Shown: positions 1 through 45,849 of the stretch, piece after piece | Layout of the letters: every line of letters begins with the position of its first letter | Position numbering within the stretch: position 1 is the first letter of the stretch | NCBI GenBank assembly: GCA_028356125.1 | Contig: JAOMTZ010000013.1 | Location: 1 to 45,849, forward strand | Direction: 5' to 3' | DNA length: 45,849 nucleotides | Source: Candidatus Poseidoniaceae archaeon | GTDB taxonomy: Archaea; Thermoplasmatota; Poseidoniia; Poseidoniales; Poseidoniaceae | Translations under genes and position numbers: made by a program | The notes under the pieces: generated by a model | Told to the model about the DNA's origin: nothing | Seen by the model: only the letters and a program-made list of their open reading frames with translations | Database searches by the model: none

Positions 1-1
1 A

Positions 2-247
2 CCTCTTCTGCACTTAGTTAGTGCTCCAAAGGGTGCTAAGAGTTCTCAAGCAAAATCACGGCGTCGCCGCTCTGAACAAAGAAGAAGTGGACCTAGAAAG
101 AAAGTCGAAGTAGCAACTGATGATGAAGACACAGAAGTCTCTAGAACTGGCAGCAAAAACGCTTGCCCGCAGTGTGGCGGTACTATGATTGAGAGAGACG
201 GACCTAACACTAATGTCTGCAAAATCTGCCGTCATGAGTGGCGGTGA
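2..247 (+). CDS. C-terminal part of a zinc-ribbon protein (5' end outside window)
   Basis: Open reading frame entering from the left edge and ending in TGA just before cmk. The visible 81 residues start with a short hydrophobic stretch, then an Arg/Lys-rich linker (residues about 17-39 of the fragment), an acidic patch, and a C-terminal zinc ribbon with two Cys pairs (CPQC near residue 58 and CKIC near residue 75). The last codons lie 4 bp before the cmk start, so the genes are probably co-transcribed. In many archaea the gene before cmk and truB encodes a DUF106 (EMC3/TMCO1-like) membrane protein. Context suggests that identity, but the diagnostic membrane part is not in this window, so the family remains open. 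Confidence 0.6.
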   Translation, partial: PLLHLVSAPKGAKSSQAKSRRRRSEQRRSGPRKKVEVATDDEDTEVSRTGSKNACPQCGGTMIERDGPNTNVCKICRHEWR

Positions 248-251
248 GTGA

Positions 252-791
252 ATGGTTCGAATCACTATTTCTGGCCACCCAGGTAGTGGAACTAGTACTC
301 TAGTTGCAGCAATTTGTGAAGCAAGAGGATGGTCTTCACTCAATGGTGGAGACATTTTTCGCCAAGAGGCAAAAAACCGAAATCTTTCACTCGGTAAATT
401 TGGTAAAATATGTGCTGATGACCAATCAGTAGATCGTTCCTTAGACGATATTTTGAAAACAAGAATGTCAGATTCTGCAGGTCCTGAAGTAATGGAAAGC
501 CGCTTGTGCGGCTGGTGGGCGCATATCTTAGAGTTAGATTGCATTCGTCTTTGGCTAGATGTTAGCGAGTCTGTCAGGGCTAGTAGAGTAGTTTCTAGGG
601 AAGGTGTGTCTCTTGACTTAGCATTGTCTAACAACCGCAAACGTAGCCAAGTAGACCTTGCCCGATTTCAGGAGATGTACGGTCTTAACCCAGAAGATAC
701 GACCCCATACACTCATGTCATCGATGCTTCTGGCCTCACTAGAGAAGAAGTCCTAGAGGCCGCTTTGAAAATACTGGAGGAACTTGAATGA
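252..791 (+). CDS. cmk: cytidylate kinase, archaeal type
   Basis: Phosphorylates CMP and dCMP to the diphosphates with ATP, in the cytoplasm. The 179-residue protein opens with a P-loop, GHPGSGTST at residues 8-16, followed by the NGGDIFR segment, which corresponds to the nucleotide-binding region of archaeal CMP kinases. This compact architecture matches the archaeal family rather than the longer bacterial Cmk. Its stop overlaps the start of the Cbf5/TruB gene by 4 bp (ATGA), a translational coupling typical of the archaeal cmk-truB arrangement. The overlapping minus-strand frame has no recognisable domain and is a shadow. Confidence 0.9.
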   Translation: MVRITISGHPGSGTSTLVAAICEARGWSSLNGGDIFRQEAKNRNLSLGKFGKICADDQSVDRSLDDILKTRMSDSAGPEVMESRLCGWWAHILELDCIRLWLDVSESVRASRVVSREGVSLDLALSNNRKRSQVDLARFQEMYGLNPEDTTPYTHVIDASGLTREEVLEAALKILEELE

Positions 792-1744
792 TTATCCTTG
801 ACAATGAAGCACAAACCTCACCTAGTCATGGTTGCAAACCTGAAGAACGAACAGTTGAGCAACTATTTGAATCTGGATTTATCCTTCTCGATAAAGCCCC
901 TGGGCCATCATCACACCAAGTCAGTGCTTGGGCTAGAGATATGATGGGCCTTGAAAAATTAGGTCATGGTGGAACCTTGGATCCATTTGCAACAGGTGTC
1001 CTACCTTTGTTAGCTGGAAAAGCAATGCGTCTTACAGGTAGAATACTAACTCATGACAAATCATATTTGGCGATTCTTAAAATCGGTCGAGAAATCGAAC
1101 TTTCTGAATTGGAAGAAAATATGGCTAAGTTAACTGGCAAAGTCTACAATGTACCTCCTGAGATATCTGCGGTTAAAGTACAGGTTAGAACTAGGAGAAT
1201 CTCAAGGTTTGAAATTCTAGATTTTGATGGCAAAAATGCCCTAACTCATATCGAATGTGAAGCCGGAACATATGTTCGAACTATGGCTCGTGATTTGGGA
1301 CTACTTCTAGACACTCCTGTTGAGTTGAAAGAGCTAAGACGTCCATCATCAGGTGAATTCTCTCTCAAGCAGTCCGTAACTATGCAACAACTTGCGGATG
1401 CGCATTGGTTGTGGAAAGAGAAAGGAGATGCTGATGCAATAAATCGCATTCTCCATCCTCTCGAAGATATGTTGTCTGATGTTCCCCGTATTGTAATCAA
1501 GGATGGAGCCGCAGCAGCATTATCGCATGGTGCTCCTTTACTTAGGCCAGGAGTTGTTAGTATTCCTGAAGATCTCGGAGTTGGAAGCGAAGTATTACTC
1601 GTTACACTCAAGGGTGAAGCGGTAGCACTAGCAAACCTAGTACAACCTAGTAAGGTGATCCCTGAGATGACTCAGGGCGAAGTTGCAAAGCCTAATTGCG
1701 TGTTGATGCCAGAGGATACTTATCCTCGTAGCTGGAAGAAATAA
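788..1744 (+). CDS. truB: archaeal tRNA/rRNA pseudouridine synthase (Cbf5/TruB family)
   Basis: Catalytic subunit of the H/ACA ribonucleoprotein and a stand-alone tRNA Psi55 synthase in archaea. The 318-residue protein carries the TruB motif HGGTLDPFATGVLPL, with the catalytic Asp at residue 65, and the second motif around GTYVRTMARDLG. A C-terminal PUA-like region begins near residue 232 (VPRIVIKDGAAAAL) and continues to about residue 300. Length and PUA placement match archaeal Cbf5. It overlaps cmk by 4 bp, so the two are one transcription unit. The protein is called Cbf5 or TruB depending on annotation tradition; the archaeal context favours Cbf5. Confidence 0.9.
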   Translation: MIILDNEAQTSPSHGCKPEERTVEQLFESGFILLDKAPGPSSHQVSAWARDMMGLEKLGHGGTLDPFATGVLPLLAGKAMRLTGRILTHDKSYLAILKIGREIELSELEENMAKLTGKVYNVPPEISAVKVQVRTRRISRFEILDFDGKNALTHIECEAGTYVRTMARDLGLLLDTPVELKELRRPSSGEFSLKQSVTMQQLADAHWLWKEKGDADAINRILHPLEDMLSDVPRIVIKDGAAAALSHGAPLLRPGVVSIPEDLGVGSEVLLVTLKGEAVALANLVQPSKVIPEMTQGEVAKPNCVLMPEDTYPRSWKK

Positions 1745-1747
1745 TCT

Positions 1748-1813
1748 TCAAGCTTCAACGTACTCTTCATAGACCCATTCTTCTGTTTCAATTCTAATTT
1801 TCAATTCACTCAT
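1748..1813 (-). CDS. possible 21-residue acidic micro-ORF
   Basis: In the 208-bp gap between truB and the secreted-protein gene, the minus strand encodes a 21-codon frame with ATG start and TGA stop. The peptide is acidic and amphipathic, rich in Glu, Tyr and Val, with no Cys. An in-frame GTG three codons earlier follows an AGGTGA Shine-Dalgarno-like motif by about 11 bases. No family is recognised, and chance occurrence of a frame this short is likely. The rest of the gap shows no clear structure. Confidence 0.2.
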   Translation of the reverse strand: MSELKIRIETEEWVYEEYVEA

Positions 1814-1952
1814 GTGTTCCACACTCGACTTCGTCACCTAATGGCGAAGAGCCCCCACAGCCCATCCGAAGTAACCAATTCTGAATACTTCCGCATATGA
1901 AGATTAACCCACTTTTTGCGGTTATCCGTCAAACAGTGTGCTTTTGCAGGTG

Positions 1953-4316
1953 TCATTCGAGTTTACGAATTTTGGCAGGAGCAAGCATCCCAAATACGGT
2001 TAGAATTAGAAGAAGTATACCGCCTGAGATTATGTAAACAGTCATTTCTCCAATTTCAAAATTACTGTCTTCTCCAGAACTAGTGTCGTCATCTAGCGCC
2101 GCCCCTATTACTACAACAGTAGTTTCAACATTATTGGTTTCATCCACCTCATCAATACTCGTGCCTCTATCGACTTCCGCTTCGATTAGCAAACTGTCAT
2201 CATCTTCAGGTGCTTGCATGTCACAGGAAACTGAACCAAGTTGTCCAGGAGTAAGCATTTGAATAACACCAGTGCCAAATGATTGCCCATCGGCTGTACA
2301 TCTAACAGAAACTAGTGTTGCTGTTACTTGACCTGCGTTTCTAACGAATACTCTCACTTCGAATATTTCTCCAGCAGGTATTAGATCATCAACTCTAATT
2401 TCTTCGATAAATAGTTCAGCCAAAGCTCTGACTTCCAAGTCAAGTACCCTTTCTGAGCAACTAGTTTCATCGCATGCTGTGATTAGTATAGAAGTAAATC
2501 CAGGAGTTGGTGCATCAACAACAACCATTCTTTCATCCATGTCAATTGTAGCCCATGAGCGATTGGTAGTTACTGTCAAGTCCTGAATGAAGGAATCCGA
2601 ATCGGATAATGAGAATGGCACTTCATGTGCATAACCATGTTCCACAGGAACAACAGATGGGAATTCATCCAATACTGGCTTATCATCGACATTTGCTACA
2701 TTTATTGTGGAAACTTCTCTCCAATAGTTACCTGCTGAATCACTTACTGTAGTGGTGATTTGTGCAACACCGGATGCCTCTTGAACTAGTTTTAAACGAA
2801 CCTGGCCTTCTGTTAAGTCAACTTCGACAACATCAGGGTTTGTGTTTTCAAATTGAACGACTAGGTCGCCTACATCAGTTCGGTCATCACTACATCTCGA
2901 AAGAAGAGGAAGTATTACTCCTCCTCCATCTTCTTGGAGATTATGTGACCCAAGTAATCCGCAAACAGGGTCTTCATCATATTCGATAGAATATGCTCCT
3001 GTGATCTCTACTTCGTGAATCAGTAGATTAAGTGACGCTGGTGCGCCATCATTATCCCAATTGTACCATGCTTTGATGATTATATCCAAATCCGTATCAG
3101 ATTGTGTCATTGTATGTCCTATTGGAATTTGCATGTCGAAGGTTCCCAAGTCAGTGCCTCCATTATTGGCGATAGTTTCTCCATTCACGACAATAGTCCA
3201 TCTGGTAAAGTTCTCAGACATCGCATCACTATCTCCTACAATGCTTCCTGTTACTCTTACTTGTGGGTCGTTAATATCTACCCATGCTCTACTCAAGCAT
3301 GTGTCAGTGATGGTAAATCTTAGTTGTAAGTCAGAGGATACTGCTGGAATAAGTCCGGACTCAATAGTAACCCAAGCGCCTTGATTGTTGACATACTCTA
3401 TGCCAACTGTACCATTTGAATCATCATGGTCAAAGTGTATTCTTCCCCAAGTTTGTCCGGAGGGTTTTGCAATAGAATCCGTTGTCCATGTTCCACCATC
3501 TGAGCTTAGCCCACATGGTGCTGTTGAAACAGACGACATTTGTCCAGATGTGATGTCAAAATCGATAATAGGCCAATCTGTGAATTGGTTTGTTGAAGAT
3601 GCAGTGACTCTTTCAGCACCGTACCAAGGAGTTCGCATTGTTACCTTCAGGCCGACAGCATCCACCTGCAACTGTGAATCATCAGTTCCGCCATTTGACA
3701 CATAGTCTAGATTAATTTCAATATTTGATAACTCGTCCCATGTCCAATTGTTATCATCAAATATTTCCACAGACCATCCGTTGGTCATGTAGTATAGGCC
3801 GCCTTGTGTGTTGCTCCAGGTTTTGACCAAATCATGTATCCCATCGTTTACTACTGAGAATCTAGCCTTATCCTGAGTTAAAGGGTCTGGGACATTGAAG
3901 TGGATAATCAACTCTACACTCTCGATACTATTTTCACCAAATGATGAAACATCGAAACCAGAAAGTGTGATGTCAGGTCCTGTAGACCAGCTGTACGCTC
4001 CATCTGGCATACCTATCGATGCGTTAGAGTTCGTAGGCGTTGTACTGGACCAAATCATTTGATCATCGAGATGTTCAGGTAAATTGATTCCAAGGGTCAT
4101 ATGGTTGTCTGCTACCATCCCAGAAACATAATCTGCATCATCCGGCCTATCTTCGGCAGTAAATGCTAGGTGTCGATTAAATTCCCAATCATCGGAAACT
4201 TCCATTGTCCCTTGAGGGAACATTTCGACTTCCGATGTCGAATGAACACTTCTGGCTTCAGCCATGGTCACAGGCATGATTATCATAATCAGAACTAGTA
4301 CTGCATAGCGGCGCAT
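1953..4316 (-). CDS. secreted, membrane-anchored cell-surface protein with Ig-like/CARDB-like domain
   Basis: A 787-residue exported protein of unknown ligand. Residues 1-22 form a signal peptide (basic MRRY start, hydrophobic core, AEA processing site). The body is beta-rich, acidic and Asn/Thr-rich. A cadherin/Ig-like segment lies around residues 530-640 (VDDKPVLDEFPSV followed by LSDSDSF). A CARDB-like segment follows at about 645-740, recognised by VRVFVRNAGQVTATLVSV and the DEVDETNNVETTV ending. One transmembrane helix near residues 760-781 and a short basic tail (KIRKLE) anchor it. It is transcribed alone, divergently from tRNA-His. The domain calls come from motif resemblance only; an adhesin or surface-layer role is inference. 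Confidence 0.75.
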   Translation of the reverse strand: MRRYAVLVLIMIIMPVTMAEARSVHSTSEVEMFPQGTMEVSDDWEFNRHLAFTAEDRPDDADYVSGMVADNHMTLGINLPEHLDDQMIWSSTTPTNSNASIGMPDGAYSWSTGPDITLSGFDVSSFGENSIESVELIIHFNVPDPLTQDKARFSVVNDGIHDLVKTWSNTQGGLYYMTNGWSVEIFDDNNWTWDELSNIEINLDYVSNGGTDDSQLQVDAVGLKVTMRTPWYGAERVTASSTNQFTDWPIIDFDITSGQMSSVSTAPCGLSSDGGTWTTDSIAKPSGQTWGRIHFDHDDSNGTVGIEYVNNQGAWVTIESGLIPAVSSDLQLRFTITDTCLSRAWVDINDPQVRVTGSIVGDSDAMSENFTRWTIVVNGETIANNGGTDLGTFDMQIPIGHTMTQSDTDLDIIIKAWYNWDNDGAPASLNLLIHEVEITGAYSIEYDEDPVCGLLGSHNLQEDGGGVILPLLSRCSDDRTDVGDLVVQFENTNPDVVEVDLTEGQVRLKLVQEASGVAQITTTVSDSAGNYWREVSTINVANVDDKPVLDEFPSVVPVEHGYAHEVPFSLSDSDSFIQDLTVTTNRSWATIDMDERMVVVDAPTPGFTSILITACDETSCSERVLDLEVRALAELFIEEIRVDDLIPAGEIFEVRVFVRNAGQVTATLVSVRCTADGQSFGTGVIQMLTPGQLGSVSCDMQAPEDDDSLLIEAEVDRGTSIDEVDETNNVETTVVVIGAALDDDTSSGEDSNFEIGEMTVYIISGGILLLILTVFGMLAPAKIRKLE

Positions 4317-4384
4317 AGTTAGTCCTCATACGCAATGGAACTTGAATCGAACGGTGATAAGAGTCACTAGTATGAACGGAATGA

Positions 4385-4392
4385 GATATATA
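4385..4392 (+). promoter_or_regulatory. probable TATA box of tRNA-His
   Basis: GATATATA centred about 33 bp upstream of the tRNA-His 5' end and preceded by a purine-rich stretch that could serve as a BRE. Archaeal TATA boxes centre near -27, so a short 5' leader would be expected. No other gene starts close enough to explain it. Confidence 0.5.
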
Positions 4393-4421
4393 CGGCTTTC
4401 CGGTGGACGAAAATAACCGAT

Positions 4422-4494
4422 GGCTGTGATGGTGTAGCGGTTAGCACGGTAGGTTGTGGTCCTGCCAGCCCGGGTTCAAGTCCCGGTCACGGCC
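4422..4494 (+). tRNA. tRNA-His (GTG anticodon)
   Basis: A full cloverleaf can be drawn. The acceptor GCTGTGA (4423-4429) pairs with TCACGGC (4487-4493), with one G-T pair. The anticodon stem GTAGG/CCTGC encloses loop TTGTGGT with anticodon GTG. The T arm is CCGGG-TTCAAGT-CCCGG. The extra 5' G (position -1, base 4422) that marks tRNA-His is encoded in the gene and faces discriminator C73 (4494). The CCA end is not encoded. There is no intron. Confidence 0.95.
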
Positions 4495-4602
4495 CCTTAG
4501 TTCATTTTTGGATGGTTTTCACTGTTTGTAAAAACGCCATGTAGCGGTTCATTTATCGCCGAAAGTTCATAACTGCGTCAGAGTCCCTGTTAACTGGATG
4601 GG

Positions 4603-5016
4603 ATGCATATGGTAGAGCGTGAGCAAGTTGACTTAACAAGGAATTTCCTTGTTTCATTAATGGAGGAACAATTAGATATTCAGCAGCATGTTATGGTCGA
4701 TGTAACAAATCAGCCAATCGTTAACAATAGTGATACATTGAGGCACATGGCTTCCAGAATAGTTGAGGAAGTTACCGTTGTTTCAGCCAAAGGTATGGCC
4801 GAAGATGTTCTTTTACGGGCAGGGATTGATACCAGTTTGCCAGCTGAACCGCAAGTGAAGTCTGGTCATCTCAAGCATGTTGGAAAGAGAGCCCGTAAGG
4901 TCGCAAGGACTGAAAGGAAAGTCAAGAGGCGAAAAGCAGTGCGAAGAGCAAGTTCCAGACCTGCTATTGGGAGCGAAAATCAACCCCGTAGAAGAGCAAG
5001 AAAGATTGCTCGATGA
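4603..5016 (+). CDS. hypothetical small protein with Arg/Lys-rich tail
   Basis: A 137-residue protein that I do not recognise. Residues 1-85 look like a mixed alpha domain (acidic and hydrophobic, with LMEEQLDIQQHVMVDV). Residues from about 92 to the end are extremely basic (clusters such as KRARKVARTERKVKRRKAVRR), as in proteins that bind nucleic acids or ribosomes. An alternative ATG lies two codons in. The stop overlaps a possible upstream ATG of the acyl-CoA dehydrogenase frame (ATGA at 5013-5016), so the two genes are probably one transcript. No signal peptide, membrane helix or Cys pair is present. Nucleic-acid binding is only an inference from charge. Confidence 0.65.
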   Translation: MHMVEREQVDLTRNFLVSLMEEQLDIQQHVMVDVTNQPIVNNSDTLRHMASRIVEEVTVVSAKGMAEDVLLRAGIDTSLPAEPQVKSGHLKHVGKRARKVARTERKVKRRKAVRRASSRPAIGSENQPRRRARKIAR

Positions 5017-5066
5017 AACCGAACACAAAAAAGCAAATCCATCCCCCGACAGGCTGGGGTCAAGTT

Positions 5067-6260
5067 ATGGACATTGCAAATCCTAGCGAAGAGCATCAAA
5101 TGCTACGTGACATGGTTCGTGATTTCGTTAACGAAAACGTGGAACCGCAAGCCTTAGAATTCGATCGGGATGAAAAATTCAATTTGGATTTACTTAGATC
5201 ACTTGGAGAATTAGGTCTTCTTGGTATAACTGCCAGTGAAGAATACGGTGGTTCCGGTCTCGATGCCGTAGCAACAGTGATCGTTCACGAGGAATTATCT
5301 GCAAGCGATCCCGGTTTTGCTCTTGCCTACCTAGCACATTCAATGCTATTTGTAAATAATCTTGAATTCAATGGTTCAGATGAACAACGTTCTCGCATAC
5401 TTCCCAAGGTATGTTCTGGAGAATGGATTGGCGCTATGGCGATGAGTGAACCTGATGCTGGAACAGATGTCCTTGGACTATCCACAACTGCTGACCAGCG
5501 TGAAGACGGTTCATGGGTAATCAATGGAAGAAAAATGTGGATTACCAACGGTTGTATCGATGATGAAGGAACTGCTGCAGATGTCGTTTGGGTATATGCT
5601 CGGACTGGAACCAATTCTAAAGGTAGGGCAGAATTATCCACATTCTTAGTGGAGAATGGAATGCCAGGATATAGTGTTGGTCAGAAGATTATCGACAAGA
5701 CTGGAATGCGTGCGTCTAACACAGCAGAATTAGTGTTCGAAGATTGCGTAGTTCCTGCAGCAAATTTAGTTGGCCAAGTCGGCGATTCGATGATCCATAT
5801 GATGCGCAATCTTGAGATTGAGCGCCTAACTCTCGCAGCAATGTCATTGGGAATTGCTCGACGTTCACTTCATGAGATGAATAAATACGCAACTGAACGT
5901 GAAGCGTTTGGTAGTAGAATTCGGGATTTCGGACAAATGCAAAGGTACATCGGAGAATCATGGGCTAAGTACAGAGCTATGCGCTCTTACATTTATGATA
6001 CAGCGAATAATATGGGACTTGGAAATGCAGGTCAGAGATTGGATTCAGATGGTGTCAAATTATTCGCAACAACTGCGGCCAAAGAGATAGCAGATGCTGC
6101 AATGCAAGTAATGGGCGGCTATGGATACGTAGCCGAATATGTAGTGGAGCGTTTGTGGAGAGATTCCAAACTTCTAGAAATTGGTGGAGGCACAATTGAG
6201 TCCCATCAGAAGAATATAACCAGAGACCTTTCCAAGTCCCCGGAAGTAATCAACGATTAA
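5067..6260 (+). CDS. acyl-CoA dehydrogenase
   Basis: FAD enzyme that introduces the alpha-beta double bond into acyl-CoAs, the first step of beta-oxidation or of branched-chain amino acid breakdown. The protein from this start (397 residues) has the N-terminal helical domain (SEEHQMLRDMVRDF), the middle beta-domain signature (GAMAMSEPDAGTDV and WITNG), and the C-terminal domain with FGSRIRDFG and MQVMGGYGYV. The Glu in GGGTIESHQ near the C-terminus sits where the catalytic base of the family lies. An ATG at 5013 would add 18 residues unlike the family, so 5067 is preferred. Exact chain-length specificity cannot be read. It works logically with the hydroxyacyl-CoA dehydrogenase and thiolase elsewhere in the window. 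Confidence 0.92.
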   Translation: MDIANPSEEHQMLRDMVRDFVNENVEPQALEFDRDEKFNLDLLRSLGELGLLGITASEEYGGSGLDAVATVIVHEELSASDPGFALAYLAHSMLFVNNLEFNGSDEQRSRILPKVCSGEWIGAMAMSEPDAGTDVLGLSTTADQREDGSWVINGRKMWITNGCIDDEGTAADVVWVYARTGTNSKGRAELSTFLVENGMPGYSVGQKIIDKTGMRASNTAELVFEDCVVPAANLVGQVGDSMIHMMRNLEIERLTLAAMSLGIARRSLHEMNKYATEREAFGSRIRDFGQMQRYIGESWAKYRAMRSYIYDTANNMGLGNAGQRLDSDGVKLFATTAAKEIADAAMQVMGGYGYVAEYVVERLWRDSKLLEIGGGTIESHQKNITRDLSKSPEVIND

Positions 6261-6405
6261 TTGGGATTTGTTCTCCGCTAATTGATTGACTAGTTACTTT
6301 GAACACTTCAACTGCATTTCCTCACTCGACTATTTAGGTGAAGAGAATCGGGGTGGATTTATTCAGGTCTGAATATCAGTTTTCAGAATGATAGAAGATG
6401 GCAAC

Positions 6406-7851
6406 ATGACAACCTTTCAATCACTTGGTCTAGTCGACACACTGCTAAGAGCAGTCGAAGCAGAGGGGTATGAATCTCCCACTCCAGTTCAGGAACAATC
6501 TATACCACCTTTGTTGGCAGGTAGGGATGTTCTTGGTGTTGCACAAACAGGAACTGGGAAAACAGCTGCATTTACCTTGCCGGTTTTACAAATTATGGAC
6601 CGTAATAAACCGGGTGGGAAGCGCCACATCCGAGCGTTGATACTTTCTCCTACCAGGGAGTTAGCAGCACAGATAGACGAACGTTTAGGGGCTTACAGTG
6701 AACATATGGATGTTCGTCACCGCGTGATTTTCGGTGGAGTTAATCAGAACCCACAAGTTCGTGCTCTGCAGAGAGGTTTGGATGTATTAGTGGCGACACC
6801 TGGAAGATTGTTGGATTTGGTAGGGCAAGGTCATATTGATCTTTCAAGAATAGAATTCTTCGTACTAGATGAAGCCGATAGAATGTTGGATATGGGATTC
6901 ATTAATGATATCAAAAAAGTACTGAAACTCTTACCGAACCGCCGTCAAAATCTACTTTTCAGTGCGACTATGCCAAAGTCAATAGCCACACTTGCAGGCT
7001 CATTCTTGAATGATGCTGTCATGGTAGACGTAAGTCCCAAAGAGATGACAGTGGACCGAATTCAGCAGAAGATAATGTTCGTCAGAAAGGCAGATAAACG
7101 CCGATTAATTGTCAAACTCATAAAGGAACAGAAGGTCAAATGTGGAATTGTGTTTACACGTACTAAGCATGGTGCTAACCGTTTGGTCAAGCAATTAGAT
7201 CAAAGTCACATTTCTGCAGCAGCGATTCATGGAAACAAGAGCCAAGGTGCCAGAACTAAGGCGCTTGAAGGATTTAAAAAAGGTTCAATCCCAATACTTG
7301 TAGCAACCGATATTGCTAGTCGTGGAATCGATGTTGAAGGTATTACACATGTTTTCAATTATGACCTTCCGAATATTCCAGAAAGTTATGTCCATCGTAT
7401 TGGAAGGACAGCAAGAGCTGGCCGTAGTGGAGTTGCATATGCTTTCTGTGATGATAGTGAAAGTGGATATCTAGTTGGAATTCAAAATTTGATCGGTATG
7501 GAAATACCTGTCGAGACACAAAACCCATTTCACTTCGAAGGCGCAATACCTAAGCCAGGGCAAAAAGCAGGTGAAATGAAAAAGAAGTCTTCACAAAGCA
7601 AGAACTCTAACGAAGGCAGGCCTAGGCAACACGGCTACAAAGGAAAGCGGGGAAGTAATTCCAACAATAACAATCGTGGACAAAGTAGGAAGCCAAGAGA
7701 TAGCAAACCTAACAATCACAATAGGGGGCAAACTCGGAGGAAACCTAGTGAAGGTTCAGGTTCCAATGGGTCACGCAATGATCGCAATAATGGAGGACGA
7801 AGTAACAATAACTCGGGTAACAATCGTCGTCAAGGCGGTCCTCGTCGTTGA
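6406..7851 (+). CDS. DEAD-box ATP-dependent RNA helicase (RhlE-like) with Asn/Gly/Arg-rich tail
   Basis: Unwinds RNA duplexes with ATP, probably in ribosome assembly or mRNA turnover. From the preferred start (MTTFQSLGL, 481 residues) the classic motifs appear in order: Q motif (TPVQEQSIPPLL), motif I AQTGTGKT (residues 46-53), Ia PTRELAAQ, Ib TPGR, II DEAD (155-158), III SAT, V ATDIASRGIDV and VI HRIGRTARAGR. After about residue 380 the tail is low complexity (N, G, R, K, S), resembling the RGG/N-rich tails of bacterial cold-adapted RhlE proteins. An ATG six codons upstream (6388) is an alternative start. The gene is monocistronic and convergent with the TSP3 protein, only 14 bp away. Confidence 0.93.
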   Translation: MTTFQSLGLVDTLLRAVEAEGYESPTPVQEQSIPPLLAGRDVLGVAQTGTGKTAAFTLPVLQIMDRNKPGGKRHIRALILSPTRELAAQIDERLGAYSEHMDVRHRVIFGGVNQNPQVRALQRGLDVLVATPGRLLDLVGQGHIDLSRIEFFVLDEADRMLDMGFINDIKKVLKLLPNRRQNLLFSATMPKSIATLAGSFLNDAVMVDVSPKEMTVDRIQQKIMFVRKADKRRLIVKLIKEQKVKCGIVFTRTKHGANRLVKQLDQSHISAAAIHGNKSQGARTKALEGFKKGSIPILVATDIASRGIDVEGITHVFNYDLPNIPESYVHRIGRTARAGRSGVAYAFCDDSESGYLVGIQNLIGMEIPVETQNPFHFEGAIPKPGQKAGEMKKKSSQSKNSNEGRPRQHGYKGKRGSNSNNNNRGQSRKPRDSKPNNHNRGQTRRKPSEGSGSNGSRNDRNNGGRSNNNSGNNRRQGGPRR

Positions 7852-7865
7852 CGAGTATGTGATAT

Positions 7866-10007
7866 TCACGCCTGTTGCCAATCAGTTCCGTTCCACCACA
7901 GTGTAGTACCATTGTCCATGGTTCTCCAAGTGTTACCGGATTCATCAGTCCACTGTTGGACTACTGCAGGTTCTGCAACTACTGGAATTGCGGCAGGTTG
8001 TGCAATAGTCTGCTGTGGTGTTGCAACTTGAGATTCGAGATGTGTCGGCTGGAAGGACTTGAATTGACCAGGCATTAGTTGTTCAGAGAAATCCTTAGAA
8101 ACTTCAGCAGCAATTCCTCCGTCTCCTTTTCTCATAAACATAATTCCACCTACTGCAATTGCTATTACAACTGCAATAATTCCAATGATCAACATCATGT
8201 TGCTGTCGTCATCTTCATCTTCAGCTGCTGCTAATTCAGCAGCAAGTTGAGCATTATCTCCTACCCCGTCTCCATCGGTGTCTAATGTCTCACTATCATC
8301 GTTAGGGAATGCATCAGCATTGTCTCCAACACCATCTGAATCGGAGTCTTTGGATTCATTTGAATCTTCAGGGAATACATCAGAGTTGTCTCCTACGCCA
8401 TCCATGTCGGTATCCATAGTTTCGCTTGCATCGTTTGGCAAAGCATCGGAGTTATCTCCTACACCATCCATGTCTGAATCCATGGTTTCGCTAGCATCTG
8501 TCGGGAATGCATCAGAATTGTCGCCAACTCCATCCATGTCAGAATCCATTGTTTCGCTAGCATCTGTTGGGAATGCATCAGCATTGTCGCCCACGCCGTC
8601 CATGTCTGAATCAGTATCTTCGTTAGCATCGTTAGGGAATGCATCAGCATTATCTCCAACTCCATCCATATCAGAATCCATTGTTTCGCTAGAATCGTTA
8701 GGGAACGCATCAGCATTGTCGCCAACACTGTCCATGTCTGAATCAGTATCTTCACTAGGATCGTTAGGGAATGCATCAGCATTGTCGCCTACACTATCCA
8801 TGTCGGTGTCAGTGTCCTCGCTTGCATCGTTAGGGAATGCATCAGCATTATCTCCAACTCCATCCATATCTGAATCTAAAGTCTCACTTGCATCATTAGG
8901 GAATGCATCTCCATTGTCTCCTACTCCATCCATGTCCGAATCTAAGGTTTCGCTAGCATCGCTAGGGAATGCATCAGCATTGTCTCCTACTCCATCCATG
9001 TCAGAATCTAGGGTTTCACTTGCATCGTTAGGGAATGCATCTGCGTTGTCACCAACTCCATCCATATCAGTGTCTAGAGTTTCGCTAGCATCATTAGGAA
9101 ATGCATCCGCATTATCTCCTACGCCATCAGAATCAGAATCGGTGTCTTCGTTTGCATCGTTAGGGAAAGCATCATTGCCATCTAGAGTACCATCTCCATC
9201 ACTATCGATATCAACGATGTCTGCAGAATCAACTCCGTCGACCGTGTTACCAAACTCATTTCCATCGTGTGGAGTTACTTTTACTGTCCATGTCTCACCA
9301 ACAGATGTTGATGATGCAGGTACAGTTGTAGCGTCATTAAATGATGATCGTACAACATTGTTTACGAACCATCGAATTTGTGTTGTTCCTTCAGAATCTC
9401 CATCATCATCAGAATAAGTGTATGAAACGGTTAGTGATCGGTTAACTTCAACATCTCCGTCAGGACTTATCATTACATTTGTGGCCACAGGTGGTGTATT
9501 AGATGGTGGTGCTGCTCCTTCAGTTGATGTCCAAGAATTGGTTCCCCAATTGTCGTTAGTGTTCTGATTATTTCCGTTCGCGTACAGAACTGCTAGGTCA
9601 AATGTAACATCTCCAGTTCCAACTGCTGGTGCAGTCCAGTCAGCAGTCCATGATCGCTGACCGTCGGAACTGTGTGTCAACTCACCACTAACTTGTTTTA
9701 CTAATCCACCAAGGTTAGACCAAGAACCTGCGGAAGCGACTAGGTTGAAACCACCTTGTCCACTAGCAGGCAATCCACTTCCTGACCAAGAGATAGAGTA
9801 TGTCGCTCCAGGCGTGTAAGATGATGGATTCCCGTTCATTGTCGGCATTATCATTGCATCAGTGTTGTGACAAAAACAACCTGAGCCAGTTGCAGCCCCT
9901 GTTTTGCCAGATGAGTTTGCATCTGCAAGGTTCAAACCAGAAACTGCGAGTAAAATCAAACTGATAGCAAGTGCTCGAGAAATGTTAGACATACCACTTG
10001 TGGTCAT
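7866..10007 (-). CDS. surface protein: choice-of-anchor V/reeler-like domain, TSP3 repeats, membrane anchor, Trp-rich tail
   Basis: A 713-residue acidic exported protein. A signal peptide covers residues 1-30 (an alternative start is Met6). It is followed by a reeler-like, choice-of-anchor V type domain to about residue 165, with GSGCFCHN at its head, SSYTPGATYSISWSG, and WTADWTAPAVGTGDVTF. A short beta domain (PPVATNVMISPDGDVEVNRS) comes next. Then follow about 14 calcium-binding thrombospondin type 3 units of 22 residues (DSDMDGVGDNADAFPNDAS pattern). One transmembrane helix spans about 604-625. The tail ends in a Trp-rich mini-domain (686-713, WTDESGNTW...WWNGTDW) resembling DUF2510. GAGG lies 5 bp before the start. 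The large plus-strand frame across it is an antisense artefact of the repeats. Confidence 0.82.
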   Translation of the reverse strand: MTTSGMSNISRALAISLILLAVSGLNLADANSSGKTGAATGSGCFCHNTDAMIMPTMNGNPSSYTPGATYSISWSGSGLPASGQGGFNLVASAGSWSNLGGLVKQVSGELTHSSDGQRSWTADWTAPAVGTGDVTFDLAVLYANGNNQNTNDNWGTNSWTSTEGAAPPSNTPPVATNVMISPDGDVEVNRSLTVSYTYSDDDGDSEGTTQIRWFVNNVVRSSFNDATTVPASSTSVGETWTVKVTPHDGNEFGNTVDGVDSADIVDIDSDGDGTLDGNDAFPNDANEDTDSDSDGVGDNADAFPNDASETLDTDMDGVGDNADAFPNDASETLDSDMDGVGDNADAFPSDASETLDSDMDGVGDNGDAFPNDASETLDSDMDGVGDNADAFPNDASEDTDTDMDSVGDNADAFPNDPSEDTDSDMDSVGDNADAFPNDSSETMDSDMDGVGDNADAFPNDANEDTDSDMDGVGDNADAFPTDASETMDSDMDGVGDNSDAFPTDASETMDSDMDGVGDNSDALPNDASETMDTDMDGVGDNSDVFPEDSNESKDSDSDGVGDNADAFPNDDSETLDTDGDGVGDNAQLAAELAAAEDEDDDSNMMLIIGIIAVVIAIAVGGIMFMRKGDGGIAAEVSKDFSEQLMPGQFKSFQPTHLESQVATPQQTIAQPAAIPVVAEPAVVQQWTDESGNTWRTMDNGTTLWWNGTDWQQA
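8250..9215 (-). repeat. tandem 66-bp repeats encoding thrombospondin type 3 units
   Basis: About 14 head-to-tail copies of a 66-bp unit plus one partial copy, coding for 22-residue units of the form D-x-D-x-DGVGDN-x-DAFPND-x-SE. Copies differ by synonymous and a few amino-acid changes (for example DSVGDN in two units, DALPND and DVFPED in two near the C-terminal end). The run therefore shows divergence rather than very recent expansion. It lies wholly inside the coding frame. Confidence 0.9.
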
Positions 10008-10064
10008 CAGTTCCTCTTTTGACTATTTTGGTGTAGGGTTCTGACAAAATACAGTGATAGGGGA

Positions 10065-10137
10065 TAGTCCTGGTCGGAATCGAACCGACGTCCCCGGGAC
10101 CAAAACCCGAGATGATGGACCACTACACTACAGGACT
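10065..10137 (-). tRNA. tRNA-Gln (TTG anticodon)
   Basis: On the minus strand, acceptor AGTCCTG pairs with CAGGACT over seven bases, with discriminator A73. The anticodon stem TCGGG/CCCGG holds loop TTTTGGT with anticodon TTG, which reads CAA. The T arm has GTCGG-TTCGATT-CCGAC. The 5' AGTCC start is characteristic of archaeal tRNA-Gln. CCA is not encoded and there is no intron. It lies 23 bp downstream of the HD-domain gene on the same strand. Confidence 0.95.
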
Positions 10138-10160
10138 GTGGTAGTCGGGCCGTAGCCAAT

Positions 10161-10610
10161 TCACTTCAAGTGCGTTTCGCCTATAACCTCTCGAGCCGAG
10201 GTGATAAATTCAGACAAATCTAGTCCCTGTGAATCTTCGTATATTCGTGCCATTAAGGCCATATCCAACTTGTCAAGATGCTTCACAAACTTCGCTTCTG
10301 GAGTATCTTGTGCTTCATACTCTTCAAACAGCGCCAACCATTGCGGAGCCAACTTTTTCATGGCTTCATTTTCATCCCGACTTTTGTTGCTAGTATCGTC
10401 GTGTGGAGTAAGATCTCCAACCTCTACTTCAGGTAAATCGTGAACCAAGCACATTTCCAATACACGCATACGGTCTAATTCTTCAGGGCACAAGTGCATT
10501 GCTAGAATTGACATGCCCCATGAATGGGCTGCTACGCTCTCAGGCGATTCGACACCTGCTCTTACCCATCCAGTACGTAGCACATGCTTGAGGTGCAGCC
10601 ATTCACGCAT
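10161..10610 (-). CDS. HD-domain hydrolase (YfbR/HDDC2-like)
   Basis: A 149-residue metal-dependent phosphohydrolase of the HD superfamily. The N-terminal pattern LKHVLRTGWVRAGVESPESVAAHSWGM is diagnostic of the YfbR/HDDC2 group, with the first metal His in ESVAAHSWGM. The HD pair is in CLVHDLPEVEVGDL, and the C-terminal metal Asp is in KHLDKLDMALMA. Known relatives remove phosphate from deoxynucleoside 5'-monophosphates, so nucleotide-pool cleaning is the likely job. Specificity is inferred. It is divergent from the hydroxyacyl-CoA dehydrogenase gene, and tRNA-Gln lies immediately downstream. Confidence 0.85.
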   Translation of the reverse strand: MREWLHLKHVLRTGWVRAGVESPESVAAHSWGMSILAMHLCPEELDRMRVLEMCLVHDLPEVEVGDLTPHDDTSNKSRDENEAMKKLAPQWLALFEEYEAQDTPEAKFVKHLDKLDMALMARIYEDSQGLDLSEFITSAREVIGETHLK

Positions 10611-10702
10611 GTATCGGGTAGGTGGACTTCACATTAGAAACATCTGATTACATTTTGCGAATTGAAGCCAATTATGATGAATGGGGAACGATTCGGCTTG
10701 TC

Positions 10703-11554
10703 ATGGGCATCTCAAAGATGGCAGTTCTTGGCGCAGGTCAAATGGGAAATGGAATCACTCAAGTTGCAGCTTGTGCTGGAATTGAAGTTGTTATGATCGA
10801 CATTAAGCAAGACTTTGTTGACAATGGTATTGCAACAATCGAGAAGTCACTGGCTAAACTTGTATCTAAAGAAAGAATGACACAGGAAGATGCAGATTCA
10901 GCTCGTGCAAGAATTTCTACCTCAATTGATAGGTCATCATGCAGTGATGTTGACCTAGTTGTTGAGGCTGTTCCAGAGATACTAGATCTTAAGATTTCAA
11001 TCTTCTCAGAACTCGACGAGATTTGCAAGCCAGAATGCATCCTTGCTTCTAACACATCTTCGATTTCAATAAGCACTATTGCGGATTCAACCAGCAGACC
11101 TGACAAGGTAATAGGAATGCATTTCATGAATCCAGTTCCTATCATGAAGTTGGTTGAAGTTATCAACGGAAAGGATACCTCTGAAGATGTGACTGCTAAT
11201 GTACTAGAGGCTGCTGAAAGGATGGGGAAAACCCCACTAATGTGTAATGACTCACCAGGTTTCGTCTCAAATCGTATTCTATGTCCTATGATTAACGAAG
11301 CGATTCTAACACTCCAAGAAGGCGTTGCTGAACCAGAAGCAATTGACGGGATAATGAAGTTGGGAATGAACCACCCAATCGGTCCATTAGCACTGTCTGA
11401 CTTGATTGGTAATGACACAGTTCTACACATCATGAATGTTCTACATGAAGGGTTAGCGGACGACAAGTATGCTCCTGCGCCTCTTCTTGTTGAGATGGTG
11501 GAATCTGGAAAACTTGGTAGAAAATCCGGTAAAGGATTCTACGACTATTCTTAA
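10703..11554 (+). CDS. 3-hydroxyacyl-CoA dehydrogenase (3-hydroxybutyryl-CoA dehydrogenase type)
   Basis: NAD-dependent oxidation of 3-hydroxyacyl-CoA (or the reverse) in beta-oxidation. The 283-residue protein has an N-terminal Rossmann fold ([17 protein letters not shown], then VVMID with the NAD-selecting Asp). It also has the catalytic His in [16 protein letters not shown], the SPGFVSNRI motif, and a C-terminal helical domain ([18 protein letters not shown]). A GTG at 10622 would add 27 non-conserved residues. The ATG at 10703 fits the family length, and an AATTAT element about 30 bp before it could be a TATA box. The gene encodes the single-function dehydrogenase, not the fused multifunctional form. 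Confidence 0.92.
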
Positions 11555-11610
11555 TGTCATTTTGTGCAATCCTGCCCAAGGGTTTAGTTGAGAAGCGCAT
11601 TGGCACAAAC

Positions 11611-14600
11611 ATGCGGAAGGCACTTTTTCTTTCGGGATTGATGTTGTGCGTCATTTTTTTACCTGCAGTTTCGGCTGTTGATGGTGATGGAGATGGTATC
11701 GATGATTCAATCGATATTTGTCCTTATGCAGCAGGTACTGCAAATTCTACTGCAGGACTAGGTTGTCCTGATTCCAATGGCGATGGACTGGCTGACTTTG
11801 AACAGGCTGTTATGCACGAGTGGGGAGATTCGATCAAAGAAAATATCGATTATGGTACGGTCGGTAGCGAAGTGTACGGTCTAGCTTGGGCGAAGAATAA
11901 TTCCATGTTTTATGCTGGTGGGAAAGACAACAACGTCCATATTTTCGATTCTATGGGTAACCACCAATCATTCCTCTATTCTATGCCAGGTGACATCTAT
12001 GGCATTGCAGCATCTCCAGACGGAGCACATCTTGTAGTATCTAGTGATAATGGAGGTTGCCGAGTCATAAATGCAACAACCGGAGCATTAGTTGCTGACT
12101 TGTGGAATGGGACCTCAAACAATGGTGTCTTTGAAGTTGCATGGTCCAATGATGGAAGTCGAATTATTGCAGGAGGTGGAGATTCCATCGTCAAGTGGTT
12201 CTACACTAGCAATTGGTCAATAGAGCGTAATATCACGGATATACCAGGATGGATTAGCGCTATTGACACTACTCCAGATGACAGAATGGTAATATTTTCT
12301 TCCAACAGTCAAGTCAAGGGTTATTGGTCCAATAATGGCACAATGGCTCTTAATATGACAAATCATACTGATTATGTCCGCAGTTTATCGGTAAGTCCTG
12401 ATGGAAGATTTATAGCAAGTGGCTCGAATGATCATAAGATTATAATTACAGATATCGCCAGCCAGACAATTGTTCAAACAATCGATACTCTTCGTGATGT
12501 GTATTCTCTTGATTTTTCTCCAGATGGCGGGACTTTAGTCGCAGCCCACAACCGAGAGGAAGGTCTTCTTGCTTACCGCACAGATACATGGAGCAGTTTA
12601 GGAGTAATGGATGGCTTTGGTTCTAGCAACAATAACCGCGGAGTCTATACTGTGGAATTCGATGCAGATGGTGATAAATTAGCAGTTGGTTGGAGGAGAG
12701 GATATGTCTCAATCCAAATGCCTCCAGATTCTTACATCCGTGTTCATGGAGAACACTACACTGCTTTGATGGAGAGCTCTTGGCGTTCATCTTACCCAAC
12801 AAATGACGAATCAGTTCGAGTTTGGGACAGAAATCGTGTGACTACTACTATTGATTTGTGTGATTCAAAACACTATATCGGTTCAAGCACTAATGGTGTT
12901 TCACCACAGTATGCTACTAAAGATTCGAATTATTCAACAAATGGCGTGTGGGATTGTAAATATACCAATGAACAAATCCTTGAGATCCCATATGGCAGAA
13001 CCGCAGGTGCTCTAATTGTCAAATCAGGTGGAGCTACTGAATCCTGTTTACAGTCAATCGGTGGTCTATCAATGGCTCAAGTCAGATGGATAACTTCTGG
13101 TCAAACAAAGTCAGATTTGACTACAAACGCTGAAATGCCGGGGCTAGTCTGGTCATCTGTTGTTCCAAATGATGATGGCAATGGTATTCCTGAATGGGTC
13201 GACTTAGATTCGTCGTGCCCGGATAGTGAAATCGTTCTTTCCCATCGTTGGGAAAACCAAACGGATACTACAATCCTCGAGGAAACAGTCCTTTGTGGAA
13301 ACTGTGTTAACACTGATTCCTTGTACACTTCGACCTCTTCACGTTACAGAGCAGTTGCAGGGGAGTTCAGATCTGATGTTACTCAAGGTGTAGCAGCTTC
13401 AGGTGGTGAAGGTTCTATTGGATTTACTGAATTGGTATTCATTCTAGATAATTCAAATTCCTACATTGTCCCCTTGGTTGACAATTATACTCATGGTGTT
13501 GCTGATGCAATAGCAGATGGTGGTGTTGTAGTAAATGCATCTGTAAATTCATCCAAGTCGGGCGATTGGCCTTTACAAACTGACATGCGGGCATTCATTG
13601 CAACCAGTCAAATTGCTAAAAATCTAAACTTCTTGAAATTCTTGCTAGGAGATTTGGGCCAACTCAAATGGGAGCAAATGCAATTCGTTGGCCTAAGTCC
13701 TTGGGCACTGTACAATTCTTGGGCCAAACTAGGGTTTGACATGTCATACTTACTTCCAGATGCTGATGAAGATGGTGTCTGGGATGGGGCTGATAATTGT
13801 CCTGATACAGAACTTGGATTAATTGCAGACCTCGATGGTTGTGCTGAGAACCAGTTGGATGATGATTCAGATGGTTTAACTAATGATTTAGATGATTGTG
13901 ATGATGATGCAGGTACTTCTACTATCATTCTAACAGGCTGTCCCGATGCTGATGGAGATGGATGGCCAGATGTTGAAGATTCACATCCCGGTGATTCAAG
14001 TGAATGGAATGATACTGACATGGATGGATTTGGTGATAATTCTGATGATTGTGTCGATGATTTTGGAAACTCTAGTCAAGACCTAATCGGTTGTGAGGAC
14101 TTGGATGGCGATGGTTGGTCGAATACAGGTGATTCATTCCCTGATGATCCTACCGAGTGGGCAGATTCAGATGGTGATGGATTTGGTGATAATACTGATA
14201 TTTTCCCTTACGAAAATACTCAGTGGTTAGATACTGATGGTGATGGATTTGGCGACAATAATAGTGGGCTGGAAGGCGATGACTGCCTTGAAGTAAGCGG
14301 TACTTCACATGAAGAGGGATTGTTCGGATGTCTAGACAGTGACTCTGATGGTTGGGCGGACACAATTGATGACTTGCCTTCAAACCCAGAACAACACCGT
14401 GATGAAGATGGAGATGGTGTTGGTGACTCTGCATCCATTGAAGATTACGACTGGTGTATTGATACTCCTCTAGATGAAATTTCAATGGTCGATTCAACTG
14501 GATGCGGACCTTCAGAAAGAGATACGGATTACGATTCGTTCACCGATGACGTCGATCAATGTCTAAACACGCCCATTTCTCAAACTACTCTTGTAAACAC

Positions 14601-15438
14601 AACACTATTCCTGGATTCTGGAAATACGATTCCAAATCCAATCGTAGGCTGTGCCCCATCTGAAGTTGATGCAGATGGCGACTTGGTTTCATCAGACTTA
14701 GATTGGGATGACAATGACCCAGACCAGTGGGTCGATACGGACGGCGATGGGTTTGGCGACAATTCTGCTGTTGAAGGTGGAGATGATTGTCCTATTCAAA
14801 AGGGATATTCATATTACGATCAACTCGGATGTCTTGATTTAGATAATGATGGTTGGTCGTATGAGGCAGATTTCAATGATGGAGATGCCACTCAATGGAA
14901 TGATTCAGACGGTGATGGTTTCGGTGATAACTGGGATAATCCTGCTTGGAATGACTCCAGGTCTTATGGAGAATTCGTTCCTGGTGCGACTCAACCTGAC
15001 CGTTGTCCAGATGTTTACTCTGAATTCCTATATTCAGAAACTGAAGGATGCTTGACATCAGTTATCGAAGACGATGACATTAGTGACGAAGCTAGTTCTG
15101 ATGAAGAAGAAGGCTCGGACTTAATTCTAATTCTTGGACTCGCAGCAGCAGGAATCGTACTGATATTGTTCGGTTCGATTGCAGTACTTCTCAAAAAGAA
15201 ACCTGCCCCTAGTCGGAAGTCTAGTGAGAAAAAATCTTCAACAGGAAAAGAAGTTCTGAATGAGATTACAGATTCAGATTCAGTAACTGAAGAATTAGTC
15301 GATTTTGTCGCAAGTTGGGAGGAATTACCTCCTGGTGATTGGTTACCTGCAGACGAAAATGGAGTTAATTGGTACAAAGACGAGGACGGCAGGCATTGGT
15401 ATTCAGATTCTGACGGGTATCGTATTTGGGACCAGTAA
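11611..15438 (+). CDS. giant surface protein: WD-like beta-propeller, TSP3 repeats, membrane anchor, Trp-rich tail
   Basis: A 1275-residue acidic exported protein. A signal peptide covers residues 1-23. A TSP3-like calcium loop follows (DGDGDGIDDSIDICP). Then a beta-propeller of about seven WD40/YVTN-like blades spans residues about 70-370, with SPDGAHLVVSS, SPDGRFIASGSNDHKI and FSPDGGTLVAA as blade strands. A middle domain of unknown fold contains scattered Cys. Many irregular TSP3 repeats (DTDGDGFGDN-type) lie at about residues 715-1140. A transmembrane helix spans about 1171-1194, followed by a Lys-rich stop-transfer. The tail ends with a Trp-rich mini-domain (PPGDWLPADENGVNW...DGRHWYSDSDGYRIW). 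An earlier ATG at 11554 would put 19 residues before the signal peptide and is not favoured. A receptor or scaffold role is inference. Confidence 0.82.
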   Translation: MRKALFLSGLMLCVIFLPAVSAVDGDGDGIDDSIDICPYAAGTANSTAGLGCPDSNGDGLADFEQAVMHEWGDSIKENIDYGTVGSEVYGLAWAKNNSMFYAGGKDNNVHIFDSMGNHQSFLYSMPGDIYGIAASPDGAHLVVSSDNGGCRVINATTGALVADLWNGTSNNGVFEVAWSNDGSRIIAGGGDSIVKWFYTSNWSIERNITDIPGWISAIDTTPDDRMVIFSSNSQVKGYWSNNGTMALNMTNHTDYVRSLSVSPDGRFIASGSNDHKIIITDIASQTIVQTIDTLRDVYSLDFSPDGGTLVAAHNREEGLLAYRTDTWSSLGVMDGFGSSNNNRGVYTVEFDADGDKLAVGWRRGYVSIQMPPDSYIRVHGEHYTALMESSWRSSYPTNDESVRVWDRNRVTTTIDLCDSKHYIGSSTNGVSPQYATKDSNYSTNGVWDCKYTNEQILEIPYGRTAGALIVKSGGATESCLQSIGGLSMAQVRWITSGQTKSDLTTNAEMPGLVWSSVVPNDDGNGIPEWVDLDSSCPDSEIVLSHRWENQTDTTILEETVLCGNCVNTDSLYTSTSSRYRAVAGEFRSDVTQGVAASGGEGSIGFTELVFILDNSNSYIVPLVDNYTHGVADAIADGGVVVNASVNSSKSGDWPLQTDMRAFIATSQIAKNLNFLKFLLGDLGQLKWEQMQFVGLSPWALYNSWAKLGFDMSYLLPDADEDGVWDGADNCPDTELGLIADLDGCAENQLDDDSDGLTNDLDDCDDDAGTSTIILTGCPDADGDGWPDVEDSHPGDSSEWNDTDMDGFGDNSDDCVDDFGNSSQDLIGCEDLDGDGWSNTGDSFPDDPTEWADSDGDGFGDNTDIFPYENTQWLDTDGDGFGDNNSGLEGDDCLEVSGTSHEEGLFGCLDSDSDGWADTIDDLPSNPEQHRDEDGDGVGDSASIEDYDWCIDTPLDEISMVDSTGCGPSERDTDYDSFTDDVDQCLNTPISQTTLVNTTLFLDSGNTIPNPIVGCAPSEVDADGDLVSSDLDWDDNDPDQWVDTDGDGFGDNSAVEGGDDCPIQKGYSYYDQLGCLDLDNDGWSYEADFNDGDATQWNDSDGDGFGDNWDNPAWNDSRSYGEFVPGATQPDRCPDVYSEFLYSETEGCLTSVIEDDDISDEASSDEEEGSDLILILGLAAAGIVLILFGSIAVLLKKKPAPSRKSSEKKSSTGKEVLNEITDSDSVTEELVDFVASWEELPPGDWLPADENGVNWYKDEDGRHWYSDSDGYRIWDQ

Positions 15439-15473
15439 GAAGCATCAAAGGCCAAATCCTTCCTTTGAGTTTC

Positions 15474-16214
15474 ATGGAAGGAGCTTATCTGGTAACTGGT
15501 GCATCGAAAGGAATTGGAAAATCGATAGCATTGTCTATTGCCAGAAATGGTAGTCCTGTGATTGCTTTAGCAAGGCAAAGTGATGAACTTGAATCCGTGA
15601 AATTAGAATTATTAGAGTTACAACCGGATTCAATTATTATTGAGTGCGATCTTGGCGTTGGTCCCCAAATAACCGATGCTGTGGCAAAAGTATCTAGCAA
15701 ATTTGGCCACCTTTCTGGAATTGTCCATAATGCCGGTACTATTCATCCAATTGAGAACATGATGGATGCAGATATTCAAAATTGGTCTCATTCATTACAA
15801 GTTAATCTAATCGGAGTGCAAGACCTAACAAACCAACTGAAGGCCTCAATAGGCGGTCATAGCCATACTAGAATAACAACAATCTCTAGTGGTGCTGCTA
15901 AGAGATCAATACATGGTTGGAGCGCATATTGTGTTTCCAAAGCAGGACTTGACATGTGGTCTATGTGTATGGCTGAAGAAGGTATTGAGCGCAATATTTC
16001 TTCGTTATCTATTGCTCCAGGTATTGTTGATACGGGTATGCAGGAAGATATCCGTGGTGCTAATCCAGGTTCCTTTCCTTCACTGGAAAGTTTCATCGGC
16101 TACTATGAAAATGGAGACCTAACAAATCCTGATGACGTTGCTGAAAAACTGCTACCGTTTTGTTTGGGAATCAAAGGTGAAAATGGGAATCGATTAGACG
16201 TTCGTAACTTGTGA
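15474..16214 (+). CDS. short-chain dehydrogenase/reductase
   Basis: A 246-residue NAD(P)-dependent oxidoreductase of the classical SDR type. The cofactor motif TGASKGIG starts at residue 8, HNAG follows in the middle, and the catalytic Ser and Tyr-x-x-x-Lys appear in TISSGAAKR and AYCVSKAG. Layout and length resemble SPR/YueD-like or 3-oxoacyl-ACP reductase-like members, but substrate cannot be read. Upstream in-frame starts would run into the previous gene, so the ATG giving MEGAYLVTGAS is chosen. It sits 35 bp after the giant surface-protein gene and before aIF5A on the same strand. Confidence 0.88.
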   Translation: MEGAYLVTGASKGIGKSIALSIARNGSPVIALARQSDELESVKLELLELQPDSIIIECDLGVGPQITDAVAKVSSKFGHLSGIVHNAGTIHPIENMMDADIQNWSHSLQVNLIGVQDLTNQLKASIGGHSHTRITTISSGAAKRSIHGWSAYCVSKAGLDMWSMCMAEEGIERNISSLSIAPGIVDTGMQEDIRGANPGSFPSLESFIGYYENGDLTNPDDVAEKLLPFCLGIKGENGNRLDVRNL

Positions 16215-16279
16215 GTAGTGACTTGAATCAATGGCAACGGTCATAAGCCCGAACTACAGCCACGAAATGAGGGAGCCAC

Positions 16280-16666
16280 ATGCCAGGAACAACTCGTGTA
16301 GAAATCAGAACACTCAAGGTCGGCCGATATTGCTGCGTCGATGACAGAGCATACAAAATAAATTCAATTTCAACATCTAAACCTGGTAAGCACGGTTCTG
16401 CTAAGGCTAGAATAGAACTTGTAGACATCTTCACTGGTGCTAAAATCTCTCACGTAGGCAGCGTATCATCTTCCATAAACGTACCACTTATCGAGAAAGG
16501 AACCGCATTGGTTACCCACGTCGATGGTTCTGAAGTCCATGCAATGAACATGCGTGACCACTCAATGATGATTCTACCTCTAGAAGAAGAGATGGACATC
16601 GAAGGTGGAAAAGAAATCATGTGGATGGAAGCACTTGGTCTGTACAAGATCATGCGTGACCATTGA
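16280..16666 (+). CDS. eif5a: translation initiation factor 5A (hypusine-containing)
   Basis: Promotes peptide-bond formation on stalled ribosomes, as eIF5A and EF-P do. The 128-residue protein has the N-terminal SH3-like domain with the modification loop STSKPGKHGSAKARIELVD; Lys37 is the residue modified to deoxyhypusine or hypusine. The C-terminal OB-fold domain ends in a typical archaeal length. The flanking transporter and SDR genes are on the same strand but functionally unrelated. A GAGGGAG stretch lies upstream of the ATG. Confidence 0.95.
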   Translation: MPGTTRVEIRTLKVGRYCCVDDRAYKINSISTSKPGKHGSAKARIELVDIFTGAKISHVGSVSSSINVPLIEKGTALVTHVDGSEVHAMNMRDHSMMILPLEEEMDIEGGKEIMWMEALGLYKIMRDH

Positions 16667-16689
16667 GCTTCTCCTAATCTGGTGATAAA

Positions 16690-19083
16690 ATGGGTGTGAA
16701 GAAGTCTGCCTACCGCCAACCGGTGACTCCGGAAGGCCTCAAGGCTATCGAAAACGGCACCTTGACATGGCTAGATGATGAGATGTATAACAATCTCAAC
16801 ACTGGTGTTCTAGAACAATACCTCGAGGAAAAGAATCTCGAGGAAGCATTCGAAGTTTCCCACTGGGATACTCGCAAAGTTTTGCTCGGTATTGCAATCG
16901 GAGCAGTATTCTCTGGAGTAACTGCATACATCGGACTAAAGTTGGGTCTCGCAATTTCAGCAGCATGGTATATTGCATATGTACTAGGTATGGCACTCAA
17001 GTGGTCTCCTTCAGAAGTAAACATCGCAACTTCAGCAACTACTGGTGCCACCCATGCATCTACGGGATTTATTTTCACATTCCCTGCAATTTTCCTGTTA
17101 GCCGCAGATAAACAATACTGGTTATCAGACGGCCCCCTAATTGTATTGGGTGCTGGTGAAACTATCAGATTAGCATTCGTAGGAATAGTTGCTTCGATGT
17201 TTGCTGGGTTCTTGGGAGTGATGTACTTCATAATATTCAGAAGAGTTTGGTTGGTTGAAGATCCTCTCCCACTCCCTGGTTTCGAAGCAACCCTCAAGAT
17301 GTTAGATATCGCAAGCGATGTCAGCACTGGCGCCGTAGAGCACGCTAGGGAATCGCTGAAAACTATTGGAGTTTGGACTAGTATCACAATGCTTGCATTG
17401 TTTATCATTGAATATCCTCTGATTTACATGAAGGGTAAGACAATAGCTGTAACTGATTATTTGGCAGGTCTAGCATCTGCGGATGGTTTTGGTGTAGCAT
17501 CATTCTATTCAAAGGCCAAAATCCACCAACCTGGAGAAGTTGTCGATGGAGTCGCTAAAGGTCCTGCTCACTATGACCCCGAACAATGGTACAATCCGTT
17601 CATGTACACATATGTTGGAGTTGCTTTGACTCCTTCTATGTTCGCAATAGGTTGGTTCATGAAGACAAGAGTTGCTTTCTTGGTTAACCTTGGAACTATT
17701 GTCGGTTGGTTCTTCCTAGTGCCTCTTGCAGTCGCTTTCAATGTACCAGTTTACGAAGGTCAACTTGGTGCAAGCGTTCCTCTGCAAGATTTACCTGGTG
17801 CTTTGTATGCATCATGTATGGCTTCAGCAGTTAGCCAATCTGAAATTAGTGCATGTGGTGTTGAAACAGGAGCAGTTCAAATGTATGCCTTCTCTAAGGC
17901 AGTGCGTTTCATCGCAATCGGTGCGATTGTCGGTGGAGGAATATTTGGTCTTCTTAAGATGTGGAAAACATTTGCTAACATCTTCGTTGACATCGGCAAG
18001 GCATTCAAAGGAGATAGTGGGAAGGAGTACATGGAAGGTAAGGGATGGTATGAATGGCCTCTTGCGCACATTCCAATCTTCATGTTGCTAACATTTGGTT
18101 CGATGATCATAATCTTCATGCTTGGTGATTTCCCAATTATGGCAAGTATTGTATTCTCTCTAATTCTACTGATGACAACATTCCTTCTAGGAGCGATTGC
18201 TGTCAGAGTGATGGGTGAGACTGGAATTGAACCAGTATCTGGAACTTCTTTCATCGTTCTATTGATGTTATTCGGTGTATTCTTGAACTTCAACGAAGCA
18301 CTTGGTCTAACTACACAAGAAGCAGTTCTTTTGGGACTTGTAGGAACTACTGTATTCGGTTCAGCGATTTCAATGTCTGGAACAGTAATTGGAGACTACA
18401 AGAACAGTCTATACATTGGTAACCGTCCTTATCACATCTCAAAGGGTAACATCATGGGAGTTGTTCCTGGAGCAGTAATTGGTGCAGGAGTTGCAATCTT
18501 CTTGGCTAATGAATTGGCTCAAGGAAGAATCGATCTAATTGCTCCACAAGCAAACGCATTCGCAACATTCTCTGTTATATTTGCAGAAGGTCAAGGAGAT
18601 TTGATGTTACTATTGCTTGGATTCATGCTTGGAGTATTCGTCGAGTGGGCTACTGGAATGGGAACTTCATTCGGGCTAGGTATGTATTTGGATGTACCTC
18701 ACACACTCCCAATGCTAATTGGTGGCGTGGCCCGTGACAGATGGGAAGACAAGCAACTCAAGCCTCGTATTGAAGCGATTAAAGAGAAGGAAGGAACGGT
18801 CGTTGCAGAGAAGCAAAGAGCACTAATTCTTCTTGGAACTTTCATGGTTGCAGCAGGTCTGTTAACTGGTGAAGCATTCTTTGGAACCGAAAGCAGTATT
18901 CTATCGTTCGTCGATTCACTATGGGGCGAGGACTTTGGTTCAAGCATAACATGGCACTTTTTGCGACTTGGAAGCTTCGTAATGCTCAATGTAATGATCG
19001 GATATCTGATATATGCACTATTCAAGAGAGCAGGAGTCATCGGTGGCTCAGACTCTCAAGATGCTGAACTAGTAGAGGCGTGA
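16690..19083 (+). CDS. OPT family oligopeptide/metal-chelate transporter
   Basis: A 797-residue integral membrane protein of the OPT superfamily, which imports small peptides or metal-siderophore complexes with protons. The cytosolic N-terminal 60 residues precede about 14-16 hydrophobic helices. Family features are GVTAYIGLKLGLAISAAW in the first helices, repeated Gly-rich helices (MSGTVIGDYKNSLYIGNRP), and the late segment FVEWATGMGTSFGLGMYLD. The start is supported by a TGGTGA Shine-Dalgarno motif four bases before the ATG. It ends four bases before the DMT transporter gene, so the two are probably co-transcribed. Peptide import fits a protein-degrading marine heterotroph, but the substrate is inferred. 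Confidence 0.9.
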   Translation: MGVKKSAYRQPVTPEGLKAIENGTLTWLDDEMYNNLNTGVLEQYLEEKNLEEAFEVSHWDTRKVLLGIAIGAVFSGVTAYIGLKLGLAISAAWYIAYVLGMALKWSPSEVNIATSATTGATHASTGFIFTFPAIFLLAADKQYWLSDGPLIVLGAGETIRLAFVGIVASMFAGFLGVMYFIIFRRVWLVEDPLPLPGFEATLKMLDIASDVSTGAVEHARESLKTIGVWTSITMLALFIIEYPLIYMKGKTIAVTDYLAGLASADGFGVASFYSKAKIHQPGEVVDGVAKGPAHYDPEQWYNPFMYTYVGVALTPSMFAIGWFMKTRVAFLVNLGTIVGWFFLVPLAVAFNVPVYEGQLGASVPLQDLPGALYASCMASAVSQSEISACGVETGAVQMYAFSKAVRFIAIGAIVGGGIFGLLKMWKTFANIFVDIGKAFKGDSGKEYMEGKGWYEWPLAHIPIFMLLTFGSMIIIFMLGDFPIMASIVFSLILLMTTFLLGAIAVRVMGETGIEPVSGTSFIVLLMLFGVFLNFNEALGLTTQEAVLLGLVGTTVFGSAISMSGTVIGDYKNSLYIGNRPYHISKGNIMGVVPGAVIGAGVAIFLANELAQGRIDLIAPQANAFATFSVIFAEGQGDLMLLLLGFMLGVFVEWATGMGTSFGLGMYLDVPHTLPMLIGGVARDRWEDKQLKPRIEAIKEKEGTVVAEKQRALILLGTFMVAAGLLTGEAFFGTESSILSFVDSLWGEDFGSSITWHFLRLGSFVMLNVMIGYLIYALFKRAGVIGGSDSQDAELVEA

Positions 19084-19087
19084 ACCG

Positions 19088-20008
19088 ATGTCTCGCACAC
19101 CTCCACTTGTGTGGGGTTTGTTAGTAGCCGGAGTTCTTGGCGTATCCTCAGCGGGTGCAATCTTGTCACATGTTGATGAGATTCCACCTTTGATGCGTGC
19201 ATCTTGGAGGCTACAGATAACTGTCTTAATGTTGCTACCATTTGCAATATGGCAGTATAGTGAGATGGATGTATCTGACAAGCAAAGACTTACTGAGAAG
19301 AGAACAATACTGATTATTCTAGGCTCAGGACTTGCTTTGGCCGCCCATTTTGGCGCCTGGGTGTCCTCTTTGGACCACACCTCTCTTGCCCATTCGTTGC
19401 TATTTGTGACAAGCCATCCTATCATTATCGTAATTGGTACAGCCATTTTGGTTAGAAGACCACACAGGTTGGAAACTACTGGGGCCTTAATTGGTCTATT
19501 AGGTGCAGGTATCACTCTACTAGATGCCGGCAATGACGGAGAAGTCACTCTTTGGGGTGATATGCTTGCATTCGCAGGTGCTATCACTGTTGTAGGCTAC
19601 ATAGTGGCAGGAAGAATACTTCGTGAATGGATGCCAGTATTCGTGTATGCGGTACCAGTTACTCTAATCGGTGGAATTCTTCTAATTCCTTTTTCTATTC
19701 CCATGGGTGAGAAAACTGCAGCATTAGGATGGATTGAATCGGATTTACTTTCATGGTTCATATTGTTGGCTTTCTTGGCAGGTATAGTTGGACACACAGG
19801 ACTAAACGCATGTCTACGTTGGCTACCACCGCTAACGATATCATTTGCAGTAACACTAGAGCCAATTATTGGGGCCTTCATCGGGTGGTTCTTCTTCAGT
19901 GAAGCAATCCCTGGTAGATGGACTTGGATTGGCGGTTCAATCTTGATTGTGGGAATTCTGTTTGTGATTAAGGGCGGTGCTGAAAATGTCTTGGATACTT
20001 CTGACTAA
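19088..20008 (+). CDS. DMT superfamily transporter (EamA family)
   Basis: A 306-residue membrane protein with ten predicted helices arranged as two EamA repeats. The first covers about residues 8-145 and the second about 155-300. Hallmarks are the WRLQITVLMLLPFAIW region of repeat 1 and the closing LEPIIGAFIGWFFFSEAIPGRWTWIGGSILIVG, typical of the second EamA domain. It probably exports a metabolite such as an amino acid, although the substrate is unknown. It follows the OPT gene by 4 bp and its last 23 bp overlap the start of surE, suggesting one transcript. Confidence 0.88.
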   Translation: MSRTPPLVWGLLVAGVLGVSSAGAILSHVDEIPPLMRASWRLQITVLMLLPFAIWQYSEMDVSDKQRLTEKRTILIILGSGLALAAHFGAWVSSLDHTSLAHSLLFVTSHPIIIVIGTAILVRRPHRLETTGALIGLLGAGITLLDAGNDGEVTLWGDMLAFAGAITVVGYIVAGRILREWMPVFVYAVPVTLIGGILLIPFSIPMGEKTAALGWIESDLLSWFILLAFLAGIVGHTGLNACLRWLPPLTISFAVTLEPIIGAFIGWFFFSEAIPGRWTWIGGSILIVGILFVIKGGAENVLDTSD

Positions 20009-20912
20009 TGATGATGGGATTGATGCAACTAGTTTACAGATACTTGTAGACAGGTTACATGAGAAAGGACACAAGTTGATAGTATTCGCTCCTAGCGAAA
20101 ACAATTCAGCAGTGAGTATGAAAATTTCGCTAGGAATACCTCTTACAGTGGTAAATAGAAACGACCCAAGAGAAAACGTGCACCAATATGCGATTGGCGG
20201 AACTCCTTGTGATTGTGTAATCGCAGCATTAGATGGAGGATTGAAGAAATTACTACCAGGTATTATTCCAAAGTTAGTAGTCAGTGGAATCAATCTTGGG
20301 CCAAACATGAGTCAAGATGCATATCATAGTGGAACCATGGCTGCAGCAAGGGAAGCCGGAATGTATGGAGTACCTGCAATAGCATCCTCTTGGTCCTCTT
20401 TCGATCCAGAAGGGATGGAAGTTTCTGTTGATGCAACAGTGGGCTTAGTAGAGGCTGCATTAGCAGTATTACCTGAAACTCCTGCAAACCTAAACCGTCC
20501 TCATATCGACATCAACGAACCCCACCTTACCAGTTGGCCAAAAGCGTCTGCTCGATTATGGAGTAATGATTCAATTGCTGCTTTGCGTAATGCATTTGCT
20601 GCTGGTGAAATGTTCCTAAATCTGAATGTTCCACGTGGATGGAGTGGAAAATACAGTTCTACAAGGTTAGGAATGAGATGGTACAGGAATGCTATCACAT
20701 TCTCAGATGATACTTCGACATTCAAGCTAGGAGGGTCTAGTATTGATGTTGACGAGGTTGAGCGAGGAGATGTTGATTCTGATCTGGAAGGCATGGCTAG
20801 CGTTTCTTGCTTGCCTTCATGGCCTCAAACCCATCCTTTGGAGATGGATGTCGACTTGTTAGCATGGTCATTAGAGAACAGTCCTGAGGGAATGCCTATC
20901 TGGTTGCAGTAA
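19986..20912 (+). CDS. surE: 5'/3'-nucleotidase SurE
   Basis: Survival protein E, a divalent-metal phosphatase acting on nucleoside monophosphates. The 308-residue protein begins with the invariant LLTNDDGID (metal Asp9 and Asp10). It continues with APSENNSAVS (the conserved Asn/Ser of the active site), GTPCDCV and SGINLGPNMSQDAYHSGTMAAAREA. The N-terminal 200 residues are canonical. The C-terminal part is longer than the usual 250-residue proteins and contains an unplaced acidic segment (SIDVDEVERGDVDSDLEG). The ATG at 19986 is favoured over 19977 because it gives the family N-terminus directly. Confidence 0.92.
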   Translation: MSWILLTNDDGIDATSLQILVDRLHEKGHKLIVFAPSENNSAVSMKISLGIPLTVVNRNDPRENVHQYAIGGTPCDCVIAALDGGLKKLLPGIIPKLVVSGINLGPNMSQDAYHSGTMAAAREAGMYGVPAIASSWSSFDPEGMEVSVDATVGLVEAALAVLPETPANLNRPHIDINEPHLTSWPKASARLWSNDSIAALRNAFAAGEMFLNLNVPRGWSGKYSSTRLGMRWYRNAITFSDDTSTFKLGGSSIDVDEVERGDVDSDLEGMASVSCLPSWPQTHPLEMDVDLLAWSLENSPEGMPIWLQ

Positions 20913-21052
20913 TTTGTTTAGGCTTTTGATAACAATAATTACAATTGGCAATCCCCATTAAATCACTCACGCAGAGAACTGTCGTCTGGGTACCCTCGTT
21001 ATACCCATCAATACAGTGGGGGCCCCTTTGAATTATGCAATTAGAAACATCT

Positions 21053-21060
21053 AAATTATA
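21053..21060 (+). promoter_or_regulatory. probable TATA box of the lipoprotein gene
   Basis: AAATTATA lies 19-26 bp before the ATG at 21079, preceded by a purine-rich stretch (GAAACAT). The spacing predicts transcription beginning at or near the start codon, that is, a leaderless mRNA. The rest of the 166-bp gap after surE is unremarkable except for an 8-bp GGGGCCCC palindrome at 21019-21026. Confidence 0.45.
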
Positions 21061-21078
21061 ACACTTTTACAACGTGGT

Positions 21079-21591
21079 ATGAGGCCATTATCCATCGTTT
21101 CATTTCTGGTGTTGCTGATGCTTACTATGTCACTGTCAGGTTGTATTGATGAACAATCCAGAGATGATGACGGTGACGATGCTTCTGTAAGCCCATCCAT
21201 ATCACAAGTAGACACTAGTGCTGAAGACCATGAAGACTATCTATCGTCAGCAACAAATGACAATCTGATAAACTTTAACACAACTATAATTCAGAATGAA
21301 CAACTAATTTGGTCTGACTTAATTATAACTATCGCAGAAGATGACGATGGAACTAATGAAATCATTTGTACAAATCCAGGACAAACCCAGAGTAATGATT
21401 GTATAATTACAGAAGTATTCGGAAATGGTGACAACTACTTCGACCTTGAAGAAGTAGTTACGATATCAGAAAATGGCGTAGATTTGTGTTCACCTAGTTC
21501 ATGTAGCATTAGCCATGTAATTTTGTATCGCGATTCAATTCGTATGAGTGATGACCAACCAAGTTCGATTAGCAACGTCTACGTCGAATAA
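21079..21591 (+). CDS. predicted secreted lipoprotein of unknown function
   Basis: A 170-residue exported protein. Residues 1-21 form a signal peptide ending in a lipobox-like LSGC, so Cys22 is probably lipid-modified. The mature part starts with an acidic linker and contains a compact beta-rich domain (LIWSDLIITIAEDDDGTNEIICTNPG) with four further Cys in two close pairs (ICTNPG...DCI and LCSPSSCS), which could form disulfides. I do not recognise the domain, although archaeal type IV pilin-like or secreted domains can look similar. No partner gene is adjacent in an operon. Confidence 0.7.
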   Translation: MRPLSIVSFLVLLMLTMSLSGCIDEQSRDDDGDDASVSPSISQVDTSAEDHEDYLSSATNDNLINFNTTIIQNEQLIWSDLIITIAEDDDGTNEIICTNPGQTQSNDCIITEVFGNGDNYFDLEEVVTISENGVDLCSPSSCSISHVILYRDSIRMSDDQPSSISNVYVE

Positions 21592-21696
21592 CTTACCATT
21601 AACGCCTTTCAAAGAACTCATGTGCCTTTTGTATATGAATTATCAAAAATCAAACAAATGAAACAGTCAACAGACATATCATTCCCATGAAATCGC

Positions 21697-21718
21697 AAGG
21701 GGTTATCCGAAACCCCTT
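21697..21718 (+). terminator. stem-loop followed by T-rich tract, possible terminator
   Basis: AAGGGGTT (21697-21704) and AACCCCTT (21711-21718) form a perfect 8-bp stem around the six-base loop ATCCGA. The downstream sequence is T-rich (TTTGCATTTTATTTT). It lies about 105 bp after the lipoprotein stop, in the 215-bp gap before the DUF1295 gene. Archaeal termination depends mainly on T-tracts, so a processing or stability role is equally possible. Confidence 0.4.
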
Positions 21719-21806
21719 TGCATTTTATTTTCCAATACAAAGAGTATTCAGTGGGTCGATACAGACGCCACCTATTCTTACAGGGTTAAGCAGAATTATT
21801 AACAAT

Positions 21807-22730
21807 ATGAGGATACTAGAATCGGCGATAGCAATGGAATCTACTCGTCAAGATTTGCGATTAACAACTTTCGTAGTAGCTTCCGTGTTTATGATTGTCT
21901 TTTTGGTGGTTAGTGCTGTTGAAAACAATTCAGTCATTCTGAATGAATACTCTGCTGTACTATATTGTGCAGTGATTTGTATCGGTATACAATGGCTAGC
22001 ATGGATACCTGCATCTCTCGGCCAAACTGAACGCTACTATGATTTGACAGGCGGCTTAACCTATCTCACAGTAGTGGGATTCAGCCTTTGGGCAGGATCA
22101 CAGTCCGAACCTCCAAGTTCGAGAGAATTAATCGTCAGTTTACTTGTTATCATCTGGTCATTGCGTCTGTCAGTTTTTCTTTATCTTCGTATTCATCGAA
22201 CTGGAAAAGATGGACGCTTCGATAAACTCAAAACATCGCCTATCCGATTTCTTGTACCCTGGACTATTCAAGGACTGTGGGTTTTTCTAACAATGATAGT
22301 AGTTATTGTAATCAATAGTCAAGCAGGTTCAGCATCTGCATTAGGTATATGGGACGGTATTGGGTTGTCAATATGGATACTAGGATTTGGCATTGAAGCC
22401 ATAGCAGATAACCAAAAAACTGCATTCAATAAAGAATCGAGTAATCAGGGCAAGTGGATAGAAAGTGGCTTGTGGTCTTACTCTAGGCATCCTAACTACT
22501 TAGGCGAAATCCTTCTATGGACTGGAATCGCCTTCTTTGGAATATCTTGCTTTACAGGCCTAGAAAGAGTTGCTTGGATTTCACCAATATTCATTTATCT
22601 TCTGTTGACGAAAATCAGTGGAATTCCAATACTAGATAAACGAGCTTTAGAAAAGTGGGGAGATGATCCTGAATATCAAGAATATAGAGCTAATACTCCA
22701 GCACTTATCCCTCGATTAAAGAAAAAGTGA
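21807..22730 (+). CDS. DUF1295 membrane protein (steroid 5-alpha-reductase-like)
   Basis: A membrane protein of about 307 residues with seven or so helices. The C-terminal signature WSYSRHPNYLGEILLWTG and the ending GIPILDKRALEKWGDDPEYQEYRANTPALIPRL are diagnostic of DUF1295, a family related to steroid 5-alpha-reductases and isoprenyl methyltransferases. The reaction is not established; NAD(P)H-dependent reduction of a lipid-like double bond is the usual suggestion. A frame start at 21687 would place a stem-loop inside the coding region and add residues unlike the family, so 21807 (or Met at 21834) is chosen. Confidence 0.82.
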   Translation: MRILESAIAMESTRQDLRLTTFVVASVFMIVFLVVSAVENNSVILNEYSAVLYCAVICIGIQWLAWIPASLGQTERYYDLTGGLTYLTVVGFSLWAGSQSEPPSSRELIVSLLVIIWSLRLSVFLYLRIHRTGKDGRFDKLKTSPIRFLVPWTIQGLWVFLTMIVVIVINSQAGSASALGIWDGIGLSIWILGFGIEAIADNQKTAFNKESSNQGKWIESGLWSYSRHPNYLGEILLWTGIAFFGISCFTGLERVAWISPIFIYLLLTKISGIPILDKRALEKWGDDPEYQEYRANTPALIPRLKKK

Positions 22731-22757
22731 TAATACTCTAGAACTATTGGAATTATG

Positions 22758-23348
22758 TCACAATTGAAGTTGAATGCCTTCATCCAACAAGAAGTGAACA
22801 ATTGAGATACATGTGTGGCCTTGTAACCAAGATTTACCTAAACTTCTAGGAATGCCTCTATCGCACTCAAGCGGCTTGTCATCTCCTAGGATAAACCCGA
22901 TGTCTTCAATTGAGAAGTTACTTTGCTGTACTGCTGAATATAGATTTTTAGAATCCGCTTCTAATCTGATTGTTGGACAATCCCATTCATCTAAAGTCAT
23001 GTCTAAATCGCCGCCTCCATCATAGATTCCAGGACTTCTCTCAATCCAATGCCCTCTTGGTGGAATCGGCTCCTTAATCACTGCAGCAATCTTCCCTCCA
23101 ACCGCTCTTTCTTCTGCATGAATTCCTTTCAATTCGTTTGAAACAAATTTGATTCTTCGAGCTGGACCCGGTCCTCCAAGCAAAACCATGGTGAATTCAA
23201 CATCCTCTCTTATTCCGTGACTTGTGAGTAATGATGACATCAAGGCTCGCACCAAGACATCCATTCTACCTGCTCCGCCCGCCATGTCATTCAATGGCAA
23301 TTTTCCTTTTGCCATTGCACGTGTTCCAACTATGACAAATCGGCGCAC
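22758..23348 (-). CDS. trmY: tRNA (pseudouridine54-N1)-methyltransferase TrmY
   Basis: SPOUT-class methyltransferase that converts Psi54 of archaeal tRNA to N1-methylpseudouridine using S-adenosylmethionine. The 196-residue protein matches the family throughout: FVIVGTRAM at the N-terminus, LNDMAGGAGRMDVLVRAL, SHGIREDVEFTMVLLGGP, then the SPOUT knot region FILGDDKPLECD and SKSLG-like RSLGKSWLQGHTC. The GTG at 23348 is chosen because it gives the family's start and is preceded by a strong AGGTGA Shine-Dalgarno motif. A TTG 21 bases upstream would lie inside coaBC. It follows coaBC by 4 bp. Confidence 0.92.
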   Translation of the reverse strand: MRRFVIVGTRAMAKGKLPLNDMAGGAGRMDVLVRALMSSLLTSHGIREDVEFTMVLLGGPGPARRIKFVSNELKGIHAEERAVGGKIAAVIKEPIPPRGHWIERSPGIYDGGGDLDMTLDEWDCPTIRLEADSKNLYSAVQQSNFSIEDIGFILGDDKPLECDRGIPRSLGKSWLQGHTCISIVHFLLDEGIQLQL

Positions 23349-23352
23349 AAAA

Positions 23353-24534
23353 TCACCTATTGTTCTCAATCACAGACCGTATTGCATTACACATGTCGGA
23401 CTCTGTATTCAGTATGAAATGGGCTCCATGGGAATCAACAAGCCATCCTCTGGGCTTGTCTTCCTTACCATAATCTTCGATTCTGTTCGCAATAGTAGCA
23501 TTCATTCCTGAAGTTTCAATTTGTGCTACTGCACGGTGAACCAAATCTTTCTGTTTGATTCCACTTTCCAACTTGAAACCGATTCTTGTAGATCCTTTAC
23601 ACAATTCTTTCAGTTCCATTATGTGCTTTGCTCCCTCTTGTAATTGGATGTCGAGTTGTCCTTGTAGTGATGCGATTTTGCCTTCAACCGGCTCAGGGAT
23701 GACGTAATCCAGTACTGCAGCAGCGTGAATCCATACATCGATATCATCTTTGACAAGTGCTTTCAATTCTGCCAGCATTTCATCTGGCTCAGGACATTGG
23801 ATTTCCAAAGGTAACCAACTGGGACATTCTACAGTAGTAACTCCGCTAACACAAGTTACATCCATTCCATGTCGATACAAATCATCTGCGATTCGGAATC
23901 CTGTGCGCCCACTAGAGGTGTTTTGTACATAGCGTACATCATCAATTGCACTTCGAGTCGCACCAAGTGTTACAACAACTGATGTTGAGTTTTGATTTAC
24001 AAAGTGGGCGAGCCTAGCAACAGTTTCCTCATGGTTAGGAGTTTTCCTCTTACCTTCTTCTTCAGCACCCCATAGGATTCTAACACCGGACTTTACACAT
24101 TGCATTACTAAATCTTCAGTAACGGGGTCATTAGCCAGATCGTTATGCATTGAAGGAACCATCATGATTGGTGAGTTTCTTCCTCTTGCTGCGGAGAGTG
24201 CCATCAGGAGTGGACCGTTCATTAAACCATGAATGAATGAAGCCATGATGTTTCGAGTTGCAGGAGTTACCAATACTGCATCAAAGTTAGATAGGCCAGA
24301 TAGGTCTCCATCCCAATCAGTAATTACTTCTCCTTGAGATGCCCATCCTACAGCGAGTGGTGTTATGATTTCCTGGGCTGAAGGGGTCATGATGACGGTT
24401 ACTTCAGCACCATGCCGCCTTAGTTCACGAGCCAGCCTTACAGTGTCGACGGCAGCAATGCCCCCTGTGACACCAAGCAGTATGTGGCGCCCCTTCAAGG
24501 ACATGCCACGAAGCTCGACATCGGTGTCTCGCAT
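23353..24534 (-). CDS. coaBC: phosphopantothenoylcysteine decarboxylase / phosphopantothenate-cysteine ligase
   Basis: Bifunctional CoA-biosynthesis enzyme. The N-terminal FMN decarboxylase half (to about residue 185) shows LLGVTGGIAAVDTVRLARELRRHGAEVTVIMT and LVTPATRNIMASFIHGLMN. It also has MMVPSMHNDL, a variant of the usual PAMN-type motif. The ligase half (about 190-393) shows VVVTLGATRSAIDDVRYVQNTSSGRTGFRIADDL and the IHAAAVLDY region. The length of 393 is normal. The protein could begin at Met11 (MSLKGRHILLG), which fits the family well. It is co-directional with trmY and divergent from the small membrane protein gene. Confidence 0.92.
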   Translation of the reverse strand: MRDTDVELRGMSLKGRHILLGVTGGIAAVDTVRLARELRRHGAEVTVIMTPSAQEIITPLAVGWASQGEVITDWDGDLSGLSNFDAVLVTPATRNIMASFIHGLMNGPLLMALSAARGRNSPIMMVPSMHNDLANDPVTEDLVMQCVKSGVRILWGAEEEGKRKTPNHEETVARLAHFVNQNSTSVVVTLGATRSAIDDVRYVQNTSSGRTGFRIADDLYRHGMDVTCVSGVTTVECPSWLPLEIQCPEPDEMLAELKALVKDDIDVWIHAAAVLDYVIPEPVEGKIASLQGQLDIQLQEGAKHIMELKELCKGSTRIGFKLESGIKQKDLVHRAVAQIETSGMNATIANRIEDYGKEDKPRGWLVDSHGAHFILNTESDMCNAIRSVIENNR

Positions 24535-24608
24535 GATTGGGCCACAAGTCCCTGCTTCAATACGGCTTCGCCGGTTGATTCAACAACAAATGGCCCATCG
24601 GAGGGGGC

Positions 24609-25184
24609 ATGTCGGATGCTGATGAGATGATTCTTGCAGGCTCAAGGCCGACAGCAAGGAACCCAATTGATGATCTTCATTCCAAAACATCTACAGTTAT
24701 TTTGGTTGATGCTATTGTACTGTCGTGGTTACTTTTTGCTCTAACTGGAGTTCTAGGATTATCATTGGCGCCTGGAATTTTTGCAATTTTTGTATGGTTG
24801 GGATACCGAAAGAGAGCGGCATGGGCATATTGGTTTGGACCAATGATCATGGGTGGCGTCACCCTTGTTTTCTCAATTCTGTTATTCTTGCAATTGATGT
24901 ACCTGTTCACTGATGGTTCAGCATCAATTTTCATGATGCTAATTTTGGCATGGGCGATTTATTCCTCAGTTAGATTTGTCAGAATCCACTTTCATCCTGT
25001 TTACAAAATGGGATATAGTGGCCATTCAATATATGATGAAAATATCAATCTGCAAACCAATGAGATGTTAGCAGCATGTCCTACATGCTTAGCTGTATTA
25101 GCAGTAAATCCACTTTTGCTATCACGTGAAGACACTTGTCCTCACTGCGATTCGCCACTAGTGCTTGGAACTGAAGAGGAATGA
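24609..25184 (+). CDS. membrane protein with C-terminal zinc ribbon
   Basis: A 191-residue protein of unknown function. Residues about 32-120 contain three to four hydrophobic helices (VILVDAIVLSWLLFALTGVL, then the PMIMGGVTLVFSILLF segment, then IFMMLILAWAIYSSV). The C-terminal 40 residues hold two Cys pairs (CPTC and CPHC) that would form a cytosolic zinc ribbon. It is divergent from coaBC and convergent with the actin-like gene, with only 7 bp separating the stops. I do not recognise the family. Confidence 0.75.
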   Translation: MSDADEMILAGSRPTARNPIDDLHSKTSTVILVDAIVLSWLLFALTGVLGLSLAPGIFAIFVWLGYRKRAAWAYWFGPMIMGGVTLVFSILLFLQLMYLFTDGSASIFMMLILAWAIYSSVRFVRIHFHPVYKMGYSGHSIYDENINLQTNEMLAACPTCLAVLAVNPLLLSREDTCPHCDSPLVLGTEEE

Positions 25185-25191
25185 ATTCCGA

Positions 25192-26229
25192 TCAGCGACT
25201 TGCTAGAGTCAAGTTCTTCCACATTTCTTCTGGAACTTCCATAGCCAGTCTTAGACCGCCCATTGCTCCCAATCTAACCGGGTCATCGACTACGTGAACA
25301 TTGACGTCACCCATGTCGGACAGACGGCGTTCGATAAGAGCTCCAAGTCCCTTGATTCCGGAACCGCCACCTGCAAGAACCATGTTACGGCGGAATTGAT
25401 CGTGGAATTCAGGATTAGATTCTGCGATTAGTGCTTTTACGTTCTCGACGATTGGGTCAACAATTGATTCGCATGCGTTTTGGATACAATCAGTGATGTC
25501 TAGAGTCATTGCCTTTCCTTCAATAGAGAAGTCGACCATAACTGGTGCATCTGGTGTTGATGTTGAAACGAAAGAGTACTGTTCCTTCCATCGGCGAGCC
25601 ATATCTTTGGTGACTTGAGCGCCGTTGAACTTCTTTTGAACTTCAGCGATAATCTGGTTATCGACAAAGTCTCCTGCATGTCCAGTGTGCATCTGGTCTT
25701 TAGGACCAGGTATTGTTCCATAAACACGGCACAGGTCAGTTGTACCTGCTCCAATATCGATTACTAGAGTGTGCTCAATCATGTCTAGGGCGTAAGCAAC
25801 AGCGAACGGCTCAGAAATAATCATAGCAGCGTTAACAGATCCTGCTGCAGCATCGAAGATTGAAGTCTTGTCAACGTGGCTAGCTTCTGCAGGTGCACCG
25901 ATTACTGCAACCACACGGTCGTATTCCTCAGGGTCGGACAATCCGATTAAGTGAGTAATGAAGTGTGCAATGAAAGCGCGGTCCTCTGGAGTGTCCTTGA
26001 TTACACCCAATTCAAGAGGGCGGAATAGGTTAAGAGCAAGTCTGTTTTTCAAAGCTTCTTCACCAAACAAGACATCTCTCTTGAGGAAATTTCGTGCGAT
26101 TGGGTCCTTAGGTGTGCCAATTACAGTTAGCTCTTCTTCTTCGTGGCTATCGCTGGACACCATAACAGAGCGAAAGGTTCCAAGGTCTATTCCAATGTAA
26201 AGTACTTCTTCGGCCATAATACTCGCCAT
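25192..26229 (-). CDS. actin/MreB/MamK-like ATPase
   Basis: A 345-residue member of the actin-like ATPase superfamily. Phosphate-1 motif IGIDLGTFRS is at residues 12-21, the connect-1-like SEPFAVAYALD near 139-149, phosphate-2 VIDIGAGTTD at 156-165, and the adenosine motif AGGGSGIKG at 286-294. Length and motif spacing fit MreB/MamK-type filament proteins better than Hsp70. A role in cell shape or as a segregation filament is plausible but inferred. Two starts are close (26229 and 26217), with GGAAGGA just upstream of the first. The preceding zinc-ribbon gene is on the same strand, 85 bp away, with a stem-loop and a TATA-like element between. Confidence 0.85.
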   Translation of the reverse strand: MASIMAEEVLYIGIDLGTFRSVMVSSDSHEEEELTVIGTPKDPIARNFLKRDVLFGEEALKNRLALNLFRPLELGVIKDTPEDRAFIAHFITHLIGLSDPEEYDRVVAVIGAPAEASHVDKTSIFDAAAGSVNAAMIISEPFAVAYALDMIEHTLVIDIGAGTTDLCRVYGTIPGPKDQMHTGHAGDFVDNQIIAEVQKKFNGAQVTKDMARRWKEQYSFVSTSTPDAPVMVDFSIEGKAMTLDITDCIQNACESIVDPIVENVKALIAESNPEFHDQFRRNMVLAGGGSGIKGLGALIERRLSDMGDVNVHVVDDPVRLGAMGGLRLAMEVPEEMWKNLTLASR

Positions 26230-26261
26230 TCCTTCCGATTGGCTCTCACCTTATGAATAAT

Positions 26262-26289
26262 CCCTAAACAGAGAATTGTTTATCTAGGG
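26262..26289 (-). promoter_or_regulatory. bulged stem-loop in the leader of the actin-like gene
   Basis: CCCTAAACA (26262-26270) can pair with TGTT (26277-26280) and TAGGG (26285-26289) across loop GAGAAT. This gives nine base pairs with a 4-base bulge. The element is 33-60 bp before the start codon. A TATA-like stretch (TATAAAA on the plus strand, 26301-26307) lies just beyond it, so the hairpin would fall in a short 5' leader or around the transcription start. Confidence 0.35.
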
Positions 26290-26314
26290 TAAAATGAATC
26301 TATAAAACGCTGTA

Positions 26315-27325
26315 CTAGCACCAACTTTCACATGATTGACAATACCATGCAGAATAGTCCGCATATAACTCTGCCATTTCGCCACATCCTGTGCATTCTT
26401 TGAGAGCATGATCTCCAAATATCTGTTGAACTATCTGGACGTGGAGTTGGTCGTCAATACCCAATTGTTGGCGCATTGCCCAAAGCATCTGGTCTTCAGA
26501 TGGAGATATTATTCCATCTGCAAGACAGATACCTACGACTACTCTGTAATCTTCAACCATCTTAATGTCCCTAGGGTCCATCGAAACTCCCGACTTTTCT
26601 GCAACAATATCTGTGCCACCTGGATCATCAACGAAAATAACCAATGAGTCAGGATTAAGTTTTTCACCTCTTAGTTCAAGTAGTATTGTTGCTCCATCTT
26701 GGTTAGCATAAACCAGTTTTGAAAACCTGTTGATTACATTGGTAATCGACCTAGCAGTATCCTCCGGGCTTCTGCCTCGGCGCCACCCTGTTTCACTAAT
26801 TTCATCATATGCATAAAATTCAGTTCCAATGCCTGGATATTCAAGGCGGATTTCTTCTCCTCCGTCGAATCCATTTGCTACAATTGCTATACTACCAACA
26901 GTAGTGTCTACCAAGTTGTCATCATCATCGAATGAGATCATTAGTGGTTTACGTTCTTCAGAAGCAGCATTAAAGTGACCGCTCATACCGCTCATCCACT
27001 TATCTTCTAATCTCTGGAGAGATTCCTCTTGTGCTCCAGATAGGCTCTTATCTATTCCAAGGACATTGGATAGATCTCCTGACTGCATTTCACGCTTGAA
27101 TTCTTCTATAAGCTCTGAATCTCTACGATAGTTTTCGGGAGGTCCACTCTTTTTGGCCACATGATTAGGATCTTTCCATTCATACTGGCACTTAGAACAA
27201 CTTAGGTATCCTGTGAGAGATGAAGGCTGTTTTTCCCCTCCACATCGTGGGCAATCCCCCTCATCTTCGACGGTCAAATTTTCAGCGGCTTCTCGTCGTC
27301 CTTTACGGAACCCCCACTCGGCCAT
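26315..27325 (-). CDS. double zinc-ribbon protein with a TerB-like helical segment
   Basis: A 336-residue cytosolic protein I cannot assign to a named family. The N-terminal zinc ribbon uses Cys25, 28, 43 and 46. The C-terminal ribbon uses Cys311, 314, 329 and 332, with an extra Cys as the last residue. Between them are a charged linker, a region about 115-235 (MISFDDDDNLVDTTVGSIAIV and an ILLELRGEKLNPDSLVIFV strand) and a helical stretch before the second ribbon (VVGICLADGIISPSEDQMLW). That stretch resembles the TerB/DjlA-type acidic helical motif. No membrane segment is present. It precedes the actin-like gene on the same strand. Confidence 0.7.
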   Translation of the reverse strand: MAEWGFRKGRREAAENLTVEDEGDCPRCGGEKQPSSLTGYLSCSKCQYEWKDPNHVAKKSGPPENYRRDSELIEEFKREMQSGDLSNVLGIDKSLSGAQEESLQRLEDKWMSGMSGHFNAASEERKPLMISFDDDDNLVDTTVGSIAIVANGFDGGEEIRLEYPGIGTEFYAYDEISETGWRRGRSPEDTARSITNVINRFSKLVYANQDGATILLELRGEKLNPDSLVIFVDDPGGTDIVAEKSGVSMDPRDIKMVEDYRVVVGICLADGIISPSEDQMLWAMRQQLGIDDQLHVQIVQQIFGDHALKECTGCGEMAELYADYSAWYCQSCESWC

Positions 27326-27370
27326 AGCGTGGGGACAGTGATGAGGGCTTTTGAAGACTCCCTTAATTAA

Positions 27371-28171
27371 TCAAGAAATTAAGGCCTTCAATCCGTATCT
27401 AATCAACCCGTCTTGAGCGTAGATTCTACGGAGTCCAAAACTGACTACCTTTCCGATTTCAGGTTCCGAGGTTTCATCGTCAGCAATTAAAAATACGCCC
27501 CTCGGGCCGTCATTCATTTTCACAAAGACTGTACCGATTCCACCAAGAATCGGCGCTCGCAGACTGAATTCAGATGGTGCACCACCTGCGGAAAGTTTGG
27601 TCCAGGATTCAATAATTCCACTTTGGCCTAAGGGAGGCGCATCTACAGGTCTTTGATCGCCAATCATTTCCCTTGGGGGCCATATTCTGATATCACCTAA
27701 TTGCTGACTTGAAAAGTTCATTCTAGAAGCAGCTCCACTTCTGTAGGCCTGTTCAGACACAAAAGCACCTTGGCTTACTGCATTCATTTCTTGTAGCCAT
27801 GCATTTTTTATTAGGTCATATCTTTCCCTATCGGTTTCTTCGCCAGGTACTTCCCAATCCATTTCAACACCCTTAGAAATTGAAATAGAAGCCGAATCGT
27901 TGGCACAATTTATTTTCCATTCTCCGTCTTCATCTACTAAGTAACCACATGCTTGTAAAACAAGTTTGTCGATATTATCGCTTACTGTAACAGTATTGAT
28001 TTCACTCTCTTCTGAAAGTAATGAAAGACCACTAACAGCAAGAGTTGTGTAATCACTGTCTGGTCCAAAAACATGATTCCCATCAATTGTATGTCGGCTC
28101 TTTATGACTAGTCCATCCTGCTGAATACATGCTAAGTTACCTTGCCAATTTATGCATTGATTGGAACTCAT
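27371..28171 (-). CDS. thiolase-partner protein with a C-terminal DUF35-like OB fold
   Basis: A 266-residue protein whose ATG overlaps the thiolase stop by 4 bp (ATGA at 28168-28171), so translation is coupled. Residues about 185-266 (GIIESWTKLSAGGAPSEFSLRAPILG, then TVFVKMNDGPRGVFLIADD and IGKVVSFGLRRIYAQDG) follow the strand order of DUF35 OB-fold proteins. Those proteins are the usual partners of archaeal thiolases and HMG-CoA synthase, where they bridge acyl-CoA enzymes. The standard DUF35 rubredoxin-like zinc ribbon is not seen. Instead the N-terminal 180 residues form a domain I do not recognise. The OB-fold call is from pattern only. Confidence 0.65.
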   Translation of the reverse strand: MSSNQCINWQGNLACIQQDGLVIKSRHTIDGNHVFGPDSDYTTLAVSGLSLLSEESEINTVTVSDNIDKLVLQACGYLVDEDGEWKINCANDSASISISKGVEMDWEVPGEETDRERYDLIKNAWLQEMNAVSQGAFVSEQAYRSGAASRMNFSSQQLGDIRIWPPREMIGDQRPVDAPPLGQSGIIESWTKLSAGGAPSEFSLRAPILGGIGTVFVKMNDGPRGVFLIADDETSEPEIGKVVSFGLRRIYAQDGLIRYGLKALIS

Positions 28172-29340
28172 TTCAAATCCCTCCCAAATACATGAACTGC
28201 ACACGTTGCTCCGGAACCACCCACATTGTGAGTTAATGCAGTATTAGCATCTCTAACTTGTCGGCTTGATTCCACTTCACCTCTCAGTTGTTTGAAAACT
28301 TCAACAACTTGACCAGTACCTGTGGCTCCTAATGGATGCCCCTTAGATTTCAGACCTCCACTTGCATTGATAGTTACACTACCTTCATTCCTTCTTCCTC
28401 TACCTTCTCTAGCAAATAATCCGCCTTCGCCTCTAGATGCGAAACCTAGGTCCTCTGTAGCCATTAGTTCGGCAATTGTGAAGCAATCATGAACTTCAGC
28501 CATATCTATGTCGCTTGCATCGATGCCTGCTTGGTCATAAGCACTCCTTGCAGCTCTTTGAGAAGCAATGAGTTGAGTTATTGAAGGTCTATCGTGCAAT
28601 GCTAGATGATCGCTTCCTGCCCCAGAACCCAATACCCAAATTGGGTCCTCACTGAGTTTTTTTGCCACATGATCAGCCGCTAGTATCACTGTAGATGCGC
28701 CATCGGAAGTAGGGCAGCAATCGTATAGAGTAAGCGGGTCTGCTACCATGAAACCATTTTGTGCCTTGTCGAATGAAACGTCTTTGCGTATGTGCGCATA
28801 TTCATTGTCTAAACCATGCATATGATTCTTCACGGATATGTTGACTAAATCATCATGCACACTTCCGAATTCATGAAAATGCCTTCTTGCCATTAGTGCA
28901 TAAGTTCCTGGGAATGTCAAGCCAGCAAGCCTTTCCCATTCAGTATCGCCACTAACCCCGAGCCAGAAGCGTTTCCTTTCAGGGGTAAGGTCATTCATCT
29001 TTTCAATTCCACCAGCGACCACAATATCTGCTTGGCCACTTTTGATAGCCATCCAAGCATCTCTGAATGCGAATCCCGATGAAGCACATGCATTCTCAAC
29101 TCTTCTGACTGGTATGTTATCCATTCCGGTATGTTCGGTAAGTAGTGCAGCAGTGTTCCCGATTTGCCCCCCTCCGAAAGCAATTGATCCAATGAATGCT
29201 TCATCTACCATCGATGGCTCAAAATCACCGTCAATTGATGCGAACGCATTTTCTGCGGATTCGGCCCACATACCCTTCAATCCAAGGGCATGATTGCCAA
29301 ATTTTGTTTGACCCGCGCCTATGACTGCGACATCGACCAT
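28168..29340 (-). CDS. acetyl-CoA acetyltransferase / SCP-x-type thiolase
   Basis: A 390-residue thiolase that condenses or cleaves acyl-CoAs. The N-terminal VAVIGAGQTKFG, the nucleophile Cys in VENACASSGFAF, the EVHDCFTIAELM segment and the late GGLKSKGHPLGATGTGQ (catalytic His) match the archaeal SCP-x/COG0183 subgroup. That subgroup associates with DUF35-like proteins instead of carrying the second Cys of the bacterial FadA type. It may supply acetoacetyl-CoA for mevalonate synthesis or work in fatty-acid breakdown; the window alone does not decide. It is divergent from tpt1, with about 73 bp between starts. Confidence 0.9.
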   Translation of the reverse strand: MVDVAVIGAGQTKFGNHALGLKGMWAESAENAFASIDGDFEPSMVDEAFIGSIAFGGGQIGNTAALLTEHTGMDNIPVRRVENACASSGFAFRDAWMAIKSGQADIVVAGGIEKMNDLTPERKRFWLGVSGDTEWERLAGLTFPGTYALMARRHFHEFGSVHDDLVNISVKNHMHGLDNEYAHIRKDVSFDKAQNGFMVADPLTLYDCCPTSDGASTVILAADHVAKKLSEDPIWVLGSGAGSDHLALHDRPSITQLIASQRAARSAYDQAGIDASDIDMAEVHDCFTIAELMATEDLGFASRGEGGLFAREGRGRRNEGSVTINASGGLKSKGHPLGATGTGQVVEVFKQLRGEVESSRQVRDANTALTHNVGGSGATCAVHVFGRDLK

Positions 29341-29413
29341 GACACCTCCACTACTTCACGGTTCAACTAACTCTCGGTGCACAAGGTTCAACAACGACCC
29401 ACTTGTCGGCGGC

Positions 29414-30103
29414 ATGATACTAATGCTACGACAATGCAGAGCCCACGGTCATTTTAGCGGAACAAACTGCCCTACATGCAACGCTGAAGGCAAGTTCATT
29501 ATGTCTGACAGAGAATCTAACAGCCTAGGTCGCATACTTGCGCTAGTGCTAAGACACGCCCCGGAGAAATTCGGCGTTGAGATGGATCTAAACGGTTGGG
29601 TAAATGCTACAGAATTGTCTGAATCCATACAGAAGCAACGCAAGCATTTCCATTGGATTCGTGGATGGCATTTTGAAGCAATTGCAAATGCTGATGAAAA
29701 AGGTAGATACCAAGTCGAAGGCGAAATGATTAGAGCAACATACGGTCACTCTATTGAATTAGAATTAGACCTACCAACTGATGATATTCCCGAATCATTG
29801 TATTGGCCATGTGATCTAGAATCTGTTCCAACTCACATGGAACTTGGAATCACAGCAGGTGACAGAAAGCACGTTCACCTATCTCGTACCATCTCCAACG
29901 CTATGGAAGCTGGACACGTTCGAATTAGTCGACCTGCAATTCTGGAAGTTGATACTACCAGAGCTATTGCTGATGGATTTACAATTTGGCGTGCAGGAAA
30001 GACTGTTTTCCTGTGTGAAGAGATGCCAGCAGAGTACCTTTACCACGTGGAAGCCGAAGACCCTTCAATCCAAGATATGATTGCAATTTGGGAAGAGGAA
30101 TGA
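29414..30103 (+). CDS. kptA: RNA 2'-phosphotransferase (Tpt1/KptA) with N-terminal zinc finger
   Basis: Transfers the 2'-phosphate of an RNA splice junction to NAD+, releasing ADP-ribose cyclic phosphate. After about 40 residues the KptA domain begins (LGRILALVLRHAPEKFGVEMDLNGWV, with the RHAP motif). It continues with KKHFHWIRGWHFEAI-like residues, the GHS and TAGDRKHVHLSRT motifs (catalytic His and Arg), and VLEVDTTRAIADGF near the end. The N-terminal RQCRAHGHF...CPTC segment is a small zinc finger found in many archaeal members. Starts at 29414 and 29423 are both possible; earlier ATGs lie in the thiolase promoter region and are rejected. Confidence 0.9.
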   Translation: MILMLRQCRAHGHFSGTNCPTCNAEGKFIMSDRESNSLGRILALVLRHAPEKFGVEMDLNGWVNATELSESIQKQRKHFHWIRGWHFEAIANADEKGRYQVEGEMIRATYGHSIELELDLPTDDIPESLYWPCDLESVPTHMELGITAGDRKHVHLSRTISNAMEAGHVRISRPAILEVDTTRAIADGFTIWRAGKTVFLCEEMPAEYLYHVEAEDPSIQDMIAIWEEE

Positions 30104-30442
30104 TTACTCTACGTAATTTCCACAACTCGAACAGAAATTAAGTTCCGAATCAAGTTGAATATTGCAAGTGGGGCAAATGCCTCCAGCGATCGCCATAATC
30201 AATTTAGCAGCGTTAGCGTTTTCACCATCTGGAACTTGAAGAGCTTCAATAATCTTCATTGGGTTCTGTCCTAAGCTTGATAATTCTTTGAATTTCTTAG
30301 AAAAGTCAATCGCTAAAAGTAACGCAGATTCGATTTGCCATTGCAATTTCTGTCGCTCTACTTTGTCCACAATTTCTTCACAGGCATCCAGTTCTGCTTG
30401 CATGTGGCGGATGAACTCATCGACACCTGGCGACTCTGACAT
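30104..30442 (-). CDS. small protein with C-terminal zinc ribbon
   Basis: A 112-residue protein of unknown function. The N-terminal 80 residues are helical and charged (FIRHMQAELDACEEIVDKVERQK, LLLAIDFSKKFKELSS). The end is a zinc ribbon with CPTC and CSSC. Its stop abuts the stop of the convergent tpt1 gene with no gap. The ATG at 30442 is preferred; an earlier TTG or ATG-like start lies in the divergent control region shared with isopentenyl phosphate kinase. It might interact with the translation or RNA machinery nearby, but that is only a guess from position. Confidence 0.65.
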   Translation of the reverse strand: MSESPGVDEFIRHMQAELDACEEIVDKVERQKLQWQIESALLLAIDFSKKFKELSSLGQNPMKIIEALQVPDGENANAAKLIMAIAGGICPTCNIQLDSELNFCSSCGNYVE

Positions 30443-30479
30443 GATGTGGTCCTGTCTCAACTCCCATGTAAATCCAATG

Positions 30480-30502
30480 CACACATTAGTACGTAATGTG
30501 TG
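30480..30502. promoter_or_regulatory. 9-bp inverted repeat in the divergent control region before isopentenyl phosphate kinase
   Basis: CACACATTA (30480-30488) and TAATGTGTG (30494-30502) are perfect inverted 9-bp arms around spacer GTACG. The element lies 8 bp before the IPK start codon (30511) and 37 bp before the start of the divergent zinc-ribbon gene. It has the size and symmetry of a dimeric repressor site; as RNA it would form a hairpin just before the IPK start. Confidence 0.5.
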
Positions 30503-30510
30503 GCATAAAC

Positions 30511-31284
30511 ATGGGCGGGACTGTTGTCATCAAGTGGGGCGGCGGTCTAATCACCTTCAAAGACCAACTCTGCACCGTTAATCAAGAAGTGATTGATGAA
30601 TTGGCAGAAGCTTGTTCAAAAACCGATAAGCGGCTTGTTATCGTTCATGGTGCCGGTTCATTTGGACATATGAAAGCAAAGAAATTCAGACTTGCAGAAG
30701 GCCGAATTGATGGATTAAGTCAAGATGAGGCAGTAGAAGATGTTCGTACTGATATGCTGAAATTGAATAAGTATGTTATGGATTCCTTAGCGAAATTTGG
30801 GGTTTCTGCAAAATCATATCCACCTCATGAATGGGCTAGAGGTACGGGCCCTAAATTCAAAGGAGATTTACCCGTTTTTGATGGTGTCACTGTTGTATTT
30901 GGTGATGTTGTTGAAGATGATGAACAGGAATTTGGGATTCTATCTGGTGACGATATAATTTTGAGATATGCGACTGAGTTGCCTGATGTTGAGAGAGCAG
31001 TATTTGCAATTGGCGGAGTTGATGGAATTTTACGTGTTCCTCCTGCGAGAGCAACACCAGATGATCTGATTGAGGTCTGGCATCCAGAACTTGAGTTTGA
31101 GGGCGAACATGCGAGTGACATTGATGTCACAGGTGGAATCGGTTTGAAGGCAGCTAGAGGTGCTGAAATTTCATCTGCAGGAATAGATGTCATTCTGATT
31201 AATGGAGAGCGTCCGGGAAGAGTTATCGATGCTATTGAGGGTAAATCCGTAATTGGAACCCGCATAATCTCAGGGAACTGTTGA
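30511..31284 (+). CDS. ipk: isopentenyl phosphate kinase
   Basis: Phosphorylates isopentenyl phosphate to IPP in the archaeal variant of the mevalonate pathway. The 257-residue amino-acid-kinase-fold protein starts VVIKWGGGLITFKDQ and has IVHGAGSFGHMKAKK, containing the His that orients the phosphate in the IPK family. Later it has GDVVEDDEQEFGILSGDDIILRYA and VDVTGGIGLKA-type Gly-rich nucleotide segments. Starting at the ATG of 30511 gives the family N-terminus; the ATG at 30496 falls inside an inverted repeat. The fused IDI-GGPPS gene begins 35 bp downstream, so the pair forms an isoprenoid operon. Confidence 0.9.
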   Translation: MGGTVVIKWGGGLITFKDQLCTVNQEVIDELAEACSKTDKRLVIVHGAGSFGHMKAKKFRLAEGRIDGLSQDEAVEDVRTDMLKLNKYVMDSLAKFGVSAKSYPPHEWARGTGPKFKGDLPVFDGVTVVFGDVVEDDEQEFGILSGDDIILRYATELPDVERAVFAIGGVDGILRVPPARATPDDLIEVWHPELEFEGEHASDIDVTGGIGLKAARGAEISSAGIDVILINGERPGRVIDAIEGKSVIGTRIISGNC

Positions 31285-31319
31285 TGTAGTGGACGCGAAA
31301 CCGGTAATTCGGTGAGTCA

Positions 31320-33050
31320 ATGTCCGGTTATGCCATAGGTGATGTTCCGACAATTGAATTAGAGGCTGATGCTTCTGAGGTGCTTGCTGGCAGTGACTCT
31401 GTTCAAGAGTCTCTAATGGCTGAGGCAGTAATACAAGTTACTGAACACGATGAAGTGATTGGTGCAATCTCAAAATTAGATAGTCACCATCAGATTGGTA
31501 AATACCACCGTGCATTCAGTGTGCTTCTTTTCGATTCTTCCGGACGGTTGTTACTGCAGAGGAGGGCATCTCACAAAATCACTTTCCCAGATGTGTGGGC
31601 TAATTCATGCTGCTCACATCCATTGTACAGTGAAGAAGAAATGGAGTTGAAAAATGATTTAGGAGTCAAAAGGGCTGCTATTCGTAAACTTGAGCAAGAA
31701 CTTGGCATATCACCTTCGCAGGTCAGCATCGACAAATTTGAATTTGTGACAAAAATGCGTTATCAAGCACGCCAAGATGAAAATTGGATTGAGCGTGAAG
31801 TAGACCATTGTATGGTTATTCATGCTGATGTAGATGTTAATCCAAATCCAAATGAAGTAAGTGAAATCAAATGGGTAAGTCAAACTGAACTAGAGGAATT
31901 GCTTATCGCAGATGATCCAAGCAATGTAATCGCACCATGGTTCAGGTGTATTGCTGCTAGAGTAATGGATGATGATTGGTGGCGCCCGGGATGTGCTAAA
32001 CCCGATGGACTGATTCACGACATGGGGGATGTCTCACACATGCTTCCTGGTTCAACTGGAGCCGATTTGAATACCAGTATTGCTGAGGTAAAGGATTTAG
32101 TCGAAACTAGAATTGAAAGAGCACTTACCCACACATCTCTTGACCGCCTATCAGGTGCTATGATGCATCTTGTCGAAGGAGGAGGTAAGAGGCTGCGTGC
32201 AACTCTTCCTTGGCTAGTTGCTAAGGCTGTAGGTGATACTCATTCTGGATTGCTTGACGTAGGTGCTGCAATTGAGATTATTCATAATTTCACTTTAGTT
32301 CATGATGACATAATGGATGATGATGACATTAGAAGAGGTCGGCCTGCTGTTCACATTGCTTATGATTTACCTACTGCAATAAATGCCGGAGATGCGATGT
32401 TAGCAATTGCTTTCGAAGCAATGGCTGTGGCAGAGGGAATAGAAGCAGAATTGTTACCATTCCTAGTCAAACGCATTGGTCGAATGGTCCGTAAATGTAG
32501 TGAAGGGCAGCAACTCGATATTGAATTTGAAGACCGTGAAACTGTATCTGAAGAAGAATATATTACAATGATTCACGGGAAAACAGCCGCTATGTTCCTT
32601 ACATGTGCAGAAGTTGGATCTCATTTGGCAGGTGCCGATTTAGATACAATAGAATGTATGCACGATTGGGGATTGGCAGTTGGACTTTGTTTCCAATTGA
32701 TGGATGATCTAATTGATGTTCTTTCAGATTCAGATACACTAGGCAAGCCTAGCGGTAGTGATGTTGCTCAAGGAAAGAGGACTTTGATGGTAATTCATGC
32801 TCTAAAGCAACCACCTTCGGAATCTAAAGATGACCTGCTAGCAGTTCTAGGTAAGGGAGATGACGTCACTTCAGACCAAGTGATAAGGGCTCACAAAGCA
32901 TTGCACGATTTAGGTTCAATCGAATATGCTCAAAATAAAGCTGAGGCATACCACCGTAAAGCGCATGATTGCCTAGATAGAATACCTCAAGGACCTGCTA
33001 CGAGGGCTCTCAGAGAATTGACCGATTACCAACTCAAGCGGATCTATTGA
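31320..33050 (+). CDS. fusion of type I isopentenyl-diphosphate isomerase and geranylgeranyl diphosphate synthase
   Basis: One continuous 576-codon frame carries two successive steps of isoprenoid synthesis. Residues about 35-230 are a Nudix-fold type I IDI (HHQIGKYHRAFSVLLF, catalytic Cys in NSCCSHP at 97-98, then the Glu-rich VKRAAIRKLEQELG helix). Residues about 250-576 are an all-helical prenyltransferase. Its first Asp-rich motif DDIMDDDD begins at residue 329 and its second, LMDDLID, has Asp at 462-463. The Phe five positions before the first motif is the residue that limits chain length to C20 in archaeal GGPP synthases. No stop or frameshift occurs between halves. Its stop overlaps the convergent MOSC gene by 17 bp. 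Confidence 0.92.
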   Translation: MSGYAIGDVPTIELEADASEVLAGSDSVQESLMAEAVIQVTEHDEVIGAISKLDSHHQIGKYHRAFSVLLFDSSGRLLLQRRASHKITFPDVWANSCCSHPLYSEEEMELKNDLGVKRAAIRKLEQELGISPSQVSIDKFEFVTKMRYQARQDENWIEREVDHCMVIHADVDVNPNPNEVSEIKWVSQTELEELLIADDPSNVIAPWFRCIAARVMDDDWWRPGCAKPDGLIHDMGDVSHMLPGSTGADLNTSIAEVKDLVETRIERALTHTSLDRLSGAMMHLVEGGGKRLRATLPWLVAKAVGDTHSGLLDVGAAIEIIHNFTLVHDDIMDDDDIRRGRPAVHIAYDLPTAINAGDAMLAIAFEAMAVAEGIEAELLPFLVKRIGRMVRKCSEGQQLDIEFEDRETVSEEEYITMIHGKTAAMFLTCAEVGSHLAGADLDTIECMHDWGLAVGLCFQLMDDLIDVLSDSDTLGKPSGSDVAQGKRTLMVIHALKQPPSESKDDLLAVLGKGDDVTSDQVIRAHKALHDLGSIEYAQNKAEAYHRKAHDCLDRIPQGPATRALRELTDYQLKRIY

Positions 33051-33465
33051 TCTGCCCTTCTTTGAGAACCTTGCAATACCATCTAGTATCTCCTGGATAC
33101 TTTTTGTGCGAGATTCGATTGAAATAACCGTCTGTGAATGATGCTGAGATTGTTTTGCATGGTGTCGCAGCAGAAACAACTTCTAATTCGACTTCGCCTA
33201 TTTTGAAAACAGAACCGATTTCTAAATTAAAACCCTCTACCAACAAATTCTCACCAGTAGTCCCACCTTGAATCGGGTGACCTTCTGATTTGAGTTTAAC
33301 AAGTAATTCATTTTCCAAAACACATACAGCCCTTTGTGGTCCGCCATGGTGTTTTTTATCGAATTGGTTATCCCCTACTATTCCTTCGAAATGAACCTTA
33401 ACTGTGGCCACATTTTCTTTTGGAACGCCACCATTGGAAATGTATATCCCCAATAGTTGGCCCAT
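33034..33465 (-). CDS. MOSC-domain protein (YiiM-like)
   Basis: A 143-residue single MOSC domain, the molybdenum-cofactor sulfurase C-terminal fold. It has GIYISNGGVPKENV at the start, GIVGDNQFDKKHHGGPQRAV, then GTTGENLLVEGFNLEIGSVFKIG. The conserved Cys lies in SAATPCKTI, where members bind a sulfur or Mo species. An AGGTGA Shine-Dalgarno motif stands four bases before the ATG. The substrate is unknown; relatives detoxify N-hydroxylated purines or move sulfur. It is convergent and overlaps the GGPPS tail by 17 bp. Confidence 0.88.
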   Translation of the reverse strand: MGQLLGIYISNGGVPKENVATVKVHFEGIVGDNQFDKKHHGGPQRAVCVLENELLVKLKSEGHPIQGGTTGENLLVEGFNLEIGSVFKIGEVELEVVSAATPCKTISASFTDGYFNRISHKKYPGDTRWYCKVLKEGQINRSA

Positions 33466-33497
33466 TCAATCACCTTAGTGATAGATTGATTTCCCAA

Positions 33498-35705
33498 TCA
33501 CTCTGCGTAGTAGGATTCAGGGTTTGGATCTGGCTTCAATCCCTTACGAGTACGGATTTCGCCAACTACCTTATTGAATAATTGTGGTGGTAGAATCTCG
33601 AAACCTGTGTTTTCAGAGTTCCAAACAGCACGACCTTGAGATGCAGCACGGATATCGTTGGAGAATCCGAAGGTTTCTGCTACAGGAAGTGTTCCGATAA
33701 CAGTGGTTGCTTCTCCTTCAGAAGGCATGTCTTCGATGATTCCACGGCGGTTTGTGATTTCACGAGTAACTGGTCCAAGCCAGTCGTTAGGAACGCTGAC
33801 GTGGGACCTTTGCATAGGCTCCATCAATACAGTGCGAGCACGAATCATTGCGCCCTTGATTGCATTACGAACTGCAGGAATAGTCTGTGCAGGTCCACGG
33901 TGAATTGCATCTTCGTGCAGTTTTGCATCGACTAGTCTGACCATCATGCCCATTACTGGCTCATCTGCCACTGGACCTTTCTTACATACTTCATTGAATG
34001 ATTCGATAATCAGTTCTCGTGTCTCGTGTAATCCCTGAATACCCTTTGTGTCATTAACTAGAACGTTGGTACCACTGATGGCGTAAATCTTACGCATCTT
34101 GTCTTTGTCCATTCCAAGCTCGCCGAATTTGTTTCCAACTTCCTTAGCGTCACTAGAGCGTACTGCACCATTTCCAAAGTGGCCGTCACGTAGTGCTGCA
34201 ACAACTTCAGGGGAAAGTGGCTCACATTCAATCATGAATCTGTTATGTCGGTTAGGTGATTTACCTTCGAAAGAACGTCCTCTGTTGTTACCTTCTACAG
34301 ATTCTCTGTATACAACGATAGGCGGGCTAACTTTTACCTTGATGTTTTGTTCTTCTTCAAGACGGAAAACGGTGATCTCCAAGTGCAGTTCTCCCATACC
34401 TGCTAGAAGAGCCTCTCCAGTTTCTTGGTTAGTAGTAACCTGAAGTGAAGCATCAGACTTTGCAAGAGAACGTAGAGCATCGACGAATTTTGGAAGGTCC
34501 TTCATGCTCTTTGGTTCAACAGCCACGGTAACTACCGGGTCTGAATAGTGTCTAATCGCTTCGAACGGAGTGAAATCTTTGTCGCGAGATAGTGTTACAC
34601 CTGCTGCTGCTGAGCGGATACCTGTAATTGCTGCAATATTACCTGCTACAACCTTAGGGACTGGGATTCTGTCGCCTCCAACCATCATGCTAACTTGCTG
34701 AACACGTTCAGGCTTTGCAGCACCGATAGCGAATACAGACTCACCTTGGTTAATAGAACCGGAATATAGGCGGCCTACTGCAACTTCACCTGCATGTGGG
34801 TCCATCCAAATCTTGGTGATCATCATTGAAAGTTCAGCCTCTGGGTCACAACTAACCATAGCCTTACCAATTGGTGACTCAAGGTCTCCGTTCCAGATGT
34901 TAGGGATACGGTATGGTTGAGCTTCAACAGGACCCGGTAACTTAGTAACAGCCATGTCCAAAAGAACTTCATGCACTGGGGCTTTCTTAGCCAGAGTCTT
35001 CTGGTCTTCATTGTTACAGTACTCGAAGATTTCAGTCATGGATACTCCAGACTTCTTCATGTAAGGGATTGTAATCCCCCAATTGTGGTATGCTGAACCA
35101 AATGCTACAGTTCCATCCATAACACTGACTTGCCATTTCTTTTCCATACCTTCTGGAGCGAATGAGTGAATTAATTTGTTGACTTTCTTGATAGTTTCTT
35201 CAAATCTCTTCAACATGTCTTCAGGTGTTACCTTCAATTCGTTGATTAGTCTGTCTACTTTGTTAATGAAAAGAACAGGCTTAACCTTCTCTTTCAAAGC
35301 CTGCCTAACCACTGTCTCAGTCTGAGGCATTGGGCCTTCTACAGCACATGCTAGAATGAAACATCCGTCGACCGCACGCATAGCACGGGTAACGTCTCCA
35401 CCGAAGTCTACGTGACCTGGTGTGTCAATTAGATTGATGAGGTAGTCAGTTCCTTCGATCCCGTGAACCATGGATGCAGAAGCAGCGTTGATAGTAATTC
35501 CACGAGCACTCTCTTGTTGGTCGAAATCGAGAACACGGCTCTTACCTGCAAGGTCTTCGCTCATCATTCCAGCACCAGCAATTAGGTTATCTGAAAGTGT
35601 AGTTTTTCCGTGGTCGATGTGAGCAGCAATACACAGATTTCGAATTTGTGGTAAAATGTGCATTACTTCTGTCGCCTTCTTGATGTTGTCTTCTTTACGG
35701 CCCAT
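33498..35705 (-). CDS. fusA: translation elongation factor EF-2
   Basis: Archaeal GTPase that moves tRNA and mRNA through the ribosome. The 735-residue protein has G1 AHIDHGKTTLSD, G3 DTPGHVDFGGDV, G4 NKVDR and all later domains. His602, in DAIHRGPAQ, is the site of diphthamide modification. The N-terminus MGRKEDNIKKA is typical of archaeal EF-2. An AGGTGA motif and a small GGTGA-A-TCACC palindrome (35706-35716) lie immediately before the ATG. The gene belongs to the archaeal str group, but the desaturase gene separates it from rpsG. The plus-strand frames over it are shadows. Confidence 0.97.
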   Translation of the reverse strand: MGRKEDNIKKATEVMHILPQIRNLCIAAHIDHGKTTLSDNLIAGAGMMSEDLAGKSRVLDFDQQESARGITINAASASMVHGIEGTDYLINLIDTPGHVDFGGDVTRAMRAVDGCFILACAVEGPMPQTETVVRQALKEKVKPVLFINKVDRLINELKVTPEDMLKRFEETIKKVNKLIHSFAPEGMEKKWQVSVMDGTVAFGSAYHNWGITIPYMKKSGVSMTEIFEYCNNEDQKTLAKKAPVHEVLLDMAVTKLPGPVEAQPYRIPNIWNGDLESPIGKAMVSCDPEAELSMMITKIWMDPHAGEVAVGRLYSGSINQGESVFAIGAAKPERVQQVSMMVGGDRIPVPKVVAGNIAAITGIRSAAAGVTLSRDKDFTPFEAIRHYSDPVVTVAVEPKSMKDLPKFVDALRSLAKSDASLQVTTNQETGEALLAGMGELHLEITVFRLEEEQNIKVKVSPPIVVYRESVEGNNRGRSFEGKSPNRHNRFMIECEPLSPEVVAALRDGHFGNGAVRSSDAKEVGNKFGELGMDKDKMRKIYAISGTNVLVNDTKGIQGLHETRELIIESFNEVCKKGPVADEPVMGMMVRLVDAKLHEDAIHRGPAQTIPAVRNAIKGAMIRARTVLMEPMQRSHVSVPNDWLGPVTREITNRRGIIEDMPSEGEATTVIGTLPVAETFGFSNDIRAASQGRAVWNSENTGFEILPPQLFNKVVGEIRTRKGLKPDPNPESYYAE

Positions 35706-35801
35706 GGTGAATCACCTGACTCTCGTCGGTCTTCGCCACCTTGAAGGGGTTTATCAAATCGACTACCATTCGGGGTGGTCAAATGTTGTGCTGTGGGCTG
35801 A

Positions 35802-36953
35802 TTAAACAGCTCGAGATATGGACTTGTATTGTAATTCCATTTCTTTGAATAATAGCCTTAATTCGACTTTGATAGAATTGTATGACTCTCTCATTTCAGA
35901 AATCTTAGAATTGATGGCATCTTTAGATGCACTAAGTGAACTCTTCAACTCTTTTTTCGACTTATGCATTTCGTAAAGGCACGATCTCATCTTGTCCCTG
36001 CATCTTGAGATTCTGCTTTCATAATCTTGAACATCGATATTCTTTGAAGCTAGTTTGTTAACGGACTTTTTGAATTTCATATCAAGTTTAGCAACCTCGA
36101 TAGAATGCTTAGGTGTCGACTTGAGATTAGAATTTAATCCTACTAAATTGAACCCTCGAATCCACCATTTGCTTGGATCTACGTGAAACCATTTGTGTCC
36201 GTTTCTGTAATCTGCTTGGAATGTATGGTGGAAGTTGTGATATCCTTCTCCAAAAGTCAAGAAAGCTAGGAAGAATGAATCTCTGCTTGAGTTTTCTTCG
36301 GAGTAGGGTTGAGTTCCCCAAATGTGTGCAGCGCTGTTGATTAGGAATGTTCCATGGTGTACAAATACGGTGCGAACCAGTCCTGCCCATACTAAGCATC
36401 CAACTGCTACCGCTAATCCACCGAGCATATACCCAACTGCTGCCGGTAAAATAATTCCAGACATTGCTCCAATGAGGAATATGTTTCTGTGCTGCCACCT
36501 GATGATTTTGCTTGCCTGTAAATCTTTTACATTCGCAAAGTCATTTGTGAAAGCCTCTTCTTCGATCATTACCCAGCCCATATGTGAGTACCAAAATCCT
36601 CTTGTTACAGAATATGGGTCCAGTTCAGTGTCTGTAGCCTTGTGGTGGTTCCTATGATCTGAACACCATTCGATTATTGAATTTTGAAATGAACCGGCTC
36701 CAAATACTGCATAGAACAGAACCAATGGCCACGAAGCATCGTGTGAGCGGTGCGAAAATAAACGATGGTAACCTACTGTGATTGATAAGCCACAAGCGAA
36801 GTAAAAGAAAAAGAATACTATTGCTTCTGTCCAACCTGGTGCTCCGAAATACATCCAATGAAATACAGCTCCTCCAATCGCTAGAATTGGAGTTGCCAAT
36901 AGGAATAATGTGTTGAGCCAATTAATCCGGGTAGAGGGCGCATAGTCTTCCAT
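35802..36953 (-). CDS. membrane fatty-acid desaturase (acyl-CoA delta-9-like) with C-terminal coiled coil
   Basis: A di-iron desaturase that inserts a double bond into acyl chains. The 383-residue protein has the three His boxes of the family: HRLFSH (63-68), HRNHH (100-104) and HNFHH (239-243). Four hydrophobic helices lie between residues 14 and 200, as in stearoyl-CoA desaturases. Beyond the family's usual end (about 285), residues about 290-383 form a charged, probably coiled-coil extension. The gene lies between rpsG and fusA on the same strand (77 and 96 bp gaps). In an archaeon whose core lipids are isoprenoid ethers, the substrate is uncertain: free or CoA-linked acyl chains, or polyunsaturated pigments. 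Confidence 0.88.
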   Translation of the reverse strand: MEDYAPSTRINWLNTLFLLATPILAIGGAVFHWMYFGAPGWTEAIVFFFFYFACGLSITVGYHRLFSHRSHDASWPLVLFYAVFGAGSFQNSIIEWCSDHRNHHKATDTELDPYSVTRGFWYSHMGWVMIEEEAFTNDFANVKDLQASKIIRWQHRNIFLIGAMSGIILPAAVGYMLGGLAVAVGCLVWAGLVRTVFVHHGTFLINSAAHIWGTQPYSEENSSRDSFFLAFLTFGEGYHNFHHTFQADYRNGHKWFHVDPSKWWIRGFNLVGLNSNLKSTPKHSIEVAKLDMKFKKSVNKLASKNIDVQDYESRISRCRDKMRSCLYEMHKSKKELKSSLSASKDAINSKISEMRESYNSIKVELRLLFKEMELQYKSISRAV

Positions 36954-36994
36954 TACCGGCTCCCATTGACCAACCCTATTGACCGTTGGGGTCC

Positions 36995-37012
36995 GGTGTT
37001 AGTGGTAACACC
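36995..37012. promoter_or_regulatory. perfect 7-bp inverted repeat between rpsG and the desaturase gene
   Basis: GGTGTTA (36995-37001) and TAACACC (37006-37012) are separated by GTGG. The element lies 18 bp after the rpsG stop and about 42 bp before the desaturase start. There is no T-tract after it on the minus strand, so it is more likely a processing, attenuation or regulatory site than a classical terminator. Confidence 0.35.
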
Positions 37013-37030
37013 TAGTTTCAACACTGGATT

Positions 37031-37663
37031 TCAGCGAGCACTGGAAGCAATACGCTGAACTTCTTCTTTCTTTGATACTGCGAAAGAAGTAACGTCGCCA
37101 TTGCTAGCCTTTGTTAACTCGTTGATGATACACTGAGTTAGTGTACGCTTGGATTTTGAAGTTCCTTGTTGTGCTCCTTTTGCCAGGTTTGCCAAAGCAA
37201 CATCCAAGCGGCGAGAAGGAGAACTGTCTACTGCCTTGGGCTGAGATACTGCTCCGAACTTGATACGTGTGATCTCTTCCATAGGTGCAGCGTGACAAAT
37301 AGCGTCAACAAATGCTTGAAGTGGGTTATTGCCGCTTCTTTCAGCTATTGAATCTAGTGCGTTCTCAAACGCCTTTAGTGCACCTTGTTTCTTTCCTGTG
37401 TACTTACCTGTACGCATTAATTTGTTAGTGAATCTCTCAACAACAGAAAGGCGTGCTTTACCGAACCAAGCGTTAGCATGGCGGCCACCGGTGTGTGGGA
37501 CACCGACTGTTGATAGGTTGATGTATGGTGCTAATCCCGGGTCTCTGCATACAACTTCTGTAGCATCGTACTTTCCGAAAACTAGGGTGCCAATACCTGC
37601 AATAGGTCTGACTTCCTCTTCTGGAGTTGATTCTTCTTCTTGTGTTTCGATTTCTTCACTCAT
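37031..37663 (-). CDS. rpsG: ribosomal protein S7
   Basis: Small-subunit protein uS7, which binds the 3' domain of 16S rRNA and heads its assembly. The 210-residue archaeal form has an acidic N-terminal extension (residues 1-20), then the conserved VVERFTNKLMRTGKYTGKKQGALKAF and LQAFVDAICHAAPMEEITRIKFG. The end is SFAVSKKEEVQRIASSAR, as in archaeal S7. GGAGTGA five bases before the ATG is a good ribosome-binding site. It follows rpsL by 15 bp. Confidence 0.95.
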   Translation of the reverse strand: MSEEIETQEEESTPEEEVRPIAGIGTLVFGKYDATEVVCRDPGLAPYINLSTVGVPHTGGRHANAWFGKARLSVVERFTNKLMRTGKYTGKKQGALKAFENALDSIAERSGNNPLQAFVDAICHAAPMEEITRIKFGAVSQPKAVDSSPSRRLDVALANLAKGAQQGTSKSKRTLTQCIINELTKASNGDVTSFAVSKKEEVQRIASSAR

Positions 37664-37678
37664 CTAAATCACTCCGAA

Positions 37679-38107
37679 TTATCGTACTGGCTTCTCCTTT
37701 CGTCCACGTACCATCTCATCTAGTGAGACTCCGTTGACTTGGATGACCTTGTAGCGGACACCAGGAATATCTCCGTATGAACGACCCATGCGTCCACCGA
37801 TACCTTCTACCATGACTTCATCGTGTTCGTCAATGAAGTTGATAGCACCATCTCCTGGTGCGAAGGCTGTGAGTTTGTTACCGTTCTTAATCAAAGAAAT
37901 CTTGACTGCTTTACGAATTCCGGAGTTAGGCTGCTTGGCTTCGATACCGACTTTTTCGATAACGATACCCTTTGCCTGAGTGGAACCTGCAAGAGGGTCA
38001 TGCTTAGCTCTTGACTTTAGCATACGCTTCTTGTATCTACGATCGGACCATCTGAACTTTTGGCGGTCCTTTGCCATCTTGGTTCCTGCGAACAATCCAC
38101 GACCCAT
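37679..38107 (-). CDS. rpsL: ribosomal protein S12
   Basis: uS12, which monitors codon-anticodon pairing in the decoding centre. The 142-residue protein has the archaeal opening [22 protein letters not shown] and then [24 protein letters not shown] (the conserved PNSGIRK). It ends with [24 protein letters not shown]. Upstream (38108-38248, 141 bp) is the divergent control region shared with the UbiD gene, which contains an 8-base run of C (38143-38150). No convincing TATA box was found there. Confidence 0.95.
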
Positions 38108-38248
38108 GTCAATACTCTCCAGTGAAGCAAGTTGCCGACCTACCCCCCCCTATTTCATGATGCCGATTAAAACAGGTCTGGTGAATGGTGCACGGATAGA
38201 CATTCAACAGGGCCAATGTTCATGGTTATTCCGCTCTAGCAATGGTAC

Positions 38249-39514
38249 ATGGCATTCCGTGATTTGTTAGGTGCGGCTAGTATTATTTCCGAGCCAACCA
38301 GTGTACTGCATGGGGTTTTTGATAAATCTAAATCAGTTGGGCATGAGTTGCTGGTGTTCGAAAACTTGGTCGAGGCTCCAGGGCACAGAGTAGCAGTAAA
38401 TTTGCTCACCCGGCCAAGACTTTGTGCAGCATTATCGATAGAGCCGGAAGACTTCATCGACCTCTTGGGTTGGGCCATGACGAACCCTGGCGAGCCAAAG
38501 ATTGTTGAAAATGGACCAGTACTAGAATGCCCCCAAGATTCCCCTGATTTGACAAAACTACCTATTCCACATCACTGGCGTGAAGACCGTGGAAGGTATA
38601 TGTCCTCTAGTGTAATCATTGCAGAATATGATGGCATCCGAAATATGTCGTTCCATCGTCAATTGCTACGTGATAAGAATCACTTGGTAGTTAGATTGGT
38701 CCCTAGGCATCTCCATTCTATGACCTCAGAGGCAAGAAGCCGCGGGGAGGAAGTGAACATAGCCATCATAAACGCACCCGATCCTGTTGTTTTATTGGCT
38801 GGAGCAATGTCATTTGATTCTAATATAGACGAATTAACTATTGCATCAGCACTTCATGAAAAAATACATGGTTCACCATTAGAATTAGTTGAACTGCCTA
38901 ACGGCATACAAGTTCCAGCCCATGCTGAGTACGCAATGTGGGGTAGGATAACTACCGATAATGACGATGAGGGGCCTTATGTTGACATTACTGGCACAGT
39001 AGATGATGTTAGGCAAGAGCCTGTAATCGAGGTTGACGGAATTACCCACCGCAAAAACCCAGTATTCCACGCACTTATTCCTGCAGAAGCTGAGCACAAG
39101 ACACTGATGGGTCTTCCAAGAGCGCCAACAATCAAGTCCGCTGTGAGTGAAGTTTGCGAATGTCTTGATGTTCACATGACAGAAGGAGGAGGCGGTTGGT
39201 TGGCTGCAGTGGTAAAAATCAAGGTCGTGAATGAAGGAGACGGTGTAAGGGCGATTAACGCAGCATTGGCCGGGCACCGTTCTATGAAAATGGTCACTGT
39301 TGTTGACGAAGATATCGATATTACCGACCCTGTTAGAGTTGAATGGGCGATGATGACTCGTTGGCAACCAGATTCGGATTCAATTATTCTATCCGATCAA
39401 AAGGGCTCTAGTTTGGACCCATCAAGGCTTGAAGATGGAAAAACCGCAAAAATTGGAATTGATGCAACAATCCCTTGGGGTTATGACCGTTCAGGATTCA
39501 TGTCGGTTCAGTGA
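38249..39514 (+). CDS. UbiD-family decarboxylase
   Basis: A 421-residue prenylated-FMN decarboxylase (COG0043). Family features are FRDLLGAASIISEPTSV at the N-terminus, LPIPHHWREDRGRYMSSSVII, IHGSPLELVELPNGIQVPAHAEYAMWG (conserved Glu of the active site), GPYVDITGTVD and ITHRKNPVFHALIPAEAEHKTLMG. Archaeal homologues include 4-hydroxybenzoate-type decarboxylases and the trans-anhydromevalonate-5-phosphate decarboxylase of the archaeal mevalonate pathway. The presence of isopentenyl phosphate kinase nearby makes the second role attractive, but the sequence alone cannot decide. It is divergent from rpsL, and the TPR-like gene follows 9 bp after. Confidence 0.85.
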   Translation: MAFRDLLGAASIISEPTSVLHGVFDKSKSVGHELLVFENLVEAPGHRVAVNLLTRPRLCAALSIEPEDFIDLLGWAMTNPGEPKIVENGPVLECPQDSPDLTKLPIPHHWREDRGRYMSSSVIIAEYDGIRNMSFHRQLLRDKNHLVVRLVPRHLHSMTSEARSRGEEVNIAIINAPDPVVLLAGAMSFDSNIDELTIASALHEKIHGSPLELVELPNGIQVPAHAEYAMWGRITTDNDDEGPYVDITGTVDDVRQEPVIEVDGITHRKNPVFHALIPAEAEHKTLMGLPRAPTIKSAVSEVCECLDVHMTEGGGGWLAAVVKIKVVNEGDGVRAINAALAGHRSMKMVTVVDEDIDITDPVRVEWAMMTRWQPDSDSIILSDQKGSSLDPSRLEDGKTAKIGIDATIPWGYDRSGFMSVQ

Positions 39515-39523
39515 GTTGTTTAC

Positions 39524-40498
39524 ATGGATAGTGCTTCAATCCTTCAACACCCTCGGCGCAATTTAGGGAGTAGGCACCGTTCACAAGCAGATCGTTTCGT
39601 CAAACTTGCCATCAAAGATTCTGATAGGATGGATGAGAATCTTGCATGGGCTGAGCAAAATGCTCAACAGGCTGTTCTTTACGACTTTACAGATGAGAGG
39701 AATTGGAGATGTTTAGCCAACATCAAGCGACTTAGAGGGGACGGAGAAGGGCTTGCTCTAGTTCTCGAGGACTTGTTTGTCGTTCTCGGCAGAGATCCAA
39801 ATCAACTTTCTCAACTCAAAGGAGTTAACCATCTTGAAGTTGGAATTGAATTACTCGAAGCTGCTTTCCTAACCGATTCTTTGGAACCAGAGAACTGGTT
39901 CAAATCTCTTGAAGGAGATGCCCTTTCAAGATTCGCAATTCGTTGTCGGGGCTTGGATTTTACAGATCAGAGATCTAATATTGTCTACGGCCGAAGGCTA
40001 GAGCGAATTCGAAGTGCAGGGCATGAAGAACTGTTCATCGAATTAGTACACCACCTACTTGCCCATCGTCCAGCCAACCATGAAATATGGATGGAGTTGG
40101 GCAGATTGCACGAACGTAGAAGCGAAGTAGACCAGGCTTGGTTATGCTATGACCACGTTCAACAAATACGACCTAGTGAAAAAGTAAGAGACTTATTTTT
40201 ACAGCGTTTGAAAGGTGCTATGGATGGTAAAGATGCAATTCCTTGGAGCGGGCCATCATTGGACACCCGTGCGGATTTCCTTACCAGGATGCAATCACTT
40301 TCACAAAATATTTCTGAAATACAGCCTGAAGAAACTAGTGAGGTTGAGGGGGAAATAGTTGAGCCAAACCTAAGGAAACTGCAGAACTTAATCTCTGCAG
40401 GTGATGCAGCAGAAGCCTTTTTCCTAGCCCGTTCGTTGTTCACTTCAGGTGAAGAATGGGCCGAAGAGTGGATGCTTAAAGCACAAGAAATGCTTTGA
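39524..40498 (+). CDS. TPR-like repeat protein of unknown function
   Basis: A 324-residue soluble protein built of helical repeats. The clearest tetratricopeptide-like unit is in ANHEIWMELGRLHERRSEVDQAWLCYDHVQQIRPSEK, and further Trp/Leu/Ala-spaced units lie at about residues 30-110. Such repeats bind partner proteins, but no enzymatic motif is present. It begins 9 bp after the UbiD-family gene and probably shares its transcript. Its stop directly abuts that of the convergent TPR-like gene, without a single spacer base. Confidence 0.7.
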   Translation: MDSASILQHPRRNLGSRHRSQADRFVKLAIKDSDRMDENLAWAEQNAQQAVLYDFTDERNWRCLANIKRLRGDGEGLALVLEDLFVVLGRDPNQLSQLKGVNHLEVGIELLEAAFLTDSLEPENWFKSLEGDALSRFAIRCRGLDFTDQRSNIVYGRRLERIRSAGHEELFIELVHHLLAHRPANHEIWMELGRLHERRSEVDQAWLCYDHVQQIRPSEKVRDLFLQRLKGAMDGKDAIPWSGPSLDTRADFLTRMQSLSQNISEIQPEETSEVEGEIVEPNLRKLQNLISAGDAAEAFFLARSLFTSGEEWAEEWMLKAQEML

Positions 40499-41530
40499 CT
40501 AAGCACCCTTGAGTGTCAGAAGTTCTGTCACTCTCTTAGTCCAGGTTTCTGCCATCTCGCCTTCACTAGCAGATGCACATAATGCTGCAAGCATTGCATC
40601 TTCGACTTTATTTGGACTATTGAGTAATTCTGCGAACAAGTTTTGTCGGTTCAGCCTCTTGGCTAGCATTAGCAATGCTCGCAAGTCAGGTCTGTCATTA
40701 CCTGAGTACCCTTCAAGGGTATTTTCAACACACCATTCAAAGACACCATTCACATCATCAGGATGTACTTGGAGTATTGGAGAATTCTCACCTATTGACA
40801 ATGGCTTTGCATCCATTATTTGGTCTGCAAATTTATCAGCGTTTTCATTTGTATATTCGCTAGCAATTTCAACAAATATAGCCCCCGATTCAACAGCAAG
40901 TTCAGTCTGCTTTGCAATCATCGAATGAGCGTGAGAGTTGAATGCACACCTTGCAGCATCAAATATATGCCCGAAGCTCAAGTGAATTCGTGCTGCTTGA
41001 ATACGTGATATGGCTATCGTTTCGTTTGCATGACCTGCACTGCGAGATATTTCGCCGTGTACATGTAGTGCCATCATCGGTTCATCAATTGAAAGGTGGA
41101 ATGCGGCTTTGTTCAGTAGCGATATATCATGGTCACGACTAGCCTTTGAGACAGATTTCAGACGGGTCTCAGCCCATGTCAAATCATCTCTTGCCTCTTC
41201 AATACTACCATTCTCGAAGTGAACTAGTCCCCTTTCCATTCTTAGTCTCCCTTCCAATGCTAGATCTCTAGTATCGGGGTCTCTTGCAACTATCAGCGCA
41301 TCTTCAATCGATTCGAGATTTATTTCTCCAATCAATCTCTTCTTTACTAAATTTAGAACTTCAGTTTCAGCAGGAGACAATTTGTCTTGTAAGAATTCAA
41401 CAATGTCGCTATTCATTACTAAACCAAGTTCAGCAACTCCAAGCCAACTTGTCCATCGCATTTTCTCGAGAAGGTGCTCTAAATCCCTCTCACCATTTTC
41501 ATAGGCCGTAATTATTTCTTCAGGATTCAA
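40499..41530 (-). CDS. TPR-like repeat protein at the end of the exosome operon
   Basis: A 343-residue helical-repeat protein without membrane segments or catalytic motifs. Leu/Ala-spaced helix pairs (for example LALEGRLRMERGLVHFENGSIEEARDDLTWAETRLK) indicate tetratricopeptide-like units through residues 80-230. Its start overlaps the stop of the DHH phosphoesterase gene by 4 bp, so it is translated with the exosome cluster. A role linking RNA-decay or chaperone proteins is possible but only contextual. The plus-strand frames across it are shadows. Confidence 0.72.
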   Translation of the reverse strand: MNPEEIITAYENGERDLEHLLEKMRWTSWLGVAELGLVMNSDIVEFLQDKLSPAETEVLNLVKKRLIGEINLESIEDALIVARDPDTRDLALEGRLRMERGLVHFENGSIEEARDDLTWAETRLKSVSKASRDHDISLLNKAAFHLSIDEPMMALHVHGEISRSAGHANETIAISRIQAARIHLSFGHIFDAARCAFNSHAHSMIAKQTELAVESGAIFVEIASEYTNENADKFADQIMDAKPLSIGENSPILQVHPDDVNGVFEWCVENTLEGYSGNDRPDLRALLMLAKRLNRQNLFAELLNSPNKVEDAMLAALCASASEGEMAETWTKRVTELLTLKGA

Positions 41531-42504
41531 TTTTCATCCCTCTTCGTATTTGCAAGTATATTGATGAATGCAGTTTCAGCTGCAATACGGTCAATTTTAC
41601 CGCTCCATCCAGCAGCACCGTCGTGGCCACCGCCTTCTCCTCCCATTTTCTCTGCAAGTAATTGCATCATTTTGCCGAGGTGAACTCCAGATTTGGTTGA
41701 AGACCTTGGAGCTCTAGCAGTAAGTCTTGTTTCCCCGTCTCTACTTCTTGAAACTAGTGCTACCTCTGCTCCTGCTTGGATTATTAATGCTGCAACTTTG
41801 CCTTCATGTATTCCAGCATGAGTATGAACTAGGTTCCATTTCCCTGATTCAATCGATTGGCATCTTGACATTCCCTTCAAAATGGCACCACGATCACTCG
41901 CTGAGATTGTTTCATTCTGGATATACTCGACAAATTCTTGATACTCAAAATTAGCACCTTCCATTATTTCCGATGCACATCTTAATGCAGATTGATCCGC
42001 ATGTCGAAACCTACCTGTGTCTGTAATCAATCCAGCCAGTAGTAGTTTCCTCACTTCATCAGAAAGAGTATCAGGCGCTGATAGATTCAGGTATTCAAAT
42101 ACCATTTGAGTCGTAGCTCTAGCATCCCCTCTTAATTCTAAATCCCCTGGTTTGAAATCCCATTCGCAAGTATCATGATGGTCGATTACGCATTTCGGAA
42201 TGCCTTCGGGAATCGTAAGCCCTGTTTGTGATTCTGAAGCAGCATCAACAATAATTACTCCACCTATCTTGGATGGCCAACTAGGGTTCTTCCCCAATTT
42301 TCTAAATGGTGCATTCAATTCTAAACATAGTCTGTTAGCTAGTCGGCCTAAGTGGAGCCCACATGCAAGCAAATTCGGATTCGATGCTGCAAGGGCTATT
42401 GCGGAACCAACAGTGTCCATGTCTCCATTTCTTCCGGTAATAACTGGGACAGCGCCGTTTATTGTGGCGTTCTCAATCCAGTCTGCCAATTCGTCCAAAA
42501 TCAT
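41527..42504 (-). CDS. DHH-family phosphoesterase (RecJ/NrnA-like)
   Basis: A 325-residue DHH-superfamily hydrolase. The N-terminal catalytic domain has the Asp-x-Asp motif in RNGDMDTVGSAIAL, VIIVDAASESQ, the DHH triplet in CVIDHHDTCEW, and a fourth Asp in GLITDTGRFRHAD. The C-terminal DHHA1 domain ends with GGEGGGHDGAAG, the Gly-rich substrate loop. Related archaeal proteins degrade short oligonucleotides or act as ssDNA exonucleases. Placement right after prefoldin in the exosome cluster favours RNA-end degradation. It overlaps both neighbours by 4 bp. Confidence 0.85.
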   Translation of the reverse strand: MILDELADWIENATINGAVPVITGRNGDMDTVGSAIALAASNPNLLACGLHLGRLANRLCLELNAPFRKLGKNPSWPSKIGGVIIVDAASESQTGLTIPEGIPKCVIDHHDTCEWDFKPGDLELRGDARATTQMVFEYLNLSAPDTLSDEVRKLLLAGLITDTGRFRHADQSALRCASEIMEGANFEYQEFVEYIQNETISASDRGAILKGMSRCQSIESGKWNLVHTHAGIHEGKVAALIIQAGAEVALVSRSRDGETRLTARAPRSSTKSGVHLGKMMQLLAEKMGGEGGGHDGAAGWSGKIDRIAAETAFINILANTKRDEN

Positions 42505-42827
42505 CCCTCAAGAGATTGCTTCAATTTTTCATAAGTTGAAATTAATTCTGCTTCCCTTTCTGCCATTGTTGAAACAGCGGCTTTCATCTGAACTAAGGTA
42601 GACTCAAGGTCTTCAAGTAATTGTGGTCGGTCTTCAACCTCAACAAGAATAGTCCCCATTTGCCTGTGAAGTGCCATGTCTTCTGGTTGTGCTTTAACGG
42701 CCTGAACAGTTCCTTCTAACTCTCTTAGCTGTGCATTAAGCGAAGCAACTTGTTGCCTTGCTGCTTGTACTTCTGCTACTACCATCTGTAATTGCTGGGC
42801 TGCTTCCATTATTTCCACCTCATTCAT
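42501..42827 (-). CDS. pfdB: prefoldin subunit beta
   Basis: Beta subunit of the hexameric archaeal prefoldin chaperone, which delivers unfolded proteins to the thermosome. The 108-residue protein is almost entirely helical. Two long coiled-coil helices (residues about 5-40 and 70-105) flank the beta-hairpin turn with GTILVEVEDRPQLLEDLES, the typical prefoldin beta layout. Position after Pcc1 and L37Ae matches the arrangement known from many euryarchaea. It overlaps the Pcc1 stop by 8 bp. Confidence 0.9.
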   Translation of the reverse strand: MNEVEIMEAAQQLQMVVAEVQAARQQVASLNAQLRELEGTVQAVKAQPEDMALHRQMGTILVEVEDRPQLLEDLESTLVQMKAAVSTMAEREAELISTYEKLKQSLEG

Positions 42828-43041
42828 TATTACTTGATGAATTTATCACTTGAATTACGTTGTTTGCAATAACTAGTGACCTCATTCGAGTATTCCACAT
42901 CGCTCTAGCATCCTTAGCACGTAATTCATTCAGCATGAAACTGAAGTTATTTTCTCGAGAAGTCACTTCTTCTTCGCTTGCAAGACTAGATGCTAGTGAT
43001 TTAGCCCATGGCGAATCCACCGATAGGCGGATAGACCACAA
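42820..43041 (-). CDS. pcc1: KEOPS complex subunit Pcc1
   Basis: Small dimerisation subunit of the KEOPS complex, which makes the t6A37 modification of tRNA. The 73-residue protein shows the Pcc1 pattern: N-terminal strand, helix with LASSLASEEE, a long middle strand, then the conserved RAMWNTRMRSLVIANNVI, equivalent to the L-R-a-x-x-N-S-x-L-R helix of Pcc1. Length and position between L37Ae and prefoldin beta fit. The sequence is short and divergent, so context carries part of the assignment. Confidence 0.8.
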   Translation of the reverse strand: MWSIRLSVDSPWAKSLASSLASEEEVTSRENNFSFMLNELRAKDARAMWNTRMRSLVIANNVIQVINSSSNNE

Positions 43042-43047
43042 AATGAA

Positions 43048-43407
43048 TCACTCCTCTTCGTCGATCTCACCAGCGGCTAGTGCACGTTCGTACTCGATTG
43101 CAGCTTGCTGTGCGATGTAAGCCATGTCTGCAGTGGTTGCACCATCTGCATTTCGGCGTATGATTCTGTTATTTGCATCAGATGCACGGGTGTAAGGTTC
43201 CCATGCGCCCCCAGCGAATGTGTGGCCACACTTTCCACATGCCCAAATTCCTACAGCCTTGCGACTGACCTTGCGGTATTGGCATACTGGACACGTATAC
43301 TTGGCGGATTTCTTCTTCATGGCCATGCCTGCGTTACGTCGAACGCTGACTCCATATCGTGCACCGAACTTGCCGGTTGCTCCTGCTTTCTGGGTTCGCT
43401 TTGCCAT
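43048..43407 (-). CDS. rpl37ae: ribosomal protein L37Ae with C-terminal extension
   Basis: Large-subunit zinc-ribbon protein eL43. The 119-residue product has the N-terminal RNA-binding part (KAGATGKFGARYGVSVRR) and a ribbon of Cys39, 42, 57 and 60 (CPVC and CGKC). The GGAWEPYT segment follows. The usual family ends near 80-90 residues, whereas this one continues about 35 residues with an acidic end (AGEIDEEE). The ATG at 43407 is preferred over the upstream in-frame ATG at 43413, because MAKRTQKAG is the normal start. It overlaps the rrp42 stop region. Confidence 0.9.
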   Translation of the reverse strand: MAKRTQKAGATGKFGARYGVSVRRNAGMAMKKKSAKYTCPVCQYRKVSRKAVGIWACGKCGHTFAGGAWEPYTRASDANNRIIRRNADGATTADMAYIAQQAAIEYERALAAGEIDEEE

Positions 43408-43409
43408 GT

Positions 43410-44192
43410 TCAAGCCTCCTTGGAGTTGACCAGATTAGCGAGTTCTGCGCAGCGCTGCTGTGCGACTCCTAGTATCTCGTCGAATTCGGCCGGCGTGAAA
43501 GTTCCCTTTAATCCCTTCTGAAGTGAATGTAGGTGACCTTCATCACCTAGAGTGATGTGAATTCTTTCATCTCCACCTAATTCTTCTTCTTCATTTGCAT
43601 CTAGAACATAGCGTCCTCCGACACGGGTAAACGAACACATAGTTGGAGTCATAGAGACTGCCAATGGATAGTCTTCTCCTATGTCAAAGCGTTCTGCCGG
43701 AACAGTTGCTGTTCGTAGTGCTGCGATTGCTCCAAGAGCGCAAGCATCGAAAATATTACCCTTGTCTGAAAGGACGTGTATGTCTATCATGACACCCAGA
43801 ACTTTCTCACCAGGTATGATACACAATGAATCCATATCAATACATCCTGACTCACGAATTCCACGGTCTACAACTCGTCCCAATTCAATGGATTGAGGAG
43901 ATGGTGGTCCAGGTTCATACTTGCGGCCAGCGACTGGTCGAAGTTCTGCGCCACACATCAAAGATCCCTGTGATGGACGGTCTGGCCAAGGAGTTCTCAT
44001 TTCGAATTTGACACCAGCATAGATGATTGTGTCACCCCAGGTAACCTTTGCACTTCCTTCTGCATTGTATAGGCAGTCTGTTTCAAGTTTGATGTCACGA
44101 GAATCCCAACGGCCACGGCCATCGATACGCTCATCGTTAGCAGCAAGTGCTGCCAATTCTTGACGTAGTAGACTTGGTACTAGTTCAACCAT
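43410..44192 (-). CDS. rrp42: exosome complex subunit Rrp42
   Basis: Non-catalytic RNase PH-like subunit that alternates with Rrp41 in the hexameric ring of the archaeal exosome. The 260-residue protein opens with VELVPSLLRQELAAL and NDERIDGRGRWDSRDI. It continues with SAKVTWGDTIIYAGVKFEMRTPWPD and GRVVDRGIRESGCID, all typical of Rrp42. The ATG at 44192 shares one base with the rrp41 stop (TGATG), so translation is coupled; an in-frame TTG one codon earlier is less likely. Confidence 0.93.
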   Translation of the reverse strand: MVELVPSLLRQELAALAANDERIDGRGRWDSRDIKLETDCLYNAEGSAKVTWGDTIIYAGVKFEMRTPWPDRPSQGSLMCGAELRPVAGRKYEPGPPSPQSIELGRVVDRGIRESGCIDMDSLCIIPGEKVLGVMIDIHVLSDKGNIFDACALGAIAALRTATVPAERFDIGEDYPLAVSMTPTMCSFTRVGGRYVLDANEEEELGGDERIHITLGDEGHLHSLQKGLKGTFTPAEFDEILGVAQQRCAELANLVNSKEA

Positions 44193-44929
44193 CAAGCCTC
44201 ACCTCCGTTCTTTTCAGCATATCTTCGCTTCAGAGCATCCACCATTAGTACGTGAATTTCTCTGGCAGCTTTCAAGTTGTAATCCATACAGGTGTTGTAT
44301 TCTTCGACTGATAAGTCGCCGTCCATCTGTAGGAAAGCGATTTCTCCAGTAGTTGGAAGAATTCCCATTGGTAAATCGGCTTGACCATAGTTATCTTCTG
44401 CCTTGTCCAAATCTAGAACGACAGTGTCCTCGATTTTTCCACTAGCAACTCCAACAATTAGGTCACGCATAGGAATACCTGCATCTGCAAGCGCTACTGC
44501 TGCTGCAGTAATACCTACACAACGAGTTCCTGCCTCTGCAGCAAGAATTTCAATTTCAACACGAATCTTTGAGCGAGGATATCTTTCGACTAGGACAACA
44601 CTCTCTAGAGCTTCAGCAGTAACTTTGCTGATTTCTCTAGATCTTCGGTTGAAACCTGGTCGGATTCTGTCGCTTGTTGAGAATGGTGCCATGTTGTATC
44701 TGACATCGATAACCGCACGATCTTGTCGCTGAATTTTCCTAGGATGTGCTTCCATTGGGCCGTAAACAGCGCAAACTGCAACGTTAAGTCCATGCTTAAC
44801 CCAAGCAGAGCCATCGGCAGCAGGCAATATACCAGCTTCAATTTCAACTTCTCTCATTTCATCGACCTTGCGACCATCTAGTCGCAATCCATCTTCGCGT
44901 AGTAACTTAACATCTCCATATCCACCCAT
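44192..44929 (-). CDS. rrp41: exosome complex exonuclease Rrp41
   Basis: Catalytic RNase PH-like subunit that degrades RNA 3'-5' phosphorolytically. The 245-residue protein has LREDGLRLDGRKVDEMREVEIEAG, the RNA-binding Arg cluster (RSREISKVTAEALESVV) and AGTRCVGITAAAVALADAG. The catalytic acids lie in AEDNYGQADLPMGILP. It starts at the last base of the Rrp4 stop region and shares its terminal bases with rrp42, forming a tightly coupled rrp4-rrp41-rrp42 string. Confidence 0.95.
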   Translation of the reverse strand: MGGYGDVKLLREDGLRLDGRKVDEMREVEIEAGILPAADGSAWVKHGLNVAVCAVYGPMEAHPRKIQRQDRAVIDVRYNMAPFSTSDRIRPGFNRRSREISKVTAEALESVVLVERYPRSKIRVEIEILAAEAGTRCVGITAAAVALADAGIPMRDLIVGVASGKIEDTVVLDLDKAEDNYGQADLPMGILPTTGEIAFLQMDGDLSVEEYNTCMDYNLKAAREIHVLMVDALKRRYAEKNGGEA

Positions 44930-45615
44930 TAGGCATTCCTCCTGTTATCGATTAATGCTTCAAGAGAAGCATTGAATGTGGCCTTGTGGCCTTCGTTGCG
45001 TACTAAATCGAGTACAGCACGCATGAATGTGATTCCATCTGCGTCTCCATCGACCCAGACTCTTCCATTTTCAGCAACTATAACTCTACAATCGCTTACT
45101 TCCTTTAGAGTACGTAGAGTTGAATCACCTTCTCCGCGTAGTCTTGAAATATGATTCATTGAAATTTCGGACATAATTCCTTCTTTCAATCTGCGAAGGC
45201 CTACGCCTTTCATTGTTAGAACAATATTGTGTGCTTCGTCAACTTCTTGAACACGGGCTAACATTACGTCTCCAATATCCATTTGTTGTCTAGCAGCACC
45301 AAATTCTACTTTCCAAGGTGCTAATGACATTGGAAGTAATCCATTGAATGGTCCATTTACATCTGCAAACCATAGATTGTTTCGAACACTTTCGACTACT
45401 CCAATTACTAGGTCTCCTGATCTCGGCATATATGCCGCATGAATCGGGTCAACTGATGTGACACCGTTGTTTTCTCTAATCCAACCAACTCTGGTTGCAA
45501 TAATATTGTCACCCATGATTAGGGTTCCAGTTCCTGCTCGCACTCCTGTTGAGGCCCCGATGGCCTCCCCCGGAGTCACGAGGCGCAGCTCGGCGCCTTC
45601 TTTCGCTCCTGACAT
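44929..45615 (-). CDS. rrp4: exosome complex RNA-binding subunit Rrp4
   Basis: Cap subunit of the exosome that recruits RNA. From the chosen start the 228-residue protein has the N-terminal strand region (ELRLVTPGEAIG). An S1 domain follows (GDLVIGVVESVRNNLWFADVNGPFNGLLPMS), then a KH-type domain with the LRGEGDSTLRTLKEVS and VWVDGDADG segments. The ATG at 45615 is preceded by GGAG at suitable spacing and fits the short N-terminus of archaeal Rrp4. An ATG at 45651 (MGWRVARLG) or a TTG at 45678 could add 12-21 residues. Confidence 0.92.
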   Translation of the reverse strand: MSGAKEGAELRLVTPGEAIGASTGVRAGTGTLIMGDNIIATRVGWIRENNGVTSVDPIHAAYMPRSGDLVIGVVESVRNNLWFADVNGPFNGLLPMSLAPWKVEFGAARQQMDIGDVMLARVQEVDEAHNIVLTMKGVGLRRLKEGIMSEISMNHISRLRGEGDSTLRTLKEVSDCRVIVAENGRVWVDGDADGITFMRAVLDLVRNEGHKATFNASLEALIDNRRNA

Positions 45616-45678
45616 TTCTTTGTCTCCAAGTCGGGCGACCCGCCATCCCATGATAAAGCAGACGCTTGTAAGTAACAA

Positions 45679-45849
45679 TTACAACTCTTTAGCTTCAGAA
45701 TTGCCAGCGACTCCTTTTACCTTGCCAATTAAGTTACCAGCCATCCCTGGTGGGCACTCGATAATACAGGCCCAGTCCCCGTTTGAGAGCCATTCTTCTT
45801 TATCCAAATATGGTCTTAAGAATTTACCACATGCGCCATAACCAGCGCT
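45679..45849 (-). CDS. C-terminal fragment of the SBDS ribosome-maturation protein (5' end outside window)
   Basis: A frame entering from the right edge on the minus strand with 56 visible codons, ending in TAA. The visible part includes GYGACGKFLRPYLD, EEWLSNGDWACIIECPPGMAG and KGVAGNSEAKEL. The W-x-C-I-I-E-x-P-x-G-M strand and the following helix resemble the C-terminal domain of SBDS, which releases eIF6 from the large subunit. Archaeal exosome clusters commonly carry the SBDS gene just before rrp4, in agreement. The family call is firm from context and moderate from sequence. Confidence 0.78.
   Translation of the reverse strand, partial: SAGYGACGKFLRPYLDKEEWLSNGDWACIIECPPGMAGNLIGKVKGVAGNSEAKEL

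Follow-up and report, generated by a model that had tools for sequence, protein, structure and literature searches.

A Trp-rich mini-domain shared by surface proteins of Poseidoniaceae archaea and its possible role in cytosolic docking

DUF2510 (PF10708) is a Trp-rich mini-module that lies by membrane helices, as in short mycobacteriophage membrane proteins, and is also found in actinobacteria. The WW domain (PF00397) is a small antiparallel sheet with a DG turn, an aromatic pair on one strand, a Trp in the last strand and a presumed role in peptide docking. In choice-of-anchor families with PGF-CTERM or MYXO-CTERM, one tail type is common to many ectodomains, as it is in the module described below, but those tails are sorting signals centered on a helix, whereas the module sits after the helix and also occurs N-terminally and in a soluble host. 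The M. tuberculosis enzyme PMT has what was reported to be the first functional WW-like domain of a prokaryotic protein (PMC12331936). This domain shows that such modules can exist outside eukaryotes, although it occupies an extracytosolic loop of the enzyme and is not a mobile tail on many hosts. Among the planktonic archaea of the surface ocean, Marine Group II is described as the most abundant, and genome work has proposed that its thrombospondin-type genes serve in cell adhesion (PMC6461757).

The window analyzed here is one whole contig (G000:C5) of 45,849 nucleotides from an archaeal genome that is 65% complete. An earlier note on this DNA had claimed a common Trp-rich tail following a single membrane helix on two surface proteins, P0001 and P0002, and both open reading frames and both tails were confirmed. 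A hydropathy threshold served to call membrane helices. The features are as follows.

11611..15438, + strand: P0002, 1275-aa surface protein with WD40 propeller, PstS-like region, TSP3 repeats, membrane helix, linker and tail module (domain searches, sequence)
13711..15057, + strand: TSP3 repeat region of P0002, in the ectodomain, limits approximate (sequence, orthologue comparison)
15118..15192, + strand: single membrane helix of P0002, followed by KKK (positive inside) (sequence)
15193..15306, + strand: variable, presumably cytosolic linker of P0002, 31% mean pairwise identity in 16 orthologues (orthologue comparison)
15307..15435, + strand: conserved tail module of P0002, 71% mean pairwise identity, modeled as a four-strand meander; profile core 15328-15435 (profile, AlphaFold, orthologues)
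7866..10007, - strand: P0001, 713-aa surface protein with choice_anch_V, TSP3 repeats, membrane helix, linker and tail module (domain searches)
8136..8192, - strand: single membrane helix of P0001, approximate (hydropathy)
7869..7970, - strand: tail module of P0001, modeled as a four-strand meander (profile, AlphaFold)

P0001 ends in QQWTDESGNTWRTMDNGTTLWWNGTDWQQA and P0002 in PPGDWLPADENGVNWYKDEDGRHWYSDSDGYRIWDQ; positions 14950-15438 span the last part of the TSP3 region, the membrane helix, the linker and the tail of P0002. DxDxDG repeats are evident by sequence in P0002. The choice_anch_V domain of P0001 was matched at E 1.7e-24, and TSP3 (PF02412) scored 23.9 bits in this protein, against the 25-bit Pfam cut-off, in eight stretches. 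Another species of the genus (L147, G007:C99 4000-16500) has orthologues of both proteins, again as neighbors and divergently arranged. The middle of P0002 (window 12751-13815) is related to PstS-like phosphate-binding proteins, with E from 1e-11 to 1e-25 against L170-L175, and a solute-binding-type domain therefore appears to be built into this propeller/TSP3 surface protein. A typical INIAGSSTVFPVA start is seen in the L170 protein, whose gene, as judged by eye, adjoins a PhoU-like gene.

The module comprises about 32-36 residues with a core of D-[ED]-x-G-x-x-W, a G turn, an aromatic pair and then W; in the joint alignment of both tails (A4), D, G, W, G and W positions are invariant. Profile-profile comparison of the separate tail alignments (A1 and A2) with hhalign gave a probability of 64% and P 7e-5, a score reached by none of 200 column shuffles. 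When each tail type was used as a separate seed for iterative HMM searches, both recruited the same intermediate protein, L066/L138, at E<1e-3, with no reversed decoys. When 61 relatives were searched with each tail singly, 40 and 44 of their genomes gave matches at E up to 1, on several unrelated open reading frames, and the joint profile matched other proteins of its own genome, which holds about ten module copies, at E 1e-10 to 1e-15. Both tails are members of one lineage-specific mini-domain family, which lies outside what the Pfam scans employed here describe; a literature search found no paper on the module. The "recurring anchor-plus-tail module" suggested previously does recur, across many unrelated hosts, but is restricted neither to TSP3 proteins nor to C-termini.

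The earlier note had also called for a fold prediction, and AlphaFold gave both tails the same four-strand beta meander. Strands were placed at residues 25-28, 37-40, 45-48 and 53-56 of a 58-residue P0002 construct (21 sequences), and at 15-20, 26-30, 35-38 and 43-45 of a 46-residue P0001 construct (2 sequences), with core pLDDT values of 91-92 and 95-97 for the two tail models. The module is accordingly modeled as a meander in which each strand carries one or two aromatics and the turns are tight, of the D/E-x-x-G type. With either model, Foldseek found nothing more specific than generic meanders and propeller blades. Conservation in relatives was one point on which the original proposal had been made to depend, and among 16 P0002 orthologues the mean pairwise identity of the tail was 71%, compared to 31% for the linker, 64% for the membrane helix, 71% for the TSP3 region and 62-71% for the ectodomain. 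A tail that is conserved behind a freely varying linker is characteristic of a functional module.

A proposed likeness of the P0002 tail, with its PPGDW, to DUF2510 failed on testing. Neither tail matched PF10708 at E<=10, a real member serving as positive control scored E 5.7e-13, and no match above cut-off was found in 21 genomes of relatives. The GWYPDP...WDG..WT core of DUF2510 is missing from the tails, and the profile similarity was equalled or beaten by 2-3 of 200 shuffles. The two families have in common a similar W-x-G-x-x-W ending and a similar position by a membrane helix, but DUF2510 is shorter, begins with GWYPDP and has a profile with weak similarity to that of the module.

Examination of the hosts provided information on which side of the membrane the module lies. 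In a census of non-redundant copies, 89 were C-terminal after a helix, with linkers of 22-108 residues; in 78 of these the side after the helix had more Lys and Arg than the side before it, and in 5 fewer (mean 4.1 versus 1.0). Six N-terminal copies precede the first helix of their proteins (L050, L059, L064, L092, L093 and L094), four polytopic hosts carry a C-terminal copy (L011, L025, L028 and L090), and one host family is soluble, having neither helix nor signal (L067, L152, L143, L132 and L130). We infer that the module lies on the cytosolic side, as the earlier note had presumed, since this location is the simplest fit to the N-terminal, polytopic and soluble hosts and to the positive-inside charges. 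The ectodomains of the hosts include WD40 and choice_anch_V and, by Pfam, fasciclin (six), CBM96 (seven), Big_9/PKD/Cadherin_5, FG-GAP with fn3, TSP3 and propeller repeats; in one host, L149, TSP3 scored 25.3 bits, above the 25-bit cut-off. Several hosts have no TSP3 repeats, and because module and TSP3 are separable, the calcium-dependent signaling suggested in the earlier note is unsupported.

The joint profile that the same note had called for was scanned across archaeal genomes, and the module recurs widely in the Poseidoniaceae. Those tail-bearing relatives that have names belong to Candidatus Poseidoniales and Poseidoniaceae (Marine Group II); from these names and PMC6461757 we assigned the labels of the two families concerned, Poseidoniaceae and its sister family Thalassarchaeaceae. 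The window itself is of the Poseidoniales, probably of the Poseidoniaceae. In the phylum-wide search, 27 of 145 genomes matched at E<=0.01, 23 of them Poseidoniaceae and 4 Thalassarchaeaceae, all within the order; one of the latter (G038) was borderline, with E 0.006, and was not confirmed at stricter limits. The class-wide search matched 113 of 195 genomes at E<=1e-5 (95 Poseidoniaceae and 18 Thalassarchaeaceae), counts that come from incomplete assemblies and are inflated by kinship. The module is usually present in several copies in positive Poseidoniaceae genomes, and no member of this family was among the zero-match genomes listed in the class-wide search (20 of 82, sorted by kinship). 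All 18 Thalassarchaeaceae matches fell in genera g15, g17, g19 and g97, while in g12, g13, g14, g16, g18 and g20 the module was absent from every genome listed at the E limits used. It was also absent from all sampled genomes outside the order Poseidoniales.

Several apparent exceptions were set aside. The one match among viral contigs, on a phage-like contig, was a chance match, and a bacterial match (L097) looks like chance as well. A sequence labeled Deltaproteobacteria AH-558-G13 (L089) encodes the module together with a neighbor that shares 58% identity with a gene from a Poseidoniales locus, and because of this neighbor it is probably archaeal DNA that is mislabeled or contaminating. A link to the archaellum was rejected: archaellin and the module coincided in 14 genomes out of 34, but the module was found without archaellin in two genomes and archaellin without the module in three, and the correlation tracks phylogeny.

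The soluble host family consists of a charged core plus the module, as in the 230-aa L152 protein. We searched 30 genomes with the 189-residue core from which the module had been removed, and found it in 8, all of them module-positive (8 of the 9 module-positive genomes tested), and in none of the 18 module-negative Poseidoniales or the 3 other members of the class. The association of the soluble protein with the module gave a Fisher p of 4e-6 in 27 genomes and of 1.4e-4 within the Thalassarchaeaceae, values uncorrected for relatedness. A genome with the soluble protein is module-positive by definition, since the protein itself carries the module; what is informative is that other module copies coexist in these genomes and that the soluble protein never occurs without such copies. 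As the protein bears the module itself and the genomes are related, the co-occurrence points to a shared system rather than to physical contact.

In all eleven distinct loci examined, the soluble-protein gene is adjoined by a JAMM-type gene. Its product, a Prok-JAB relative scoring just under the cut-off and present in most Poseidoniales genomes, has an HxHx7SxxD motif (L067, L152, L143, L130, L132, L159-L162, L164 and L165). This neighbor was rejected as a specific partner, being present in 16 of the 18 module-negative Poseidoniales, and because it was recovered from these same genomes, poor assembly is an unlikely cause of the absence of the soluble protein from them. The ninth module-positive genome (G052) has neither the soluble protein nor the neighboring JAMM gene, and since both are absent, its assembly may lack the locus.

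These considerations suggest that the module probably serves as a protein-protein docking module on a shared cytosolic assembly. Adhesin-like surface proteins would be gathered on this common assembly along with some polytopic ones, and the soluble module protein would be a candidate adaptor or regulator, acting either through contacts between modules or through a common partner, shared or competed for. This protein is the best adaptor candidate because it is confined to module-positive genomes. The docking of a cytosolic partner proposed in the earlier note is thus plausible and has gained a co-occurring candidate. A bolder and decidedly tentative reading is a cytosolic docking code of the Poseidoniaceae, in which the beta module would be borne by one soluble adaptor and, in each genome, by as many as about ten membrane proteins, adhesion-type and others. 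If true, this would be an archaeal analogue of receptor-adaptor assemblies, linking external attachment to internal organization. The common, putatively internal tail would offer a first handle on how surface proteins might be organized from inside, and the module is a ready bait for finding the partner.

Other explanations of the same data were considered. The module might self-associate or bind the inner face of the membrane, and so cluster surface proteins in the absence of a dedicated partner. Aromatic beta meanders can pair edge to edge, and in every host except the soluble family the module is found 22-108 residues from a membrane helix; the soluble family, however, retains it with no membrane segment at all, and linkers so long and variable speak against a fixed position at the membrane, such that we regard this explanation as rather unlikely. 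We give a somewhat lower probability still to a C-terminal sorting, processing or quality-control signal like PGF-CTERM or MYXO-CTERM. Most copies do end apparently exported single-pass proteins with many different ectodomains, in the manner of choice-of-anchor families, and P0001 has a choice_anch_V domain. Such signals are confined to the C-terminus and centered on the helix, whereas the conserved block here is positioned after the helix and its basic stretch and occurs in N-terminal copies, in polytopic hosts and in the soluble host, and an NCBIfam scan of full-length P0001 and P0002 gave no sorting-domain match above cut-off. That the Trp-rich tail lies outside the cell, for instance as a carbohydrate- or wall-binding repeat, has a precedent in the Trp-rich hairpin repeats that bind choline or glycans on some bacterial surfaces, but is hardly credible given the soluble host, the N-terminal copies before helices and the positive-inside rule.

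A true archaeal WW domain, binding proline-rich peptides, was suggested by the succession of strand, G turn, aromatic pair, strand and W. Most matches of the joint profile to PDB sequences were indeed WW domains, the best at E 0.027, and hhalign against a hand-compiled WW set gave a probability of 63%, with the score reached in 0 of 200 shuffles. The PDB match is not significant, however, since the reversed profile reached E 0.044 with a designed TPR protein. The tails had no Pfam WW match, no WW domain was among the Foldseek top 50 for either tail model, and no PPxY that might provide a proline-rich ligand in cis was found in the module linkers. The module has four modeled strands compared to three in WW domains, with shorter loops; the proline of W-x-x-P after the second Trp is missing from A4. 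In the alignments the two Trp stand about 16-19 residues apart, where WW domains have about 20-22, with an aromatic pair present. Membership in the WW family was therefore rejected as improbable, and a weak resemblance was retained, in the small antiparallel sheet, the DG turn, the aromatic pair and the Trp of the last strand: by analogy, a docking module of the kind favored here may work like a WW domain.

Two further motifs were observed at the ends of membrane proteins. Proline-rich tails end membrane proteins near module genes in two cases, L089 7144-7974 (PPAPAPPQQYPPAPVPPQQYPHYPPPV) and L068 1587-2990 (PSAPTLPPPPGAF), and might be ligands should the module be WW-like. Another short motif also recurs: NITYNIxDSAISGDI was found near the end of another TSP3 membrane protein (L069 904-2844, - strand) and also N-terminal of the tail module in L047, and possibly represents a second type of cytosolic tail.
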